Below, piece after piece: positions 1 to 64,000 of a stretch of DNA of 64,000 nt; position 1 is the first letter of the stretch; each line of letters starts with the position of its first letter. The notes beneath the pieces were generated by a model. That model saw only the letters and a list, made by a program, of their open reading frames with translations. It was not told the origin of the DNA and did not search any database. Both the position numbers and the translations under genes were made by a program. Source of the stretch: Streptomyces triticagri (GTDB lineage: Bacteria > Actinomycetota > Actinomycetes > Streptomycetales > Streptomycetaceae); contig NZ_QUAK01000075.1 in the NCBI RefSeq assembly GCF_003429565.1, positions 1 through 64,000 of the forward strand, in the 5' to 3' direction.

Positions 1-1367
1 GTGCCCGCTCCGCCCGTGGTGCCGGCGCCGCCGGAGCCCGAGCCGCCGCCGGAGCCGCCGGAGCCGCCGCCCGGCAGCTCGGCGTCCTCGGACAGGGCGA
101 GCGCCACGTCGACCGGGTCGATCGGGTCGCCCTCCTTGTACATGGACCCGGTGGTCTCGTTGGCGAACTGCTCGGCGCCGTCCGCGGTGAAGGCCGCCGG
201 GACCTTCTTCAGATGCAGCACGTCGTCCTTGACCGCGTATGAGGCCTTGGACAGGTCGAGGGTGGCGAACTCGACGTCGTCGTTGGTGCCTTCGGGGGTG
301 GTGACGTCGAGGACGACGGTGCCCTTGGCGCCCTGCGCCTCCACCCGGATGTCACCGAACTTCATGTCGATGCCGTGCGCCTTGTACAGGAACTGCACGC
401 TGCCGCCGAAGGAGGCGTCGACGGTCTTGGCCTCCGCGTCCACCTCGGCCTCTTCGTACGGGAAGGTGTAGCCGTCGTCGCCGGCCTTCTTGGCGCCGCC
501 CGCGGTCTTCACCTCGCCGCCGGTGGAGATGTACTTGCGGAAGGACTCCTTGAGGCCCCAGGTGAGGGTGCCGTCGACGGCGTCGCCCGCGGGGGCGTCG
601 GAGGCGTCACCGGTGGGCTCGGTGGTGGGCTTGCCGGTGGGGTCCGAGGTGGGGTCGCCGGTCGGGTCCGTGGTGGGGCCGTCCGTGGGATCACCGGTCG
701 GGTCGCCCGGGTCGTCCGTCGGGTCGGGGCCCGGCTCGCCGGACGGGTCGCCGGCCGTGACGGTGAGGGTGGCGGGGTCGAGCTCGGTGCCCTCCTCGTA
801 CATGCCGTTGAAGGCCTTGGCGCCGTCCGCGGTGAGGGTGGCCGGGATGTCCTCGAAGGTCATCGCGCCGCCCTCGCCCTGGCCGGGCTTGACGTCGGTG
901 AGGTCGAGCTCGGCGAGCGCGATGTCGTTCTGGGTCTCGCCGTTGAGGGTGACGTCGGCCTCGATGGCGCCGCCGGTGCCCTCGGTGGAGACCTTGACGT
1001 CGGTGATGCCGATGTCGAAGCCGTGCAGCTTGGAGACGAAGGAGACCTTGCCCTTGAAGGCCGTCTCGACGGCGTGGGTGCCGGTGTCGTAGGTGCCGGT
1101 GCCGTCGGAGAAGGTGAAGATGCCGTTGTCCGCGGCCTGTTCGGCACCGTCGGTCGCGGTTATCTCGCCGCCCGCGATCCCGGTGACGTACTTACGGAAC
1201 GACTCCTTCAGGCCCCAGTCGAGGGTGCCGTCCTCGAGTTCGATCGGTGCGGCCTTCGGGGCGGCGCCGTCGGCGGCGATCGCGGGCAGGGTGAGCGCGG
1301 TGGCGCCGATGGCCACGACCGTCGCCGCGGCTGCGGCGAGAGCGGAAGGGCGGCGGAGGGCTGCCAT
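1..1367 (-). CDS. HtaA-domain cell-surface haem-binding protein (3' end cut by window edge)
   Basis: Read on the minus strand from ATG 1367, preceded by an AGGAG ribosome site 8 nt upstream. About 455 residues lie in the window and the reading frame stays open to the left edge. Residues 1-32 are a Sec signal peptide ending AIAA. Two HtaA repeats follow, each opening with the family start (LDWGLKESFRKYV near 48, LTWGLKESFRKYI near 245) and ending with the 'FTADGA..F...Y..G...DPV' signature. The repeats are joined by a Pro/Asp/Thr-rich spacer of PTxDP units, and the second is followed by a Gly/Ser-rich linker at the edge; a C-terminal membrane anchor presumably lies outside. HtaA domains bind haem at the surface and hand it to HmuT. 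It sits in tandem with a second HtaA gene and beside the haem ABC transporter. Family certain; anchoring inferred. Confidence 0.9.
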   Translation of the reverse strand, partial: MAALRRPSALAAAAATVVAIGATALTLPAIAADGAAPKAAPIELEDGTLDWGLKESFRKYVTGIAGGEITATDGAEQAADNGIFTFSDGTGTYDTGTHAVETAFKGKVSFVSKLHGFDIGITDVKVSTEGTGGAIEADVTLNGETQNDIALAELDLTDVKPGQGEGGAMTFEDIPATLTADGAKAFNGMYEEGTELDPATLTVTAGDPSGEPGPDPTDDPGDPTGDPTDGPTTDPTGDPTSDPTGKPTTEPTGDASDAPAGDAVDGTLTWGLKESFRKYISTGGEVKTAGGAKKAGDDGYTFPYEEAEVDAEAKTVDASFGGSVQFLYKAHGIDMKFGDIRVEAQGAKGTVVLDVTTPEGTNDDVEFATLDLSKASYAVKDDVLHLKKVPAAFTADGAEQFANETTGSMYKEGDPIDPVDVALALSEDAELPGGGSGGSGGGSGSGGAGTTGGAG

Positions 1368-1471
1368 GGGTTGGGTCTCCTTGGTGGGTGGCCGCCGGGT
1401 GGCGGTTCACGACAGGTGGATGGTGCTGTGCGTGGGGGGATCCGGAGCGTGGGGCTTCCGGTGTCCGCCGG

Positions 1472-2920
1472 CTATGAGGAGCCGGGTGTCGCGTCGGATT
1501 CGGTGCCGTCCGCGGTGCGGGTACGGCGTCCTCGTACGACGAACAGGGCGGCCGCTGCCGCGAGGAGTACGGCCGCTCCGACGGCGACGGGCACCGTCGG
1601 GAACGAGTCGGACTCCGAGGAGGCGGCGGCGTTCTCGGTCTTGGGGTCGGCCTTCTTCGCCTTCGCGGTGGGCGTGGCGGAGGAGCCGAGGTCGGGCAGG
1701 ACGGGCAGCTTCGCGTCGGCGTCGAGCGCGACGGCGAGGGACACCGGGTCCATGGCGGTGCCCGCCTTGTACATGCCGCCGAAGGCCTTCGCGCCGTCGG
1801 CGGTGAGCTTCGCGGGTACTTCGGTGAGGGCGATCAGGCCGTCCTTCGCCTTGAGGTCCTTGGCGGCGAAGGTGACGAGCGGGGCCTGCTTCTTCTCGAA
1901 GTCCTTGCTGTCCACGTCCGCGTAGAGCGTGCCCTTGCCGTCCTTCACCCGGGCGGCCACCTTGTCGAGCCCGAGGTCGAGCCCGTGCTTGCCGGTGAAG
2001 CGGACGGATCCGGCGAACTTCGCGTCCAGGGCGCCCTCTTCGGCGTCGTACGTCCCCTTGCCCTCGGGGAAGCGGAAGATCGCGCCGCCGTCCTGCGCGC
2101 CGGCGGCGAGCTTCCACTCGCCCTTGGCGATGGAGCCGGAGACGTACTCGCGGAAGGTGCGGCGCACGCCCCAGTCGACCGCGGCGTCCTCGATCCGGCC
2201 GGCCTTGTCCTTGGTGGCGGGCTTCTTGTCCTTCTTGTCCTTGTCCTTGTCCTGGCCGGTCCTGCCCTTGTCGCCCGCCGCGGGCTTCTCGGAGGCGTCC
2301 GCCGCGAGGTCGGCGGTGAGGCTGACCGGGTCGAGTGCGGTGCCCGCGGTGTAGTAGCCGGCGAACGCCTCGGCGCCCTGGGAGGTGAGCGTGGCGGGGA
2401 TGTTCGTGAGGGCGATCGGGCCCGAACCGCCCTTCATGTTCACACCGGAGAGATTGAGCGAGGCGAGCGGTACCTGGGCGGTGTTGGTCACCTTGCCGGT
2501 GCCCTTCTCCTTGCTGACCATGTCGGCGTACAGCGTGCCCGAGCCACCGGAGATACGGACAGTGGGGCGGCTCACGGTGAGATCCAGCTCATATCCGCCG
2601 CCCTTCTTGTGCCCGACGAAGTGCACACCGCCGGTGTAGCCCGCGCTGAAGGCGCCACTCCCGGGGTCGTACGAGCCCTTGGCGGAGTGGAAGCGGAACT
2701 GGCTGCCGCCGGCGGTGGCCGCGCCGCCCGTCAGCATCCAACTCCCCTTGGCTATGGGCCCGGTGACATAGCTCTGGAAGGACGATTTGATGCCCCAGTC
2801 GAGTCGCCCGCCCTGCACCGTACGGTCCGCGGCATGGGCCGCCGGCGCCGGGAGCAGAGCGGCCGTGAGGACCGCGAACACTGCCGCGACGCTCACGCGC
2901 ACGGCTCTGACGGACACCAT
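1472..2920 (-). CDS. HtaA-domain membrane-anchored haem-binding protein
   Basis: 482 residues from ATG 2920, with a strong GAAGGAGG ribosome site. Signal peptide 1-30 (ends AHAA), HtaA repeat 1 at about 37-210 (starts LDWGIKSSFQSYV), a Lys/Asp-rich spacer at about 215-245, HtaA repeat 2 at about 250-410 (starts VDWGVRRTFREYV), then a low-complexity linker, one TM helix near 448-467 and an RGRRTR basic tail. This is a wall-spanning haem receptor that would capture haem and relay it to the ABC transporter encoded divergently at 3087. The iron box at 2946-2964 lies 25 bp upstream, so repression by DmdR/IdeR in iron-replete cells is likely. It precedes the other HtaA gene by 104 bp and may be co-transcribed with it. 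Confidence 0.93.
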   Translation of the reverse strand: MVSVRAVRVSVAAVFAVLTAALLPAPAAHAADRTVQGGRLDWGIKSSFQSYVTGPIAKGSWMLTGGAATAGGSQFRFHSAKGSYDPGSGAFSAGYTGGVHFVGHKKGGGYELDLTVSRPTVRISGGSGTLYADMVSKEKGTGKVTNTAQVPLASLNLSGVNMKGGSGPIALTNIPATLTSQGAEAFAGYYTAGTALDPVSLTADLAADASEKPAAGDKGRTGQDKDKDKKDKKPATKDKAGRIEDAAVDWGVRRTFREYVSGSIAKGEWKLAAGAQDGGAIFRFPEGKGTYDAEEGALDAKFAGSVRFTGKHGLDLGLDKVAARVKDGKGTLYADVDSKDFEKKQAPLVTFAAKDLKAKDGLIALTEVPAKLTADGAKAFGGMYKAGTAMDPVSLAVALDADAKLPVLPDLGSSATPTAKAKKADPKTENAAASSESDSFPTVPVAVGAAVLLAAAAALFVVRGRRTRTADGTESDATPGSS

Positions 2921-2945
2921 CGTTGCCTCCTTCAGGCCTGGTCAC

Positions 2946-2964
2946 GCAGGTAAGGCTAACCTAA
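2946..2964. promoter_or_regulatory. Iron box (DmdR/IdeR operator) between divergent haem genes
   Basis: The 19-mer GCAGGTAAGGCTAACCTAA matches the actinobacterial iron-box consensus TTAGGTTAGGCTAACCTAA at 16 of 19 positions. It lies 25 bp upstream of the leftward HtaA gene and 122 bp upstream of the rightward haem transporter, so one site could control both directions. Confidence 0.85.
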
Positions 2965-3086
2965 GCTAAGGTCCGGTCGGGCGGAACCCCTCCACCCACG
3001 GGAAGCGACGGACGGTCGAACGCACCACCGGCGCCCCAGACTTCGACGGCACACCTTCAACAGCACACACAGGACGGTGGAATCGA

Positions 3087-5255
3087 GTGGCTGCGCTGCG
3101 CTCCTCACGCCGGGCCGGCACCCGAGGGCTGATCGCCCTGATCGCCGCCCTCTGCCTCGCCCTCGCCGGGTGCGGCGGCTCCGCGGGAGGCGATTCGTCG
3201 CCCGGGTCCGCGCAGCAGAAGAAGACCGCGGCACCTGCGGACCGGGTGGAGCCGCTGGCGAAGACCCCGAAGCCGAAGCTGCCCGTGACCGTGAAGTCGG
3301 CCGACGGCAAGCGGGTCACGGTGAAGTCCACCGACCGGATCGTCCCGCTGACCGGCAGCCTCAGCGAGATCGTGTACACCCTCGGGCTCGGCAAGGACGT
3401 GGTGGCCCGCGACATCACCGCCACCTTCGAGCAGGCGAAGAAGCTTCCGCTGGTGACCCGGGCGCACGACGTGTCCGCCGAGGGCGTGCTCTCGCTGCGG
3501 CCCACCGTCGTCCTCGCGGACACCAGCACGGGCCCCGTCGAGGCGATCCAGCAGATACGCGACGCGGGCATCCCGCTGGTCGTCGTCGAACCGGCCAAGT
3601 CCCTGGACGATGTGAGCACCCGGATCAGCAGGGTCGCCGAGGCCCTGGGGGTGGACGCGGCCGGCGAGGAGCTCACCGAGCGCACCGAGAAGCGCATCGC
3701 CGACGTGCAGAAGGACATCCCCGAGCACGCGGAGCGGCCCCGGGTCGCCTTCCTGTATCTGCGCGGCTCGGCCTCCGTGTATCTGCTGGGCGGCCGGGAG
3801 TCCGGGGCGAGTTCGCTCCTGGAGGCGGCCGGTGCGGTCGACGCGGGCAAGGAGTCCGGACTGAAGAAGGACTTCACCGCGATCACCAGCGAGGCGCTCG
3901 CCAAGGCGGCGCCGGACGCGATCCTGGTGATGAGCAAGGGACTCGAGTCGGTCGACGGCGTGGACGGCCTGGTCGAGATCCCGGGGGTCGCCCAGACCCC
4001 GGCCGGTATGGAGAAGCGGGTGGTCTCCATCGACGACGGCGTCCTGCTCAACTACGGGCCGCGCACCGACCAGGTGCTCGCCTCGCTCGTGGAGCAGCTG
4101 TACGGCGGGGGGGGCGAAGTGACGTTGTCCCCGTCGTCCACGTCCACCGCGGCGGACAGCACGGTCAAATCGCCACCGACCGGGGCCGGTTCGGAGAAGG
4201 AGCCGCCACGGCCGCGCGGCGCCCGGCGGCGCGGCACTCCGTACGTCCTCACCGTGCTGCTCGTCGCGGCGCTCGTGCTCGGCTGTCTGCTCTCCGCCGG
4301 GATCGGCTCGTACGGGATTCCGCTCGGGGACGTGCTGGCCTCCGTGCAGCACCGGATCGGGCTCGGCGGCGAGTCGCTCGGCCGGGTCGGCGAGAGCGTG
4401 CTGTGGAACGTACGGCTGCCCCGGGTCACCCTGGCCGTACTGGTCGGGGCCTCGCTCGGCTGTGCGGGCGCCCTGATGCAGGGCGTGTTCGGCAATCCGC
4501 TGGCCGAGCCGGGCGTGATCGGGATCTCCTCGGGCGCGGCGGTCGGCGCGGTCGCCGCCATCGCGCTCGGCCTGAACTTCTTCGGCAACTGGACGGTGAC
4601 GTTCTGCGCTTTCGTCGCGGGTCTGATCACCGTGCTCGTGGTGTACTCGCTCGCCCGGTCCGGCGGCCGTACCGAGGTCGTCACGCTGATCCTGACCGGT
4701 ATCGCCCTGAACGCCTTCGCGGGCGCCCTGATCGGCCTGTTCCTGTTCGTCGCGGACAACGCCCAGGTCACCCAGATCACCTTCTGGCAGCTCGGCTCGC
4801 TGTCCCAGGCGACCTGGCCGAAGGTGCTCGCGGTGCTGCCGTGCGCGCTCGCCGGCCTGCTGATCGCACCCTTCCACTCTCGCCGCCTGGACCTGCTGGC
4901 GCTCGGTGAACGGCCCGCGCGGCACCTGGGTGTGGACGTCGAGCGGCTGCGGGTCGTGCTGATCCTGGTCGTCGCGCTGCTCACCGCGGCGGCCGTGGCG
5001 GTCGCCGGGATCGTGTCCTTCGTCGGTCTGCTCGTGCCGCATCTGCTGCGGATGGCGGCCGGTCCCGGGCACCGCTTCCTGGTGCCGGGCAGCGCGATCG
5101 GCGGGGCGCTGGTCCTGGTGGTGGCGGATCTGACGGCGCGTACGGTGGCGGCGCCCGCGGAGCTGCCGCTCGGTGTGCTGACCGCCCTGGTGGGCAGCCC
5201 GTTCTTCTTCTTCCTGCTGCGCAGGACCCGCCGCAAGCAAGGAGGCTGGGCGTGA
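3087..5255 (+). CDS. hmuTU: Haem ABC transporter: substrate-binding lipoprotein joined to FecCD permease
   Basis: 722-residue ORF from GTG 3087. Residues 1-29 are a lipoprotein signal (LALAGC, Cys29); about 75-340 form a periplasmic-binding fold of the haem/siderophore type ('TDRIVPLTGSLSEIVYTLGL'); after a polar linker, about 380-720 form a FecCD permease with around ten TM helices ('NPLAEPGVIGISSGAAVGA', 'GIVSFVGLLVPHLLR'). In related loci these are two proteins. The join falls in a run of eight G (4107-4114): with seven G the first protein would end at the TGA at 4120-4122, overlapping by 4 nt a GTG start at 4119 for the permease. It is therefore either a homopolymer indel, possibly a sequencing error, or a true fusion. 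Imports haem with the ATPase at 5252, fed by the HtaA proteins; expected to be iron-repressed. Confidence 0.88.
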   Translation: MAALRSSRRAGTRGLIALIAALCLALAGCGGSAGGDSSPGSAQQKKTAAPADRVEPLAKTPKPKLPVTVKSADGKRVTVKSTDRIVPLTGSLSEIVYTLGLGKDVVARDITATFEQAKKLPLVTRAHDVSAEGVLSLRPTVVLADTSTGPVEAIQQIRDAGIPLVVVEPAKSLDDVSTRISRVAEALGVDAAGEELTERTEKRIADVQKDIPEHAERPRVAFLYLRGSASVYLLGGRESGASSLLEAAGAVDAGKESGLKKDFTAITSEALAKAAPDAILVMSKGLESVDGVDGLVEIPGVAQTPAGMEKRVVSIDDGVLLNYGPRTDQVLASLVEQLYGGGGEVTLSPSSTSTAADSTVKSPPTGAGSEKEPPRPRGARRRGTPYVLTVLLVAALVLGCLLSAGIGSYGIPLGDVLASVQHRIGLGGESLGRVGESVLWNVRLPRVTLAVLVGASLGCAGALMQGVFGNPLAEPGVIGISSGAAVGAVAAIALGLNFFGNWTVTFCAFVAGLITVLVVYSLARSGGRTEVVTLILTGIALNAFAGALIGLFLFVADNAQVTQITFWQLGSLSQATWPKVLAVLPCALAGLLIAPFHSRRLDLLALGERPARHLGVDVERLRVVLILVVALLTAAAVAVAGIVSFVGLLVPHLLRMAAGPGHRFLVPGSAIGGALVLVVADLTARTVAAPAELPLGVLTALVGSPFFFFLLRRTRRKQGGWA

Positions 5256-6085
5256 TCAAGTCCCTGTTCCCGTCCCGCGGCCGAGTGCTGCCCGCTCCCG
5301 TCGAGCCCGGTGAAGTCCTCGCGGAGACCGAGGACTTGGGGATACGGCTCGGCGGCCGGGACGTACTGTCCGGGGTGCGTGTCGCCGCACGGGCCGGCGA
5401 GGTGCTCGCCCTGGTCGGCCCGAACGGCGCGGGCAAGTCCACGCTGCTCGCCGCGCTCGCCGCGGATCTGGCGGCGGACACCGGGACGGTACGGCTCAGG
5501 GGCCGCCCGGCGGACGACTGGCCGGCCGCCGAACTCGCCCTGCACCGGGCCGTGTTGCCGCAGTCGGCGCAGCTGTCCTTCCCGTTCCCGGTCGAGGACG
5601 TGGTGCGGATGGGCCGCGCCCCGTGGGCCGGTACGCCGCTCGAGGACGAGGACGACGCCGCGGTGGCCGCCGCCCTGGAGGCCACCGAGACAGCGGCATT
5701 CACCTCACGCCCCTTCTCCGCGCTGTCCGGCGGCGAGCGGGCCCGGGTCTCGCTCGCCCGGGTGCTCGCCCAGCGAACCCCGCTGATCCTGCTCGACGAG
5801 CCGACCGCGGCCCTCGACCTGCGCCACCAGGAGCTGGTGCTCCGGGTCTGCCGGGAGCGGGCCGCCGCGGGGGACGCCGTCGTGGTCGTCCTGCACGACC
5901 TCGGACTTGCCGCCGCGTACGCGGACCGGGTGACGGTGCTGCACGACGGCGCGGTGGCCGCGGAGGGGCCCCCGGCCGAGGTGTTCGATGAGCAACTCCT
6001 CAGCCGGGTCTACCGGCAGCCGGTGGAGGTGCTGCCGCATCCGCGCACCGGTGCGGTCCTGGTCTTCCCCAAGCGGCCCGCCTGA
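5252..6085 (+). CDS. hmuV: Haem ABC transporter ATP-binding protein
   Basis: 277 residues from GTG 5252, which overlaps the permease stop by 4 nt (GTGA), implying translational coupling. Walker A GPNGAGKST at 56-64, Q-loop LPQSAQ near 102, ABC signature LSGGERARVSLARVLAQ near 155, Walker B LILLDEPTAALD near 175 and the switch His in VLHD near 210. This is the cytoplasmic ATPase driving haem import through the upstream permease. The family is the FepC/BtuD type; assignment to haem rests on the HtaA neighbours. It is the last gene of the operon, followed by a perfect hairpin. Confidence 0.92.
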   Translation: MIKSLFPSRGRVLPAPVEPGEVLAETEDLGIRLGGRDVLSGVRVAARAGEVLALVGPNGAGKSTLLAALAADLAADTGTVRLRGRPADDWPAAELALHRAVLPQSAQLSFPFPVEDVVRMGRAPWAGTPLEDEDDAAVAAALEATETAAFTSRPFSALSGGERARVSLARVLAQRTPLILLDEPTAALDLRHQELVLRVCRERAAAGDAVVVVLHDLGLAAAYADRVTVLHDGAVAAEGPPAEVFDEQLLSRVYRQPVEVLPHPRTGAVLVFPKRPA

Positions 6086-6090
6086 ACGGC

Positions 6091-6120
6091 GATCCCGGCG
6101 CGGGCGCCCGCGCCGGGATC
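6091..6120 (+). terminator. Perfect 30-nt palindromic hairpin after the haem operon
   Basis: GATCCCGGCGCGGGC is followed immediately by its exact complement, giving a 15-bp stem with no spacer and no U-tract, the usual form of Streptomyces terminators. It starts 6 bp after the hmuV stop. Confidence 0.75.
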
Positions 6121-6204
6121 GTGCCGGGGACCTTCGCGACACGGCCCGCGGCCGTGCCCGGTAGGGTTCCGTCCGTCAGAGGCCCCAGGACTAGAAGGCG
6201 AGCC

Positions 6205-7194
6205 ATGAGCAGGGTGAGTCGGGCGGTGGCGGCGGTGGCATCGGTGACGGTGCTGGCCCTGACCGCCGGCGGGTGCGTGACGGTGCACGGGGAGCGGGAG
6301 ATCGTCCCGTCGGCGACGAAGGCCGAAGCGGCCCGCGCACTCAAGGACTTCACCGCCGCCTACAACAAGGCGGACAAATCCTTCGACCCGTCGCTGGACG
6401 CGGCCCGGGTCGCCGGACCGCTGAGCGCCATCAACCAGTCGGGCCTGAAGGCGAAGCAGGCGAACAACCCGGACGGCAATCCCAACCACTCACCCCTCGA
6501 ACTGACCGACGCCAAGTTCGTGATCCCCAAACAGGCGGGCTGGCCCCGCTGGTTCGTCGCCGACACCGACAGCAACCGGGACCGGGACGACGATCCGCGC
6601 CGGGACACCCGCTGGGTCCTGGTCTTCACCCGCGGCGGCGCCGAACAGCTGTGGGAGGCCTCGTACTTGACGCTGCTCTCGCCGGACGAGGTGCCCGAGT
6701 TCAAGACGGACGCGGACGGCTGGGCGGAGCCGGTGCCCGCGGACGACCCGAAGCTGGCGATCCGCCCCGACCGGATCAGCCGGGGCTACACCGACTTCCT
6801 GGACAAGGGCGGCGAGTCCTTCGCCCCGGGCAGCCACACCACGGGCTGGCGGGACATCCGCAAGAAGAACGCCAAACGCCCGGGGCTCGCCACCCAGTAC
6901 ATCGACCAGCCCGCGACGGGCGGCGACTTCGCTCCCGTCGGGCTGCGTACGAAGGACGGCGGGGCGCTGATGTTCTACGCGAGCCGGCACTTCGAGCGGC
7001 AGACCGCCGCACGCGGCATGACGCTCAAGCTGGACCCCGAGGTGAAGGCCCTGCTCACCGGTGAGGCGAAGACCTCGGTCACCCTGGAGCGGGTGTCCAA
7101 CCAGGCGGCGCAGGTGCCTGCGAAGGGCGCGTCGGACAGTGCGGTCGAGGTGCTCAGCCGGATCCAGGGGCTGACGGGGGCGAAGGGCGAGTAG
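6205..7194 (+). CDS. Secreted lipoprotein of unknown function
   Basis: 329 residues from ATG 6205 (the open frame extends further 5' to 6121, but that part lies on the terminator; GAAGGCGAG precedes this ATG). Signal peptide with lipobox LTAGGC, lipid-modified Cys near 25. The rest is a soluble extracytoplasmic domain without motifs I recognise; 'DSNRDRDDDPRRDTRWVLVF' and an otherwise unremarkable alpha/beta composition stand out. It may be one of the Streptomyces-specific DUF lipoproteins, but I cannot name the family. Monocistronic: hairpin upstream, convergent gene downstream. Confidence 0.8.
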   Translation: MSRVSRAVAAVASVTVLALTAGGCVTVHGEREIVPSATKAEAARALKDFTAAYNKADKSFDPSLDAARVAGPLSAINQSGLKAKQANNPDGNPNHSPLELTDAKFVIPKQAGWPRWFVADTDSNRDRDDDPRRDTRWVLVFTRGGAEQLWEASYLTLLSPDEVPEFKTDADGWAEPVPADDPKLAIRPDRISRGYTDFLDKGGESFAPGSHTTGWRDIRKKNAKRPGLATQYIDQPATGGDFAPVGLRTKDGGALMFYASRHFERQTAARGMTLKLDPEVKALLTGEAKTSVTLERVSNQAAQVPAKGASDSAVEVLSRIQGLTGAKGE

Positions 7195-7214
7195 CCGCCC
7201 AAGGGCGAGTAGCC
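7183..7214 (+). repeat. Short direct duplication spanning a stop codon
   Basis: AAGGGCGAGTAGCC occurs at 7183-7196 and again at 7201-7214, so the stop codon and its context of the lipoprotein gene are duplicated just past the real stop. It does not change the protein. Confidence 0.8.
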
Positions 7215-7241
7215 CACCGGGCCCCGGGCTCCGCAGGACGC

Positions 7242-7976
7242 TCAGCGGCGGGACGGCCAGGCCGCGGTCTCGTCCTCGGGGCTCTGGTGCGCGTCGATGT
7301 ACCGGGCGCAGGCGTCGGTCAGCGGCTCGAGCAGGGTGAGCGGATCGGGCAGCGGGTGCTCGAGACCGCGGATCCAGGAGACGCCGAGCTCACCGGGCAG
7401 TCGCGCGGGCGGCACCAGTACGTACGAGCCACGGCAGTGCCAGCGCAGGCCCGGATGCTCGTCCATGGTCTCGGGGTGGCAGTCGAGCTCGCAGGGCCAC
7501 CACTCGTCCTCGTCCTCGGGAGTGCCCCGGGTCGCGGTGAAGAAGAGCATGCGCTCGCCGCCCGAGTCGGCGACGGGGCCGACCTCGATGCCGGCGGCGA
7601 GCAGCTCCTGAAGGGCGCTGCGGCCCGCCTCGAGCGGGACGTCCAGTACGTCGTGGACCATGCCGGTCGCGGTGATGAAGTTGGCGTCCGGCTGGTTGCG
7701 CGCCCAGCGCTCGAGCTGGGAGCGGTCGGTGGTGGACTGGGTCTGCCAGGCGAAGGAGAGCGGGTGCCGGGCCGGGGTGGGACAGCCGATGCGTTCGCAC
7801 GAACATCGGTAGCCGGCGGGATGCGCGGCCGGTGCGAGTGGCAGTCCGGCGTCCGCCGCCGCGACCAGGAGCGCCTCGCGGTCGTCCTCGACAGCGGTGG
7901 GTCCCGGACGCCGGGCACGGAGCCACTGGGAGATCCTGCTCTGCCCGCCGCCGTTGCGGCCGAACCCTGCGCCCAT
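7242..7976 (-). CDS. Lone prim-pol (AEP-type) N-terminal domain protein
   Basis: 244 residues from ATG 7976, preceded by GAGGTGAGGGG. It resembles the 'bifunctional DNA primase/polymerase, N-terminal' domain: an early Cys cluster (YRCSCERIGCPTPARHPL near 57), then 'NFITATGMVHDVLDVP' where the catalytic hhDxD motif of primase-polymerases sits, and a later 'GSYVLVPPARL'. The motif reads D-V-L-D-V-P and no helicase domain follows, so it may bind nucleotide or DNA without polymerase activity. Such lone copies are common in Streptomyces chromosomes. No replication or phage genes lie nearby. Family fairly sure; function unknown. Confidence 0.75.
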   Translation of the reverse strand: MGAGFGRNGGGQSRISQWLRARRPGPTAVEDDREALLVAAADAGLPLAPAAHPAGYRCSCERIGCPTPARHPLSFAWQTQSTTDRSQLERWARNQPDANFITATGMVHDVLDVPLEAGRSALQELLAAGIEVGPVADSGGERMLFFTATRGTPEDEDEWWPCELDCHPETMDEHPGLRWHCRGSYVLVPPARLPGELGVSWIRGLEHPLPDPLTLLEPLTDACARYIDAHQSPEDETAAWPSRR

Positions 7977-8126
7977 CTAACCCCTCACCTCGGTGTCGTG
8001 CCGTCCATGGTGCCACCATCCTGAGCCCCGGGTGGCGGCAGTCCCCGGTCGGGGCACCTGGCGTGATGCACAGCACCGGGTGTCGATGTCGGAAAAGTTC
8101 CGATTCGTCCCCCTACCTTGTTCGCC

Positions 8127-8966
8127 ATGGTGACCACCTCGACGCCCGCGCTGCTTCTCGCCTTCGCGCTCGCGGCACAGGGCGGCACGCTGACCCCGCT
8201 GGAGTGGGGCAGCGGCCCGCACACCGTGGACGCGCTGCGTCCGGTCGTCTACACGGCGCATCGCGGCGGCGCCCTCGAAGTGCCGGAGAACAGCATGTCC
8301 GGCCTGGTCGCCGCCCTGGAGCGGGGCACCGCGCAGGTGCTCGACGTGGACACCCGGATACTGCGCGACGGCACGCTGGTCGCGATGCACGACGCGACCC
8401 TCGACCGTACGACCACGAGCAAGGGGCGGGTCCGTGACCTGACCGCCGCGGACTGGCGCAAGGTACGGCTCAGGCCCGACCCGGAACTGAAGGGGTCCTG
8501 GCGGCCGGAGCGGCCGCCGACGATCGCCGAGGTCCTCGACCGCTTCGGGGGACGGGTCGTCCTGATGCTCGAGGCGAAGGACCCGGACAGTCTGGAGACG
8601 CTCGCGAGGATGCTGCGCGGACGCGGCCTGGTCCGCTCGGTCCTGGTCAACTCCAACCGGCCCGCGGTCACCGAGCGGGCTCACGAGCTCGGCCTGATCG
8701 CCCAGCTGTGGCGGTCGGCGAAGCAGATGCGGCACGACGAGCCGAAGAAGTGGCGCCGTTTCGTGGACGTGCTCGACGTGGACCACAAGGCCCGCAACGG
8801 CGATCTCGTACGGGCCGTCCGATCGGGCATCCCGCGGATCTGGGCGCACACCGTGAACACGCCCCGACAGCGGGACCGGGTGCTGCGCCTCGGCTGCAAC
8901 GGCGTGATCACGAATACGCCCGGCCTGATGTGGCGCACCCCGGTGCGCGAGCCGGCCCGCGGCTGA
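8127..8966 (+). CDS. Secreted glycerophosphodiester phosphodiesterase
   Basis: 279 residues from ATG 8127 (a TTG at 8118 is possible; no clear ribosome site for either). A short hydrophobic N-terminus (LLLAFALAAQGG) looks like a signal or anchor. The GDPD TIM-barrel signature is present: catalytic 'AHRGG' near 45, 'PENS' near 53, 'DVDTRILRDGTLVAMHD' near 75-91, 'LEAKDP' near 150, and the late 'INTPGLMW'-like strand. It hydrolyses glycerophosphodiesters to glycerol-3-phosphate and an alcohol, probably outside the membrane. Divergent from the prim-pol gene; not in an operon. Confidence 0.88.
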   Translation: MVTTSTPALLLAFALAAQGGTLTPLEWGSGPHTVDALRPVVYTAHRGGALEVPENSMSGLVAALERGTAQVLDVDTRILRDGTLVAMHDATLDRTTTSKGRVRDLTAADWRKVRLRPDPELKGSWRPERPPTIAEVLDRFGGRVVLMLEAKDPDSLETLARMLRGRGLVRSVLVNSNRPAVTERAHELGLIAQLWRSAKQMRHDEPKKWRRFVDVLDVDHKARNGDLVRAVRSGIPRIWAHTVNTPRQRDRVLRLGCNGVITNTPGLMWRTPVREPARG

Positions 8967-8981
8967 CACGCCACCCGAGGG

Positions 8982-9614
8982 TCAGCGCGGAGCGAGTCCG
9001 TACAGGGCGTACTCGACCAGGGAGTCGGCGTACGCGTGGCTGAGCGGGCCCGAGCTCTGCAGCCAGCGCTGGGCCAGCGGCGAGACGAAGAGTTCGAGCG
9101 CGATGCGCGGATCGAGGTCGGCGCGCAGCTCGCCCGCCTCCTGGGCGGCCTCGAGGCGCTGGACGTAGAGCTGCAGGGAGGGTTCGAGGAGGCGCTCGAC
9201 CACCTGGCGTCCGAGCTCGCGGTCCACCACGCCCTCCGCCGCGAGGGCCCGGGCCGGCAGGTCGTACTTCGGGTCGAGGAGCTCGTCGACCGTGGCGCGC
9301 AGGACGAACTTGAGGTCGGCCTCCAGGTCGCCGCTGTTGGGCAGTCCGTCGAAGCGCTCGACGCCCGGCGGGGCGGCGGCCGCCTCGTTCGCCTGCTCCC
9401 CCACGTCCAGGAACGCCTCGAGCAGCACCTCGGCCTTGGAGGACCACCAGCGGTAGATCGTCTGCTTGCCCACACCGGCGCGGGCGGCGATGGCCTCGAT
9501 GGTCGTACGGCGGTAGCCGACCTCGCCGATCAGGGAGAGGGCCGCTTCGTAGATCGCGCGGCGCGAGCGTTCGCTGCGGCGCGAGGCGTCGGGGGTGGTC
9601 GTCCGGGTGGCCAT
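8982..9614 (-). CDS. TetR-family transcriptional regulator
   Basis: 210 residues from ATG 9614 (the frame is open to 9686, but that part covers the operator region). The N-terminal helix-turn-helix reads 'AARAGVGKQTIYRWWSSKAEV' around 36-57, preceded by 'AIYEAALSLIGEVGYRRTT'. The C-terminal ligand domain is of the TetR_C type common next to metabolic genes. The palindrome at 9640-9658, between this gene and the divergent DDAH gene, is its likely operator, implying autoregulation and control of the neighbour. Confidence 0.9.
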   Translation of the reverse strand: MATRTTTPDASRRSERSRRAIYEAALSLIGEVGYRRTTIEAIAARAGVGKQTIYRWWSSKAEVLLEAFLDVGEQANEAAAAPPGVERFDGLPNSGDLEADLKFVLRATVDELLDPKYDLPARALAAEGVVDRELGRQVVERLLEPSLQLYVQRLEAAQEAGELRADLDPRIALELFVSPLAQRWLQSSGPLSHAYADSLVEYALYGLAPR

Positions 9615-9639
9615 GGTCCGAATGTAGCAGCGGAATGAG

Positions 9640-9658
9640 GCGAGACGTATCGTCTTGC
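9640..9658. promoter_or_regulatory. Palindromic TetR-type operator
   Basis: GCGAGACG-TAT-CGTCTTGC: eight-base arms with one mismatch around a 3-bp centre, core AGACG/CGTCT perfect. It lies 26 bp upstream of the TetR start and 151 bp upstream of the divergent DDAH gene. Binding by the adjacent TetR protein is inferred from position. Confidence 0.7.
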
Positions 9659-9808
9659 ATCCCGTCCTGGACCAGGGCACGAGCATCGGTCAACTTCCCG
9701 CGAACGGCGGCAGATCGGCCGGAAAACAACCCGTTCGCCACCGGGCGCCGCAGCGCGCCAGGGCGGACCATGGGCACCACAGGACCCGACAACCGTGAGG
9801 AGCCCTCT

Positions 9809-10660
9809 TTGCCTCGTCACGCCACGGCCGCCCCACCTCCGCGGCCGGACCGCAGCGCCACACCCCGGCGCTATCTGATGTGCCCACCCGCGCACTTCCG
9901 CGTCACGTACTCCATCAACCCCTGGATGGATCCGGCCAAGCCCGTCGACGTACCGCTCGCCGTCGCCCAGTGGGAGGACCTCAGGGACCGCTACCGGGCG
10001 CTCGGACACACCGTCGAGGAGCTCACCCCGCGCCCCGGTCTCCCGGACATGGTCTTCGCGGCGAACGGCGCCACGGTGATCGGCGGCCGGGTGCTCGGCG
10101 CCCGCTTCGCCCACCCGGAGCGCTCCGCCGAGGCCGCCGAGCATCTCGACTGGTTCCGCGCCCGGGGCTTCGGGCGGATCGCCGAGCCGGACCACATCAA
10201 CGAGGGCGAGGGCGACTTCGCCGTCACCGCCTCGTGGATCCTGGCCGGCCGCGGCTTCCGCGCCAGCCCGCTGTCGCACGGGGAGGCCCAGGAGTTCTTC
10301 GGCCGGCCGGTGCTCGGCCTCGATCTGGTCGATCCCCGCTACTACCACCTGGACACCGCGCTCGCGGTGCTCGACGACGCCCGTGACGAGGTCATGTACT
10401 ACCCGGGCGCCTTCTCCCCCGGCAGCCGCGAGGTGCTGCGGCGGCTCTTTCCCGACGCACTGATCGCCACCGAGGCGGACGCGACCGCGTTCGGCCTGAA
10501 CGCGGTCTCCGACGGCCGGCACGTACTGCTCCCGCAGAGTGCGACCGGTCTCTTCGGGCCGCTGCGGGAGCGCGGGTTCGAGCCGGTCGGGATGGATCTG
10601 GGCGAACTGCTCAAGGGCGGCGGCAGCGTGAAGTGCTGCACCCAGGAGCTGCGGACCTGA
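9809..10660 (+). CDS. ddaH: Dimethylarginine dimethylaminohydrolase (amidinotransferase fold)
   Basis: 283 residues if started at TTG 9809, chosen because GAGGAG sits 6 nt upstream; the frame is open upstream to 9635. The five-blade amidinotransferase fold shows 'FAANGA' near 83, 'NEGEGDF' near 131, the catalytic His in 'YYHLDTAL' (H180), and the nucleophile in 'GGGSVKCCTQEL' (Cys276 or 277) near the C-terminus. It hydrolyses N-methylated arginines to citrulline and methylamines; a related arginine-modifying activity is possible. In many streptomycetes this gene lies beside rocD, absent here; instead a TetR gene is divergent. Confidence 0.87.
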   Translation: MPRHATAAPPPRPDRSATPRRYLMCPPAHFRVTYSINPWMDPAKPVDVPLAVAQWEDLRDRYRALGHTVEELTPRPGLPDMVFAANGATVIGGRVLGARFAHPERSAEAAEHLDWFRARGFGRIAEPDHINEGEGDFAVTASWILAGRGFRASPLSHGEAQEFFGRPVLGLDLVDPRYYHLDTALAVLDDARDEVMYYPGAFSPGSREVLRRLFPDALIATEADATAFGLNAVSDGRHVLLPQSATGLFGPLRERGFEPVGMDLGELLKGGGSVKCCTQELRT

Positions 10661-10681
10661 GACTGCCGGGTGTGCGGCCGG

Positions 10682-11674
10682 TCAGTCGTGGGGCGGCCAG
10701 GGGTCGCCCCACTCCGCGTCGCGCGCCGCCTTGTACAGCGGACCGTGCCGTTTGGTGACCGTCTCGCGGCGCAGTCCGTCCTCAGCGGTGCACAGGTCGA
10801 GCAGCACCTGGCCCTTGCGGATCTGCGGCTTGCGGGTGATCCGGGACGGCGCGGGCACCGCGTCGGGGCGTACCGCCGCCACGTAGCTGAACTTCTCGTC
10901 CTCGTACGGCAGGGAGCCGCCCTTGACCCGGCGGTGCAGCGAGGAGCGGCTGACCCGGGCCGAGAAGTGGCACCAGTCGGTGCCCGGCTCGATCGGGCAG
11001 GCCGCGCTGTGCGGGCAGGGGGCGGCGATGCGCAGGCCCGCGGCGAGCAGCTGGTCGCGGGCCTCGATGATGCGGGCGTAGCCGTCCGGAGTACCCGGTT
11101 CCACGACGACGACCGCATCGGTGGCGGCTTGCGCGGCACTCTCCACGACACTGCGCCGGTCGTCGTCGGCCAGTTCGCCGAGCACATAGGAGATCGTGAC
11201 GAGGGCGGTGCGCTCGACCTCGAGCGCTTCACCGATACGGGCGCGCTGCCAGCTCGCGCCGTCCAGGACGCCCAGGCCGGCGGCGAGTTCCCTGCCCAGG
11301 TCCAGGGCCGGCTCCGCCCAGTCGAGGACCGTGACGGGCCGCGGCTCGGGCCAGGTCGCGCCGACCGCCCAGGTGGCCGCGCCGGTGCCGCCGCCGATGT
11401 CCGTGTGGCTCGCCGGCGACCAGTCGGCCGGCAGCGCCGCGGCGAGGGCGGCCAGGGCGGACCGTACGGCCTCGAAGGTCGCGGGCATCCGGTACGCGGC
11501 GTACGCGGCGACGTCGGAGCGGTCGCGGAGCACCGGGGCGTCGGTCGGGGTGCGGCCCCGGTAGTTGGCGATCAGCCGGTCGACGGCGCGGGCCGCCTGG
11601 CTCGGCGGGAGTCCGTCGAGCAGTTCGGAGAGGGCGGCGCGCAGGGCGTCCGCCGGGGTCAGCGGGGCGTTCAC
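10682..11674 (-). CDS. Rsm22-family (mitoribosomal-type) methyltransferase-like protein
   Basis: 330 residues. A Rossmann methyltransferase core is visible: 'HTDIGGGTGAATWAVG' near 90 (SAM-binding motif I), 'VTVLDWAEPALDLGRELA' and 'ISYVLGELADDDR' further on. The Rsm22 metal-binding cysteines appear in 'CPHSAACPI' and 'DWCHFSARV' (about 217-238), followed by the basic 'RSSLHRRVKGGSLPYEDEKFSYV' region conserved in the family. In eukaryotes Rsm22 supports small-subunit assembly and may carry an iron-sulfur cluster; the bacterial role is unproven. Convergent with ddaH, monocistronic. Confidence 0.85.
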   Translation of the reverse strand: MNAPLTPADALRAALSELLDGLPPSQAARAVDRLIANYRGRTPTDAPVLRDRSDVAAYAAYRMPATFEAVRSALAALAAALPADWSPASHTDIGGGTGAATWAVGATWPEPRPVTVLDWAEPALDLGRELAAGLGVLDGASWQRARIGEALEVERTALVTISYVLGELADDDRRSVVESAAQAATDAVVVVEPGTPDGYARIIEARDQLLAAGLRIAAPCPHSAACPIEPGTDWCHFSARVSRSSLHRRVKGGSLPYEDEKFSYVAAVRPDAVPAPSRITRKPQIRKGQVLLDLCTAEDGLRRETVTKRHGPLYKAARDAEWGDPWPPHD

Positions 11675-11884
11675 CGGGAAAGCGTACTGGCGGGCGCAGG
11701 AGGCCAGGACCGAAAGCGGAAGCGTTTCCCGTCGGTCACCGCGTGGTCACCGGAGGCCGACCCACCTGGTGCCGAACGGTGACACCGGGGAACTGCTGCG
11801 GGCGCACGGGGCGTTGCTACGCTGACGATCGTCCGCGGCCGCCACGGCCGCCGGCACGCCGGACTTTCGCGCACGGGGGGATCA

Positions 11885-13204
11885 GTGGGACAGAAGATCG
11901 TGCGAACGGCACTCGTCGCGGGTGTCGTCGTTCTCGCACTGCTGCTTCTGCTCGCGACCTGTGGTGGCGGCAAGGACGACGACAAGAAGGACGACAAGGC
12001 CAAGAAACCGGACAAGAAGAGCCAGGGCCCGGCGACCAAGCTCGATGTGCCGGCCGCGTACGACACCTCCAAGGGCTGGGAGATCACCGGCCTCACCTCC
12101 GAGTACGCGCTGGCCGGTTCGCTCGGCCGGATCGCCTTCCTGGAGCGTGCGGACGAGACGCGGTTCCGGATCAGGACGGTGGACGCGGCCACCGGCAAGC
12201 CGCGCTGGCGCAGCGACGCCTGGCGTCCGCTGAGCGACAAGCCCGGCGAGTTCCCGCATCTGCTCTCCCTCACCAAGGACGACCGCGAGTACTTCGTCAC
12301 CTGGTCGTACGGCAAGCTCGCCGAGGACCCGCTGACCGAGGCCGACCGGCTGATCTCCCTCGATGTCTATGACGCACGGGACGGCTCCCGGCAGCGCATC
12401 GAGCTGCCGTGGCCGGTGTCCCCCTCGGTGTCCGGCGCGGGCCCCGGCATTCTGATCGGCAAGGGCACCACCCGCGCCGCCGTCGTCGACCCGGTGACCG
12501 GCCGGGTGTCGAACGTCGAGTCGAAGGACCTGAAGTACCCGAAGGGCTGCAAGAACTGCAAGCGCCTCACCGAGGTCGTCGGATACACCGAGCACGGCGT
12601 CCTGGTCAGCGGCGCCGGGGAGTTCTGGGTACGGGGCGGCTGGCACGCGCGCAAGACGGCGCCGAAGGGGACCGACGCGGGCTCCGGCACCGTCACCACC
12701 ACGGTCGGCGACTACGTCCTGGCCAAATGGGACAAGAAGCGCGGCACCAAGGGCGCGGGCAAGCAGGACGTGTGGGCGGTGCACGACGCGGAGAACGGCA
12801 AGACGGTCGCCACGGTCGAGTGCCGCAAGCCCGCGATCGTGCCGGGCCGCTACCCGGACGCCACGATGTCGGCCGGGGGCCGCTATCTCGTCGCCGGGAA
12901 CCTCGCCTTCGACCTGGAGGACAAGAGCGGTCAGTGCTTCGAGGAGGAGGACGGCGCCAAGCCACTCGCCCTGACCACGGTCACCGACGAGGGCCTGGCG
13001 TACGGGGCGACCGGGGCCCGCAGTCCGCAGGACGCCCTGAAGGGCGGCGGCAGTCCGGTCGAGGTGCGCCTGTCGACGGGTGAACCGCAGGCGCTCTCCG
13101 CCAGTCTGCGGCTGCCCGCCTTCGATCTCGCGGGCATCGGCCTCTTCCAGTACACCGACGGCAAGGACGTACCCCATCTGCTCGGGTATCGCCGGGCGCG
13201 CTGA
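11885..13204 (+). CDS. Membrane-anchored beta-propeller (PQQ-like) protein
   Basis: 439 residues from GTG 11885, with GGGGGGATCA upstream. Residues 5-26 are one hydrophobic helix (ending LLATCGGG, only a poor lipobox), followed by a Lys/Asp-rich tether of about 25 residues. The large extracytoplasmic part has repeated beta-propeller elements ('TVDAATGKPRWRSD', 'VVDPVTGRVSNVES', 'VHDAENGKTVATVE'), each like a PQQ/quinoprotein blade. No catalytic residues are recognisable; likely a scaffold or sensor at the cell surface. Common as a hypothetical protein in Streptomyces. Confidence 0.75.
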   Translation: MGQKIVRTALVAGVVVLALLLLLATCGGGKDDDKKDDKAKKPDKKSQGPATKLDVPAAYDTSKGWEITGLTSEYALAGSLGRIAFLERADETRFRIRTVDAATGKPRWRSDAWRPLSDKPGEFPHLLSLTKDDREYFVTWSYGKLAEDPLTEADRLISLDVYDARDGSRQRIELPWPVSPSVSGAGPGILIGKGTTRAAVVDPVTGRVSNVESKDLKYPKGCKNCKRLTEVVGYTEHGVLVSGAGEFWVRGGWHARKTAPKGTDAGSGTVTTTVGDYVLAKWDKKRGTKGAGKQDVWAVHDAENGKTVATVECRKPAIVPGRYPDATMSAGGRYLVAGNLAFDLEDKSGQCFEEEDGAKPLALTTVTDEGLAYGATGARSPQDALKGGGSPVEVRLSTGEPQALSASLRLPAFDLAGIGLFQYTDGKDVPHLLGYRRAR

Positions 13205-13218
13205 GCGCCACCGGCCGG

Positions 13219-14361
13219 TCAGCGCACCGAGCGGCTCAGTCGCGTCGCGGCGGCCGCGCGGGGCGCGCTGTCCGGGGGCCGGCGGCGCGGGTGCACCGTG
13301 GTGGCGAGCAGGACCAGGAAGGTGTCGGTGGCCCGGTCGAGCACCAGGCTCGTCCCGGTGAATCCGGTGTGGCCGGCCGCACCACGGCCCGCCAGCTCGC
13401 CCATGAACCACGGCTGGTCGATCCGGAAGCCGAGTCCCGGATCGCGCAGCATCAGATCGACGAAGTCCGGCCCGAGGATGCGCGCCTGACCGTACGCGCC
13501 GCCGCCGAGCAGGGCCCGGCAGAACACCGCCAGATCATGGCCGGTGGAGAACAGACCGGCGTGCCCGGCGACGCCGCCGAGCGCATGGGCGTTCTCGTCG
13601 TGCACGCGGCCGCGGACCATGCCCCGGTCGAGTTTGGCGAGCGGCCGGCGCTGGTCCTCGGTGGCCGCGGCGAACGGGCAGGGTCCGAAGCCGGTCTGGG
13701 TCATGCCGAGCGGCCGGGTGATGCCCTCGCGGATCAGGACGTCCAGGCGGCGGCCGGTGATCCGCTCGACCAGGTGCTGGGCGAGCAGCATGTTGAGATC
13801 CGAGTAGAGATACCTGCCGCCCGGCTCGGCGATCGGCTCCTCGCGGCGCAGTGCGGCGAACCGCGCGGTGTCGTCCGGCAGCTCGTACAGCGGGAGTTCG
13901 GGGCGCAGGCCCGAGGTGTGGGTGAGCAGCTGGCGCACGGTGATGCCGTGCTCTGCGGCCGCCGTGAACTCGGGCAGATACGCGCCGACCAGGGTGTCGA
14001 TGCCGAGGGTGCCGCGCTCGATCTGCTGGACGACCGCGACCGAGGTGAAGAGCTTGGTCAGGGAGGCGAGGTCGAAGGGCGTGCCGAGCGCCATCGGCAC
14101 CCGGCGCTCCACGGGCAGCTCCCGCCCGCCGTCCGCGTACCGCACCGCCCAGCCGGCCGCCTCGTGCACGGCGAGCAGCGGGCCGCGTCCCGCGACGACG
14201 ACCGCGCCCGCGCACCAGCCCTCGGTCAGGGCACGCACCTCGCGGACGAGCAGCCGCAGTTCCTCGGGGTCGAGCCCGGCCCGCTCCGGGGGGCCGGGGC
14301 GCAGCCGTCCTTGGCTCAGTGCTCCGCTCCCTCCGTGCGCGGTGCCTGCCAGGGACGGCAC
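13219..14361 (-). CDS. Serine hydrolase, beta-lactamase/penicillin-binding-protein fold
   Basis: 380 residues from GTG 14361, overlapping the upstream exporter gene by 46 nt, so the true start may be somewhat later (a GGAGGGAG is present near 14330). Class C beta-lactamase-like motifs: nucleophile S-L-T-K in 'DLASLTKLFTSVAVVQQ' near 98, Tyr motif 'YSDLN' near 188, and 'HTGFTG' near 335 as the KTG equivalent. No signal peptide, so probably cytoplasmic: an esterase or peptidase rather than a true beta-lactamase. Same strand as, and probably co-transcribed with, the Bcr/CflA exporter. Confidence 0.85.
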   Translation of the reverse strand: MPSLAGTAHGGSGALSQGRLRPGPPERAGLDPEELRLLVREVRALTEGWCAGAVVVAGRGPLLAVHEAAGWAVRYADGGRELPVERRVPMALGTPFDLASLTKLFTSVAVVQQIERGTLGIDTLVGAYLPEFTAAAEHGITVRQLLTHTSGLRPELPLYELPDDTARFAALRREEPIAEPGGRYLYSDLNMLLAQHLVERITGRRLDVLIREGITRPLGMTQTGFGPCPFAAATEDQRRPLAKLDRGMVRGRVHDENAHALGGVAGHAGLFSTGHDLAVFCRALLGGGAYGQARILGPDFVDLMLRDPGLGFRIDQPWFMGELAGRGAAGHTGFTGTSLVLDRATDTFLVLLATTVHPRRRPPDSAPRAAAATRLSRSVR

Positions 14362-15665
14362 AGTCCCACGAAACAGCCGACGGCGACCAGGGCGCAGGAC
14401 AGCTGGACGACGGCCATCGGTACGGCGGTGTGCTCACCGGCGACGCCCACCAGGGGCGAGGCGATGGCGCCGATCAGGAACTGGGAGGTGCCGAGCAGCG
14501 CGGAGGCGGAGCCCGCGGCGTGCGGGGTGCGCATCAGGGCCAGCGCGTTGGTGTTCGGCATGGCGAGGCCCATCGAGGACATCAGCACGAACAGGCCGGT
14601 GGCCACCGGGAACAGACCGACCTCGCCGAAGACTCCGCCGGTCATCAGGAGCAGCGAGACGGCGGCGAGCGTGGTGACGGCGAGGCCCGCGCCGAGCGCC
14701 TTGTCGAGGCTGACCCGGCCGATCAGGAGCCGGCCGTTGATCTGTCCGACGGTGATCAGGCCGATCGAGTTGACGCCGAAGAGGATGCTGAACATCTGGG
14801 GCGATGCGCCGTAGATCTCCTGGACGACGAACGGCGAGGCGGAGACGTACGAGAAGAGCGTCGCGAAGGCGAAGCCGCCCGCGAGCAGATAGCCGGTGAA
14901 GGCCCGGTCGGCGAGGAGTCCGCGCATGGTGCGCAGGGCCTGGCCGACGCCGCCGCTGTGCCGCCGCTCGGGCGGCAGGGTCTCCGGGAGCCGGCGCCAG
15001 ACCATGAAGGTGAGCAGCACCCCGATCGCGGTGAGGACGACGAAGATGCCCCGCCAGTCGGTGATGCGCAGGACCTGTCCGCCGATCACGGGCGCCACGA
15101 TGGGAGCCACGCCGGAGATCAGCATCAGGGTGGAGAAGAACCGGGCCATCGCCACGCCGTCGTACAGGTCGCGGACCACGGCGCGGGCGATCACGATGCC
15201 GGCCGCGCCCGCGAGGCCCTGCAACAGGCGGAAGGCGATGAGGAGTTCGACGGTGGGGGCGAAGGCGCAGATCGCGGTCGCGGCTATGTAGATCAGCAGG
15301 CCGACGAGCAGCGGCCGCCGCCGGCCCCATTTGTCGCTCATCGGTCCGACCACGAGCTGGCCGAGCGCCATGCCGGCGAGGCAGGCGGTGAGGGTGAGCT
15401 GGACGGTCGCGGCGGGCGCCGAGAGCGCGTCGCCGACCTGGGGCAGGGCGGCCAGGTACATGTCCATGGACAGCGGCGGTACGGCGGTGAGCCCGCCGAG
15501 TACCAGGGTGACCAGGAGTCCGGTGGTGCGGCCGGGGACCGAGGGGCGCCTGGTGCCCGCGACAGCCGCTTCGAGGGGTGGCTCTGCGAGAGGTGGCTCG
15601 GGAAGGGATGGTGTGTGTGCCTGCTCCGGCGTGCTCCCGGTGGAACCTCTGCCTACCGCCGCCAC
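14316..15665 (-). CDS. Bcr/CflA-family multidrug efflux MFS transporter
   Basis: 449 residues from GTG 15665 with GGGAGGGG upstream. A polar N-terminal tail of about 45 residues precedes 12 TM helices. MFS motif A appears as 'GPMSDKWGRRRPLL' (about 108-121), and the Bcr/CflA signature 'DMYLAALPQV' lies in TM1. 'FRLLQGLAGAAGIVIARAVVRDLYDG' contains the drug/H+ antiporter motif C equivalent. Exports drugs such as bicyclomycin or chloramphenicol in relatives; the substrate here is unknown. Overlaps the downstream serine hydrolase gene. Confidence 0.9.
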   Translation of the reverse strand: MAAVGRGSTGSTPEQAHTPSLPEPPLAEPPLEAAVAGTRRPSVPGRTTGLLVTLVLGGLTAVPPLSMDMYLAALPQVGDALSAPAATVQLTLTACLAGMALGQLVVGPMSDKWGRRRPLLVGLLIYIAATAICAFAPTVELLIAFRLLQGLAGAAGIVIARAVVRDLYDGVAMARFFSTLMLISGVAPIVAPVIGGQVLRITDWRGIFVVLTAIGVLLTFMVWRRLPETLPPERRHSGGVGQALRTMRGLLADRAFTGYLLAGGFAFATLFSYVSASPFVVQEIYGASPQMFSILFGVNSIGLITVGQINGRLLIGRVSLDKALGAGLAVTTLAAVSLLLMTGGVFGEVGLFPVATGLFVLMSSMGLAMPNTNALALMRTPHAAGSASALLGTSQFLIGAIASPLVGVAGEHTAVPMAVVQLSCALVAVGCFVGLCRPWQAPRTEGAEH

Positions 15666-15759
15666 TGCTGCTTCCCCTCCCGGATCGTCACGTCGCTCCC
15701 TATGCTCTCAGCTTGCGGGTTGTGGTCGAGACCATTTATCGGGACGGGCGGGGATCGGG

Positions 15760-16776
15760 ATGACGGGACGCGGTGCGGAGCACGGTGCGGCGGTGGAGCG
15801 CGTGCGGTGGGGGATTCTGGCGACCGGGTCGATGGCCGCGCGGTTCACCTCCGACCTGCTCGACATGCCGTCGGACGCCGAGGTGGTCGCGGTCGCCTCC
15901 CGCAGCGAGGCGTCCGCGAAGGCCTTCGCGGACCGCTTCGGCATCGGGCGGGCGTACGGCGACTGGGCGTCGCTCGCCGCGGACGACGGCGTGGATGTGG
16001 TGTACGTCGCCACCCCGCACTCGGCGCACCGCGAGGCGGCGGGGCTCTGTCTGGAGGCGGGCCGGCCGGTGCTGTGCGAGAAGGCCTTCACGGTGAACGC
16101 GCGGGAGGCGGGCGAGCTGGTCGCGCTCGCCCGGGAGCGCGGCGTCTTCCTGATGGAGGCCATGTGGATGTACTGCAACCCGCTGATCCGGCAGGCGCTG
16201 GCCCTGGTCGCGGACGGCGCGATCGGTGAAGTGCGCACCGTGCAGGCGGACTTCGGGCTTGCCGGGCCGTTCCCGCCCTCGCACCGGCTGCGCGATCCCG
16301 CGCAGGGCGGCGGTGCGCTGCTCGATCTCGGGGTGTATCCGGTGTCGTTCGCGCAGCTCTTCCTCGGGGAACCGGCGGAGGTCACGGCGCGTGCGGTGCT
16401 CTCCGACGAGGGCGTCGATCTGCAGACGGGGATGCTGTTCTCCTTCGGCGGCGGCGCGCAGGCGGTGCTGCACTGCTCGCTGACCGGGGCGACCGGTGTC
16501 GGCGGTTCGGTGACCGGTACGCGGGGGCGGATCGATCTGCCGGACGGCTTCTTCAGCCCGGGCCGTTTCGTGCTGCACCGCCCGGGCCGGGATCCGGAGG
16601 TCTTCGAGGCGCAGGGGCCGCGGGACACCCTGCGGCACGAGGCGGCCGAGGTGATGCGCTGCCTCAGGGCGGGCCGGAGCGAGTCGTCGCTGGTCCCGCT
16701 GGACGGCACGCTCGCGGTGATGCGGACGCTCGACGCGGTGCGTGACCGCATCGGCGTCCGCTATCCCGGGGAGTGA
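15760..16776 (+). CDS. Gfo/Idh/MocA-family NAD(P)-dependent oxidoreductase
   Basis: 338 residues from ATG 15760 (GGGCGGGGAT upstream; the open frame extends 5' only over the antisense of the exporter gene). Rossmann domain: 'WGILATGSMAARFTSDL' near 17, 'VYVATPHSAHREA' near 82, then the conserved lysine motif 'CEKAFTVN' near 106 where EKP is usual, and 'MEAMWMYCNPLI' near 131. The C-terminal domain has 'GGGALLDLGVYPVSFAQLFLG'. Close to the trans-1,2-dihydrobenzene-1,2-diol dehydrogenase/glucose-fructose oxidoreductase-like subgroup; the substrate, probably a sugar or polyol, is unknown. Confidence 0.88.
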   Translation: MTGRGAEHGAAVERVRWGILATGSMAARFTSDLLDMPSDAEVVAVASRSEASAKAFADRFGIGRAYGDWASLAADDGVDVVYVATPHSAHREAAGLCLEAGRPVLCEKAFTVNAREAGELVALARERGVFLMEAMWMYCNPLIRQALALVADGAIGEVRTVQADFGLAGPFPPSHRLRDPAQGGGALLDLGVYPVSFAQLFLGEPAEVTARAVLSDEGVDLQTGMLFSFGGGAQAVLHCSLTGATGVGGSVTGTRGRIDLPDGFFSPGRFVLHRPGRDPEVFEAQGPRDTLRHEAAEVMRCLRAGRSESSLVPLDGTLAVMRTLDAVRDRIGVRYPGE

Positions 16777-16791
16777 GGGACCGGCCGTCCC

Positions 16792-18429
16792 TCAGGCCGG
16801 CTTCAGGCCCGGATCGCCGGCCTCGGTCACGAAGGAGGCCGCGGTGCTGATCGGCGCTCCGGGGGTGGTCACCGCCGGGACCGTACGGAAGTCGGCCCGC
16901 GCCTGCTCGGTACCGAGCGTCACCGCCACATAGCCGCGCCGCCCGTCGTAGAACTTCAGGTGCGGGTTGGCCTTCATATAGGTCTCCCAGGTGTCGGGCC
17001 GCTCGGCGCCGTCCTTGCCGCTGGCGATGGACGTGGCGACGATCTCGGTGCCGAGGGTGCGGGAGTCCTGGTCGGCGAAGTCCTCCTTGATGTCGAAGGC
17101 GTAGCCGACGTGCACGTCTCCGGTGAGCACCATGAGGTTCTCGACGCCGGCCGAGCGGGCGCCGGCCAGGACGCGCTCGCGGGAGGCCGAGTAGCCGTCC
17201 CAGGCGTCCATGCTGACCTTCGCCTCGGCGTTCAGGTCGAGCCGCCGCTCGGAGAGCACGACCTGCTGGGGCACCACGTTCCACAGTGCGCGGGAGGTGC
17301 GCCAGCCGTCGATCAGCCAGCGTTCCTGGGTGGCGCCCGTGATGGTCCGCGCCGGGTCCTGGGACTCGGGGCCCGGTACGTGCGCCGTGTCGCCGTAGGC
17401 CTGGTCGGAGCGGTACTGCCGAGTGTCGAGCACGTCGAACTGGGCGAGCCGGCCGAACCGGAGCCGCCGGTAGAGCTGCATGTCGGGGCCTTGGGGCCGC
17501 TGCGGGAGGCGCAGCGGCTGGTTCTCCCAGTACGCGCGGTAGGCGGCGGCCCGGCGCAGCAGGAACTCCTCGGGCGGTACGTCGTTCTCGGGGATGTCGT
17601 CGGCGTAGTTGTTCTCGGTCTCGTGGTCGTCCCAGGTGACGACGAAGGGGTGGGCGGCGTGCGCGGCCCGCAGATCCGGGTCGCTCTTGTAGAGGCCGTA
17701 GCGCATCCGGTAGTCGTCGAGCGTCATGGTCTCGCGGTCGAAGTGCGCGGGCAGCGTGCGGTCGGTGTACTGGCGGGCGCCGCCGACCGCGTCCACGGCG
17801 TACTCGTAGAGGTAGTCGCCGAGGTGGAAGACGACGTCGAGGTCCTCGTCGGCGAGGTGCTTGTACGCGGTGAAGTACCCGTCGTGGTACGCCTGGCAGG
17901 AGACCGCCGCGAGACGCAGCTCGCCGGGGCGGGCGCCGGTGGCGGGCGCGGTGCGGGTGCGGCCCACCGGGCTGACCCAACTGCCGGTGCGGAAGCGGTA
18001 GTGGTACACCCGGTCCGGGTCGAGGCCCCGCGCGTCGACGTGCACGGAGTGGCCGAACTCGGGGTGTGCGGTGGCGCGTCCGCGCCGTACGATCCGCCGG
18101 AAGCGCTCGTCGCGGGCGACCTCCCACTCCACGGTGACGCGGGCGGCGGGCAGTCCGCCGTCCGGCTCGAAGGGCTTCGGTGCGAGCCTGGTCCACAGGA
18201 GCGCGGAGTCCGGCGCGGGGTCGCCGGATGCGACACCGAGGGTGAACGGGTCGTCGGCGATGCGGCCGGCGTCGAGCTCGGCCGCCTGCGCGGTGCCCGG
18301 AAGGTTGGTGGCGAAGGCGAGCGCTGCGGCCGCGCCGGTGACGGTGAGGAATCGGCGGCGACCCAAGTGTCGTGCGGCCGCGCGCAGTTCTTCGTCGCTG
18401 TGCCGGGTGCCCGGTGCTGCGGTGGTCAT
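16792..18429 (-). CDS. phoD: Alkaline phosphatase D (PhoD) family, Tat-exported
   Basis: 545 residues from ATG 18429. Twin-arginine signal RRRFLTV at 24-30, cleaved near AQAA. The N-terminal PhoD domain (about 60-160, '[21 protein letters not shown]') precedes the metallophosphatase core: '[13 protein letters not shown]', '[27 protein letters not shown]', '[22 protein letters not shown]'. These carry the Ca/Fe ligands of PhoD. A secreted phosphodiesterase/phosphatase that scavenges phosphate from organic esters or teichoic acid. No convincing pair of PHO-box repeats is seen in the 130 bp upstream, so PhoP control is unproven. Confidence 0.92.
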
Positions 18430-18562
18430 CTGCCCCTCCCCTGACGGCTGTTGTCAGCTGCATTGCAGTGGCGGGGAAAGGCGCGAGCCTGACGCGTACA
18501 CAACACCCGGATGGCGGACAGATGATCGCTGTGTGCCCGGCCGTCCCGTACGCTGCCGGGCC

Positions 18563-19330
18563 ATGAACGACGTACGTACACCAGTAGCCGTGGTCACCGG
18601 AGCGGGCTCCGGGATCGGCCGGGCCGTCGCCGTCGAACTGCTCGGACACGGCTGGTCGGTGGCGCTCGCGGGACGCCGGGCGGAGCGCCTGGAGGAGACG
18701 GTGCGGGCCGCGGACCGGGACGCGGCGGACAGATCACTGGCCGCGCCCACCGATGTGACCGACCCCGACTCCGTGCAGGCGCTGTTCGCGGCCGCGCGGG
18801 AGCGGTTCGGGCGGATCGACCTGCTGTTCAACAACGCGGGGACGTTCGGCCCCGGCGGCGTGCCCTTCGACGAGCTCCCGTACGACGCCTGGCGGCATGT
18901 CGTGGACACCAACCTGAACGGCGCGTTCCTGTGCGCCCAGGCGGCCTTCCGGCAGTTCAGGCAGCAGTCGCCGCCGGGCGGGCGGATCATCAACAACGGT
19001 TCGATCTCCGCACACGCGCCCCGCCCGAACTCCGCGCCCTACACGGCCACCAAGCACGCCATGACGGGCCTCACCAAGTCCCTCTCGCTGGACGGCCGCC
19101 CGTACCGCATCGCCTGCAGCCAGATCGACATCGGCAACGCCGCGACCGCCATGACCGAGCGGATGCAGACCGGCATCCTGCAGGCGAACGGCGAGACCGC
19201 CGTGGAACCGACGATGGACGTCGCCGATGTCGCGCGCACCGTGCGGCACATGGCGGACCTGCCGCTCGAGGCCAACGTCCAGTTCGCCACCGTCCTCGCC
19301 ACGAACATGCCGTTCATCGGTCGGGGCTGA
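18563..19330 (+). CDS. Short-chain dehydrogenase/reductase
   Basis: 255 residues from ATG 18563. Classical SDR: cofactor motif TGAGSGIG at 12-19, 'NNAG' near 90, catalytic Ser in 'NNGSISAH' and YxxxK in '[12 protein letters not shown]' near 156. '[12 protein letters not shown]' after beta-2 points to NADP(H). The C-terminus '[14 protein letters not shown]' is characteristic of a Streptomyces/proteobacterial subgroup annotated only as SDR oxidoreductase. Divergent from phoD; substrate unknown. Confidence 0.88.
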
Positions 19331-19333
19331 AGC

Positions 19334-19360
19334 GAGCGGCCCGGGGGCGGGCCGTGGCTC
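19334..19360 (+). terminator. Hairpin after the SDR gene
   Basis: GAGCGGCCCG and CGGGCCGTGGCTC pair around a short G-rich loop with a 2-nt bulge, 3 bp after the stop codon. No U-tract. Confidence 0.5.
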
Positions 19361-19463
19361 GAAGGCGCTGCCGCGTGCGGAGCTCCGGACCCGCCCCGGG
19401 CCGGCGTTCGACCGGACCCGGCCGAACGGGAATCGTTCGGGCCTCCGGGCGGTTCTCGGCAGC

Positions 19464-20387
19464 ATGAATGCCTCCTCCGCCGGCCACGCGGCCGCTCAGC
19501 AGCCCGCCCCCTCCCCTGCGCCCGCCGACGCGGAGGTGCTGCGCTACACCGCCTTCAGCTCCGATCCGGCCGGGGGCAACGGCGCGGGCGTGGTGCTCGA
19601 CGCCGCCCGGCTCGACGACGGCCGGATGCTCGCCATCGCGGCCGAACTCGGTTACAGCGAGAGCGCGTTCCTCACCCCGCCGCCCGCGGAGCTCGGGGGC
19701 GAGCCCGGCCGCTCGTACACCCTGCGGTTCTTCAGCCCCAAGGCGGAGGTCTCCTTCTGCGGGCACGCCACGGTCGCCACGGCCGTCGCCCTGGCCGAGC
19801 ACGGATCCGGGCCCGGCGACTTCCTGTTCGCCACCCAGGCCGGGCCCGTCCCGGTCACCGTCGCCGAGGTGGACGGGGAGCTGCGCGCCACCCTGACCAG
19901 CGTGGAGCCCTCGGTGCGGGACGTCGCGCCCGACGACCTCGCCGAGGCACTGGCGGCGCTCGACTGGGCCCCGGACGATCTCGACCCGGCCCTCGAACCG
20001 CGGATCGCCTACGCCGGCGCCTCCCACTTGGTGCTGGCCGCCGCCACCCGGCAGCGGCTGGCTGATCTGGACTACGACTTCGCCCGCCTCGAAGCCCTGA
20101 TGCAGCGGCTCGGCCTCACCACCCTGCAGCTCGTCTGGCGCGCCTCGCAGTCCGTCTTCCACGTACGCGACCCGTTCCCGATCGGCGGCGTCGTCGAGGA
20201 CCCCGCGACGGGCGCGGCCGCGGCCGCCTTCGGCGCGTATCTGCGCGAACTCGGGCACACCGCCGAGGAGTCGGAGCTGACCCTCCACCAGGGCGAGGAC
20301 CTCGGCCGTCCCGGCCGCCTCACCGTCACCCTGCGGGCGGGCGACCCCCGGGTGCGGGTGAGCGGGGCGGCCACCGCGCTCGACTGA
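19464..20387 (+). CDS. PhzF-family isomerase/epimerase
   Basis: 307 residues from ATG 19464 (no strong ribosome site, start by N-terminal fit). After an Ala/Pro-rich N-terminus of about 22 residues the PhzF fold appears: 'YTAFSSDPAGGNGAGVVLD', catalytic Glu in 'ELGYSESAFL' (about E66), 'EVSFCGHATVATAVAL' near 94-109, and 'VEDPATGAAAAAFGAYL' near 248. Relatives include PhzF (trans-2,3-dihydro-3-hydroxyanthranilate isomerase) and diaminopimelate-epimerase-like enzymes. No phenazine genes lie nearby, so the substrate is unknown. Confidence 0.88.
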   Translation: MNASSAGHAAAQQPAPSPAPADAEVLRYTAFSSDPAGGNGAGVVLDAARLDDGRMLAIAAELGYSESAFLTPPPAELGGEPGRSYTLRFFSPKAEVSFCGHATVATAVALAEHGSGPGDFLFATQAGPVPVTVAEVDGELRATLTSVEPSVRDVAPDDLAEALAALDWAPDDLDPALEPRIAYAGASHLVLAAATRQRLADLDYDFARLEALMQRLGLTTLQLVWRASQSVFHVRDPFPIGGVVEDPATGAAAAAFGAYLRELGHTAEESELTLHQGEDLGRPGRLTVTLRAGDPRVRVSGAATALD

Positions 20388-20394
20388 CACGGGA

Positions 20395-20418
20395 GGCGGC
20401 CGGGCGGGACGGGCCGCC
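20395..20418 (+). terminator. Hairpin after the PhzF gene
   Basis: GGCGGCC and GGCCGCC form a 7-bp stem with a 10-nt loop, beginning 7 bp after the stop codon. Confidence 0.5.
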
Positions 20419-20478
20419 GTTACCGCAAGCGGAGCAGCGGGCGTGGCGGGGGTGGGCCCGGTGGCCGAGGATCCTGGC

Positions 20479-21459
20479 ATGCCCTTGCGTCCCGGCCGCG
20501 GCTCACCCGTCCCCGTCAATCGCGCCGCCTGGTCGCGCGGGGCCGTGGGGCTTCTGCTGCTGCTCGCGGTGTGCGCCGGCGGGATCGTGCTGTATCTGAA
20601 CGAGCGCGACACCCGGCAGCAGCCGGTCACGGTGGGCGCGGGCTCCGGCGTACGCGACCGGGTCGAGCTCTCCGCCGACGTACAGCGCACCGACCCGGAC
20701 TCACGGACGGTCACCCTGGACCTGACGCTGGCCGCCCGCGGCCGGTACGGCGACTCCAACGGCGTCCCCGCCAAGGACATCACCGTGGCCACCGACTCCC
20801 CCGACCACGAAGAGCTCGTCATCCGCGCCGACACGGCCGCCTGGCGCAAGAGCATCACGCTGCCGCTGAGCGAGGGCACGGCCTCGGACTACCCGTTCGA
20901 CCGCTACCGCACGGACCTGGCGGTCGCGGCCATGGTCGGCCGCGAACAGGTGCCGGTGACCCTGCACCTGCGCGACCTCGACCCGGCCTTCGCCGTCGAC
21001 CCCGACGAGACGACGTACACCCAGCAGGTCGCCGCGGTGGAGAGCTCGGTGCGGCGCTCGCGCAGCACCTTCATCCTCGCCTGGTTCATGATCGTGGCGA
21101 TGTGGGCGGTGGCGCTGGCCGTGGTGGTCGCCTGCTGGCTGGTGGTACGGCAGCGGCGCGGTCTGGTCTGGGGCGCGCTCGGCTGGATGGCGGCGAGCCT
21201 GTTCGCCCTGGTCGGCCTGCGCAACGCGGCCCCGGGCAGCCCGCCCAACGGCTGCATCCTGGACTACGCGGCCTTCTACTGGGCGGAGGCCCTGATCGCC
21301 CTCAGCCTGACCCGCCTCGTCCTGCACGGGGTGCTCGTCGAGCACCATGTGGGTGGGCCGGTGCCCGAGGCCCCACAGGGCCCTACGTCTTCCCCTGCCC
21401 CACGCCGGCCTCGCCGAGTCCCCCGTGGAATGCGTCCACGTCGCCCTCCGGGTGCTTGA
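20479..21459 (+). CDS. DUF4436-family membrane protein
   Basis: 326 residues from ATG 20479 (GAGGA 8 nt upstream; a GTG at 20443 would add 12 residues). TM1 near 20-42, then an extracytoplasmic beta-rich domain ('VELSADVQRTDPDSRTVTLDL', 'ASDYPFDRYRTDLAV'), and three TM helices near 200-225, 235-250 and 270-290. The domain order and the 'YPFD.Y' motif fit DUF4436, known from mycobacteria and streptomycetes, function unknown. The C-terminal 35 residues are Pro/Arg-rich and unconserved in appearance. Confidence 0.82.
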   Translation: MPLRPGRGSPVPVNRAAWSRGAVGLLLLLAVCAGGIVLYLNERDTRQQPVTVGAGSGVRDRVELSADVQRTDPDSRTVTLDLTLAARGRYGDSNGVPAKDITVATDSPDHEELVIRADTAAWRKSITLPLSEGTASDYPFDRYRTDLAVAAMVGREQVPVTLHLRDLDPAFAVDPDETTYTQQVAAVESSVRRSRSTFILAWFMIVAMWAVALAVVVACWLVVRQRRGLVWGALGWMAASLFALVGLRNAAPGSPPNGCILDYAAFYWAEALIALSLTRLVLHGVLVEHHVGGPVPEAPQGPTSSPAPRRPRRVPRGMRPRRPPGA

Positions 21460-21476
21460 GCCCGTCCAGGCATTCT

Positions 21477-21640
21477 TCAGCCCGCGAGGGCACTCTTCAG
21501 CCCGTCCGGCGTTTGAGGACATCTTTTGACGCGCGCGTCAGCAGGCCCGCGGCCAAGAGATGTCCTCAAACGCCGGACGGGCTGGAATAGCCAGCAGGGC
21601 TGCGGCCCAAAAGACGTCCTCAAACGCCGGACGGGCTTGT
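21477..21640. repeat. Cluster of Streptomyces dispersed repeats (one copy plus two inverted copies)
   Basis: The unit cctcaaacgccggacgggct occurs as its complement at about 21498-21521 and directly at about 21563-21583 and 21617-21636. Each copy continues into an AT-richer 'gatgtcctc'/'gacgtcctc' edge. A partial 'TTCAGCCCG' is repeated at about 21478 and 21496. The opposed copies can form a long hairpin between the DUF4436 gene and the convergent response regulator, acting at least as a bidirectional terminator. The unit is abundant between genes in streptomycetes. Confidence 0.8.
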
Positions 21641-21660
21641 CACATAGGCGAGCGTCGCGC

Positions 21661-22305
21661 TCAGCGGAGGTACGCAAGAACCGCCAACACCCGCCGATTG
21701 TCGTCGTCGGACGGCGACAACCCCAGCTTCGCGAACAAGTTCGACGTGTGCTTGATCACCGCCCGCTCCGTGACCACCAGCCGCTGCGCGATCGCCGCAT
21801 TCGACCGCCCCTCGGCCATCAGCGCCAGCACTTCCCTCTCCCGCGGCGTGAGCCTCCCCATCGCCCCGTGCTGATGCACATCCTTCGCGAACAGCCGCGC
21901 GACGACATCGGGATCCATCGCCGTCCCGCCCCCGGCGACTCTCCGCACCGCGTCCACGAACTGATCGGGATCGAACACCCGGTCCTTGAGCAGATACCCG
22001 ATCCCGCCACTCCCGTCGGCCAGCAACTCCCGCGCGTAGAGCTGCTCGACGTACTGCGAAAGCACCAGCACCGGCAACCCCGGCACCTGGCGCCGCGCCT
22101 CCAGGGCGGCCTGCAGCCCCTCGTCGGTGAAGGTCGGCGGCAGCCGTACGTCGACCACCGCGACGTCCGGACGGTGCTCGACGAGGGCCTGCAGCAGCGA
22201 GGGGCCGTTGTCCACCGCCGCGACCACCTCGAAGTCGTACGACTCCAGGAGCCGCACCAGGCCGTCCCGCAGCAGGAACAGGTCTTCGGCTAGGACAACT
22301 CGCAC
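21661..22305 (-). CDS. LuxR-family two-component response regulator
   Basis: 214 residues from GTG 22305, with GGAGGTGCC directly upstream. Receiver domain 1-125: acidic 'LAEDLFLLRDGL', phospho-acceptor in 'DVAVVDVRLPPTFTDEG' (about D53), 'VLVLSQYVEQLYA' and Lys in 'GYLLKDRVFD'. NarL-type HTH at about 145-205: 'LTPREREVLALMAEGRSNAAIAQRL'. Overlaps the kinase stop by 16 nt, so the pair is translationally coupled. Belongs to the desensitised LuxR subgroup with 'EGLQAALEARRQVPGLPVL'; target genes unknown. Confidence 0.92.
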   Translation of the reverse strand: MRVVLAEDLFLLRDGLVRLLESYDFEVVAAVDNGPSLLQALVEHRPDVAVVDVRLPPTFTDEGLQAALEARRQVPGLPVLVLSQYVEQLYARELLADGSGGIGYLLKDRVFDPDQFVDAVRRVAGGGTAMDPDVVARLFAKDVHQHGAMGRLTPREREVLALMAEGRSNAAIAQRLVVTERAVIKHTSNLFAKLGLSPSDDDNRRVLAVLAYLR

Positions 22306-23618
22306 GGCACCTCCATCGTCACGATGGTCGGCCCGCCGTCCGGACTGTCGACGGAGAGCAGACCGTCGAACCCGGCCAGCCGGCGCTGGACACCCCGGAT
22401 CCCGCTGCCGCGACTCGCGTCCGCGCCACCCCGCCCGTCGTCGGTGACCCGGCCGCGCAACGCGCCCTCCGCATACCAGAGATCGACGATCACGGTGTCC
22501 GGGGCAGCGTGCTTGGCGGCATTGGTGAGGGTCTCCGACACGGCGAAGTAGACCGCGGACTCGACCGGCGCCTCGGGCCGGCCCGGCAGTTCGGCGTTGA
22601 CCGTGACCTCGAGCGGGCTGTCGAGGGCGAGGGCGCGGACCGCGTCCGCCAGACCGCGGTCGGCGAGCACCGGCGGGTGGATGCCGCGGATCAGGTCGCG
22701 CAGCTCGGTCAGCGCGGTGGCCGAGGCCTTGCGGGTGTCGGCCAGGATCGCGCCGACGGCCTCCGGGTCCTTCTTGAGGAGCTGCTCGGCGACGCCGAGG
22801 TTCATGCCCAGCGCGACGAGCCGCGCCTGGGCGCCGTCGTGCAGATCGCGCTCGATGCGGCGCAGTTCGGCGGCCGAGCTGTGCACCGCCTCGCTGCGGG
22901 TCTCGGTGAGGTGCTGCATCCGCTGTGCCGTCCGGGTGGGGGCGAGCAGCTTGCGGGCGAGCGCGGCGTGGGCGCGCAGCGTCCAGGGTCCGACCGCGAG
23001 GCCCGCGAGCAGCCCGAGCAGGCCGACGCCGGCGGCGAGCCAGGCGGTGGTGAGGTCGGTGACGCGGACGAACAGGTACCAGTTCGCACCGCCGTTCGCG
23101 TCGATGACGGGCCGGTACATCGCCGGCATCAGCATTCCGCCGAGCCCGCCGAGCACCAGCGAGAGCGGCAGCAGCGCGAGGACCGCCCCGACCACCGGAT
23201 TCACCAGGGCCCAGCCGAGGTCGCGCCAGGTCGCGGGGTCGGTGAGCACCCAATGGGTGCGCTGCCACCGGCCCTTGAGGCCCGGTTCGTGGTCGGGGGC
23301 CGGCAGGTACGGCTCGGGGATCCGGGTCCCGGACCATCTGCCGGCCGTACGGCGCGAGACGTTCACCGTGGCGCGCAGAGCCACGGCGAGCAGCGGGACG
23401 AGCAGCAGGCCGAGGCCGACGCCGAGCAGTGCCACCCCGGTGAGGAACAAGGTGCACAGGACGAGCTCCGCAAGGGCGACGGCCACCACGGGCAGACCGG
23501 CGACCACGGAGCGCAGGCGGTTGCCCAATGCGGTGCGCGTGCTGATGCCTGTGCCCATGTCCGTGCCCGGGTCCGCGCCCGGCCCTGTGCCGGGGTCCGT
23601 GCCTGTACCGAGATTCAT
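22290..23618 (-). CDS. Two-component sensor histidine kinase (NarL/DesK type)
   Basis: 442 residues from ATG 23618 (GAGGGG 10 nt upstream; the frame is open to 23756). The N-terminus is an unusual run of GT/DPG repeats (about 2-25). Four to five TM helices follow within a sensor domain of the PspC-like 'DUF1206/sensor_HK' kind. HisKA_3 has the phospho-His in 'ELRRIERDLHDGAQARLVALG' near 255, and the ATPase domain reads 'ETLTNAAKHAAPDTVIVDL' then 'DDGRGGADASRGSGIRGVQRRLAG'. Pairs with the downstream response regulator; the signal is unknown, probably membrane state. Confidence 0.9.
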   Translation of the reverse strand: MNLGTGTDPGTGPGADPGTDMGTGISTRTALGNRLRSVVAGLPVVAVALAELVLCTLFLTGVALLGVGLGLLLVPLLAVALRATVNVSRRTAGRWSGTRIPEPYLPAPDHEPGLKGRWQRTHWVLTDPATWRDLGWALVNPVVGAVLALLPLSLVLGGLGGMLMPAMYRPVIDANGGANWYLFVRVTDLTTAWLAAGVGLLGLLAGLAVGPWTLRAHAALARKLLAPTRTAQRMQHLTETRSEAVHSSAAELRRIERDLHDGAQARLVALGMNLGVAEQLLKKDPEAVGAILADTRKASATALTELRDLIRGIHPPVLADRGLADAVRALALDSPLEVTVNAELPGRPEAPVESAVYFAVSETLTNAAKHAAPDTVIVDLWYAEGALRGRVTDDGRGGADASRGSGIRGVQRRLAGFDGLLSVDSPDGGPTIVTMEVPCELS

Positions 23619-23791
23619 CGTCCCATTCCCCTCGTCGGACGGCGTCCCGCAGCCGTCGGGGCATGAGTCTGCCTGGTCACGCCGCATCGGGCACGGCACC
23701 TCTGTGCCCTCTGCGGGGGTGTAGCCAGGTCCCCCATGGACACCACCAAGGGCCATTCTGCGCGGTGCCCGCCCGGCCTTGACTCGTATCC

Positions 23792-25732
23792 ATGACGAAT
23801 CGACAGCGACTCACCGCCGCGCTGCAGGCGCTCCTCCTCGCGCTGCTCGCCGCCATCGGCACGGTAGGTACGGCAGGCACCGCCGGGGCGGCGGAACGGG
23901 AGAAGCAAGCGGAAGCAGCACGCGCGGCCGGTTCCCTGCCCGCCGCGCTCGACCGGCTCGTACGGCGCCAGCTCGCCGACTACCGGATCCCGGGCGCCTC
24001 CGTGGTGGTGGTCGAGGACGGCAAGCAGGTGTACGCCAAGGGCTACGGACTCGCGGACGCGGATGCGGGCACCAAGGTGGACCCGGAACGCACCGGCTTC
24101 TTCCTGGCGTCCGACGCCAAGGTGTTCACGGCCGTCGCCGTGCTGCAGCAGGTGGAGAAGGGCCGGCTCGACCTCTCCTCCGACGTCAACCGCTATCTGA
24201 AGGACTTCCAGATCAGAGACAGTCATCCGGGCCACCCCGTGACCGTACGCGATCTCCTGACGCACACGGCCGGCTTCGACAACACCGTCGTCGGTCTCTC
24301 CACCGCGCACCCGGAGACCGGGACTTCGCTGGGCGAGAGCCTCGCCGAGAACCAGCCTCGCCGGGTGCGCCCGCCCGGCGAGACCGCCAGCTACGACAAC
24401 TACGGTGTGGCGCTCGCCGGCCATCTCGTCGAGACCGTCTCGGGGATCCCGTTCGCCGATTACGTGGACCGCGCGATCCTGCGGCCGCTGGGCATGGACC
24501 GCACCAGTTTCGCCCAGCCACACCCGCGGAGGATCGAGGCGGGCCTGGCCCGCGGCCACCGTCCGGACGGCGACGGACAGGCCACCGCACGCGGCCAGTA
24601 CGGCGCCTGGTCCCCGACCGGTGCGGGCGCCGTCAGCACGGCCACCGACATGGGGCGGCTGCTGAACGCGCTGCTGTCCGACGGCGGCCGCGTACTGCGC
24701 CCCGGCTCCGACGCCGCCCTCCTGAAGCGCCAGTTCGGCAACGACAAGCGGCTGCCCGGCCTCGGCTACCTGCTCGAGGAACGCGTCCGCGGCGGGCAGC
24801 GCATGCTGGTCAAGGACGGCGACCTGCCGGGCTTCCACGGGAACCTCGCCCTGATTCCGGAGCGCAGGGCCGGGGTGTACGTGGTCTACAACGGCGACGG
24901 CGAGGACGGCCGCGCCTTCCACGCCGGACGCCAGGTCGCGGAGCTGTTCGCCGACCACCACGGTGCCCGCGCCACGGGCGGTGCCGAGCGGTCGGCGTCC
25001 ACCGCCGACGTGAACCAGTACGCCGGTGACTACCGCGCGAGCCGCACCAGTTCCTCCGACCTGTCCCGGGCGAGCGCGCTCACCGGCTCGGTGCGGGTGA
25101 CCGCCGGCGAGGACGCCACCCTGACCACCGAGGGTCCGCTGTCGAGCGACCCGGACGTCGTCGAGCAGCACTGGGTGCAGGTGCGGCCCGGACTGTTCCG
25201 GGAGAAGGGCGGCCAGGACCGGATCGCCTTCCGTGACGGCCGGTTGAGCATCGCCTCCGACCCGTCCGTGGCGTACCAGCGACTGCCCTGGTACGAGTCG
25301 CCCGTACTGCATCAGCGGGTGCTGATCGGCTGTCTCGCGGTGCTGGTCCTGACCGTGCTCGCACTGCCCGTCGCCGGCCTGGTGCGCCGCCGTGCGCAGG
25401 GCCGCCCCGCCGGGGCCCGCACCGCGAGCGTCATCGGCTGGACCACGGGGGCACTGGTCACCGCGGCGGTCGCCTGCTTCGTCCTGCTGATCTCCGACGG
25501 CAACGCCATGAACGAGACGATCATGCTGGGCGACTCCCCGCTGCTGACCCTGGTGCCGGCACTGACCACGGTCGCGCTCGCCACGACGGCCGCGATGCTG
25601 GTCTGCTCGGTGCTGGCCTGGCGCCGCCGCTGGTGGCACCTCACGGGCCGGCTGCACTACACCTGCCTCACCCTGGCCGCGCTGCTCTTCCTCGGCCTGT
25701 GTGCCTCGTACCGGCTTCTCTGGCCGGTCTGA
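23792..25732 (+). CDS. Serine hydrolase (PBP4*/FmtA-like) with C-terminal membrane domain
   Basis: 646 residues from ATG 23792. Signal peptide 1-34 (ends AGAA). Catalytic domain about 45-390 with S-x-x-K as 'FLASDAKVFTAVAVLQQ' (Ser108 region), Tyr motif 'ASYDNYGVALAGH' near 205 and 'KDGDLPGFHGN' near 343 as the third motif. An extracytoplasmic domain follows ('YAGDYRASRTSSSDLSRA'), then four TM helices from about 508 to 640. Similar proteins hydrolyse D-Ala esters or peptides at the cell surface. Divergent from the two-component system at 23618, which might respond to the same envelope state. Confidence 0.88.
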   Translation: MTNRQRLTAALQALLLALLAAIGTVGTAGTAGAAEREKQAEAARAAGSLPAALDRLVRRQLADYRIPGASVVVVEDGKQVYAKGYGLADADAGTKVDPERTGFFLASDAKVFTAVAVLQQVEKGRLDLSSDVNRYLKDFQIRDSHPGHPVTVRDLLTHTAGFDNTVVGLSTAHPETGTSLGESLAENQPRRVRPPGETASYDNYGVALAGHLVETVSGIPFADYVDRAILRPLGMDRTSFAQPHPRRIEAGLARGHRPDGDGQATARGQYGAWSPTGAGAVSTATDMGRLLNALLSDGGRVLRPGSDAALLKRQFGNDKRLPGLGYLLEERVRGGQRMLVKDGDLPGFHGNLALIPERRAGVYVVYNGDGEDGRAFHAGRQVAELFADHHGARATGGAERSASTADVNQYAGDYRASRTSSSDLSRASALTGSVRVTAGEDATLTTEGPLSSDPDVVEQHWVQVRPGLFREKGGQDRIAFRDGRLSIASDPSVAYQRLPWYESPVLHQRVLIGCLAVLVLTVLALPVAGLVRRRAQGRPAGARTASVIGWTTGALVTAAVACFVLLISDGNAMNETIMLGDSPLLTLVPALTTVALATTAAMLVCSVLAWRRRWWHLTGRLHYTCLTLAALLFLGLCASYRLLWPV

Positions 25733-25754
25733 GGTGCCGGTTAGCCTGAGGTGT

Positions 25755-26525
25755 ATGCGGGTCACCAGGGAACTGCCGGCGCTCGCGGCCGGCGAGGTGG
25801 ACGTCTCCTTCGTGATCAAGGGGTACGAGGAGGCGGTGGTCACCGACCTCACCTGGAACGAGCACTCGCACCCGTGGCACGAACTGCTGTGGAACGAGAC
25901 CGGGGCGTCCACGGCCGTGGTCGGCTCCCAGGTGTGGTGCATCACCCCGGCTCTCGGACTGTGGATGCCCGCGGGCCGGCTGCACTCCGGGTCCGCGGTC
26001 GCGGGCACCACGTACCGTGCCCACTTCTTCCGGCACGGCACGCGGTCGGCACTGCCCGACGAACCGGTGGCCGTGGCGATCACGCCGCTGCTGCGCCTCC
26101 TGCTCGAACGGCTCGACGAGGAGCAGCTGCCGGCGTCCTCCCGGGCCGTGACCGAGGCGATGGTGCTCGATGTGCTGCAGCCCTCGCCGCGGGCGCTGCT
26201 GGTGCAGCTGCCCACCTCGCCACTGCTGCGGCCGATCGTGGACGCCGTCCGGACCGACCCCTCCGACCAGCGGACGCTCACCGGCTGGGCCGGCGCGCTC
26301 GGCTGCAGCGCACGCACCCTGACCCGGGCGTTCCGGACCGAGACCGGCACCAGCTTCGCCCGCTGGGTCGCCTCGGTCCGCGCCCAGCACGCCGTACAAC
26401 TGCTGTCCCGTGGGCACGAGGTGGACGTGGTGGCGGAGGCGGTCGGCTACCGCTCGGCGAGCGCCTTCGGGGCGGCCTTCCGGCGGACGACCGGCACGAC
26501 TCCCGGCAGGTTCCGGGCTCCCTGA
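25755..26525 (+). CDS. AraC-family transcriptional regulator
   Basis: 256 residues from ATG 25755, only 23 bp after the preceding stop; GAGG lies 5 nt upstream. N-terminal cupin ('WNEHSHPWHELLWNETG', about 33-50) and C-terminal AraC double helix-turn-helix at about 170-250 ('RTLTGWAGALGCSARTLTRAFRTETG', 'VAEAVGYRSASAFGAAFRRTTGTTPGRF'). It precedes the siderophore transporter on the same strand by 240 bp, and regulators of this type often sense the siderophore substrate; a role as its activator is an inference. A GGTTAGCCT half-site lies 8 bp upstream of the start. Confidence 0.9.
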   Translation: MRVTRELPALAAGEVDVSFVIKGYEEAVVTDLTWNEHSHPWHELLWNETGASTAVVGSQVWCITPALGLWMPAGRLHSGSAVAGTTYRAHFFRHGTRSALPDEPVAVAITPLLRLLLERLDEEQLPASSRAVTEAMVLDVLQPSPRALLVQLPTSPLLRPIVDAVRTDPSDQRTLTGWAGALGCSARTLTRAFRTETGTSFARWVASVRAQHAVQLLSRGHEVDVVAEAVGYRSASAFGAAFRRTTGTTPGRFRAP

Positions 26526-26635
26526 TTCGGAGGGAGAGAGAGCCGTACGCATCGGCGAGCGCACCGATGTCCCGATCGCTACACCGTCTGTCGAAAAGGC
26601 TCGATTGAATCCCGGACGACGGATCCCTACGCTGC

Positions 26636-26654
26636 ACAGGTAAGCCTTACCTAA
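26636..26654 (+). promoter_or_regulatory. Iron box (DmdR/IdeR operator) before the siderophore transporter
   Basis: The 19-mer ACAGGTAAGCCTTACCTAA keeps the inverted AGGTAAG/CTTACCT core of the iron-box consensus and lies 110 bp upstream of the binding-protein start. It is the second such site in the window. Confidence 0.85.
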
Positions 26655-26763
26655 CTCCCCCAGCACACCTGTGGTGCTCTGCCCGCATGCCCCGGACCCG
26701 GCCCGCCCCGTGGTCCGCGGGCGAGCGCGACGGCACCCCGGACCGAGAGTGAAACCCGGGTCG

Positions 26764-27801
26764 ATGAGAACACCCCGCCTTCGCGTGCTCGCCCTCGCGG
26801 CAGCCCTTCTGTTCGGCCTCACCGCCTGCGGCAGCCAGGACGACGACAAGTCCGGTGCCAAGACCGCCGGCGCCTCCGGCAGCTTCCCCGTGACGATCAA
26901 GCACGCGCTCGGAACCACCACCGTCCCCGAGAAGCCCAAGCGCGTCGCGACGGTGAACTGGGCCAACGACGAGGTGCCGCTCGCACTCGGCGTGGTCCCC
27001 GTCGGCATGGCCAAGGCCAATTTCGGCGACGACAACGACAACGGCGTACTGCCCTGGACCGAGGACCGGCTCAAGAAGCTCGGCGCCAAGACCCCGGTAC
27101 TGTTCGACGAGACCGACGGCATCGACTTCGAGGCCGTTGCCGACACCAAGCCGGACGTCATCCTCGCCTCGTACTCCGGACTCACCAAGCAGGACTACGA
27201 GACGCTCAGCCAGATCGCCCCGGTGGTCGCCTATCCCGAGGCGGCCTGGGCGACCCCGTGGCGCGACATCATCCGTATGAACAGCAAGGCCATCGGCCTG
27301 GCCGACGAGGGCGACGAGCTGATCGGGAAGCTCGAAGGGCGGATCGACAAGACCGTCGCCAAGTACCCCCAGCTGAAGGGGAAGTCGGCGATGTTCATGA
27401 CGCACGTCTCCTCCAAGGACGTCAGCGAGGTCGGCTTCTACACCACCCACGACACCCGCACCCAGTTCTTCACCGACCTCGGCATGAAGATCCCGGCCAG
27501 CGTCTCCGGACCGTCCAGGTCGACCAAGAAGTTCGTCCTGACCAAGAGCGCCGAGCACATCGACGCCTTCGACGACGTCGACATCGTCACCGGCTACGGC
27601 GACGACAAGGGCAAGCTCCTGAAGGCGCTCAAGAGCGACCCGCTCACCTCGAAGCTGTCCGCCGTCAAGCAGGACTCCATCTACCTGCTGCCGGGCAGCA
27701 GCCCGCTGGCCACCGCCGCCAACCCGACTCCGCTCTCCATCCCGTACGTCCTCGACGACTACGTGAAGGCGCTCGCCGAGGCCGCGGACAAGGCGGAATG
27801 A
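26764..27801 (+). CDS. Iron-siderophore ABC transporter substrate-binding lipoprotein
   Basis: 345 residues from ATG 26764 (GTG 26749 is an alternative). Lipobox LTAC with Cys near 21, a Lys/Asp-rich tether, then a class III binding fold of the FepB/FhuD kind: 'GTTTVPEKPKRVATVNWANDEVPLALG', 'FDETDGIDFEAVADTKPDVILASYSGL', 'TPLSIPYVLDDYVKAL'. It captures ferric siderophore at the membrane for the two permeases and ATPase that follow; the siderophore cannot be told from sequence. First gene of the iron-box operon, its stop overlapping the next start (ATGA). Confidence 0.92.
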   Translation: MRTPRLRVLALAAALLFGLTACGSQDDDKSGAKTAGASGSFPVTIKHALGTTTVPEKPKRVATVNWANDEVPLALGVVPVGMAKANFGDDNDNGVLPWTEDRLKKLGAKTPVLFDETDGIDFEAVADTKPDVILASYSGLTKQDYETLSQIAPVVAYPEAAWATPWRDIIRMNSKAIGLADEGDELIGKLEGRIDKTVAKYPQLKGKSAMFMTHVSSKDVSEVGFYTTHDTRTQFFTDLGMKIPASVSGPSRSTKKFVLTKSAEHIDAFDDVDIVTGYGDDKGKLLKALKSDPLTSKLSAVKQDSIYLLPGSSPLATAANPTPLSIPYVLDDYVKALAEAADKAE

Positions 27802-28841
27802 CCGTCACCGCAACCCCGCACGTGCCGGACGCCGCCCCTGTGCGGCGTCCGGCCCATGTGCGGGTGGTCTGGCTGCTCGTCCTCCTCGCCGTCCTCTGCG
27901 CGGTCATGACGGCCTCGCTCGCGCTCGGCTCCCGCGATGTCGCCTGGGCCGACGTGTTCTCGGCACTCGGCGGGGCGGAGAACACCCTGGAGGAGGCCGC
28001 GGTCGCCAAGCGCGTGCCGCGCACCCTGCTGGCCGTCGTGGTGGGCGCCGCGCTCGCCCTGTCCGGTGCCGTGATGCAGGGCGTGACCCGCAATCCGCTC
28101 GCCGACCCGGGCATCCTCGGCGTCAACATGGGCGCCTCGCTCGCCGTCGTCACCGGCATCGCGTACTTCGGCCTCGCCTCGGCGTCCGGGTACATCTGGG
28201 TGGCGATGGCCGGGGCGGCCGTGAGCGCGGGATTCGTCTACGCCGTCGGCTCGCTCGGCCGGGGCGGTGCCACGCCGCTGAAGCTGGCGCTCGCCGGCGC
28301 GGCCATCTCGGCCGCGCTCGCGTCCCTCGTCAGCGCCGTGGTGCTGCCGCGCACCGACATCTCCGGCACCTTCCGGCTGTGGCAGATCGGCGGCGTCGGC
28401 GGCACCTCGTACGCGCAACTCGGCAGCGTGCTGCCGTTCCTCGCCGTCGGAGCCGTGCTCTGCCTGGCGTCCGCACGCGCCCTCAACTCCCTTGCGCTCG
28501 GCGACGACATGGCCGCCGGACTGGGTGAGCGGGTGGCCCTGGTGCGGGCGGTCGCGGCGCTCGGCGCGGTGGTGCTGTGCGGCGCCTCCACGGCGGTCGC
28601 CGGGCCGATCGGATTCGTCGGGCTCGTCGTCCCGCACGCCTGCCGGCTCCTGATCGGGGTCGACCACCGCTGGCTGCTGCCGTTCGCCGCGGTCGGCGGA
28701 GCCGCCCTGCTCACCGCCGCCGACGTGATCGGCCGGATCGTGGCGCGGCCGGCCGAGATCGACGTCGGGATCGTCACCGCGATCGTCGGCGCCCCCTTCT
28801 TCATCCATGTCGTCCGCCGGCAGAAGGTCAGGTCCCTGTGA
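27798..28841 (+). CDS. Ferric-siderophore ABC transporter permease (FecCD), subunit 1
   Basis: 347 residues from ATG 27798, sharing ATGA with the upstream stop. Nine to ten TM helices; FecCD signatures 'SGAVMQGVTRNPLADPGILGVNMGASLAVV' (about 82-111) and 'AGPIGFVGLVVPHACRLLIG' (about 265-285), which contacts the ATPase. It forms a heterodimeric channel with the next gene product. Confidence 0.92.
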   Translation: MTVTATPHVPDAAPVRRPAHVRVVWLLVLLAVLCAVMTASLALGSRDVAWADVFSALGGAENTLEEAAVAKRVPRTLLAVVVGAALALSGAVMQGVTRNPLADPGILGVNMGASLAVVTGIAYFGLASASGYIWVAMAGAAVSAGFVYAVGSLGRGGATPLKLALAGAAISAALASLVSAVVLPRTDISGTFRLWQIGGVGGTSYAQLGSVLPFLAVGAVLCLASARALNSLALGDDMAAGLGERVALVRAVAALGAVVLCGASTAVAGPIGFVGLVVPHACRLLIGVDHRWLLPFAAVGGAALLTAADVIGRIVARPAEIDVGIVTAIVGAPFFIHVVRRQKVRSL

Positions 28842-29908
28842 ACGCCCCGGTCCTGGAAGACCAGTCCGCCGTGCCGGCCCCGCCGACGCTGCGGGCCGTC
28901 ACCCGCGCGCGGGTACGCGGTGCGTACCGGCGGCGGATCGTGGCGTCGGCGATCCTGCTGCTCGTCGCCGCCGCTTTCGTCCTGTCCCTGATGGCCGGGC
29001 ACACGTTCTACCCGGCGGGCGACGTACTGCGGGTCGTCCTCGGCGAGGACGTGCCCGGCGCCTCCTTCACCGTCGGCACCCTCCGACTGCCGCGGGCGGT
29101 GCTCGCCGTGGCCGCGGGCTTCAGCTTCGGCATCGCCGGTGTCACCTTCCAGACCATGCTCCGCAATCCGCTGGCGAGCCCGGACGTCATCGGCATCACT
29201 TCCGGGGCCGGCGCGGCGGCCGCGATCGCCATCGTGATGTTCTCGCTCGGCGGCACCGAGGTGTCGGTCGTGGCGATCGTCGCGGCGCTCGCGGTGGCGC
29301 TGCTCGTGTACACCCTGGCGTTCCGCGATGGCGTGGCGGGCACCCGGCTCATCCTCATCGGCATCGGCATCGCCGCCCTGCTCGACAGCGTCACCTCGTA
29401 CGTCCTGTCGCAGGCCGGCGAATGGGATCTGCAGGAGGCGATGCGCTGGCTCACCGGATCCCTCAACGGCACCACCTGGCAGGAGACGGCGCCCGCCGGC
29501 TTCGCCCTGCTCGTGCTCGGTCCGGTGCTGCTGCACCAGGCCCGCAATCTCAGCGCGCTGAGCCTGGGCGACGACACGGCCTCGGCGCTCGGCGTCCGGG
29601 TCGAACGCACCCGCCTCGTGGTGATCGTCGCGGCGGTAGGTCTGATCGCCTTCGCCACGGCGGCAGCGGGGCCGATCGCGTTCGTCGCGTTCCTGTCCGG
29701 GCCGATCGCCGCCCGGCTCGTGGGCACCGGCGGCTCGCTCCTGGTGCCCGCCGGCCTCGTCGGGGCGCTGCTCGTGCTGTGTGCCGACTTCACCGGGCAG
29801 TACGCCTTCGGCACCCGCTTCCCGGTGGGCATCGTCACCGGCGTGCTCGGCGCGCCCTACCTCGTCTACCTGATCGTCCGTACCAACCGGGCCGGAGGCT
29901 CGCTGTGA
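28838..29908 (+). CDS. Ferric-siderophore ABC transporter permease (FecCD), subunit 2
   Basis: 356 residues from GTG 28838, again a 4-nt GTGA overlap. A 30-residue cytoplasmic N-terminus, then nine to ten TM helices with 'AGVTFQTMLRNPLASPDVIGITSGAGAAAA' (about 97-126) and the degenerate coupling loop 'AGPIAFVAFLSGPIAARLVG' in which the usual VPH is replaced by SGP. This divergence is typical of the second subunit in heterodimeric siderophore permeases (FepG/FhuG-like). Confidence 0.92.
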   Translation: MNAPVLEDQSAVPAPPTLRAVTRARVRGAYRRRIVASAILLLVAAAFVLSLMAGHTFYPAGDVLRVVLGEDVPGASFTVGTLRLPRAVLAVAAGFSFGIAGVTFQTMLRNPLASPDVIGITSGAGAAAAIAIVMFSLGGTEVSVVAIVAALAVALLVYTLAFRDGVAGTRLILIGIGIAALLDSVTSYVLSQAGEWDLQEAMRWLTGSLNGTTWQETAPAGFALLVLGPVLLHQARNLSALSLGDDTASALGVRVERTRLVVIVAAVGLIAFATAAAGPIAFVAFLSGPIAARLVGTGGSLLVPAGLVGALLVLCADFTGQYAFGTRFPVGIVTGVLGAPYLVYLIVRTNRAGGSL

Positions 29909-30744
29909 CCGCGTCCCACTCCCTGTCCACCGAGGACCTCACGCTCGGCTACGGCGACCGTGACGTCATCGAGGGCCTCGATCTGACCCTTGCGGCCGGA
30001 CGGATCACGGTGATCGTCGGCGCCAACGCCTGCGGAAAGTCGACCCTGTTGCGCTCGATGTCCCGGCTGCTCACCCCTCGTACGGGGCGGGTCGTCCTGG
30101 ACGGCAAGCAGGTGCACCGGATCCCGGCCAAGGAACTCGCCCGTACGCTCGGCCTGTTGCCCCAGTCGCCGGTGACCCCCGAGGGCATCACCGTCCTCGA
30201 TCTGGTCGGCCGGGGCCGCCATCCGCACCAACGCGCCTTCTCCCGCTGGACGCAGAAGGACGACGCGGCGGTCGCGGCGGCCCTGGAGGCCACCAGGACC
30301 ACCGACCTCGCGGACCGCTCGGTCGACGAGCTCTCCGGCGGCCAGCGTCAGCGTGTGTGGATCGCGATGGCCCTCGCTCAGCAGACGGACCTGCTGCTGC
30401 TCGACGAGCCCACCACGTTCCTCGACATCAGCCACCAGATCGAGGTGCTCGACCTGCTGACCGATCTGAACCGCACCCGCGGGACGACGATCGTGATGGT
30501 CCTGCACGACCTCAACCTGGCGGCGCGGTACGCGGACCGGCTCGTCGCGCTCGCCGCCGGACGGCTGCACGCCGCGGGCACCACCGGCGAGGTGATGACC
30601 GAGGAGACCGTACGGTCCGTGTACGGCATGGAGAGCCGCGTCATCGACGACCCGGTCTCCGGCAAACCCCTGGTGCTTCCGATCGGCCGCCACCACTCGG
30701 CGGCGGCGGACGTCCCTGCCGGGAGCCCCGCCGGGAGCGGTTGA
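29905..30744 (+). CDS. Ferric-siderophore ABC transporter ATP-binding protein
   Basis: 279 residues from GTG 29905 (GTGA overlap). Walker A GANACGKST near 40 (A-C where G-A/S is usual, as in FepC), Q-loop 'LLPQSPVTPEGITV', signature 'LSGGQRQRVWIAMALAQQ', Walker B 'LLLLDEPTTFLD', switch His 'VMVLHDLN'. FepC/FecE type. Last of four tightly overlapping genes forming one iron-regulated uptake operon. Confidence 0.93.
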   Translation: MTASHSLSTEDLTLGYGDRDVIEGLDLTLAAGRITVIVGANACGKSTLLRSMSRLLTPRTGRVVLDGKQVHRIPAKELARTLGLLPQSPVTPEGITVLDLVGRGRHPHQRAFSRWTQKDDAAVAAALEATRTTDLADRSVDELSGGQRQRVWIAMALAQQTDLLLLDEPTTFLDISHQIEVLDLLTDLNRTRGTTIVMVLHDLNLAARYADRLVALAAGRLHAAGTTGEVMTEETVRSVYGMESRVIDDPVSGKPLVLPIGRHHSAAADVPAGSPAGSG

Positions 30745-30771
30745 GCCGGGCGCCCCAGCGCTCGGCAGGTC

Positions 30772-32025
30772 TCAGCGCTCGGCCCGGCCGAGGCCTCGTA
30801 CGGACGGGATCGCGAGCAGGAGGGCACAGGTGACGAGGGCCAGTACGGCGGCCACGCTCAGCAGCGGCACCGTGCCCACGACGACGGCGAGCGGTCCGGC
30901 GACCGCCTGGCCCACCGGCTTCATGACCAGCGAGCCGGCCGCGTCGTACGCATGGACCCGGCCGAGCACGTCCTGCGGGACATGGGTCTGCACACTGGTG
31001 TGGAACATGACGCTCCAGAACGCCATGCCGACGCCGCTGACCGCATAGCAGGCGGCGACCGCCGGCGCGGGCAGCGCGAGCGCGACGGACAGCGGCATGC
31101 CCGCCCACAGGGTCATGGCGACGGCTCCGGCCCGCAGCGGACGGCGCGGGCGCAGCCGGATCGCGACGATCCCACCCAGCACGCTGCCCACCCCCAGGGC
31201 CGACATGACCAGGCCGAAGACCGATTCCCCGTAGTCCGTGACGAGGGTGCTGTTGCCGAGAGTGAGGGTGGGTCCCGCGCCGGCCAGCTGCCAGAGCATG
31301 AAGACGACGATGACGCTCCACAGCCACGTCCTCGACCGGAACTCCCGCCATCCCTCGACGAGATCGGCCCGGAACGAGGTCACGACCTGCCGCGGCACGG
31401 CGCCCATCGGGACCGAGCGGAGCGCCAGCAGACAGGCCCCGCTGACCGCATAGGTCAGGGCGTCGAGTGCGACCACCGTGGCCGGTGCGGAGACCACCAG
31501 GAGCAGCCCGGCGAGGGACGGGCCGATGACGACGGTGACGGACTCCGCGATGCGCAGCGTGGCGTTCGCCTTCTGCACATCGTGCGCGATGCGCGGAATG
31601 ATGCTGGCGACGCCTGGCTGGAAGACCGCACCGCCCGCCCCGATCAGGGCGAGGAGGACCAGGATCTGCCAGAGCTGCGGGGCCCCGAGCACGAAGAGCA
31701 GCGCGAGTACGAGCTGGGAGCCGAGGCGGGCCGCATCGGAGACGACCATCAGGCGCCGGGCGCCGAAGCGGTCGGACAGCACACCGCCGAAGATGATCAG
31801 CGCGGCGAAGGGTCCGACGAGGGCGGCCAGCGCGTAACCCACGCCGCTCGTCCCGAATCCGGCCCTGAGCACCGCCGCGGTGACGGCGACGGGCAGCATC
31901 GCGTCGCCGAGCAGGGAAGTGGTGCGGGCGGCGAAGAACAGCCTGAAGTCCCGTGTCCACAGCGGTGGTCGGGACCGGCCGCACTCTTCGGTACGCAGAC
32001 CGCCGGCCGTCCTCGAGCCACCCAC
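30772..32025 (-). CDS. MFS transporter (EntS/MFS_3-like exporter)
   Basis: 417 residues from GTG 32025, chosen for GGGGAGGG 6 nt upstream (the frame is open to 32094). Twelve TM helices; motif A-like 'GGVLSDRFGARRLMVV' (about 77-92); 'DFRLFFAARTTSLLGDAMLPVAV' at the start is typical of the MFS_3/enterobactin-exporter-like group. It converges on the siderophore uptake operon, so export of a siderophore or other metabolite is possible but not shown; no iron box is visible before it. Confidence 0.87.
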   Translation of the reverse strand: MGGSRTAGGLRTEECGRSRPPLWTRDFRLFFAARTTSLLGDAMLPVAVTAAVLRAGFGTSGVGYALAALVGPFAALIIFGGVLSDRFGARRLMVVSDAARLGSQLVLALLFVLGAPQLWQILVLLALIGAGGAVFQPGVASIIPRIAHDVQKANATLRIAESVTVVIGPSLAGLLLVVSAPATVVALDALTYAVSGACLLALRSVPMGAVPRQVVTSFRADLVEGWREFRSRTWLWSVIVVFMLWQLAGAGPTLTLGNSTLVTDYGESVFGLVMSALGVGSVLGGIVAIRLRPRRPLRAGAVAMTLWAGMPLSVALALPAPAVAACYAVSGVGMAFWSVMFHTSVQTHVPQDVLGRVHAYDAAGSLVMKPVGQAVAGPLAVVVGTVPLLSVAAVLALVTCALLLAIPSVRGLGRAER

Positions 32026-32154
32026 GCGTCGCCCTCCCCTGTGCAGTTGGTCCGGACCCGGCGACACTCTGCAGCGCCGCCGCCTCCCGGTCAAAGGGAA
32101 TTCGCACGCCCCGGGATGCCCCTCAGATGTTCACGGCACGTGTCCCAGCGGGGT

Positions 32155-35100
32155 TCACGCATCGAGTACGCCGAGGCGGTGTGCGACGGCCGCGGCCTCG
32201 CCCCGGCCCGAAGCACCCAGCTTGGCCAGGATGTTGGAGACATGCACGCTCGCCGTCTTCGGCGAGATGAACAGCTCCTCGGCGATGGCCCGGTTGCTGC
32301 GCCCGGCAGCGACGAGCCGCAGCACGTCCCGCTCCCGTGCGGTGAGACCGAGCGCCTGCGCGGGGGCCGGCTCCCCGCCGCTCCGCTCCAGCGGGATCCG
32401 CGCACGGCCCGCGAGGGTGCCGATCTCCGTGTCGAGCGGCACCGCGCCGAGTTCGCGTGCCACCGCCCGTGCCCGGCGCAGCAGTTCACCGGCCGCCTCG
32501 CGCGCCCCGGCGGCGCCGCGGGTGATCAGCGCCTCGGCCAGCCGCAGCCGGGCGGTGGCCGACAGGACCGGATCCTCCTGACGCTCGGTGGCCTCGACGG
32601 CCCGTGTCCAGGCGTCGACCGGGTCGTGGCGCCCTTCCACGGTGCTCAACTCGGCCTCGGTCATGAGGAATTGGGCTTCCCAGACCGGCGCGAACCGCGG
32701 CTGGCCCTGCATCGCCGCACGGATCCGCCGCACCGCCTCCGCACGCCCCGGCTCGGCCACCGCGCCGGCGCCGGCCCGCGCCTCCGCCGCCGCGGCCTCG
32801 TACAGCAGCGGCCAGCCGTAGCGCTGGTGGCCGGGTGCGATGCCCTCGCCGACGGCCGCGTCGAAGAGGGCGCGAGCGTCCAGGATCCGGCCGTCGGCGG
32901 CCGAGAGGGCGAGCGCGACACGGGCCATGGCCAGGGAGTGCTGGGGTTCCGGGGAGCGGCCGAGGCTCCACTCGTCGGACGCGGACACATGGCGCCGCGC
33001 GTCGTCGAACTCGCCGCGGACCAGGGCGAGTTCGGCCAGCTGTCCGGCGATCTGACCGTGGGTGCGGATGCTCGCGCCGCGGCGGCGGCCGGCCCGTGCG
33101 AGCACCTCGGCGGCGTCCGGCAGGCGGCCGAGCCGGATGAGGGACTCGGCGAGATTGGCGTCGATGAAGGAGGCGGCGTCCGGCAGGCCGTGCCGGTCGG
33201 CCAGTTCGCTGCCCCGCACGGCGACCTCGACGGCCTCGGCGTAGCGGCCGATTCCGTGCAGTGCGGTCGCCAGATTGCCGTGGCCGTGCAGCAGGACCCG
33301 GGCGTTGCCCGGCTGCAGTTCGAGGGCGCACACGGCGCGGGCCTGCTCGAGTCCCTTCTCGACGTCGCCCTCGTGGATGATCAGCCAGGCCAGGGTGAGC
33401 CGCACGGCCAGGGCGGTGACCTCCGCGCCCGTCACCCGGCAGAGCTCCACGGCCTGTTCGGCGGTCTCGACGGCCTTCGGCCCGGGCCGGTGCACCGCGT
33501 ACCAGTGCGCCGCATGCGTCAGGATCTCGGCGTGCACCACGGACGGCGGCAGCTTCTCCACGAGCTTCAGGGCGTGCGTGATCTCGTCCCAGCCGTCGGA
33601 GCGGGCGAGTTCACGCACCAGCAGATAGCGCTCGGTCCAGAACCAGGCCGTACGCAGCGGGTCCTGGGCCTCGGCGGGCGCGTCCGCCAGTACGCGCAGG
33701 GCCCGCTTGCAGAGGGCGAGCGCGCGCTCCTGCTCCCCGGAGAGCCGCCCGGCGACGGTGATCGCGGCGAGCAGGTCCACGAAGTCCCCTGCCGGGGCCG
33801 GGGACACGGCCGGGACGAGTCGGTCCTCGATGCCTTGCCGCATGGTCCGGCGGCGCACCTCCTCGGGGGTGTCGTCCCACAGTTCGAGCGCCCACTCGAG
33901 GAGTCGGTGCTGTTCGGCGAAGGCGTGCCGGCCGCGCGCGGCGACCGCCGCGGCGATCACGGCGGGCAGTGCTCTGGCCGGATCCCGTGCGTCGTACCAA
34001 TAGCCGGCCAGACGCCCGGCCCGCGATTCGGACCGTACGAGAGCGGGGTCGGACTCCAGCGCCTCGGCGTAGCGGCGGCTGAGTCGGGAGCGCTCGCCGG
34101 GCAGCAGGTCGCCGGCGACCGCCTCGCGCATCAGGGCGTGCCGGAAGCGGTATGCCTCGCCCTCGTCGGAGGGTTGCAGGACGGCCGCCCCGACCGCGGT
34201 GCGCAGCGTGGCGATCAACTCGTCCTCGTCCAGGCCGGTGACGGCGGCGAGCAGCCGGAATTCGACCACGGATCCGCCCTCGGCCGCGATCCGCACCACC
34301 CGCTGCACCTCATCCGGCAGTGCCTCGGTGCGCACCAGGAGCAGGTCGCGCAGGGAGTCGCTGATCCCGCCCGGTGCGCCGTCGGCCATGCTGCCGGCCA
34401 GCTCCTCGACGAAGAACGCATTGCCGCCGGAGCGTTCGAAGACCCGGTCGAGCAGCGCCTCGGACGGCGCGTCACCGCGAATGGCGGTGAGCTGCCGGCG
34501 CACCTCGGTCCGGTCGAATCGGGGCAGTTCGATACGGGTCACGGTGCGCAGCCGCTCGTACTCGGCGAGGGCGGGGCGCAGCGGATGGCGCCGGTGCAGA
34601 TCGTCGGCGCGGTAGGTGGCGAGGACGAGCAGCCGGCCGCCGCCGAGGGCGCGCAGCAGATAACTGAGCAGTTCACGGGTGGAGCGGTCGGCCCAGTGCA
34701 GATCCTCCAGGGCGAGGACGACGGTCCGGTCCGTGGCGAGGCGTTCGAGAAGCCGGGCGGTCAGCTCGAAGAGCCGGGCACGGCTGTCGGTCTCGGGGCG
34801 GCCCGTATCCATCGCGCCGAGCTCGGGCAGCAGCCGGGCGAGCTCGCCCTCCTGTCCGGCCACGGCCGCATCCAGCTCCGTACCGAGCCGGCGGCGCAGC
34901 GAGCGCAGTGCGGTCGAGAAGGGATGGTACGGCAGGGCGTCGGCGCCGGTCTCGACACAGCCGCCGAGGGCGACCACGGCCCCGTCGGCGGCGGCCCGGC
35001 CGAGGAACTCCTCGATGAGCCGGGTCTTTCCGACGCCGGCCTCACCGCCCAGGAACAGCGCATGCGGCTCCCCGGCGTCCACCCGCGCCAGCGCCTCGTC

Positions 35101-35262
35101 CAGAGCGGCCAGCTCGGCGCTGCGGCCCACGAGCACGGGGCTCACATGGGCCGGCGTCACCAGGCCCGAACCCACCACCTGGCCGGGGCTGTTGTGACGG
35201 GGGCCTGCGTCCTCGGATCCTGGCTGACTGCTGCGCACGCTGCCGAGCATCGCATGCCGCAT
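32155..35262 (-). CDS. Large ATP-binding LuxR-family (LAL/MalT-like) regulator
   Basis: 1035 residues from ATG 35262 (ATG 35250 also possible; no clear ribosome site). N-terminal AAA/STAND ATPase at about 43-330: Walker A GGEAGVGKT at 72-80, Walker B 'VVLALEDLHWAD' near 190, sensor 'LLVLATYR'. A long all-helical, TPR-like middle follows, and a C-terminal LuxR HTH at about 968-1032 ('LGLTARERDVLRLVAAGRSNRAIAEELFISPKTASVHVSNILAKLG'-type motif, positions 32160-32355). LAL proteins often activate secondary-metabolite or sugar genes in streptomycetes, but no cluster is adjacent; the divergent gene is an alpha/beta hydrolase. Confidence 0.92.
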   Translation of the reverse strand: MRHAMLGSVRSSQPGSEDAGPRHNSPGQVVGSGLVTPAHVSPVLVGRSAELAALDEALARVDAGEPHALFLGGEAGVGKTRLIEEFLGRAAADGAVVALGGCVETGADALPYHPFSTALRSLRRRLGTELDAAVAGQEGELARLLPELGAMDTGRPETDSRARLFELTARLLERLATDRTVVLALEDLHWADRSTRELLSYLLRALGGGRLLVLATYRADDLHRRHPLRPALAEYERLRTVTRIELPRFDRTEVRRQLTAIRGDAPSEALLDRVFERSGGNAFFVEELAGSMADGAPGGISDSLRDLLLVRTEALPDEVQRVVRIAAEGGSVVEFRLLAAVTGLDEDELIATLRTAVGAAVLQPSDEGEAYRFRHALMREAVAGDLLPGERSRLSRRYAEALESDPALVRSESRAGRLAGYWYDARDPARALPAVIAAAVAARGRHAFAEQHRLLEWALELWDDTPEEVRRRTMRQGIEDRLVPAVSPAPAGDFVDLLAAITVAGRLSGEQERALALCKRALRVLADAPAEAQDPLRTAWFWTERYLLVRELARSDGWDEITHALKLVEKLPPSVVHAEILTHAAHWYAVHRPGPKAVETAEQAVELCRVTGAEVTALAVRLTLAWLIIHEGDVEKGLEQARAVCALELQPGNARVLLHGHGNLATALHGIGRYAEAVEVAVRGSELADRHGLPDAASFIDANLAESLIRLGRLPDAAEVLARAGRRRGASIRTHGQIAGQLAELALVRGEFDDARRHVSASDEWSLGRSPEPQHSLAMARVALALSAADGRILDARALFDAAVGEGIAPGHQRYGWPLLYEAAAAEARAGAGAVAEPGRAEAVRRIRAAMQGQPRFAPVWEAQFLMTEAELSTVEGRHDPVDAWTRAVEATERQEDPVLSATARLRLAEALITRGAAGAREAAGELLRRARAVARELGAVPLDTEIGTLAGRARIPLERSGGEPAPAQALGLTARERDVLRLVAAGRSNRAIAEELFISPKTASVHVSNILAKLGASGRGEAAAVAHRLGVLDA

Positions 35263-35373
35263 CCGGCCGGGTCACGGGCCGCCCGGCGACGGCGGCACGC
35301 GGCACGTACCGCCGCGAAGGCCGACAGCGCGACCTCTGTGCCGCAACCGGTCCGCGCCGTAGTGTGCACGCCC

Positions 35374-36252
35374 ATGGCGGAACAATTCATCGACGCCGGC
35401 GGGGCACGGCTCTGTGTGGAGTCCTTCGGCTCCGCGGCCGACCCGACCGTGCTCCTGATCGCCGGTGGCGGACAGTCGATGGTGTGGTGGGCGACCGACT
35501 TCTGCGCCCGGCTCGCCGCGGCCGGGCGCCATGTGCTGCGCTACGACCACCGCGACACGGGCCGCTCCACCGGCTCGGCGGCCGGCCGACCCTCGTACAG
35601 CGGCGGGGACTTGACCACCGACCCGCTGCGCATCCTGGACGCCCTGGGCGTGCCCCGCGCACATCTGGTGGGCCTTTCCCTCGGCGGCGGCATCGCCCAG
35701 CGCCTCGCCCTCGACCACCCCGACCGGGTACGCACCCTCTGCCTCGCCTCCACCTCCCCCGCGGTGCCGACGGCGCACAGCGAGGAACTGCCCCCACCCG
35801 CCCCGGCCGTCATGGCGACCTTCACCGACCCGGCCCCCGAACCGGACTGGGCCGACCGGGACGCGGTGGTGACGTACCGCGTCGAGGCCGAACGCCCCTA
35901 CGCGGGCTCACTCGGCTTCGACGAACCCCGAGTCCGCCGCCTCGCCACCGAGGAGGTCGACCGCACCCGCGACATGGCCGCCTCCATGACCAACCACTTC
36001 CTCCTCGAAGACACCCCGCCCGCCGAGATCCGCCTCGCCCGGATCACCGCCCCCACCCTGGTCCTGCACGGCACCACGGACCCGCTGCTGCCCATCGAGC
36101 ACGGCCGGTTGCTGGCCGCGGAGATCCCGGACGCCCGCCTCGTACCCCTCCCGGGCGCCGGCCACGAACAGCCCCCGCCGGCTCTGTGGCCGCTGGCCCT
36201 GACGTCCCTCACCGAGCACACCGAGCACACCGAGCACACCGAGCCGAACTGA
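35374..36252 (+). CDS. Alpha/beta hydrolase with repeat-encoded C-terminus
   Basis: 292 residues from ATG 35374; the frame is open far upstream only because it runs antisense to high-GC genes. Oxyanion 'LIAGGGQSMVWW' near 29, nucleophile elbow 'LVGLSLGGGIAQ' (Ser near 99), acid in 'HGTTDPLLPIEHG', His in 'PGAGHEQPPP'. The usual HGG is G-G-G here. Such proteins act as esterases or, in anthracycline clusters, as methylesterases (RdmC-like). The last residues are THE-type tandem copies encoded by a 9-bp repeat, and the stop lies inside the first unit of a second repeat array. Confidence 0.88.
   Translation: MAEQFIDAGGARLCVESFGSAADPTVLLIAGGGQSMVWWATDFCARLAAAGRHVLRYDHRDTGRSTGSAAGRPSYSGGDLTTDPLRILDALGVPRAHLVGLSLGGGIAQRLALDHPDRVRTLCLASTSPAVPTAHSEELPPPAPAVMATFTDPAPEPDWADRDAVVTYRVEAERPYAGSLGFDEPRVRRLATEEVDRTRDMAASMTNHFLLEDTPPAEIRLARITAPTLVLHGTTDPLLPIEHGRLLAAEIPDARLVPLPGAGHEQPPPALWPLALTSLTEHTEHTEHTEPN
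36211..36246 (+). repeat. 9-bp tandem repeat, four units, in-frame
   Basis: ACCGAGCAC three times and ACCGAGCCG once, encoding Thr-Glu-His repeats at the C-terminus of the alpha/beta hydrolase. Confidence 0.9.
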
Positions 36253-36323
36253 ATCCGTACCGGCTGAATCCGTACTGGCTGAATCGGTACCGGCTGAATC
36301 GGTACCGGCTGGATCCTTACCGG
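36249..36323 (+). repeat. 15-bp tandem repeat (minisatellite), five units
   Basis: Five abutting copies of CTGAATCCGTACCGG with one to three changes each (variants have GGTACC or GTACTGG). The first contains the hydrolase stop codon. The unit is GC-poorer than its surroundings; it lies between two convergent genes. Confidence 0.93.
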
Positions 36324-36372
36324 ACGCGTGCCGGTCAGCCGTCCGCGGCACCGCCCGACGGTTCGGGTCCCT

Positions 36373-37608
36373 TCAGGACGACTGGGGCGGCCCGACAGGG
36401 TGGGCTCCGGCGACGCTGGTGCGTCGACTGGATCCGGGGCCGTGCCAGTCGAGGCAGACGACCGTGGCGTCGTCCAGCAGATGGCCATGGGTGGCCTTCC
36501 GCAGGTCCCGGGTCATGTAGCGGGTCGCTTCGCGGGCATGGAGGTGGGCGTCGCGGGCGATGACGGTGGGCAGATCGAAGCTCGTGGTGTTGCGTTCGAT
36601 CATTCCGTCGGTGAGGAGCACCAGCCGGTCGCCGGGCTGCAGATCCAGCTCCTGTGTGCGGTACCGACCGGGGCACGATGTGCCGAACGGCAGGTCCACA
36701 TCGAGTTCGACCTCCGCCACCCGTCCGTCGCGCAGCCGTAGCGGCCAGGGGTGTCCCGCGTTGACCAGCAGCGCTCGTCCGGTCCGCAGGTCGACGCGCA
36801 GGAGCTGACCCGTGACGCTGCCGTCGAAGCCGTGCTCGAGCACCGCCTCGTGGGCGGCATGTGCCTGTTCCACCAGCGAGGCGCCGGCCCGGCGGGTCTG
36901 GCGCAGGGCGCCCACGGCGAGCGTGGCCAGGAGTGCTGCCGGTTCGTTGTGCCCCATCGCGTCCGTGATGGAGACGTGCAGGGTGTGCTCGTCGAGGCTG
37001 TAGTCGAACGTGTCCCCCGCGATGTCGCCCGCGGGCTCGAGTCCGCCGGCGACCGTGACCTGCCCGGCCTCGAAGGTGAGCGCGTCCGGCAGCAGGTTCT
37101 GCTGGATCTCGGCAGCCAGGGTGGGCCTTGCGCTGCGGCGGCCCCGTTCGTACAGGTCCGTGAAGCGGCGGTTGGCCGTGACGACATAGGCCAGGGCGTG
37201 TGCCGCCTGCTCGATCCGGTGCTGCTCGACAGGGCTCGGCCGGTCCGGAGTGATCAGCTCCAGTACGCCGATGGCGTCGCCCCGGACGGTGACGGGCGCG
37301 ACCACGCGCTGCCCCGTCGGCCGGCCCTCGTCGGGTGGAGAGGCTGTGACGTGGAGCTTCTGCTCGCGCATCACCGTGTCGTAGATGTTGTCGACCGCCT
37401 GGATCGGGTTCTGCCGGTCGTCACGCTTGGGCCGGCGCGCAGGGAAGCGCCAGAGCGTCTCACCACCGAGTTCGGTGGTGAGGAAGCAGACGTCGCGTGC
37501 GTCGAGCTGCTCCGCCAGGAGGCGGGCGACGACCGCGACCGTATCGACCGGCGGTGCCTGCTCGATGGCCTCCATCAGCTCCTCGACGGTCAGGTTGCGC
37601 TGCGCCAC
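36373..37608 (-). CDS. GAF-domain PP2C/SpoIIE-type serine phosphatase
   Basis: 411 residues from GTG 37608, chosen for GAGGAG 8 nt upstream; an in-frame ATG exists at 37875. GAF domain at about 15-165 ('DTVAVVARLLAEQLDARDVCFL'), then the SpoIIE/PPM phosphatase at about 180-395: 'AAEIQQNLLPDALTFEAGQ', metal-binding 'AGDIAGDTFDYSLDEHTLHVSITDAMGH', 'LLVNAGHPWPLRL', 'LLLTDGMIERN'-like and a final 'DDATVVCLDWHG'. It would dephosphorylate an anti-anti-sigma factor to activate a stress sigma factor, the usual role in streptomycetes; its partner is not in the window. Confidence 0.88.
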   Translation of the reverse strand: MAQRNLTVEELMEAIEQAPPVDTVAVVARLLAEQLDARDVCFLTTELGGETLWRFPARRPKRDDRQNPIQAVDNIYDTVMREQKLHVTASPPDEGRPTGQRVVAPVTVRGDAIGVLELITPDRPSPVEQHRIEQAAHALAYVVTANRRFTDLYERGRRSARPTLAAEIQQNLLPDALTFEAGQVTVAGGLEPAGDIAGDTFDYSLDEHTLHVSITDAMGHNEPAALLATLAVGALRQTRRAGASLVEQAHAAHEAVLEHGFDGSVTGQLLRVDLRTGRALLVNAGHPWPLRLRDGRVAEVELDVDLPFGTSCPGRYRTQELDLQPGDRLVLLTDGMIERNTTSFDLPTVIARDAHLHAREATRYMTRDLRKATHGHLLDDATVVCLDWHGPGSSRRTSVAGAHPVGPPQSS

Positions 37609-37861
37609 CAGGACTCTCCTCGCTCGCTGGTCCTGACACGGTCTCACTTCAGCGAGGTCGCCCGCCTCCGCACGGCCCTCGACGGACTCCTCGGTGGTCG
37701 AAGCGACGGCGTCCGGTCCGGCCCAGGTCTTGACGGCGAAGCCGACGGCGCAGCCGTTGAGGACGAGCAGCGCGATCCGGCCCGACTGCGCGATGCGGAG
37801 GACGGCGGCACGCGCCGCCTGCAACCGCAACCGCCCGTGCGCCCCTGGCCGTCCATCGGGT

Positions 37862-38161
37862 ATGCACGTATTCACCAGAACGGCGAGGGCACGCAGGACG
37901 GACCGTACGCTTGCCGCCGTCCTCTTCGTCTGCGGTGCGCCCTTCGCCTTCTTCGCGGTGACCAGCGTCGCGCAAGACGGTCACTACTACGGAGACGACG
38001 GTGCGCATCTCGCAGCAGCGGCCGGTAGGACCGTCGACACGCTGGTCGTGATCGCCACGGCCGGCGTCCCCCTGGTCCTCCTCAAATACTGGCTCAGCGC
38101 GGCCGTGCACATCTCGATGTTCACCGCCGCGGCGCTCGCGGCCACGCAGCTGGCCTCCTGA
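37862..38161 (+). CDS. Small two-TM membrane protein, unknown function
   Basis: 99 residues from ATG 37862, divergent from the phosphatase gene with 253 bp between. Arg-rich N-terminus, TM1 near 19-40 ('TLAAVLFVCGAPFAFFAV'), a short outside loop with HYYGDDGAH, TM2 near 62-95. No family recognised. Codon use is as expected for the host, but there is no clear ribosome site, so expression is uncertain. Confidence 0.5.
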   Translation: MHVFTRTARARRTDRTLAAVLFVCGAPFAFFAVTSVAQDGHYYGDDGAHLAAAAGRTVDTLVVIATAGVPLVLLKYWLSAAVHISMFTAAALAATQLAS

Positions 38162-38218
38162 CGTGCACGTGCACCTGCGCCTGCACCTGCGCCGGTGGGG
38201 AATTCCTGCACCGCACGG

Positions 38219-39022
38219 TCAGCCGCCCGCCCGCCGCCGCCCCGTCGTCACCATCAGGTCGAAGAACCAGACCCGGAACGCCGGATCGCCCATCAGGCGG
38301 TAGTACCGGTGCAGTTCGGCCTCGGAGAGACCGGCGGCGAGCATGAGCGGCTCCAGCTGGCGGATGTAGTTGCGGAAGAGGATGCAGCCGGCCGTGCCGC
38401 CTGCCGTCGTCTGCCCGTAGCGCCGGCTCTCGACCGCGGTCAGGCCCTCCTGCCGCAGACAGGCGTCGACCTCCGCCGCCCAGGTGGTCGAGAGCGCACC
38501 GATCCGGCTGACCTCCTCGAAGGCGGTGTCCACGACCCGGTGGAACAGCTCGGTATCGGCAGGGCTCGGCGACTCCACCACCTCCAAGGGCGGGCCGAGG
38601 AACTCGCCGATCACCAGCCGGCCCCCGGGAGCCAACGCGTCGACCAGGGCAGAGACGATCTCCCGGCGCCGCGACAGATGCATCAGGACGAGGCGCGCAT
38701 GAATGACGTCGAAGGGACCACCTTCCGGAACACCCTCGATGATGTCGTGCTTCCGCAGCTCGATCCCCGGTACCGGCTCCATCCGGCTGGTGTCCAGGTC
38801 GATCGCCACGACGCGACCCGACGGGCCGGCGCGCTCCAGCATCGCCCGGGCGACGGTGCCCTTTCCCGCGCCGATCTCCAGGCAGCGGTCTCCGGGACGG
38901 ATCAGCGGCCCGAGATTCTCCATGGTCAGGTGGTCGAGCAGCCCTGCGAGGCAGTCGAGCTGCTCCTGACCGAGGTCACTGCCGCTGTCGTAGAGGTACT
39001 CGTCCGACGTGCCTGCACTCAT
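38219..39022 (-). CDS. Class I SAM-dependent methyltransferase
   Basis: 267 residues from ATG 39022 (GGGGAC and GGAAGGGG upstream). Motif I '[16 protein letters not shown]' near 49-64, post-I acidic '[11 protein letters not shown]', motif II '[13 protein letters not shown]' near 102-114, '[12 protein letters not shown]' near 131. The UbiE/methyltransf_25 fold with a C-terminal helical region resembling small-molecule methyltransferases. No neighbouring pathway indicates the substrate. Confidence 0.87.
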
Positions 39023-39200
39023 GTCCCCGGCCCCTTCCGACGATGCCGTTCCCCGTACGTACGCCGACACCACAGCCGGAAACTAGCGCGCCACGGCCCG
39101 CCGCGGGAACTTTCTTCGCCTCAGCCCGAAACAGGCCGGTGAGCTGCACAGGACCTCGCGGGAGCCTGCCAGGGCGTGTCCGTGGAACCCCGCACGGCGT

Positions 39201-39566
39201 TCACGGCGCCCGGCACTCGTTCTCGATCCAGCGGCACAGCAGGTCGACGACGTACGCCCGCTGCCGCTCGCTGAGCGGGTGTCCCTTGGGGATCCCGTGG
39301 TTGATCTGCAGGCAGGTGCGACAGCAGGTCGCCGTGGCGTGCTGGCCCCGGAAGACGGGATGGCCTCCCCACGGCGTCTGCCTGCCGTCCTTCGCCGGGT
39401 GGGCCGGGCCGAGGCGGGTGTCGATGAGCTCACGAGCGTGCCGCCGGACGGCGTCCATGCCGCGGACGGCGACGTACTCGCGCTCCGGCGGGCGGAGGTG
39501 GAACCTGGCGCGGAAGGGGATCCTGGCGATCCGTGCCAGTACGGCATCCAGCCGGTCCTGCTCCAC
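39201..39566 (-). CDS. DUF4186 family protein
   Basis: 121 residues from GTG 39566 (purine-rich AAAGGACGAG somewhat far upstream). The conserved family core is clear: '[17 protein letters not shown]', '[20 protein letters not shown]', then '[20 protein letters not shown]' with a CC..C set likely to bind metal, and '[14 protein letters not shown]'. Function of DUF4186 is unknown. It stands at the left border of a gene-poor, relic-rich region. Confidence 0.8.
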
Positions 39567-39699
39567 GGCTCCGCTCGTCCTTTCGCTCTGCAGCCCTGCC
39601 CGCGGGCGTCGCGCCGGCTGCCCGCAGGCCCACGGCGCCCTGTCCAGCGTACGCCGCAAGGCCACCGCTGCCGGGCCGCGCGGGCGGTGGTGGCGAGGG

Positions 39700-39891
39700 G
39701 GGTTACTGGCCGGGACCGGCCTGCTGCCCGATGTGGTGCACACGTCGGTGCTGGGCCGCTCCATCCGCAGTGCCGATCTGCTGCTCGGTGAGCTGGACCG
39801 GCAGTGGATCCCGGTCCGTCGCACCTGGCGCCTGAACGAGCGCCGGTACGGAGCCCTCACCGGCCGCCGCAAGAGCCAGGTCCGCGCCGAG
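39700..39891 (+). pseudogene. Phosphoglycerate mutase (GpmA) fragment
   Basis: About 64 codons read like the middle of 2,3-bisphosphoglycerate-dependent phosphoglycerate mutase: '[20 protein letters not shown]' followed by '[20 protein letters not shown]' and '[10 protein letters not shown]'. The N-terminal RHG catalytic histidine region and everything after the KxQ region are missing, and a TTA codon lies at 39703. There is no start codon of its own in a sensible place. A decayed relic; see the enolase fragment just downstream. Confidence 0.75.
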
Positions 39892-39930
39892 CCTGCCGGA
39901 GGCGGTGCGCGCCGGCGCGGAGGTGTAGCG

Positions 39931-40125
39931 GATGTGTACGCGAGGCTCAAGTCCCGTCTGGCGGCAGCTGGTTACGCAACCGGCCTCGGCGACGAGGGCA
40001 TCGACAGGAAGGTCGGCAACTCGGCGGCCGGGCGGCGCTCATCAAGGCTCAAGTCCGGCGCACCGGCCCGCGGCGAACGCGTCGCCAAGTACAACAGGCT
40101 CCTCGAACTCGCGGAGGCACACCCG
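39931..40125 (+). pseudogene. Enolase fragment (two segments joined by deletion)
   Basis: In the same frame as the mutase relic. 39931-39999 reads [10 protein letters not shown]...[10 protein letters not shown], matching the enolase segment before GGFAP (mid-protein). 40042-40125 reads [20 protein letters not shown] and onward, matching the enolase C-terminus (usual form [20 protein letters not shown]). Roughly 170 residues between these segments are missing. With the neighbouring mutase fragment this is the remains of a small gpm-eno gene pair, not a functional glycolytic gene. Confidence 0.75.
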
Positions 40126-40482
40126 ACGTCGCGGGTACGGAACTCGCAACCCTGCCGCCCGCTGCCACGCCTTGCCCGCCTTCCGGTCCGGTCAACCCCA
40201 TTGGTGATCAAGGCCGTTGCGGTGCAGCGAGGGTGGGGCGGGTCCGGTGACGGTGGGAGCCTCGGTGCCCTGTTCGGCGCAGTGGCCGCATGTTCACCCT
40301 TTCGCGCCAACCCGCCCCTGTGAGCAGCCAAGAGGCGGCTGGAACGGGCAGCGGCGGCGGGCCGTGTCGGCCGGCCGTGCGCTGCGGCCGGTCGCCGTAC
40401 CGGTTTGCCTCGAGGAGAGAGCGGTTCCCGTAGAGCGGCACACGGTGCGCCGCGGCCGCGTCCCGCACGGAGGAATGACCTG
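40126..40482. other. Intergenic, no gene; leader of the sortase pair
   Basis: The frame of the enolase relic stays open to 40323 without recognisable similarity. Nothing else coding is supported on either strand. The last 12 bases carry GGAGGAATGACCTG, the ribosome site of the next gene; the promoter of the sortase pair probably lies here. Confidence 0.5.
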
Positions 40483-40944
40483 ATGCGTTCGTTGAAGATA
40501 GCCACCGGCACCGCCCTCGCCAGCACGGCACTCCTGTTCGCCGCGCCCCTGGCGTCGGCCGCCGACACCGAGTGCGACCCCGCCACCGCCGCCGCGATGG
40601 AGGCGGAGTCCGCCTACAAGGCGGCCCTCGCCGACTACCAGAAGATCGTCGACGGCGGGGGGAACCCCGACCAGTCCCAGCGGGACAACGTCGACCAACT
40701 GAAGGAGAAGGCGAACTCCGCCGCCTCCGAGGCCCAGCGGGTCTGCGGCGACCAGGCCGCCGAGCCCACATCGCCCGACAGCCAGAGCCCCACGCACAAG
40801 CCCAGTGGCGCCATGCACACCGGGACGGGCTCCACCAGCAGCGACCCCGCCGGAATCCCGGCCCTGGCCGGAGCGGGCGGCCTCGCCGTCGCGGCCGCCG
40901 CCGGGTTCGCCCTGCGCCGCCGTACGGCAGACCACCGGCGCTGA
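40483..40944 (+). CDS. Secreted protein with C-terminal membrane/sorting tail (likely sortase substrate)
   Basis: 153 residues from ATG 40483 behind GGAGGA. Signal peptide 1-27 (ends ASAA), a helical acidic region of about 60 residues that could coil ('AMEAESAYKAALADYQKIV'), two Cys (about 30 and 87), a Ser/Thr/Pro-rich stalk, then LAGAG near 129, a hydrophobic stretch and RRR. LAGAG differs by one residue from the LAxTG motif cut by class E sortases. The next gene is a sortase, so surface attachment by it is a reasonable inference. Confidence 0.75.
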   Translation: MRSLKIATGTALASTALLFAAPLASAADTECDPATAAAMEAESAYKAALADYQKIVDGGGNPDQSQRDNVDQLKEKANSAASEAQRVCGDQAAEPTSPDSQSPTHKPSGAMHTGTGSTSSDPAGIPALAGAGGLAVAAAAGFALRRRTADHRR

Positions 40945-40962
40945 CCGGAGTCGTACACGCAG

Positions 40963-41006
40963 GTGTGCTGCCCGGGACGGCCCCGACCCCGGCCCGGGCA
41001 GCACAC
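40963..41006 (+). terminator. Strong hairpin between the substrate and sortase genes
   Basis: GTGTGCTGCCCGGG and its perfect complement CCCGGGCAGCACAC form a 14-bp stem with a 16-nt loop. It may attenuate read-through from the substrate gene into the sortase gene. Confidence 0.75.
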
Positions 41007-41037
41007 CCGACGTCCTGACGATCCGCAGGAGGCTGCC

Positions 41038-41673
41038 GTGGCACACCGTACGAGCGGCAGGGTCGGCTACGTCGAAGGGGTCCTCGTCACGGCACTGGCC
41101 GTCGTCGCCTTCGCCTTCACCAGCGCCGAGCCGATCGGCGGCCCACCGCAGCCCACTGCTGCCGCGGGGCAGACCGCCCAGCAGCCGGCAGGAACGACCG
41201 CCAGCCCGCTCGCCGCCTCCCGGCCGCTACGGGTCGTCGTCCCCGCGATCGGCGTCGACGCGCCGTTGACCGACCTCGGCATCGAGCAGTCGGGCCGCCT
41301 GGCGTCCCCACCCGAGGACGAGCCGGACACGGCCGGCTGGTGGGCCGACGGACCGGCCCCGGGCACCCGCGGCACCGCGATCATCGCCGGGCACGTCGAC
41401 GTCCCCGGCGGCCCCGCCGTCTTCTACAACCTGGGCGCCCTCACCCCGGGCACACCCATCGCCGTCCCCCGCGCCGACGGCACGACCGCCCACTTCCGCA
41501 CCACGAGCGTCGACGTCTACGACGCCGACGACTTCCCCGACGACAAGGTCTACGCCGACACCGACCGCCCCGAACTCCGCCTCATCACCTGCGGCGGCGG
41601 CTACGACAAGAAACGCCGCCAGTACAACGGCAACGTGGTCGTCACCGCCCACCTCACCACGGCCCCCACATGA
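41038..41673 (+). CDS. Class F-type sortase
   Basis: 211 residues from GTG 41038 with AGGAGG 6 nt upstream. One N-terminal TM helix (about 11-30), a Pro/Thr/Gln-rich spacer, then the sortase barrel at about 63-208: catalytic His119 in 'TAIIAGHVD', Cys185 in 'LRLITCGGGYD', and Arg193/194 in 'KKRRQYNGN'. The TLxTC motif reads LITC as in actinobacterial class F enzymes. A membrane-bound transpeptidase joining surface proteins to the wall or processing them; partner probably the gene at 40483. Confidence 0.92.
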   Translation: MAHRTSGRVGYVEGVLVTALAVVAFAFTSAEPIGGPPQPTAAAGQTAQQPAGTTASPLAASRPLRVVVPAIGVDAPLTDLGIEQSGRLASPPEDEPDTAGWWADGPAPGTRGTAIIAGHVDVPGGPAVFYNLGALTPGTPIAVPRADGTTAHFRTTSVDVYDADDFPDDKVYADTDRPELRLITCGGGYDKKRRQYNGNVVVTAHLTTAPT

Positions 41674-41807
41674 CCCACCCACCGGCCGCCGACGGAGTGC
41701 ACATCGGTGCGTGCAGTCACGAGGCCGGTCCGCGCGACCGGAGCCATCCCGAAGGACAGGTCAGGCGCCGAGTCCTCAGTACGAGGCTCCGACGAGCAGG
41801 AAGTGCC

Positions 41808-42104
41808 ATGCCCGACTCACCGCGAACGCGGCCGCTCGCCTGCTGGTTCGTGCCCGGCCTCCTCGCCGCCGCCCTCTGCTGGGGCCGCTCCGAATCCAGT
41901 TCGGTGCCACGGCTTGTCCCCGTGCTCGCCCTCGCCGTCGTCGCGTGTCTCCTCTGCGAAGCACTTGCCAGGCACTGGCCCACCTGGGAAGGCAAGGCGC
42001 ACACGCCCCGATGGCTGCGCATCTTCACATCTCCGCAGCCACACCCAGAATCAGGGCGCATTCCACAAGTTCCCCGCCCCTGCCTGGCGGATGCTCGACG
42101 GTGA
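41808..42104 (+). CDS. Small membrane protein, unknown
   Basis: 98 residues from ATG 41808 with AGCAGGAAG upstream. Two hydrophobic segments (about 13-28 and 34-52, 'LVPVLALAVVACLLCEAL'), then a basic, Pro-rich tail. No family recognised. The C-terminal third runs over a second frame with better-looking coding character (see 42048-42186), so the gene may be frameshifted or truncated. Confidence 0.4.
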   Translation: MPDSPRTRPLACWFVPGLLAAALCWGRSESSSVPRLVPVLALAVVACLLCEALARHWPTWEGKAHTPRWLRIFTSPQPHPESGRIPQVPRPCLADARR

Positions 42105-42186
42105 CAAGTTCTGGGTGAGCAACCCGGGCTATGAGCACTGCGCCTGGGGACAGGGAGCCACCTGCTCCTGGAAGAGGATCAACTAA
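42048..42186 (+). pseudogene. Possible 3' fragment of a lost gene
   Basis: In the +1 frame relative to the small membrane protein, the stretch reads like a protein end: FHKFPAPAWRMLDGDKFWVS, then NPGYEHCAWGQGATCSWKRI and a TAA-type stop at about 42184. The rich Trp/Cys/Phe content is unlike antisense noise, but no start fits and I do not recognise the family. Confidence 0.3.
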
Positions 42187-42237
42187 CTGCCGCGGGGTGC
42201 GGGGCAGGTCTCCAGAACCGCTCCCGCGCCCCTGGCC

Positions 42238-43173
42238 TCACCCGGCGAAGGGCACCCAGAGGGCCCGCTGATCAGGATTGGTCGGCGGGCCCCATACCAA
42301 TGAACCGTCAATCAGCCCCGGTTTAGGCGCTTCGATCAGGCCAGGTGTCTCCAGAGCGTCCGCCATTTCTTCCAGATACGCCGTCAACGATTCGTACTTG
42401 GGCCAGCGCTCCGCGAACCGGCTCCAGTAGCAGAGCAGGCCAGTCGCTGTGTCCAAGTACAGCCCCGAGCTGAAGTCATCGGCCCGGAAAGAAAGGACGG
42501 GGATCCAGCCAGGCCGCCAGAACGTGAACTCGTCGTCGCCGCGTGGCTGGCGCTCATCCTCCTGTCGCTGAAAATCCATCTCCGTTCGGTGCACCTGCAG
42601 GACGGAACTGAGGCTCATCAAAGCGCGCCTGCCTAGCATGAAGGCGGAGTGACGACTGCTGTGAACGCCCGCGCACAGGCGCCACAAGGCCTGGAGCGGC
42701 GCGGGGACCTCAGCCCCGAGGGCTTCTTCCAGGGCGCGGATCTCGCCCTCGGAAGCGCCTCCTTCCAACAGGGCGTGCGAGTCGGGTGCATGCATGCGCA
42801 GCCAAGACTCGATCCGCCTCCACGCTGCGGTCACCTGCCGCACATGCAGGTGCTCCGCTCGAGGGTCCGATGCTTGTGCTTGGCCCTCAGGAACTTCAGA
42901 GGGCGCGGACATCTGCCCCGCCTCGACGGCCACGATCCGTAGCAATCCCTCCTCGAGCTCCGGCGAGCCGACGGTGTACGTGATGCGGAGGGCGGGGCAG
43001 TCCTCGAACGTCTCCCCGTCAATGTCGGTCTCGTACACGGATGGAGTGCCCGTCGGGCGGCCCAACAGCGGATCGTCCTCCAGCTGCCGAACCAGTATCT
43101 TCAGGGCATATGTGACACCCTGGCCCAGTTCAGCGCAGCGTTGCTGCATTTCCGCAGGCACCTCAACGGCCAA
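42238..43173 (-). CDS. SUKH-family (SMI1/KNR4) protein with an N-terminal RelE-like region
   Basis: 311 residues from TTG 43173, chosen because AGAGGAGA lies 5 nt upstream; a GTG at 43215 would add 14 residues. Residues 1-85 ('EMQQRCAELGQGVTYALKIL', 'GEEF'-less but with 'RITYTVGSPELEEGLLRIVAVEAG') resemble RelE/ParE-fold plasmid proteins. Residues 105-311 form the SUKH fold: 'AWRRIESWLRMHAPDSHALL', 'GASEGEIRALEEALGAEVPAPLQALWRLCAG', 'WIPVLSFRADDFSSGLYLD'. SUKH proteins commonly serve as immunity proteins against polymorphic toxins. GC is lower than in neighbouring genes, suggesting transfer. No toxin gene is adjacent. Confidence 0.75.
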   Translation of the reverse strand: MAVEVPAEMQQRCAELGQGVTYALKILVRQLEDDPLLGRPTGTPSVYETDIDGETFEDCPALRITYTVGSPELEEGLLRIVAVEAGQMSAPSEVPEGQAQASDPRAEHLHVRQVTAAWRRIESWLRMHAPDSHALLEGGASEGEIRALEEALGAEVPAPLQALWRLCAGVHSSRHSAFMLGRRALMSLSSVLQVHRTEMDFQRQEDERQPRGDDEFTFWRPGWIPVLSFRADDFSSGLYLDTATGLLCYWSRFAERWPKYESLTAYLEEMADALETPGLIEAPKPGLIDGSLVWGPPTNPDQRALWVPFAG

Positions 43174-43745
43174 AATCTTCTCCTCTTTCGCTCCAGCGCC
43201 ACACCGTATGCGCACGGGCGCCGTGGCTCAGGGTTCAGTGACTGAGCTAACACCCCCGCCGATTCCATGAAGCCCGGCACCGCAATTACAGCGACGCAGG
43301 ATCTAGGTGTGCTGTCACCAACGTCCAGGGACAGCACAGTTAGCCGCCAAGGACAGCATCGGCTCGCGCATCACGCAGAGGCACAGCGGACCTTCGGCTG
43401 GCGCGAAGCCGGTGACGCTCCGCAATGGCCACTTCGTGCGCGACCTGGACACCTACGGCCTCCTCACAGCAGGGATCGCCTCGGTCACCGTTGCGGTGAA
43501 CACCACGGCCCACCCCGTCAAGCACGACCTCGACCGTTTCCGACGCATCGGCGCCGTACTGCTGTCAGATGCCTGATCGGAGCGGCGGGTTCTCCGCGTT
43601 TTCCATGATCCTTGTCATACGTGGATTCGCTTCACCGGCTGCCCGCGGGGATGTGAAGGTCTGTGCGAGCCACCGCCCTGACCAGGCGTGGCCGCACTCG
43701 CTCCCACACCGGGTGGGGCGAGCGACCAACACAGGGGGAACCACC
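43174..43745. other. Intergenic region with hairpins and a possible short ORF remnant
   Basis: GC-poorer than the core. GTGCTGTC (43309-43316) and GACAGCAC (43330-43337) form an 8-bp hairpin. From GTG 43412 to the stop at 43576, 54 codons (VTLRNGHFVRDLDTYGLLTA...) look protein-like but match nothing I know; probably a remnant. At 43697-43722 CTCGC-T-CCCAC pairs with GTGGG-GCGAG, a hairpin in the likely 5' leader of the next gene. Confidence 0.4.
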
Positions 43746-44267
43746 GTGTTCACGATTACTACGCGCCGCACTGCCATGGCCTCGATAGCCGGCATCACCA
43801 GTGTGGCCCTGCTCGCCGTCGTAGCGCCCAGTGCATCGGCCGCCGACGACATCCGGGCCAAGGCCACGACGACGGCCGCCGCGGCACCGGCCCAGTCCCA
43901 GGAACTGACCGCCGAACAGCGCCAGTTCATCGAGCAGGGCATGGGCAAGGATGCCATGGCCGAGATCGAGCAGGGCATGAGCGAGAACGCCTCCGGCGAC
44001 GTCCAGACCCGCGCCTTCCCGATCGCGGCCGCAGCCATAGCCGCGGCATCCTGGTGCGCCAAGGGCGCACTGGGCAGCATCCCGACCTCGGTACTCAGCG
44101 ACATCGCGGCCGGAAAGGCCTCCAGCAAGAAGACCTACGTCCGCAACGCCATCATCGGCTGCCTCGGCGGCGAGATCGGCGGCGTCGTCTGGAAGTTCCT
44201 GCCGGGCTGGGTCAAGGACAAGGCCGTTAACATGGTGATCGCCTTCATCATCAAGTACATCCGCTGA
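43746..44267 (+). CDS. Secreted bacteriocin-like protein (unrecognised family)
   Basis: 173 residues from GTG 43746 (GGGGGAACCACC upstream). Signal peptide 1-32 (ends ASAA). Residues 33-88 are a hydrophilic, Ala/Gln/Glu-rich segment like a propeptide. Residues 90-173 look like a processed core: hydrophobic 'FPIAAAAIAAASWCAKGALG' (91-110), two cysteines (104 and 139), a Gly-rich 'GGEIGGVVW' and a cationic, amphipathic end 'LPGWVKDKAVNMVIAFIIKY'. The pattern of signal, prosegment and membrane-active core with one possible disulfide suggests a pore-forming bacteriocin. The next gene, 35 bp on, is a small multi-TM protein that could give immunity. Function is inferred from architecture only. Confidence 0.72.
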   Translation: MFTITTRRTAMASIAGITSVALLAVVAPSASAADDIRAKATTTAAAAPAQSQELTAEQRQFIEQGMGKDAMAEIEQGMSENASGDVQTRAFPIAAAAIAAASWCAKGALGSIPTSVLSDIAAGKASSKKTYVRNAIIGCLGGEIGGVVWKFLPGWVKDKAVNMVIAFIIKYIR

Positions 44268-44301
44268 GGTCGTCCAGGCCCGACCAGCACAAGAGGCGCG
44301 T

Positions 44302-44667
44302 ATGGCCTACCTGTTCATCTTCGGCTGTTTCTTCCTGCTGGGCCTGGCCGGTGCGCTGGCGGCCCGCACGGGATATCGCGGCAAGGTCTGTGACCGGTCG
44401 CACGGCTACGAAGTCCCGGCCGAGGTCAAGTACGACCCCGCTCTGCGGAAACGGGCGAACGACCTGGTGGCCTTCTGGTGCACCGGCGCATCCGCGCTCG
44501 GTTTCGCACCGCTCGTACCCATCGGCAGCGTCCTACTGAGCGGCGGCGGCAAGTCCGTCTCGACCTGGGGCCTCGCAGCCTTCGCGCTGTACGGCCTGGT
44601 GGTGGCGACCGTGGGCATCTACCCGTTCGAGAAGATCAAGCAACTCGGCGACTCAACAAAGCGCTGA
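44302..44667 (+). CDS. Small multi-TM membrane protein (candidate immunity protein)
   Basis: 121 residues from ATG 44302, AGAGG 6 nt upstream, 34 bp after the bacteriocin-like gene, so likely one transcript. TM helices near 2-21, 55-80 and 88-108; a soluble loop 25-53 with 'CDRSHGYEVPAEVKYDPALR'. Ends with a Lys-rich tail. No known family. Its size, topology and position match immunity proteins of pore-forming bacteriocins, but nothing else supports that. Confidence 0.65.
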   Translation: MAYLFIFGCFFLLGLAGALAARTGYRGKVCDRSHGYEVPAEVKYDPALRKRANDLVAFWCTGASALGFAPLVPIGSVLLSGGGKSVSTWGLAAFALYGLVVATVGIYPFEKIKQLGDSTKR

Positions 44668-44676
44668 GCCTTCGGC

Positions 44677-44695
44677 ACCGGCCGGCCTCGCCGGT
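44677..44695 (+). terminator. Hairpin after the candidate immunity gene
   Basis: ACCGGC and GCCGGT pair around a 7-nt loop, 10 bp after the stop codon. Confidence 0.45.
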
Positions 44696-45473
44696 CTCCC
44701 GCACCGCGACGGGAGATCGGCGACCAAGGCCTGCGGACGCGGCCGGAACCGTCGACGCCGCCATCCGCGAGAACCACTGGCCGCCGACGAGGCGTTCCGT
44801 CATCACCCGCCGCGCACCCAAGGAAGCACAGATCCTCCCCGCCCACGCGGGATGATCCACCAAGAAGCGTCCGGACAGCGCTCTTCCTCCCTCCCCGCAG
44901 TCACCGGCCCAGGAGGAGCCGAGGACGGTATGCGCGTGAGTCCACAACAACATCTGGCACACCAACTTCCCCCCCCCCCCCGCGGCAGGCCTTCGCGCAT
45001 GTATTCCGCTATAACGCCGGCCAGAACGACGAGCCTCCCTCGGCGGCGCGGCGCTCGACATGCATAAGCCAACGCGGCCGCACATCCATCCGATACCGTT
45101 CCCCATGTCCCCACCCACCTGGGGGTGTTTCGCTCAGGCGCGCTTCGACATACTCGTCCACTTTGCACTGCGCGCCAGCGCGGGGTCGTGAGCGGCCGCC
45201 AGCTCCAGCGCCGAGGCCCGATGGACCCTGACGGCACTGGGGTACTCCGAGGCGGCGGGCGCCCGAGTCGATGGCAAGTGGTCGCTGCCAACTCCGCGCC
45301 CGCCGTCGCACGTTCCCACGTTCCGTGCGCCCCGTCCAGGGTTCGAACCCGCGCACACTCCGGCTCGTACCCTCACAAGCCAACCCGTCCCGTTGCACAT
45401 CCATTGCACAAACGCCCGGGCGCTCCCGGGAAACCGCAGGTCACAGCGGGACACCTTACGCAACGCAAAACGA
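44696..45473. other. Scrambled non-coding region with a C13 run and a T-loop-like motif
   Basis: No intact gene. A run of 13 C lies at 44969-44981. On the minus strand, pieces that look coding change frame repeatedly (for example around 45140-45300, ending ALARSAKWTSMSKRA), suggesting a decayed gene of unknown kind. The 12-bp palindrome GGGTTCGAACCC at 45339-45350 resembles a tRNA T-arm, but the flanks do not fold into a tRNA. TTGCACATCCATTGCAC follows at about 45393-45409. These may be attachment-site debris of a lost integrative element. Confidence 0.45.
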
Positions 45474-45503
45474 CCCTGACCCGAGGAAAACCCCAGGTCA
45501 GGG
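45474..45503 (-). terminator. Terminator of the RNase P RNA gene
   Basis: CCCTGACC (45474-45481) and GGTCAGGG (45496-45503) form an 8-bp stem; read on the minus strand it is followed by GTCGTTTTG, a short T-run. It lies 8 bp past the RNase P RNA 3' end. Confidence 0.75.
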
Positions 45504-45510
45504 CCATAAT

Positions 45511-45930
45511 GGCGGACGAGTCGGCCTGTACGCCGGGTTCTGTCGCTCCGGGGTCTTGCGGCCCGGGAGGAGACGGCCATCCATCTGGGACCGGCATTGC
45601 TGTCGGCCTCGTGCGGTCTACCCGCGGACTCGGGCGGGCAGCCCTCGGTCGTCCGCGCAGGATCCTCTCTCGAGGGTCCCTCTTGACCTTGCTCCGGGTG
45701 GGGTTTACCTAGCCGCCTGGGTCACCCCAGGCGCTGGTGGTCTCTTACACCACCGTTTCACCCTTACCGGGATCCGTACGCGTACGGTCCCCGGCGGTCT
45801 GTTTTCTGTGGCACTTTCCCGCGGGTCACCCCGGGTGGGCGTTACCCACCACCCTGCCCTGTGGAGCCCGGACGTTCCTCGACGTCGATCCGGAGATCGG
45901 CGCCGCGGCCGTCCGGCCGGCTCGTCCGCC
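45511..45930 (-). ncRNA. rnpB: RNase P RNA (bacterial type A)
   Basis: On the minus strand the 5' end GGCGGACGAGCCGGCCGG pairs with the 3' end GGCCGACTCGTCCGCC (helix P1). The conserved cores are present: GAGGAACGTCCGGGCTCCAC (CR I/P3-P4 side), GGGTAACGCCCACC, AAAGTGCCACAGAAAACAGA, GGTAAGGGTGAAACGGTG, AGAGGGACCC..., and the universal 3' CR V AGACCGC...GACAGAACCCGGCGTACAGG. Length about 420 nt fits Streptomyces. It is the catalytic subunit that matures tRNA 5' ends. Ends are judged from the P1 helix, plus or minus a few bases. Confidence 0.96.
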
Positions 45931-46089
45931 GTGGCGACCATGCTACCCGTCGCGAGCAGGGCCGGAGCACGAAGGCCGCGGCCGTGCAGTTCGAGCGTCA
46001 GCATGCCATGGTCCCGGTCCTCGAGGCCTTCGGGGAGGTAGGGGCGGGCGGGGCAGGACACTCACCAGCCGGTCGCCCCAGCGGCCGCC

Positions 46090-46114
46090 CCTTGACCTTG
46101 TCGTAGCGTCAAGG
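46090..46114 (+). promoter_or_regulatory. MerR-type operator/promoter
   Basis: CCTTGAC (46090-46096) and GTCAAGG (46108-46114) form an inverted repeat; TTGACC is a plausible -35 with an overlong spacer, as in promoters twisted open by MerR proteins. It lies 14 bp before the MerR start codon, so autoregulation is likely. Confidence 0.75.
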
Positions 46115-46128
46115 TTTCTACTGGGCTC

Positions 46129-46899
46129 ATGCGGATCGGAGAGATCGCCGCCCTCGCCGGGGTCACCCCGCGGGCCGTCCGGCACTACCACCACCTCGGG
46201 CTGCTGCCCGAGCCCGAGCGCCGGCCCAACGGCTACCGCGCCTACGGCGTGCGGCACGCCGTCGAGCTGGCCCGGATCAGGCGGCTGACCGAACTCGGTC
46301 TCGCGCTCGCCGAGATCCGGGACGTGCTCGCTGACGACGAGGGACGCGAACTCACCGAAGTGCTCGTCGAGTTGGACCGGGATCTGGCGCGACAGGAGGC
46401 CGAGATCCACAGTCGGCGCGAGCGTCTCGCCGGTCTGCTCGAACAGGTCCGGGACGGCGGCCTCCCGCCCGAGGGTCCGGTCTCGCCGGGGCTCGCGGAG
46501 CTGTTGCGTGCCATCGCCCCGAGCGACTCGCCGACCGCCCGCAAGGACCGAGGGCACCTCGCCCTGGTCGACTCCCTGGTGGACGACGAGCAGCGCGACG
46601 CCTTCCTGGACGCCCTGCGGCCGCTGGCCGACGACCCCGAACTCGCGGCCCGGACGGCCGAGTTGTACGCGGCCCTCGACGAGCTCGCCGACGCGCGCGT
46701 GGACGACCCGCGGATCGCCCCGCTGGCCGCCGAGTTCTCCGCCGCGGTGCCGGACACCCTGCTGCGCCTGATGGGCTCCGGGCCGCCCGCGGACGGCCAC
46801 CCCTTCGGTCAGGCCCTGCTCGGTGACTTCGCACCGGCCCAGGCCGAGGTCGTACGGCGGCTGATGGCCGATCTCGTCCGCCGATCCCGGGAGTTGTGA
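46129..46899 (+). CDS. MerR-family transcriptional regulator
   Basis: 256 residues from ATG 46129. N-terminal winged HTH: 'MRIGEIAALAGVTPRAVRHY' and 'HHLGLLPEPERRPNGYRAYG', followed by the long coiled-coil dimer helix ('AEIRDVLADDEGRELTEVLVELDRDL', about 66-105) and an all-helical effector domain. No metal-binding Cys pattern, so it is not a metal sensor; a drug- or stress-responsive type is more likely. It shares no gap with the downstream membrane protein gene. Confidence 0.92.
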   Translation: MRIGEIAALAGVTPRAVRHYHHLGLLPEPERRPNGYRAYGVRHAVELARIRRLTELGLALAEIRDVLADDEGRELTEVLVELDRDLARQEAEIHSRRERLAGLLEQVRDGGLPPEGPVSPGLAELLRAIAPSDSPTARKDRGHLALVDSLVDDEQRDAFLDALRPLADDPELAARTAELYAALDELADARVDDPRIAPLAAEFSAAVPDTLLRLMGSGPPADGHPFGQALLGDFAPAQAEVVRRLMADLVRRSREL

Positions 46900-47586
46900 A
46901 TGCACGCGCAGAGTCCCCCGCCGGCCTCGCCTCCGCCTCCGCCCCCGCCGCCCAGCGGCCGGCGTACGGCCGTCCTGCGCCGCGTCGTCCGGCACGAGGC
47001 CGCCGCGCTGCGCAGCCTGCTGCTGTGGGTCGCACGGCGCAGGGACGGTGTGGGCCCGGGCGACCACGCCGCCGGGTACACCGCCCCGCAGACCGCGATG
47101 CTCTACGGACTGCTGTTCGTCGCCGTCGTCGAGACCGTCGCGCTCGCCGTCCTGGTCCCCTGGCCCGTGGTGCACGCGATCCTGCTCGTGGTGGACGTGT
47201 ACACCGTGGTGCAGGTCGTCGCGCTGCACGCGTCCTGTGTGTCCCGTCCCCATGTGGTGGGCGCCGACGGCTCGTTGCGCGTCCGCAACGGTGCGCTCTT
47301 CGACGTACGGATCCGAGCCGAGTCCGTGGTCCACGCGCGCGTAGAGAGGCGTTACCCGGGCGGCGGGACGCTCTCCCTGGACGACGACGGCGTCCTGGAC
47401 GTGGTCGTCGGCGGCCAGACCACCGTGCGGGTCGAACTCGCCGGGCCCGTCCGCTTCGTACGGCCGCTGGGCCGCGTCGGCCACGCGCGCGCGGTGCGGT
47501 TCAACGCCGACGATCCCGAGGCCCTGGTGGCCGCCCTCAGGCGGGAGCGAACAGCACCTTCGCCGCCCCCGGCGCAGCCTGCGTGA
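46900..47586 (+). CDS. Membrane protein of unknown function
   Basis: 228 residues from ATG 46900, the base after the MerR stop, so the two are coupled. Pro-rich N-terminus, two TM helices near 66-90 and 92-112, then a cytoplasmic or outer beta-rich domain ('VRNGALFDVRIRAESVVHARVERRYPG', 'VRVELAGPVRFVRPLGR') like PH/bPH-type membrane proteins. Its 3' end overlaps the convergent RNB gene by 50 bp. Likely target or partner of the MerR regulator; function unknown. Confidence 0.8.
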   Translation: MHAQSPPPASPPPPPPPPSGRRTAVLRRVVRHEAAALRSLLLWVARRRDGVGPGDHAAGYTAPQTAMLYGLLFVAVVETVALAVLVPWPVVHAILLVVDVYTVVQVVALHASCVSRPHVVGADGSLRVRNGALFDVRIRAESVVHARVERRYPGGGTLSLDDDGVLDVVVGGQTTVRVELAGPVRFVRPLGRVGHARAVRFNADDPEALVAALRRERTAPSPPPAQPA

Positions 47587-48961
47587 GCCGCACCCGCAGC
47601 CGTTCGCCGAGCGGCAGCGGGGCGGTGCCGCCCTCGATCCGACCGACCACTGCGGGCTCCTCCAAGTGCACGGTGCCGACGGGGCGTTCACCGTCGCGCA
47701 CCTCGATGACGTACGCGTCGAAGAGGTCGCCGACGCGGTCCGCGAGGAGGGCCGCCTCGATCAGGTCGATGCTCTCGCGCTCCAGGGCATTGGCCCGGCG
47801 GGTGCCGTCCGCCATCTCGCCGGGGAGCGCGTCGAGCGCTTCGAGGACCCAGGCGGGCGGCTCTCCGCCCGCGGCCGCGGCGAGGCAGAGCTCCAGGGCG
47901 TAGCGGTCGACGAGCCGCCGCAGCGGGGCGGTGCAGTGCGTGTACGGGGCGGCCACCGCGGCATGCAGATGCGGCTCCGGTACGTCGCCGCCGCGGAACG
48001 CCGTGTACCCGGCGCCGCGCAGCAGGGTGGTGCACTCCTGCAGGAAGGCGGCGTTCCGGCCCACCGTGGGGTCGAGTGAGCGCACCACGTCCGCGTAGGA
48101 GACATGGTGCGGCCAGTCGACGCCGAGGGCCCGGGCGGAGCGGCGCAGGCGGCCGACCGCGCCGTCCGGGGCGGCGGGCAGGGTGCGCAGGATCCCGGTG
48201 CCGCCGCGGAGCATCAGATCGGCAGCGGCCATGCCGGTGAGCAGGGAGATCTGTGCGTTCCACGCCTCGGCCGTGACGGGCGCGCGGTAGGCGAGGCGGA
48301 AGCCGCCGTCGGCGGTCTCGACCTCCTGTTCCGGCACGTTCAGGGAGATGCCGCCGCGTTCCGCCTCGATGCGTTCGCGGTGCCGGCCGATCTCCGCGAG
48401 GAGCGACAGGGGCTCCTCCGCGGTGCCGGTGTCGATGGCGCGCTGCACCGAGTCGTAGTCGAGCCGGGCCCGGCTGCGGACCAGGGCGCGGCGTACGTCG
48501 GTCGTCGTGCGGTGTCCGTCGGCGTCCAGGTCGATGGTCCACAGGACGGCGGGCCGGGTGCGGTCCGGCAGCAGGCTGGCCGCGTCCTCGGAGAGCAGCG
48601 GTGGATGCAGCGGGATGCGTCCGTCGGGGCAGTAGAGGGTGACCACGCGCGCGTGGGCCTCGGTGTCCAGGCGCCCGCCCGGGCGCACGTACGCGGAGAC
48701 GTCGGCGATGGCGTACCGGACGCGGTAGCCGGTGGCGGTCCGCTCCAGGAACATCGCCTGGTCCAGGTCCATCGATCCGGCCGGGTCGATGGTGAAGAAC
48801 GGGATGTCGGTGGCGTCCTCGCCGGGAAGCCGCGGATCGGCGGCCGCCTCCCTGGCCTCTTCGAGGACGTCCGGCGGGAAGGTGTCGGGCAGTTCGAGTC
48901 CGGCCCGCAGTTCGCGCAGGGCGGTCTCGAGGGGCTCCTGCGCTGCTGCGGTCACATGCAT
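47537..48961 (-). CDS. RNB-domain ribonuclease (RNase II/R family)
   Basis: 474 residues from ATG 48961 (the frame is open to 49027; no clear ribosome site). The RNB core is unmistakable: 'DATDIPFFTIDPAGSMDLDQAMFLER' with the catalytic aspartates (about 50-68), 'YAIADVSAYVRPGG', 'LPDRTRPAVLWTIDLD', and 'APYTHCTAPLRRLVDRYALE' where S/TxPlRR forms the product channel. S1 and cold-shock domains are short or absent compared with RNase R. A 3'-5' hydrolytic exoribonuclease acting in the cytoplasm. Confidence 0.92.
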   Translation of the reverse strand: MHVTAAAQEPLETALRELRAGLELPDTFPPDVLEEAREAAADPRLPGEDATDIPFFTIDPAGSMDLDQAMFLERTATGYRVRYAIADVSAYVRPGGRLDTEAHARVVTLYCPDGRIPLHPPLLSEDAASLLPDRTRPAVLWTIDLDADGHRTTTDVRRALVRSRARLDYDSVQRAIDTGTAEEPLSLLAEIGRHRERIEAERGGISLNVPEQEVETADGGFRLAYRAPVTAEAWNAQISLLTGMAAADLMLRGGTGILRTLPAAPDGAVGRLRRSARALGVDWPHHVSYADVVRSLDPTVGRNAAFLQECTTLLRGAGYTAFRGGDVPEPHLHAAVAAPYTHCTAPLRRLVDRYALELCLAAAAGGEPPAWVLEALDALPGEMADGTRRANALERESIDLIEAALLADRVGDLFDAYVIEVRDGERPVGTVHLEEPAVVGRIEGGTAPLPLGERLRVRLTQAAPGAAKVLFAPA

Positions 48962-49110
48962 CGGTCGACGCGGCACAGTCCTGAGGGTAGGGCCGGGTGC
49001 GCCGCGCGGCCCGTCGGCCGGAGCCACGGGGCATGGGTGCCCGGCCGCGGCGGCCGGTTAGGCTTCGGCAGAACCAGAAGTCGTAGAAGGACTCGTAGAA
49101 AGAGGCGAAG

Positions 49111-49911
49111 GTGCTCGTCCTGCTGCCGCCGTCCGAGGGAAAGGCGGCGCCCGGCCGCGGTGCCCCGCTCAAGCCGGAGTCCCTCTCGCTGCCCGCGCTC
49201 ACTCCGTACCGCACGGCCGTCCTGGACGAGCTGGTGGAGCTGTGCGCCGCCGACGAGGACAAGGCGCACGAGGTGCTCGGTCTGAGCGAGGGCCTGCGCG
49301 GGGAGGTCGCCAAGAACGCGGCCCTGCGCACCGCAGGTACCCGCCCGGCCGGTGACGTCTACACGGGCGTCCTGTACGACGCACTCGACCTGTCCACCCT
49401 GGACAGCGCCGCGAAGCGCCGGGCGGGCAAGTCGCTGTTGATCTTCTCCGGGCTGTGGGGCGCCGTGCGCATCGGCGACCGGATCCCGTCGTACCGCTGC
49501 TCGATGGGCGTGAAGCTGCCCGGGCTCGGGGCGCTCGGCGCGTACTGGCGCGGCCCGATGGCCGAGGCGCTGCCCGAGGCGGCGGGTGACGGCCTCGTCC
49601 TCGATCTGCGTTCGTCGTCGTACGCCTCGGCCTGGAAGCCGAAGGGGCGGACGGCCGAGCGGACGGCGACGGTCCGGGTGCTGCACTCGCAGATGGTCGA
49701 CGGGGTCGAGAAGCGTTCCGTGGTCAGCCACTTCAACAAGGCGACGAAGGGCCGCCTGGTACGCGATCTGCTGCAGCGCGGCGTGCGCCCCGCAGGGCCC
49801 GCGGAGCTCGTGGCGGCGCTGCGCGACCTCGGTCATGTGGTGGAGGCCGAGCCGCCGGCCAAGGCGGGCCGCCCGTGGCAGCTCGACATCGTGGTGACCG
49901 AGATCCACTGA
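49111..49911 (+). CDS. yaaA: Peroxide stress protein YaaA (DUF328/UPF0246)
   Basis: 266 residues from GTG 49111 with GAGGCGAAG upstream. Family landmarks: 'MLVLLPPSEGKAAPGRG' at the N-terminus, 'YTGVLYDALDLSTL' near 90, 'LLIFSGLWGAVRIGDRIPSYRCSMG' near 110-134, 'VLDLRSSSYASAWKPKG' near 165, and 'VVSHFNKATKGRLVRDLL' near 205. In E. coli YaaA lowers intracellular iron during peroxide stress. Length is normal for the family. Confidence 0.93.
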   Translation: MLVLLPPSEGKAAPGRGAPLKPESLSLPALTPYRTAVLDELVELCAADEDKAHEVLGLSEGLRGEVAKNAALRTAGTRPAGDVYTGVLYDALDLSTLDSAAKRRAGKSLLIFSGLWGAVRIGDRIPSYRCSMGVKLPGLGALGAYWRGPMAEALPEAAGDGLVLDLRSSSYASAWKPKGRTAERTATVRVLHSQMVDGVEKRSVVSHFNKATKGRLVRDLLQRGVRPAGPAELVAALRDLGHVVEAEPPAKAGRPWQLDIVVTEIH

Positions 49912-49925
49912 GTCCCGGGCCGCCG

Positions 49926-49950
49926 GCCGGACGCCGTTTGCCGGTCCGGC
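49926..49950 (+). terminator. Hairpin after yaaA
   Basis: GCCGGAC and GTCCGGC form a 7-bp stem around an 11-nt loop, 15 bp past the stop. Confidence 0.5.
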
Positions 49951-50022
49951 AACATCTCTCGCGGGCCGCGCCGCACCTGCCGCATGCTCCGGAGCACGGA
50001 CGCACGCAGCGAGGGAGATGCG

Positions 50023-51047
50023 ATGACGCAGCAGGACCGGCCGTACGACACCACATCCGGCGCCCCCGGCGCGTCCGCTGCGGGCAGGGCGCGGCACCGC
50101 CTGATCCCGTCCCCTGCGGGCCGGATCCACCTGGTCGAGCAGGGCTCGGGACCGCTGGTGCTGCTCCTGCACGGCTTCCCGGAGTTCTGGTACTCCTGGC
50201 GCCGCCAGCTGCCCGCGCTCGCCGCGGCCGGCTATCGGGCGGTCGCCGTCGATGTGCGCGGGTACGGCCGTTCGTCGCGGCCCGCGGACCCGGCCGCGTA
50301 CCGGATGCGGGAGCTGGTGGAGGACAACGTCGCCGTGGTGTGCGCGCTCGGCGAGCGGACGGCCGTGGTCGTCGGGCACGACTGGGGGTCGACGATCGCG
50401 GCCGACTCGGCGCTGCTGAGGCCCGATGTGTTCCGTGCCGTGGGGCTGCTCAGCGTGCCGTTCAGCCCGCACGGCGGGCCGCGTCCCGGTGAGATCTTCG
50501 CCGGGATGGGCGGGCCGGAGGAGTTCTACGTCTCGTACTTCCAGGAGCCGGGCCGGGCCGAGCGGGAGATCGAGCCCGATGTGCGGGGCTGGCTGGCCGG
50601 CTTCTATGCGGCCCTCTCGGCGGACACCATGCCCGGGCCACAGGCGCCCGATCCGCATTTCGTCACCGCGGGCGCGACGCTGCGCGAACGGTTCCCGTCC
50701 GGGGTACGGCCGGCTGGCTCACCGAGGCCGAACTGGACGTCTACGCCGCCGAGTTCGAGCGCACCGGCCTGACCGGGGCGCTGAACCGCTATCGCTCGAT
50801 GGACCGCGACTGGAGCGATCTCGCCGAGCTCGACGGCGCGGTGCCGACCCAGCCTTCGTTCTTCGCGGGCGGCTCCCTCGACGCCTCCACGACATGGCTC
50901 TCGGAGGCGATCGAGGCCTATCCGAAGACGCTGCCCGGCCTTGTCTCGTCGCACCTCCTGGACGGCTGCGGACACTGGATCCAGCAGGAACGCCCCGACG
51001 AGGTGAACGCGCTCCTGACGGGGTGGCTGGACGCACTGCCGACCTAG
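50023..51047 (+). pseudogene. Epoxide hydrolase/alpha-beta hydrolase, frameshifted in a G run
   Basis: Frame 1 from ATG 50023 (GAGGGAG upstream) gives 'LLHGFPEFWYSWRRQLPAL', 'VDVRGYGRSSRP' and nucleophile 'VVGHDWGSTIAAD', then loses similarity after 50700. The rest continues in another frame: 'AGWLTEAELDVYAAEFERTG', 'LNRYRSMDRDWSDLAELDGA' and the His region 'LLDGCGHWIQQERPDEVN' to the TAG at 51045. One extra G at 50701-50704 (GGGG to GGGGG) would restore a single ORF of about 341 codons. Either a real recent mutation or a homopolymer read error. When intact it would hydrolyse epoxides or related substrates. Confidence 0.88.
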
Positions 51048-51063
51048 GTAGCGCCAGTGGGTT

Positions 51064-51095
51064 GCATTATGCGCAACGCGCTTTGCGCATAATGC
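51064..51095. promoter_or_regulatory. Perfect 13-bp inverted repeat before the KDPG aldolase gene
   Basis: GCATTATGCGCAA (51064-51076) and TTGCGCATAATGC (51083-51095) are exact complements across CGCGCT, 25 bp before the aldolase start. It is strikingly AT-rich for this DNA, which favours an operator over a terminator, though it also follows the hydrolase stop by 16 bp. No regulator gene is adjacent. Confidence 0.75.
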
Positions 51096-51119
51096 TGCGG
51101 TCACGGCAGGATGATTCCC

Positions 51120-51743
51120 ATGACTTCGCCCTCGGTCCTCGAACTGGCCCCCGTCGTCCCCGTCGTCGTCGTGGCGGACGCGTCCGACGCCGTCCCGCTC
51201 GCCCGCGCCCTGGTCGCCGGCGGCCTGCCCGCGATCGAGGTCACCCTGCGCACCCCCGCCGCGCTCGACGCGATCCGCGCCGTCGCCGCCGAGGTGCCGG
51301 ACGCCGTGGTCGGCGCGGGCACCGTGATCTCCCCGGAGAACGTCACGGACTCCGTCGCGGCCGGCGCCCGGTTCCTGGTCAGCCCCGGCTGGACGGACCG
51401 GCTGCTCGACGCGATGAAGGCGTCCGGGGTGCCGTTCCTGCCGGGCGTCTCCACCACCTCCGAGGTGGTGGCCCTGCTCGAGCGCGGAGTGCGGGAGATG
51501 AAGTTCTTCCCCGCCGAGGCCGCGGGCGGCACCGCGTACCTCAAGTCCCTTGCCGGCCCGCTGCCCGCAGCCCGGTTCTGTCCGACCGGCGGGATCGGCC
51601 CGGACTCGGCGCCCTCCTACCTTGCGCTGCCCAACGTCGGCTGTGTGGGCGGCAGTTGGATGCTCCCGGCGCAGGCGGTCGCGGACCGCGACTGGGCGCG
51701 GGTCGAGTCGCTGGCCCGTGCGGCGGCCGCGCTGCGGCCCTGA
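51120..51743 (+). CDS. eda: Bifunctional KDPG/KHG aldolase
   Basis: 207 residues from ATG 51120 (GGCAGGA 8 nt upstream suits this over ATG 51111). TIM barrel with Glu40 and Arg44 in 'AIEVTLRTP', 'VVGAGTVISPENV' near 64, 'FLVSPGWTDRLL' near 85, the Schiff-base Lys128 in 'EMKFFPAEAAGG', and 'FCPTGGIGPDSAPSYLALPN' near 152. Cleaves 2-keto-3-deoxy-6-phosphogluconate to pyruvate and glyceraldehyde-3-phosphate (sugar-acid catabolism). Likely controlled through the palindrome just upstream. Confidence 0.93.
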   Translation: MTSPSVLELAPVVPVVVVADASDAVPLARALVAGGLPAIEVTLRTPAALDAIRAVAAEVPDAVVGAGTVISPENVTDSVAAGARFLVSPGWTDRLLDAMKASGVPFLPGVSTTSEVVALLERGVREMKFFPAEAAGGTAYLKSLAGPLPAARFCPTGGIGPDSAPSYLALPNVGCVGGSWMLPAQAVADRDWARVESLARAAAALRP

Positions 51744-51793
51744 GGCGGCGGCCAGGGCGGGGATGCCCGGGCGGGACGATCTCCGGGCGGGGC

Positions 51794-53026
51794 TCAGCGC
51801 AGGTGCGAGGTGTCGTTGAGCAGGCGGACCGCGGCGTTCCCGTCGGCGTAGTACGCGACCGCCGACAGGGACGCGGCCGAGAGGTCCATCCGGAACATCG
51901 CGTCCGGCGGCGCTCCGAGGGCGAGCCGTACCAGTGTCTTGACCGGTGTGACGTGCGAGACGACGAGCACCGTGCGGCCCGCGTACCGCTCGATGATCCG
52001 GTCCCTGGCCTCGGCCACCCGCCCCGCCACGGTCGCGAAGGACTCCCCGCCACCGGTGGGCGCCGCGTCCTGGGAGGCGAGCCAGGCGGACAGGTCGTCG
52101 GCGTACAGCTCGGAGACCTGCCCGAAGGTGAGGCCCTCCCAGGCGCCGAAGTCCGTTTCGCGCAGGCCCTGTTCGATCGCCACGTCGAGTCCGGTGCGGG
52201 CCGCGACGGCGGCCGCGGTCTGCCGGCAGCGGGCCAGCGGTGAGCTGACCACCGCCTCGATGGTGCCGCGGGCGGCCAGCGCTTCGGCGACCCGCTCGGC
52301 CTGCTCGCGGCCCGCGTCCGAGAGGGCGGGATCGTCGCCGCCGCTGCCGGAGAACCGCTTCTGCGGGGTGAGCGCGGTCTCGCCGTGCCGCAGGAGTACG
52401 AAGGTGGTGGGCGTCCCCAGATCCGGCGGCGCGGCGGCCGGTACGGGGGCCTTCACGGCGGCGGGTACGCGGGACTCGGGCGACGGGACGGATGCTGCCG
52501 CGCCCGGCGCTTGTCCCGTGTCGGCGACGTTCCGCTGAGCGACGTCCTGCTGAGCGACGTTCCGCGCGGCCCGTGCGTCCAGATCCGCCGTCGACGCGGA
52601 CGGCGACCACTGCTCGCCGCGGCTGCCCGCGTCCATCGCCTCGTTGGCCAGCCGGTCGGCGTGCTTGTTCTCGGCGCGCGGGATCCAGGCGTACGACACC
52701 TGCGCCGGCGGCAGCACACGGGCGGCCTCGGCGGCGAGCGGCTGCAGATCCGGGTGCTTGATCCGCCAGCGGCCCGACATCTGCTCGACGACCAGCTTGG
52801 AGTCCATCCGGACCGTCACCGACGCGGTCGGGTCCAGGTCACGGGCGGCCCGCAGACCGGCGAGCAGGCCGCGGTACTCCGCGACGTTGTTGGTCACGAC
52901 GCCGAGGTATTCGGCGACCTCCGCCAGGGTCTCGCCGCTCTCCGCGTCGAGGACCACCGCACCGTAGCCGGCGGGCCCCGGATTGCCCCGGGAGCCGCCG
53001 TCCGCCTCGACGATGAAGGTCCGCAT
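51794..53026 (-). CDS. Bifunctional RNase HI/acid phosphatase
   Basis: 410 residues. N-terminal RNase HI, about 1-130: 'VEADGGSRGNPGPAGYGAVV' with the first catalytic Asp, 'NNVAEYRGLLAGL' (Glu), 'RMDSKLVVEQMSG' (Asp). A low-complexity linker follows with NVAQQDVAQRNVAD encoded by a short DNA tandem repeat. C-terminal histidine phosphatase of the CobC/PGM kind, about 208-405: 'FVLLRHGETALTPQKRFSG', 'SSPLARCRQTAAAVAART', 'VSHVTPVKTLV'. Same architecture as mycobacterial Rv2228c. RNA-DNA hybrid cleavage plus a phosphatase, possibly alpha-ribazole phosphatase for cobalamin. Confidence 0.93.
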   Translation of the reverse strand: MRTFIVEADGGSRGNPGPAGYGAVVLDAESGETLAEVAEYLGVVTNNVAEYRGLLAGLRAARDLDPTASVTVRMDSKLVVEQMSGRWRIKHPDLQPLAAEAARVLPPAQVSYAWIPRAENKHADRLANEAMDAGSRGEQWSPSASTADLDARAARNVAQQDVAQRNVADTGQAPGAAASVPSPESRVPAAVKAPVPAAAPPDLGTPTTFVLLRHGETALTPQKRFSGSGGDDPALSDAGREQAERVAEALAARGTIEAVVSSPLARCRQTAAAVAARTGLDVAIEQGLRETDFGAWEGLTFGQVSELYADDLSAWLASQDAAPTGGGESFATVAGRVAEARDRIIERYAGRTVLVVSHVTPVKTLVRLALGAPPDAMFRMDLSAASLSAVAYYADGNAAVRLLNDTSHLR

Positions 53027-53042
53027 GACGGCCCGGCCGGTA

Positions 53043-53786
53043 CTAGAGACCGGACTCGGAGGTGCGTACCAGGATCCGGCGGCAGTTCTCGCAGCGCAGA
53101 ACCGTATCGGCGGCGGCCGCGCGGACCTCGTTCAGCTCGGTGATGTTGAGCTCCAGGCGGCAGCCCTCGCAGCGGCGCTGGAAGAGGCGGGCGGCGCCGA
53201 TGCCGCCCTGCTGCTCGCGCAGCTTGTCGTAGAGCTTCAGGAGGTCGGCGGGGACCGAACCGGCCACCACGGAGCGCTCCTTGGTGACCGAGCCGGCCTC
53301 CTCGTCGATCTCGCCGAAGGCGGCGTCACGGCGGGCGGTGGCGTCCGCGATCTTCGCCTCGACCGAGGACACCCGCTCGGTGAGCTCGCCGACGCGCTCC
53401 TGCGCGGACTCGCGGCGCTCCATGACCTCGAGCACCACGTCCTCCAGGTCGCCCTGGCGCTTGGCGAGGGAGGCGATCTCGCGCTGCAGGTTCTCCAGGT
53501 CCTTCGGCGAGGTGATGGCGCCGGAGTCCAGGCGCTGCTGGTCGCGGGCCGCGCGCCGGCGCACCTGGTCGACGTCCTGCTCGGCCTTGGTCTGCTCGCG
53601 GGCGCAGTCGCTCTCCTCGGTGCCGGCGGCGACGAGCAGGTCGCGCAGCTGGGTGAGGTCCTTGGTGAGCGAGTCGATCTCGGCGTGCTCCGGCAGCGCG
53701 CTGCGCCGGTGCGCCAGCTGCTGCAGCCGTACGTCGAGGGCCTGGACGTCGAGAAGTCGGATCTGGTCGGCGGGCGCGGCGTTCAG
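53043..53786 (-). CDS. Zinc-ribbon coiled-coil protein (C4-type, Cds/CT398-like)
   Basis: 247 residues. The frame continues upstream of any ATG/GTG; the best start is CTG 53786, which overlaps the Nif3 stop (CTGA) and has GGAG 7 nt before it. Residues 20-190 are long antiparallel coiled coils ('DLTQLRDLLVAAGTEESDCA', 'LENLQREIASLAKRQGDLED'). The C-terminus has the zinc ribbon: 'RRCEGCRLELNITELNEVRA' and 'LRCENCRRILVR' (four Cys). Conserved gene next to Nif3 and RNase H in streptomycetes; relatives interact with sigma factors or NTP-binding partners. Confidence 0.88.
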   Translation of the reverse strand: MNAAPADQIRLLDVQALDVRLQQLAHRRSALPEHAEIDSLTKDLTQLRDLLVAAGTEESDCAREQTKAEQDVDQVRRRAARDQQRLDSGAITSPKDLENLQREIASLAKRQGDLEDVVLEVMERRESAQERVGELTERVSSVEAKIADATARRDAAFGEIDEEAGSVTKERSVVAGSVPADLLKLYDKLREQQGGIGAARLFQRRCEGCRLELNITELNEVRAAAADTVLRCENCRRILVRTSESGL

Positions 53787-54697
53787 TTGGGGGCTCCAGA
53801 TGAATCGTGTATGGCGGAAGGGTGCAGGTCCCCCGAGGGGCCCGCGTGGTCCGCGGCGCCTGGCTCGGAGTGGGCGGACGCCGCGTGGGCGGTCCAGGGG
53901 TCGGTGACCGTCGTCGACACATGGACCCTGAGGTCCCAGCCGTGCCGGTCGGAGATCTCGTCGAGCTGGGCTGCGGCCAGCTCGCACCAGGGCCATTCGG
54001 TGGCCCAGTGGGCCGCGTCGAGCAGCCCGAGCGGAGTCTGCTGTGTCGCCTCGGAGACGGGGTGGTGGCGCAGATCGGCGGTGAGGAAGGCGTCCACGCC
54101 CGCTGCCCGCACGGCGTCGAAGAGGCTGTCGCCGGAGCCGCCGCTGACCGCGATCCTGCGCACGCTCGCGTCCGGGTCGCCGGCCGCGCGGATGCCCTGC
54201 GCGGTGGCGGGCAGCCGCTTCGCGGCGTGCGCGGCCAGTTCGCGCAGCGGCACCGGGTGGTCGAGCTCGCAGATCCGGCCGAGGCCGCGGCGTCCCGCCG
54301 GGTCGGTGGGGTCCGGCACAAGGGGGCCGACGACGCGCAGGTCGAGGGCGCCGGCGAGGGCGTCGGAGACTCCCGGGTCGGCGGTGTCCGCATTGGTGTG
54401 GGCGACGTGCAGGGCGATGTCGTTCCTGATCAGGGTGTGCACCGCGCGGCCCTTGAAGTGCGATGCGGCGACCGTGGTCGTACCGCGCAGATAGAGCGGG
54501 TGGTGGGTCACCAGGAGGTCGGCGCCGAGCGACACGGCCTCGTCGACGATCTCCTGCACGGGGTCGACGGCGAACAGGACGCGCGCGACGGGGGCGTCGG
54601 GATCGCCGCAGACCGTGCCCACCGCGTCCCACTGCTCGGCCCGCTCCGGGGGCCACAGGGCGTCGAGCGCGGCGGTTACTTCACTGAGGCTGGGCAC
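53783..54697 (-). CDS. Nif3-like dinuclear metal-centre hexameric protein
   Basis: 304 residues from GTG 54697 (no ribosome site visible; the frame remains open to 55042). Nif3 (YbgI) signatures: 'WDAVGTVCGDPDAPVARVLFAVDP' near 24-47, metal ligands in 'LLVTHHPLYLRG' near 62-73 and 'ALHVAHTNADTADPGVSDAL' near 92-111, 'RIAVSGGSGDSLFDA' near 176, 'LTADLRHHPVSEA' near 202, and a late 'DAAHWATEWPWCEL'. Often annotated as GTP cyclohydrolase 1 type 2, without proof. Overlaps the zinc-ribbon gene. Confidence 0.9.
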   Translation of the reverse strand: MPSLSEVTAALDALWPPERAEQWDAVGTVCGDPDAPVARVLFAVDPVQEIVDEAVSLGADLLVTHHPLYLRGTTTVAASHFKGRAVHTLIRNDIALHVAHTNADTADPGVSDALAGALDLRVVGPLVPDPTDPAGRRGLGRICELDHPVPLRELAAHAAKRLPATAQGIRAAGDPDASVRRIAVSGGSGDSLFDAVRAAGVDAFLTADLRHHPVSEATQQTPLGLLDAAHWATEWPWCELAAAQLDEISDRHGWDLRVHVSTTVTDPWTAHAASAHSEPGAADHAGPSGDLHPSAIHDSSGAPN

Positions 54698-54983
54698 GGG
54701 GGAAAGGCTACCTGGCTCTCCGGACACACCCCAGGCGCATGCACCGGTCGGTGAGCGGCTGGAGCGGGAGCGAAGGAGTGCCGCCACCGGGCCGGGCGGC
54801 GGCCGGCTCCTACGGACTGCAGAAACGATGGGTGCAGCGCAAACGCCCGATGCGGTGCAGCACAGACACCCCACGGCCCTCAGGCGAACCGGAGCATCGC
54901 CACCCTTATGTGTGAAGTGCGCGGCAGCGGGTGCGACGGCAGCGCGTACGAAAACTAGCTTCATCGCCGGAGGTGACCACCCG

Positions 54984-56288
54984 ATGACGGTCTGTGCCAT
55001 GGAAAGTGCCGCGGCGGACGGCGCCGTACGGCGGGAGTTCACTGTCGCTGCGGACGGCTCCTACGCCGCGCGGCTCGCGCCGGTCGGCGACGCCTGGCGC
55101 CCCGAGCGCTGGACGCTCGACGGTCCCGAGCCCTACGTCGTACCGCTCCCTCTCGACCAGCCCGAGGAACCGGGCACCGAGGTCCTGCCGATGGCCGACG
55201 GGCGGGTGCTGGTGCACCGCACGTCGGGCGTCCCGGACGCGGAGCCGGATTCGCCCGGCGCATCGCCCGCGGGGGGCGTGCGCCATCAGTTCTCGCTGCT
55301 CTATCCGACCGGGCCCGGCACCGGCGAGGTGCAGCTCGGCTGTGTGGAGGCGGAGTCGCTCACGCTGCTCGCGCCCTCGCCCAGCGGTTCCTGCGCCTAC
55401 GCACTCGCGCCGGGCGCCCGCTCCACGGCCGTGTGGCTGGTGGCGGGCGGCGCCTTCGGGCCCGAGTACGTGGCCGAGGTCCCGGGGCAGTGCACCGGCG
55501 GCGTCTGGCTGGACCGTACCGGCCGGATGCTCGCGCTCGACCAGGAGCTGGACGGGCGCACCAAGACGGTGGCGGTCGATCTGGAGCGGGGCGGCGAGGT
55601 GTCGCCGCTGCTCCAGATCACCGAGGAGAGCAACGACCGGCTGCTGCTCGCCGACCCCGACAGCGGTCTGATCGTGGTGCGTTCGGACGCGGCGGGGCAC
55701 GACCGCATCGGCTGGGGTGTGCTCGGCAGCACCCTGCCGATCCGGTTCCCGGACAGCCTGCGGCTGCCGGACTGTGCGGTCACGCCGTTCGCCGTGCAGG
55801 GCGGTCAGCCGCTGCTGCCGGAGAACTGCGCGGTGGCCTTCCGGATCGACGGCGGTGCGGGGGCCTGGATCGGTCTGTGGCGGCCCGCGCAGCGGCAGTT
55901 GCACCAGATCGCCGCCCCGCAGGGCTGGCTGTCGGGCACCGGTCTGTTCTCCCGTGACGGTGTGCTGTGCCTGCCGTACGCCACCGATGCGGTGCTCTGC
56001 GGCGTGGCCACGATCGCGGCGCCGCCGGTGACGGCACCGGGGGCGGACGGTGCGGCGAGGGCGGACGGTGCGGCCGGGACAGACGCTGCGGCGGGGGCGG
56101 CCGTGGCGGCGGGATCGAGCGAGACGGCGGGACAGGCCGGGGCGGCGGGTGAGGCGGGCGCGGCAGGGGACTCCGCGGCGTCCGGGGAAGCAGTCGCGGA
56201 CGAAGTCCCGGACTCCGCGACGGACGGTGCGACACGCCCCGTTCCCCTGCAGCAGGCACCCCTCACCCAGCGGGTGACGGCCGGTTAG
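54984..56288 (+). CDS. Hypothetical beta-propeller-like protein with Ala/Gly-rich tail
   Basis: 434 residues from ATG 54984, with GGAGGTGACCACCCG upstream giving a firm start. No signal peptide. The body (to about 345) consists of WD/YncE-like strands ('VQLGCVEAESLTLLAPSPSG', 'GGVWLDRTGRMLALDQELDG', 'DDRIGWGVLGSTLPIRF'-type). The C-terminus is a long run of Ala/Gly/Asp repeats. Widely conserved in Streptomyces as a hypothetical protein; function unknown. A terminator lies 270 bp downstream after the tiny ORF. Confidence 0.78.
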   Translation: MTVCAMESAAADGAVRREFTVAADGSYAARLAPVGDAWRPERWTLDGPEPYVVPLPLDQPEEPGTEVLPMADGRVLVHRTSGVPDAEPDSPGASPAGGVRHQFSLLYPTGPGTGEVQLGCVEAESLTLLAPSPSGSCAYALAPGARSTAVWLVAGGAFGPEYVAEVPGQCTGGVWLDRTGRMLALDQELDGRTKTVAVDLERGGEVSPLLQITEESNDRLLLADPDSGLIVVRSDAAGHDRIGWGVLGSTLPIRFPDSLRLPDCAVTPFAVQGGQPLLPENCAVAFRIDGGAGAWIGLWRPAQRQLHQIAAPQGWLSGTGLFSRDGVLCLPYATDAVLCGVATIAAPPVTAPGADGAARADGAAGTDAAAGAAVAAGSSETAGQAGAAGEAGAAGDSAASGEAVADEVPDSATDGATRPVPLQQAPLTQRVTAG

Positions 56289-56335
56289 AATCACCGGCCT
56301 GTTGTCAGACGATCTTCTTACGGGGTGACCGATCC

Positions 56336-56509
56336 ATGACCGAGAACAGCACCACACCGGCCGAGCCGGACACACCCGGCGGGCAGGGCAGACACCGTGG
56401 CCCGGCCGCCGCCCAGGACGCCGCTCCCGCCGACGGCCCGCGCGGCCGGCACCGGCGTACCGAGGAGGACCGGGCGGAGGAGCAGGAGAGTCGGAGCCGG
56501 GCCGCCTGA
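56336..56509 (+). CDS. Small acidic-basic hydrophilic protein (57 aa)
   Basis: ATG 56336 preceded by GGGGTGACCGATCC. Sequence begins MTENSTTPAEPDTPGG and ends EEDRAEEQESRSRAA; no Cys, no hydrophobic segment. The reading frame ends 53 bp before a strong hairpin, as a real transcript would. Probably an unstructured small protein; no family known to me. Confidence 0.55.
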   Translation: MTENSTTPAEPDTPGGQGRHRGPAAAQDAAPADGPRGRHRRTEEDRAEEQESRSRAA

Positions 56510-56561
56510 GTCCGGGAACCCCGGCACCGCCGCGGCAACTCCCTCACAGAAGAACGGAGTT

Positions 56562-56596
56562 CGGGCCCGTACCGCGTGACCGGCGGTACGGGCCCG
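56562..56596 (+). terminator. 13-bp hairpin terminator
   Basis: CGGGCCCGTACCG (56562-56574) and CGGTACGGGCCCG (56584-56596) pair perfectly with a 9-nt loop, between the small ORF and the convergent SDR operon; it can serve both directions. Confidence 0.8.
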
Positions 56597-56659
56597 TTCT
56601 CGGTCGCGACGGCCGCACCACCACCGGCCGTCGCGCGCATCGGAGCCGCGGAGCGGGCT

Positions 56660-57610
56660 TCAGCCCCGCGGCTCGTGCTTCAGTCCGAGCACCTCGGCCG
56701 CCGCGAAGGTCTCGCCCTCCGGCCGCTCCGCGTAGTACGGGGAGACCAGCTCGTCCAGCTCCTCGAAGGTGAAGGCCTCCTTGGCGGTGTCGAACCGGGC
56801 CGCCACCTTCGGGCGTTCCATCACGGCGACCATCCCGCCGTGCACGACGAGGAGTTGACCGTTGACGCGGGCGGCCGCGGGCGCCGCGAGATAGCCGACC
56901 AGCGGGGCGACATGCTCGGGCGAGAGGGGATCGAGTGCGTCGTCGGACGGCTCGGCGAAGCCGGCGAAGACGTCCTCGGTCATCCGGGTGCGGGCGCGCG
57001 GGCAGATCGCGTTGGCCGTCACGCCGTACTTGGCGAGGGCCAGGGCGGTCGAGGTGGTGAGGCCGACGATGCCGCCCTTGGCCGCCGCGTAGTTGGGCTG
57101 GCCCGCGGACCCGGCGAGATACGCCTCGGACGAGGTGTTCACGATCCGTCCGTAGACCGGGCCGCCCGACTCCTTGGAGCGGGAGCGCCAGTGTGCGGCG
57201 GCGAAGTGGGTGGTGTTGAAGTGGCCCTTGAGGTGGACCCGGATCACCGAGTCCCACTCCTCCTCGCTCATCGAGAAGACCATCCGGTCGCGCAGGATGC
57301 CCGCGTTGTTGACCAGGATGTCGAGCGTGCCGTACGTGTCGATCGCCGACTGGACCAGGGCGCGGGCCTGTTCGTGGTCGGCGACGTCGCCCTGGTGGGC
57401 CACGGCCCGGCCGCCCGAGGCGCGGATCTCGGCCGCCACCTCCTCGGCGGGTCCGTCCGATGCGGCGCCCGAACCGTCGCGGCCGGGCTGCCCGTAGTCG
57501 TTGACGACGACGCTCGCGCCGAGCCGGGCGAGTTCGAGCGCCTCGGCCCTGCCGAGTCCGCGGCCCGCGCCGGTGACGACGGCCGAACGGCCCTCAAGCG
57601 GAAGTGACAT
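56660..57610 (-). CDS. SDR dehydrogenase of the Hsd4A/MFE-2 type
   Basis: 316 residues from ATG 57610. 'VVTGAGRGLGRAEALELARLG' holds the TGxxxGxG motif; 'VVVNDYGQPGRDGSG' after beta-2 is typical of peroxisomal multifunctional-enzyme-like 3-hydroxyacyl-CoA dehydrogenases; 'NNAGILRD' near 101, catalytic Ser in 'VNTSSEAYLAG' and YxxxK in 'NYAAAKGGIVGL'. The C-terminal extension ('FTFEELDELVSPYYAE') is also found in this group. Third gene of the MaoC-ADH-SDR operon; proposed role in beta-oxidation of CoA-linked lipid or sterol side chains. Could be a generic SDR. Confidence 0.87.
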   Translation of the reverse strand: MSLPLEGRSAVVTGAGRGLGRAEALELARLGASVVVNDYGQPGRDGSGAASDGPAEEVAAEIRASGGRAVAHQGDVADHEQARALVQSAIDTYGTLDILVNNAGILRDRMVFSMSEEEWDSVIRVHLKGHFNTTHFAAAHWRSRSKESGGPVYGRIVNTSSEAYLAGSAGQPNYAAAKGGIVGLTTSTALALAKYGVTANAICPRARTRMTEDVFAGFAEPSDDALDPLSPEHVAPLVGYLAAPAAARVNGQLLVVHGGMVAVMERPKVAARFDTAKEAFTFEELDELVSPYYAERPEGETFAAAEVLGLKHEPRG

Positions 57611-57670
57611 GGTGGATCCGGGTCCTCTCAGGAAGGAAGCAGCTACGGGCGGCCGGGTGTCGGCTCCGGG

Positions 57671-58747
57671 TCAGACCTCGATACAGGTCCGCAGGGCCAC
57701 TCCGGTGCGCATCTGGTCGAGGGCCTCGTTGATCTCGGGCAGCTGCACCCGGTGGGTGATCAGGCCCGCCAGATCGATACGGCCGGCCCGCCAGAGCGCG
57801 ATGGAGCGCCGGTACGAGCCGAGGACGTCACCGCCGCCGTACATCGAGGGCAGGATCCGCTTCTCGTCGAAGAACAGCTCGAACATATTGAGCTGCAGGA
57901 AGTCGTCGAGAGCTCCTGCGCCGACGATGCAGAGGGTGCCGCCGCGCCGGGTGGTGTCGTAGGCGACGCGTGCGGTGGCGGACTTGCCGACCACCTCGAA
58001 GACGTAGTCGAAGCCCTCGCCCGCGGTGATCCGCTGCTTGGCGTCGTCCAGGGCATCGGGGGCGACGGCCTCGGTGGCGCCGAACCGCAGCGCGGCCTCG
58101 CGTCGTGACTCGACGGGATCAACGGCGACGATCTGGGCGGCGCCCTTGAGCCGCGCACCCTGGATCGCGGAGATGCCGACACCGCCGCAGCCGATCACCG
58201 CGACCGACGAACCGGCCTCCACGTCCGCCGTGTTGACCGCGGCGCCGAGTCCGGTGGTCACTCCGCAGCCGATCAGGGCGGCGATGTCGAAGGGCACGTC
58301 GTCGGGGATCGGCACCGCACAGGCCGCGTCGACGACGACCTCCTCGGCGAACGTCCCGGTGCCGGCGAAGCCGAAGACATCGCCGCCGGAGCGCTTGAAG
58401 TTGGGTACGCCGGCGTTCATGAAGCCCGCGAGACAGAGCTGGGTCTGGCCGCGCAGACAGGACGGGCACTCGCCGCAGGACGGCAGCCAGCACATCAGCA
58501 CCCGGTCGCCCTGCTTCAGGGAGGTGACGCCGTCGCCGACATCGAGGATCTCGCCCGCGCCCTCGTGCCCGGGGACGAAGGGGGCGGGCTGGGGCAGTAC
58601 GCCGTTCATCGCGGAGAGGTCGGAGTGGCAGAGCCCGGTGGCCCGGACCCGTATCCGCACCTTGCCCGGGCCGAAGCCCACCGCCTCCAGGTCGTCGACG
58701 ACCTCGAGCTTCTCCTGGCCTGTCTCGTGCAGTACGGCTGCGCGCAT
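57671..58747 (-). CDS. Zinc-dependent alcohol dehydrogenase (class III-like)
   Basis: 358 residues from ATG 58747. Catalytic zinc ligands Cys in 'TGLCHSDLSAMNG' (about C39), His in 'PGHEGAG' and a later Cys; structural zinc 'CGECPSCLRGQTQLC' (about 90-104) with four Cys. Rossmann 'VAVIGCGGVGISAIQGARL' near 175. Resembles mycobacterial AdhD/AdhX-type enzymes and S-hydroxymethyl-mycothiol dehydrogenases. Oxidises an alcohol, perhaps produced in the same pathway as its operon partners. Gap to the MaoC gene 46 bp. Confidence 0.9.
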   Translation of the reverse strand: MRAAVLHETGQEKLEVVDDLEAVGFGPGKVRIRVRATGLCHSDLSAMNGVLPQPAPFVPGHEGAGEILDVGDGVTSLKQGDRVLMCWLPSCGECPSCLRGQTQLCLAGFMNAGVPNFKRSGGDVFGFAGTGTFAEEVVVDAACAVPIPDDVPFDIAALIGCGVTTGLGAAVNTADVEAGSSVAVIGCGGVGISAIQGARLKGAAQIVAVDPVESRREAALRFGATEAVAPDALDDAKQRITAGEGFDYVFEVVGKSATARVAYDTTRRGGTLCIVGAGALDDFLQLNMFELFFDEKRILPSMYGGGDVLGSYRRSIALWRAGRIDLAGLITHRVQLPEINEALDQMRTGVALRTCIEV

Positions 58748-58793
58748 CGGTGCGGCTCCTTCGGCTACTCGGTCAGCTGTGCTCGTACTCGGG

Positions 58794-59648
58794 TCAGCTG
58801 TGCTCGACGACGGTGTCGGACAGGACGGCCGCGTCCTCGCGCTCCACGGCCGTCACCGTGATCTGCACCCGGCCCTCGGAGCGCCACATGCGCACCCGCA
58901 GGGTCTCGCCGGGGAAGACGACTCCGGTGAACCGGGTGCCGTACGACGTCACGCGGGAGACGTCCGCGCCGAGTTCGGTGTCCACCACGGCCTTCAGGGT
59001 CATTCCGTAGGTGCAGAGGCCGTGCAGGATCGGCTTGTCGAAGCCGGCCAGCTTGGCGAACTCGGGGTCGGCGTGCAGAGGGTTCCAGTCGCCGGAGAGG
59101 CGGTAGAGCTGGGCGAGGTCCTCCCGTACGGGGATCTCGACGGTGCGATCCGGTGCGCGGTCGGGCAGCTCCTGGCGCGCGGAGCTGCCGCGTTCGCCGC
59201 CGAAGCCGCCCTCGCCGCGGATGAAGATCTGGCTGTCGCAGGTCCACAGCGGACCGTCGTCGTCGGCGGCCTCCGCCCGCAGTACGACCACCGCGGCGCT
59301 GCCCTTGTCGTACACGGCCGCGACGCTCGCCTCCTGAACTGCCTTGCCCTGTACGGGGATCGGCCGGTGCAGGGTGACCTGCTGGCCGCCGTGCAGCACC
59401 TTCGTGAGGTCGACGTCGATGCCGGGGGCCGCCAGACCGCCCTGGCTGGCCATGCCGCCGCCCGCGACGGTGGCGAAACTGGGCAGCACATGCAGCCGGG
59501 ACTCGAGGGTGTAGCGCAGTTCGTCCGGGTCGGTGGCGGGCGTGCCCGCGCCGAGACCCAGGTGGTAGAGCTGGATGTCCTTGTGGCCCCAGGTGAGTTC
59601 GGCGCGGCGGGGCGCAGCGGCTACGGCCTGGGCGGCATCAATGGGCAT
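58794..59648 (-). CDS. MaoC-like (R)-specific enoyl-CoA hydratase
   Basis: 284 residues from ATG 59648. Double hotdog fold: N-terminal MaoC_dehydrat_N ('YHLGLGAGTPATDPDELRYT' near 28) and C-terminal active hotdog with the hydratase-2 motif 'YRLSGDWNPLHADPEFAKLA' and 'FDKPILHGLCTYGM' (about 181-214), including the catalytic Asp/His. Hydrates trans-2-enoyl-CoA to (R)-3-hydroxyacyl-CoA, as in MFE-2 and in actinobacterial sterol degradation. First gene of the operon behind the KstR-type operator at 59826-59841. Confidence 0.92.
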   Translation of the reverse strand: MPIDAAQAVAAAPRRAELTWGHKDIQLYHLGLGAGTPATDPDELRYTLESRLHVLPSFATVAGGGMASQGGLAAPGIDVDLTKVLHGGQQVTLHRPIPVQGKAVQEASVAAVYDKGSAAVVVLRAEAADDDGPLWTCDSQIFIRGEGGFGGERGSSARQELPDRAPDRTVEIPVREDLAQLYRLSGDWNPLHADPEFAKLAGFDKPILHGLCTYGMTLKAVVDTELGADVSRVTSYGTRFTGVVFPGETLRVRMWRSEGRVQITVTAVEREDAAVLSDTVVEHS

Positions 59649-60013
59649 GTGGACGCTGCTCCTTGGTGAGGAGGGACACGACTGCCGGCGGGGCGGTGCG
59701 CGGCGGGCATCGTCGGGGTGCGCATCTGCGGGCGGATGGGGTCAAGACCTCGGTGCGACCGTCCGCACCGTCGGCCGCACCGAGGTCGTCCTGGACCGGC
59801 CCGGTCCGCCGTCCGGATCGACGTTCTAGAACGCGTTCTAGGCCGGTTGGCCCCATGTATAACGCAGCGCCGTGGAGTTGTGAATACTCCTGACTGGATG
59901 TCAGATACGGACCGGGTGCCCCGTCCGCCGCGGCCACCCGGGACATTTGTCCTGCCGAGGACCGGACAGGCGGATCTGCCGCGGGGGCGGGCCCGCTCCG
60001 TAGCGTCGGTGAC
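59649..60013. other. Divergent intergenic region holding the KstR-type operator
   Basis: 365 bp between the leftward MaoC operon and the rightward kinase gene. Besides the operator at 59826-59841 nothing coding is supported. The AT-richer stretch 59850-59905, with 'ccatgtataacgcag' and 'gttgtgaatactcctgac', probably carries promoter elements. Confidence 0.6.
59826..59841. promoter_or_regulatory. Perfect palindromic KstR-type operator
   Basis: CTAGAACGCGTTCTAG is a perfect 16-bp palindrome and its inner 14 bases fit the KstR consensus TNNAACNNGTTNNA. KstR is a TetR repressor of sterol and fatty-acid catabolism in actinobacteria. It lies 178 bp upstream of the MaoC start; the gene content behind it fits. 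A different TetR protein with a similar box cannot be excluded. Confidence 0.75.
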
Positions 60014-61390
60014 ATGACTTGGACGACCGACTTCCACCCGGAAACGACCGACCGGACCACGACCACGACCACCCGGCCGAACGACACGACAGGCGGCCCG
60101 ACCGCCCCCGCCGACCGGCCCACGGAGCACATCGGGCGCTTCCCGGCCGCACACACCGACGCCCCCTGCACGACCACCGCCCCGGACAGCGCTTCAATGG
60201 GGCCGATGGAGTGCAAGAAGCTGACGGGCCGGCTCGGCGGAATGCTGCGCGGCCGCGCCCCGGGGCCGGGATCGCCGCGGACCGCGTTCGCCTATCTGCC
60301 GTTCCTGCTGCTCGGCATGGGCGCGTTCTCGAACGTGGTACGCAGCGAGACGCCGAATCCGATCGTCGGCGGCGTCGGCCTCTTCGTCTTCAACTCCCTC
60401 TACATCTTTGTGGTGTTCCGGTCCTTCGACCCGAAACGCCGCAGTCACCCCGCCACCTTCGGGGCGCTCGCCGCGATGGCCGTCGTGACCTTCGCCCTGG
60501 CGCTCACCATGCAGGGCGGCGGCTGGCTGATGTTCATCCCGCTGCTCGCGCTCGCCTGCGGCACCGTGCTGCGCGGCAAGTGGCTTGCGGGCACCCTGGC
60601 CCTGCTCGCGGGCGGCGGCGCCACCGTCGCGGGGCTGCGCGGCGGCCCGCTGGACGCGGTCACCATCGGCTACGGCAGCCTGGTCAGCGGACTGGTCGCG
60701 GCCGCGCTGCTCACCCTCTCCGAGACCATCATCGAACTGCGGGACACGCGCCAGGAGTTGGCCCGCAGCGCGGTGGAGCGCGAGCGGCTGCGCTTCTCCC
60801 GCGATCTGCACGATCTGCTCGGGCACACGCTGTCCGTGATCGTGGTGAAGTCGGAGGCCGCGCGCCGGCTCGGCCCGCGCGATCTGGACGCGGCGATGTC
60901 CCAGGTCGGCGACATCGAGACGGTCGGCCGCAATGCCCTGGCCGAGATCCGCGAGGCGGTCACCGGCTATCGCGAGGGCAGCCTCGGCTCCGAACTCGAC
61001 CGGGCCCGCGACACCCTGGGCGCCGCCGGGATCGCCACCGTCGTACGCCAGTCGGGCCCGCCGCTGCCACCCGGCATCGCGGCCCTGCTCGGCTGGGTGG
61101 TGCGCGAGTCGGTGACCAATGCGGTACGGCACTCCGGCGCCGAGCGCTGCGAGATCGAGGTGTCCCGGACCGACGACCGGGTCCGGCTGGTGTTCACCGA
61201 CGACGGGCGCGGCCCGGACCCGGCGACGCTCTGGGAGGAGGCCGCGACCGGGCACCCGGGCAGCGGACTGCGCGGGCTCGCCGAGCGGCTCGCGGCGGTC
61301 GGCGGCACCCTCGAGTCCGGCGCCGCCCCGGAGCTCGGCTTCCGGGTCACCGCGGAGGTGCCCGTGGACAGCTCGCCGGATCAGCGGTGA
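60014..61390 (+). CDS. Two-component sensor histidine kinase (DesK-like)
   Basis: 458 residues from ATG 60014 (later ATGs at 60197 and 60206 would drop a Thr/Pro-rich, unconserved-looking tail; 60206 gives a more typical kinase length). Five to six TM helices between about 90 and 235 ('AFAYLPFLLLGMGAFSNVV'), HisKA_3 with phospho-His in 'RFSRDLHDLLGHTLSVIVVK' near 260-279, and ATPase motifs 'VRESVTNAVRHSGAERCEIEV' and 'FTDDGRGPDP...GSGLRGLAERL'. DesK-type sensors follow membrane fluidity. Operon with the response regulator 93 bp downstream. Confidence 0.9.
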   Translation: MTWTTDFHPETTDRTTTTTTRPNDTTGGPTAPADRPTEHIGRFPAAHTDAPCTTTAPDSASMGPMECKKLTGRLGGMLRGRAPGPGSPRTAFAYLPFLLLGMGAFSNVVRSETPNPIVGGVGLFVFNSLYIFVVFRSFDPKRRSHPATFGALAAMAVVTFALALTMQGGGWLMFIPLLALACGTVLRGKWLAGTLALLAGGGATVAGLRGGPLDAVTIGYGSLVSGLVAAALLTLSETIIELRDTRQELARSAVERERLRFSRDLHDLLGHTLSVIVVKSEAARRLGPRDLDAAMSQVGDIETVGRNALAEIREAVTGYREGSLGSELDRARDTLGAAGIATVVRQSGPPLPPGIAALLGWVVRESVTNAVRHSGAERCEIEVSRTDDRVRLVFTDDGRGPDPATLWEEAATGHPGSGLRGLAERLAAVGGTLESGAAPELGFRVTAEVPVDSSPDQR

Positions 61391-61483
61391 AGAAGGCGAC
61401 GGCGGACCTTCCGGTGCCCCGCTGCACGGCACGCGTTTGCGCAGCGCACGGCGAGGTCCGTCGCGCGCCCGTACGCTGAGCCC

Positions 61484-62125
61484 GTGAACGAGATGCCCGA
61501 GGAACGGCGCCCGAGGAAATCGTTGAGAGTACTGCTCGCCGAGGACCAGGGCATGATGCGCGGAGCGCTCGCCCTGCTCCTCGGCATGGAGCCGGACATC
61601 GAGGTGGTCGCGCAGGTCGCGGCCGGTGACGCGATCGTGGACGCGGCGCTCACCCACCGGCCGGACGTCGCGCTCCTGGACATCGAACTGCCGGGCCGCA
61701 GCGGCCTGGACGCGGCGGCCGACCTGCGCGACGAGTGCCCGGACTGCCGGGTCCTGATCCTCACCACCTTCGGCAGGCCGGGCTATCTGCGCCGCGCGAT
61801 GGACGCGGGAGCGGCCGGATTCCTGGTCAAGGACGGCCCCGTGGAGGAGCTCGCCGAGGCGATCCGGCAGGTGCTGCGCGGCGAGACGGTGATCGACCCG
61901 GCGCTCGCGAAGGCGGCCCTGAGCGCCGGGCCCAACCCGCTCACCGAGCGGGAGTGCGACGTACTGAAGGCCTCGGCGGACGGGGCCACGGTGGCCGATG
62001 TCGCCGATCGACTGCATCTGTCGGAGTCGACGGTGCGCAACTATCTGTCGTCGGCGATCGGCAAGACCGGTACGCGCAACCGGACGGAAGCGCTCCGTGA
62101 GGCCCGCAGCCAGGGCTGGCTCTGA
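61484..62125 (+). CDS. LuxR-family response regulator (DesR-like)
   Basis: 213 residues from GTG 61484. Receiver: 'VLLAEDQGMMRGALALLLGM', phospho-Asp in 'DVALLDIELPGRSGLDAA' (about D65), 'LILTTFGRPGYLRRAM', Lys in 'GFLVKDGPVEELAEAIRQVL'. NarL HTH at about 150-205: 'PLTERECDVLKASADGATVADVADRLHLSESTV' region. The 'GRPGYLRRAMDAGAAGFLVKDGP' stretch (61771-61838) is typical of DesR-type regulators of lipid metabolism. Partner of the kinase at 60014. Confidence 0.92.
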   Translation: MNEMPEERRPRKSLRVLLAEDQGMMRGALALLLGMEPDIEVVAQVAAGDAIVDAALTHRPDVALLDIELPGRSGLDAAADLRDECPDCRVLILTTFGRPGYLRRAMDAGAAGFLVKDGPVEELAEAIRQVLRGETVIDPALAKAALSAGPNPLTERECDVLKASADGATVADVADRLHLSESTVRNYLSSAIGKTGTRNRTEALREARSQGWL

Positions 62126-62142
62126 GGCCGCACCCCGCGGCC
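62126..62142. terminator. Short bidirectional hairpin
   Basis: GGCCGC and GCGGCC pair around ACCCC between the response regulator and the convergent exporter gene. Confidence 0.4.
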
Positions 62143-62149
62143 GCCCTGC

Positions 62150-63592
62150 TCACGGCTTACGGGCGGCGGCCCGGGTCGCCGGCATCCACAGGAGCATCAC
62201 GACCACCCCGGCGAGCAGGATGAACCCACTGGTGCGGAAGGCCGCGGCGTACCCCTCGGTCAGGGCCTGACGGCTGTCCGAGCCGGCGCTCGCGGACGCG
62301 GCCACGGTGGACAGTACGGCGAGACCGAGCGCACCGCCCATGGTCCGCGAGGTGTTGATGAGTCCGGACACCAGGCCCGCGTCCCCGGGAGCCGCGCCCG
62401 AAGTGGCGAGCGAGGCGAGCGGGGTGGAGGCCAGGCCGGCGCCGAGCATCATCAGGATGCCGGGCAGCATGATCGAGGTGACGTACGCACCGTCGGGAGT
62501 CATCGTCGACTGCCAGCCGAATCCGGCGGCCGCCACCACGATGCCGATCATGGAGACGTTCTTGGCGCCGATCACCGGCATCAGACGCGGGGCGACCTTG
62601 GAGCCGACGACCACGCTCAGCGAGCTGGGGATCAGCGCGAGTCCGGCGAGCATCGCCGAGTAGCCGAGGACGTTCTGCGCGTACAGGGTCATGAAGAACC
62701 ACATGGCGAACATGGCACCGCCGCACACGAACATCGACGCGTTCGCCGCCGACACCGACCGCACCCGGAACAGCTTCAGCGGCATCAGCGGGGACTTGCT
62801 GCGCGCCTCGACGAGCAGGAATCCGCCGAGCAGCGCGAGGCCGACGGCGAGCGGCACCAGGGTGGCCGCCGAGGTCCAGCCCTCGATCTCGGTCTGCACG
62901 ATGCCGTACGCGAGGGTGGCGAGTCCGGCGGTGACCAGGATCGCGCCGGGCAGGTCGAGCCGTCTGCCGCGGTCCGTCGTCCCCTCGCGCAGCCAGGCGA
63001 CCCCGGCGGCCAGGACGAGCACGCCGATCGGCACATTGATCAGGAGCACCCAGCGCCAGGACAGCAGATCGGTGAGGACGCCGCCGACCAGACCGCCGGC
63101 CGCACCACCGCCGGCCCCGACCGCCGACCAGGTCCCGATCGCCCGTATCCGCGCGGGCCCCTCGGGCACCGCCGAGGTCAGCAGGGCCAGCGTGGACGGG
63201 GCGAGCACGGCGGCGCCGAGGCCCTGCACGGCGCGGGCGGCCAGCAGCTGCCAGCCCTCCTGGGCGAGCCCGCCCGCGAGCGAGGCGGCGGTGAACAGGC
63301 CGAGTCCGACCAGGAACATCCGCTTGCGTCCGAAGAGGTCGCCGGCCCGGCCGCCGAGCAGCATGAAGCCGGCGAAGGCTATGGAGTAGGCATTGACGAC
63401 CCACTGCAGGCCGACGGCGCTCATCGCGAGATCCGCCCGCATCGACGGCAGAGCGGTGTTGACCACGGACACATCGAGCACGACCAGGAACTGCCCGGCG
63501 CACGCGGCGAGTACGACCGCCCACAGGGGCGGTGATTTCACGGGCGCGGCGGCGAGGTAAGTGTCAGTGGGCGTCTGGACCATGACGGACAT
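62150..63592 (-). CDS. DHA2-family (14-TM) multidrug MFS transporter
   Basis: 480 residues from ATG 63592 (a second ATG three codons on). Fourteen TM helices; signatures 'LDVSVVNTALPSMRADL' in TM1 (DHA2 motif D1), 'GGRAGDLFGRKRMFLVGL' as motif A near 80-97, and 'ARAVQGLGAAVLAPSTLALL' in TM4. Long hydrophobic block with the EmrB/QacA layout. Proton-driven drug or metabolite export; convergent with the two-component genes. Confidence 0.92.
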   Translation of the reverse strand: MSVMVQTPTDTYLAAAPVKSPPLWAVVLAACAGQFLVVLDVSVVNTALPSMRADLAMSAVGLQWVVNAYSIAFAGFMLLGGRAGDLFGRKRMFLVGLGLFTAASLAGGLAQEGWQLLAARAVQGLGAAVLAPSTLALLTSAVPEGPARIRAIGTWSAVGAGGGAAGGLVGGVLTDLLSWRWVLLINVPIGVLVLAAGVAWLREGTTDRGRRLDLPGAILVTAGLATLAYGIVQTEIEGWTSAATLVPLAVGLALLGGFLLVEARSKSPLMPLKLFRVRSVSAANASMFVCGGAMFAMWFFMTLYAQNVLGYSAMLAGLALIPSSLSVVVGSKVAPRLMPVIGAKNVSMIGIVVAAAGFGWQSTMTPDGAYVTSIMLPGILMMLGAGLASTPLASLATSGAAPGDAGLVSGLINTSRTMGGALGLAVLSTVAASASAGSDSRQALTEGYAAAFRTSGFILLAGVVVMLLWMPATRAAARKP

Positions 63593-63692
63593 GGTCCCAG
63601 GCCGCGCTCGCCGAGTGCATCGGGGTTTCGACGCAGCCGCCGTACGACGTCGGGCCTAGGTCCCCGGTCCCCGGTGCCGCCGCACCCTCGCG

Positions 63693-64000
63693 TCACGGTT
63701 TCCGCAGCAAGGTCACCACCGCCGCACCGCCGAGCCCGATGTTGTGCGCGAGGCCGGTGCGGGCGCCCTCGACCTGCCGTGCGCCCGCCTCGCCGCGCAG
63801 CTGCCAGGTGAGCTCGGTGGCCTGTGCGAGGCCCGTGGCGCCGAGCGGATGGCCCTTGGAGATCAGCCCGCCGGAGGGGTTGACCACCCAGCGCCCGCCG
63901 TACGTCGTCGCCCCGGACTCGAGGAGTTTGCCGGACTCTCCGTCGGCGCACATGCCGAGCGCCTCGTAGGTCAGCAGCTCATTGACGGAGAAGCAGTCGT
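63693..64000 (-). CDS. Thiolase-family lipid-transfer protein (C-terminal part, cut by window edge)
   Basis: About 102 C-terminal residues: '[17 protein letters not shown]' at the edge (thiolase HD-F/S-x-NE motif), '[20 protein letters not shown]' with the catalytic His of 'GHPxGATG', and '[19 protein letters not shown]' where the nucleophile-activating Cys of biosynthetic thiolases (CxGxG) is replaced by N-I-G-L-G. That replacement is typical of SCP-x/Ltp-type lipid-transfer thiolases that cleave sterol or branched side-chain CoAs. The gene starts outside the window. Fits the KstR-type operon nearby. Confidence 0.9.

Follow-up and report, generated by a model that had tools for sequence, protein, structure and literature searches.

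A candidate stand-alone bacteriocin and immunity gene pair in Streptomyces

Two short genes follow one another closely in a 64,000-nucleotide stretch of the Streptomyces triticagri genome (contig NZ_QUAK01000075.1, positions 1 to 64,000; hereafter the window). The question raised by this locus is what the small secreted-type protein encoded by the first gene (P1) and the membrane-type protein encoded by the second (P2) might do together. The reading that we prefer is of a stand-alone bacteriocin-immunity cassette in Streptomyces, made up of P1 and P2 and SDP-like in its putative working, and we place the probability of this at about 0.72. The features on which the following account draws are collected in Table 1.

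Table 1. Features of the P1-P2 locus, in window coordinates.
Feature	Position	Strand	Properties
Palindrome ATGA-N6-TCAT	43605-43618	+	Conserved; likely operator or activator site
Second upstream box, GGGATGTGAAGGTC	43648-43661	+	Likely promoter element
P1, predicted pre-pro-bacteriocin	43746-44267	+	173 aa, GTG start; from the reading frame and homologue alignment
P1 residues 1-33, signal-peptide-like	43746-43844	+	A-x-A-like end; from sequence reading and composition
P1 residues 34-89, acidic prosegment, weakly constrained	43845-44012	+	dN/dS 0.59 for residues 34-88
P1 residues 90-173, 84-residue core, proposed active toxin	44013-44264	+	Hydrophobic, cationic, Cys104 and Cys139; dN/dS 0.087; predicted helical
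P2, proposed immunity protein, membrane	44302-44667	+	121 aa, 34 nt downstream of P1; three long hydrophobic helices; dN/dS 0.233
Stem-loop 3' of P2	44688-44723	+	14-bp stem; likely terminator without a U-tract

After the removal of duplicates, intact P1 was found at nine loci in eight Streptomyces genomes. These comprise the window itself, S. cahuitamycinicus (G098), S. candidus (G521), S. microflavus (G589), Streptomyces sp. D2-8, G033, G526 and, twice, G229; a scan of genome contigs matched S. candidus, S. cahuitamycinicus, S. microflavus and D2-8. At all nine loci P2 lies downstream of P1 on the same strand across a gap of 21-34 nt, a small secreted-type gene being followed each time by a small membrane-protein gene with which it is co-inherited. 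An earlier note on this DNA, which had proposed the pair, held that regular occurrence of the first gene without the second would speak against it. No intact P1 without P2 was found, and the sole P2-less P1 (in G123) is frameshifted. The distance matrices of P1 and P2 agree (Mantel r 0.66), a correlation reached in 0 of 5000 permutations.

The nine loci occupy about seven flanking contexts, as judged from predicted neighbours within about 5-7 kb. A common flanking gene family unites S. cahuitamycinicus, D2-8 and one of the G229 copies; for the remaining six, no flanking family recurs at any other intact locus. Comparison of neighbours over this distance, using a gene caller that works heuristically from codon composition and misses some genes (including P1 in several loci), revealed no third gene common to the contexts. 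Likewise, among the neighbours so called, no protease or exporter dedicated to the pair was seen to accompany it. The neighbourhood in the window had originally been offered as an argument in its own right. Its SUKH-1 gene (42238-43215, minus strand; PF09346, E 4.5e-7) and sortase gene (40963-41673, plus strand; PF04203, E 5.8e-22) are real, but neither was seen beside the pair in the other contexts compared and the argument is left unsupported. On the other side of the pair, an RNase P RNA gene lies about 850 bp downstream of P2 (45513-45924, minus strand; RF00010, 279.9 bits), and a run of 13 C residues between the two (44969-44981) may be a sequencing error or a relic.

The distribution of both genes was assessed in samples of the genus, family and order, which overlap, and of the phylum. 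P1 matched 7 of 295 genomes of the genus; four of these carry intact copies (five loci, two of them in G229), G123 has the frameshifted copy and G280 a remnant. The seventh match, in G068 (E 1.6e-5, 25% identity, with an in-frame stop), was taken to be chance and left out of the P1 counts. P2 was present in 10 of the 295. Within the family, P1 was found in 5 of 394 genomes (four intact, one remnant) and P2 in 16, spread over 2 of 17 genera; 13 of these copies are complete or almost so in length, and the other 3 are degenerate or weak. The order sample yielded P2 relatives in 10 of 137 genomes, every one in the genus of the window. Partial, degenerate or weak copies in G096, G286, G262, G591, G612 and G414 were left out of intact P2. 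Among 296 genomes of the phylum, the only convincing P1 match was that in the window's own genome. The other 12 matches, with E values between 0.0019 and 0.041, all begin no later than profile position 35, and 11 of them stop at or before position 82, so that signal and prosegment make up most of what they cover. The one in G012 coincides in part with the beginning of an SdpC-family match, an overlap that we attribute to likeness between signal peptides.

When re-read from the sequence, the GTG start, the protein lengths of 173 and 121 residues and the 34-nt gap were all exactly as first described, and the start codons of the P1 homologues line up with that of the window, three being GTG as well. 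The proposed division of P1 into a signal peptide, a hydrophilic prosegment and a hydrophobic, cationic core agrees with the composition of the three putative segments. Residues 1-33 have a GRAVY of 1.18, residues 34-89 a pI of 4.3 and a GRAVY of -0.78, and residues 90-173 a pI of 9.9 and a GRAVY of 0.72, with 10 Lys and Arg against 3 Asp and Glu. The description of the core as Gly-rich holds only modestly, there being 9 Gly and 16 Ala among its 84 residues. The two core cysteines that had been pointed out, Cys104 and Cys139, proved to be the sole cysteines of P1 and are invariant in the nine intact homologues, in each of which the core is 84 aa long, carries a charge of +7 or +8 and has Cys at core positions 15 and 50. 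The sequence at the junction of prosegment and core varies among loci (QTR/AFP or GGF/AFP-like). Arg7-Arg8 (window 43764-43769) is invariant in all nine signal segments and may indicate Tat export.

Selection divides P1 at the same place as had been proposed from its composition. Nei-Gojobori dN/dS, pooled over all pairs of the nine loci, falls from 0.59 in the prosegment to 0.087 in residues 90-173, with values of 0.43 for the signal and 0.23 for P2. A changepoint in P1 identity was located after residue 89 (mean 0.72 before and 0.96 after), with 0 of 2000 permutations as strong. The natural reading of this pattern is that the prosegment is disposable and the core functional. Furthermore, because dN/dS is below 1 for both P1 and P2 among the nine relatives, the two can be regarded as genes beyond chance. 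Many bacteriocins diversify; the near-invariance of the P1 core may reflect a target that is itself conserved, or a role unrelated to toxicity.

The structure model of P1 rests on a shallow alignment of nine close sequences and is of low confidence overall (whole-chain mean pLDDT 57, the other four models being lower). Within it the core is predicted to form helices at residues 91-109, 114-121, 129-144, 146-151 and 154-172, with pLDDT values of 61-84 by ten-residue blocks. A disordered core had been named in advance as evidence against a bacteriocin; at this level of confidence the prediction is of a helical one instead. A Foldseek comparison of the P1 model with the PDB gave no meaningful fold match (best E 1.7). 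The best hit of a second-look comparison, an insect odorant-binding protein (Z 3.9, rmsd 3.5 over 79 residues), is uninformative for a low-confidence helical model. The P2 model (mean pLDDT 82.7) contains three long hydrophobic helices, one short helix and a C-terminal helix, a membrane-type arrangement in line with the three transmembrane segments previously predicted; its best match in a PDB fold search had an E of 1.4. Nothing in these fold searches demonstrates novelty of the P1 or P2 fold. The hairpin noted after P2 does exist, and the segment 44665-44725 has a predicted stability of -35.5 kcal/mol (z -3.29; 0 of 200 shuffles equally stable). This hairpin has no U-tract, and a scan for terminators made no call at it.

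Neither P1 nor P2 of the window matched Pfam or NCBIfam at E 1 or better. For the nine P1 homologues, the best Pfam match was PF04065 (E 0.15, in one of the nine) and the best NCBIfam match TcpD_dom (E 0.33, in five), the latter scan extending to E 10 with HMMER filters that remove most matches above about 0.1. PADLOC returned two type IV Cas5 models for P1 (E 0.004 and 0.015) over parts of the prosegment and core, which we regard as chance, and PHROGs gave nothing usable (best E 0.1 for P1, 0.032 for the core alone and 0.35 for P2). Membership of P1 in a known non-toxic secreted family, a further outcome that would have told against a toxin, was thus not indicated by a significant match in any of these four collections. 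Among PDB sequences the best E values for P1 were 0.39 and 0.88, and P2 had no match up to E 10.

Assignment of P2 to DUF998 was considered, since 10 of 19 P2 relatives have a weak Pfam match to it (best E 1.1e-4), but was not adopted; the cut-off is 30 bits, and the window P2 reaches 1.8 and 8.6. SfLAP (E 0.0046) and DUF4405 (E 0.033), each matched by a single P2 relative, were also not adopted. A mobile-element origin was set aside, P1 and P2 being unmatched in plasmid and phage records and having no confirmed relative in viral contigs. A literature search judged by abstract openings recognised no paper describing the pair, which may still have been described. The best reading is that P1 and P2 represent a sequence family unnamed in the libraries searched that works in a known way.

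Upstream of P1, a palindrome of the form RTGA-N6-TCAY lies 122-153 nt before the start codon at all nine loci. It takes the form GTGA-N6-TCAC in several relatives, and in the window copy both half-sites have changed together (ATGA...TCAT). The palindrome is not rare alone, with 3 occurrences in the window against 1.41 expected. It could be a Streptomyces Crp site, an idea for which a literature search gave no confirmation. A second box (GGGATG..RRRTC-like) follows 42-43 nt after the palindrome, start to start, in the eight loci scored; S. microflavus has a variant, for which a separate pattern was used, and the box of the second G229 copy (G229b) is similar in the alignment but falls outside the pattern. 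In 892,510 bases of locus DNA (both strands, overlaps counted) the composite of both boxes occurs only in loci containing intact P1, the pattern having been derived from those loci themselves and missing G229b. Within 900 nt upstream of P2 it is absent from the nine solo-P2 or remnant loci examined. This absence counts against the cassette reading, as it leaves the source of P2 expression at such loci to be accounted for.

The pair was compared with bacteriocin systems of known anatomy. SdpC of Bacillus subtilis is a secreted precursor, the hydrophobic C-terminal part of which gives rise to a toxin of 42 residues that dissipates the proton motive force, and SdpI is an integral membrane immunity protein; the YIT toxin and YitQ of the same species provide a further toxin-immunity precedent, and in the SDP/YIT case some strains retain just the immunity and regulator genes at one locus (PMC6818787). 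By analogy, P1 and P2 would resemble SdpC and SdpI in having a secreted-type precursor, a hydrophobic C-terminal part, a membrane partner and partner-only loci. The P1 core, at 84 aa, is twice as long as the 42-aa SDP toxin described there, and the P1 cysteines lie 35 residues apart.

By the tests run, the pair does not belong to the SdpC family. TIGR04032 (SdpC) matched neither the window P1 up to E 1 nor the nine homologues up to E 10, and it found nothing in the window's own genome (0 of 1) while matching the B. subtilis control. An hhalign comparison of the P1 profile with a profile of five Streptomycetaceae SdpC relatives, four of them below the curated cut-off, gave a probability of 0.1 and one aligned column. 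With a limit of E 10, 19 P2 relatives yielded no match to PF13630 (SdpI), which was found in 0 of 41 genomes, the window's own included, with 5 of 14 controls matching. No SdpB-like gene is present on the contig of the pair (C201). Elsewhere in the same genome, one long frame (contig C123, 7639-8496) contains two sub-cut-off SdpB-like matches (L087 and L088; E 8.7e-10 and 1.5e-4). Separately, TIGR04032 relatives were detected in 5 of 131 Streptomycetaceae genomes (L073-L077), one of them over the curated cut-off, and these may be little-studied SDP-like toxins in Streptomyces.

The likeness to SDP raises the alternative that survives best, although we consider it unlikely: that P1 is secreted to inhibit the producer's own or sibling cells during colony development, as in cannibalism, and not as a weapon aimed at other strains, with P2 conferring resistance or acting as a sensor. 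The anatomy would parallel that of SdpC/SdpI, a B. subtilis cannibalism toxin (PMC6818787), the conserved upstream footprint implies regulation, and a conserved self target would suit a core that hardly varies. Set against these points, the sparse occurrence of the pair (4 of the 295 genus genomes have an intact P1) and its varying location are better suited to an accessory weapon.

Other bacteriocin classes offer partial likenesses. Lactococcin 972 and mediterrocin have a cleavable N-terminal signal, predicted to be Sec-dependent, and a proposed membrane immunity protein; they are beta-sheet proteins for which only signal cleavage was observed, with a seven-TM DUF1430 protein as the likely immunity factor (PMC12345188). 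P1 shares with them an N-terminal signal-like segment and a membrane partner but is predicted, at low to moderate confidence, to be all-helical and has a prosegment. No match of P1 to the lactococcin 972 family appeared in the Pfam or NCBIfam scans, both of which we take to contain a model of that family. Aureocin A53-like leaderless bacteriocins are antimicrobial peptides mined from Actinomycetota (PMC11580447). Such bacteriocins are made leaderless and need only be translated to be active; in P1, by contrast, a signal-like segment and a 56-residue prosegment are present at all nine loci. Double-glycine class II bacteriocins have a short Gly-Gly leader, in contrast to the long hydrophobic N-terminus and 56-residue prosegment of P1. 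Closticin 574 and bacteriocins of the propionicin PAMP type are secreted precursors whose C-terminal part is freed by proteolysis, and P1 is likened to them by this description and not by sequence. The P1 core may also resemble the aureocin A53-like bacteriocins in fold or composition.

Evidence of a different kind comes from loci at which the pair has decayed. P2 with an open frame stands beside a P1 remnant at three loci. The remnant in G280 consists of the last 25 residues of P1 (E about 1.7e-12). Those in G202 (a 12-residue piece; E 4.5e-4 and 6e-4 in two very small databases) and G007 (a 17-residue C-terminal piece; E 0.002 and 0.037, again in two very small databases) are each weak alone, but both are oriented like P2 and closely precede it. 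A further eight loci (G444, G379, G486, G394, G452, G311, G295 and G321) have a solo P2 of complete or almost complete length, and a search of about 1.5 kb to either side gave no sign of P1 beyond background; these loci are partly non-independent, as G394 and G452 and the three from a second genus look like related copies. For six of the solo genes, dN/dS against the two nearest paired relatives was 0.20-0.55, a pairwise measure that partly reflects the paired lineages and compares with 0.10-0.60 for paired genes against their nearest paired relative.

Successive states of decay can be compared at shared sites. At one of these, beside a gene that we take to encode a dihydrouridine synthase, S. 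microflavus has the pair, G202 has a P1 remnant with P2, and G444 has P2 alone; the sequence beside P2 suggests that G286 and G591 hold a degenerate P2 at the same site. At a second, G280 has P2 with the P1 remnant and G123 has the frameshifted P1 and no P2. The loss of P1 with retention of P2 is as expected of a toxin and its immunity gene. In the second genus, P2-like genes occur without P1 in three genomes (L052, L053 and L054, in G311, G295 and G321, respectively), near a gene that presumably resembles an electron-transfer flavoprotein subunit. Since P2 is wider than P1 (16 against 5 of 394 family genomes, with degenerate copies and remnants counted) and stands without P1 in this genus, it may have an older role; P2 may belong to an older membrane family with a role of its own.

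The same evidence bears on the remaining alternatives. It is improbable, in our estimate, that P1, once secreted, plays a structural or surface-active part like that of chaplins or rodlins, with P2 as its assembly or anchoring partner. P1 is secreted-type and hydrophobic, has two cysteines and a near-invariant core and comes from Streptomyces, all of which fits a comparison with chaplins. However, P1 has no significant Pfam or NCBIfam family match and is rare in the genus, its acidic and weakly constrained prosegment suggests a discarded part, and the persistence of P2 after P1 loss is unexpected for a partner protein. Less probable still is that P1 is secreted as a peptide signal or inhibitor for which P2 is the membrane receptor. 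This possibility accords with the constant gene order, with the separability of the core from its precursor and with the wider occurrence of P2, as a receptor might show, but a hydrophobic, cationic core of 84 aa is in our judgement unusual for a signal and P2 has no known signalling domain. That P1 and P2 are neighbours by descent only, with unrelated functions, could be argued from there being just nine intact loci, three with one common flank, but is very hard to reconcile with their conjunction in about seven contexts, the 21-34 nt gap and their correlated divergence.

We therefore favour the cassette reading because of the linkage at nine of nine loci, the sharp core boundary, the one-sided decay, the agreement of P1 and P2 distances and the recurrence of the pair in about seven contexts, and because a predicted helical core with a membrane P2 has its precedent in SdpC/SdpI and YIT/YitQ. 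The original suggestion of the earlier note, that the two genes may be a bacteriocin and immunity pair of an unrecognised family, likewise gains from the co-occurrence, the absence of a significant family match and the one-sided decay. Against the cassette reading, a homologue of tested function was not detected, and toxicity is something that we infer. The near-invariance of the core, the wider occurrence of P2, the finding of no accompanying protease or exporter among the neighbours called, the low overall confidence of the P1 model and the weakness of two of the three remnants also speak against it.

Under the cassette reading, the N-terminal signal would carry the P1 precursor out of the cell, while the acidic prosegment would hold it harmless or soluble. 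Proteolysis near residue 89/90 would free the 84-residue cationic helical core, which a Cys104-Cys139 disulfide probably staples. The targets of the core would be sensitive bacteria, probably related ones, whose membrane it would enter and disrupt, and P2 in the membrane of the producer would block the core. The pair would have its own upstream control region and a terminator-like hairpin, its location varying among the chromosomes of different species. Membrane disruption is the likeliest mode of action but is less certain than the cassette itself; in our judgement the chances are about even. We hold slightly better than even odds for the fuller proposition of a two-gene preprobacteriocin family in which a disulfide-stapled helical core of 84 residues would kill competitors, maturation and export genes do not travel with the pair, and P2 would survive as toxin-free resistance genes in Streptomycetaceae.

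The two-gene unit is easy to test, and the selection pattern, the remnants and the solo P2 genes make the hypothesis directly testable. The common upstream footprint may reveal the timing of toxin production. Streptomyces has been mined mainly for small molecules; if the cassette reading is true, a gene-encoded protein toxin with its immunity protein would be a new weapon there.
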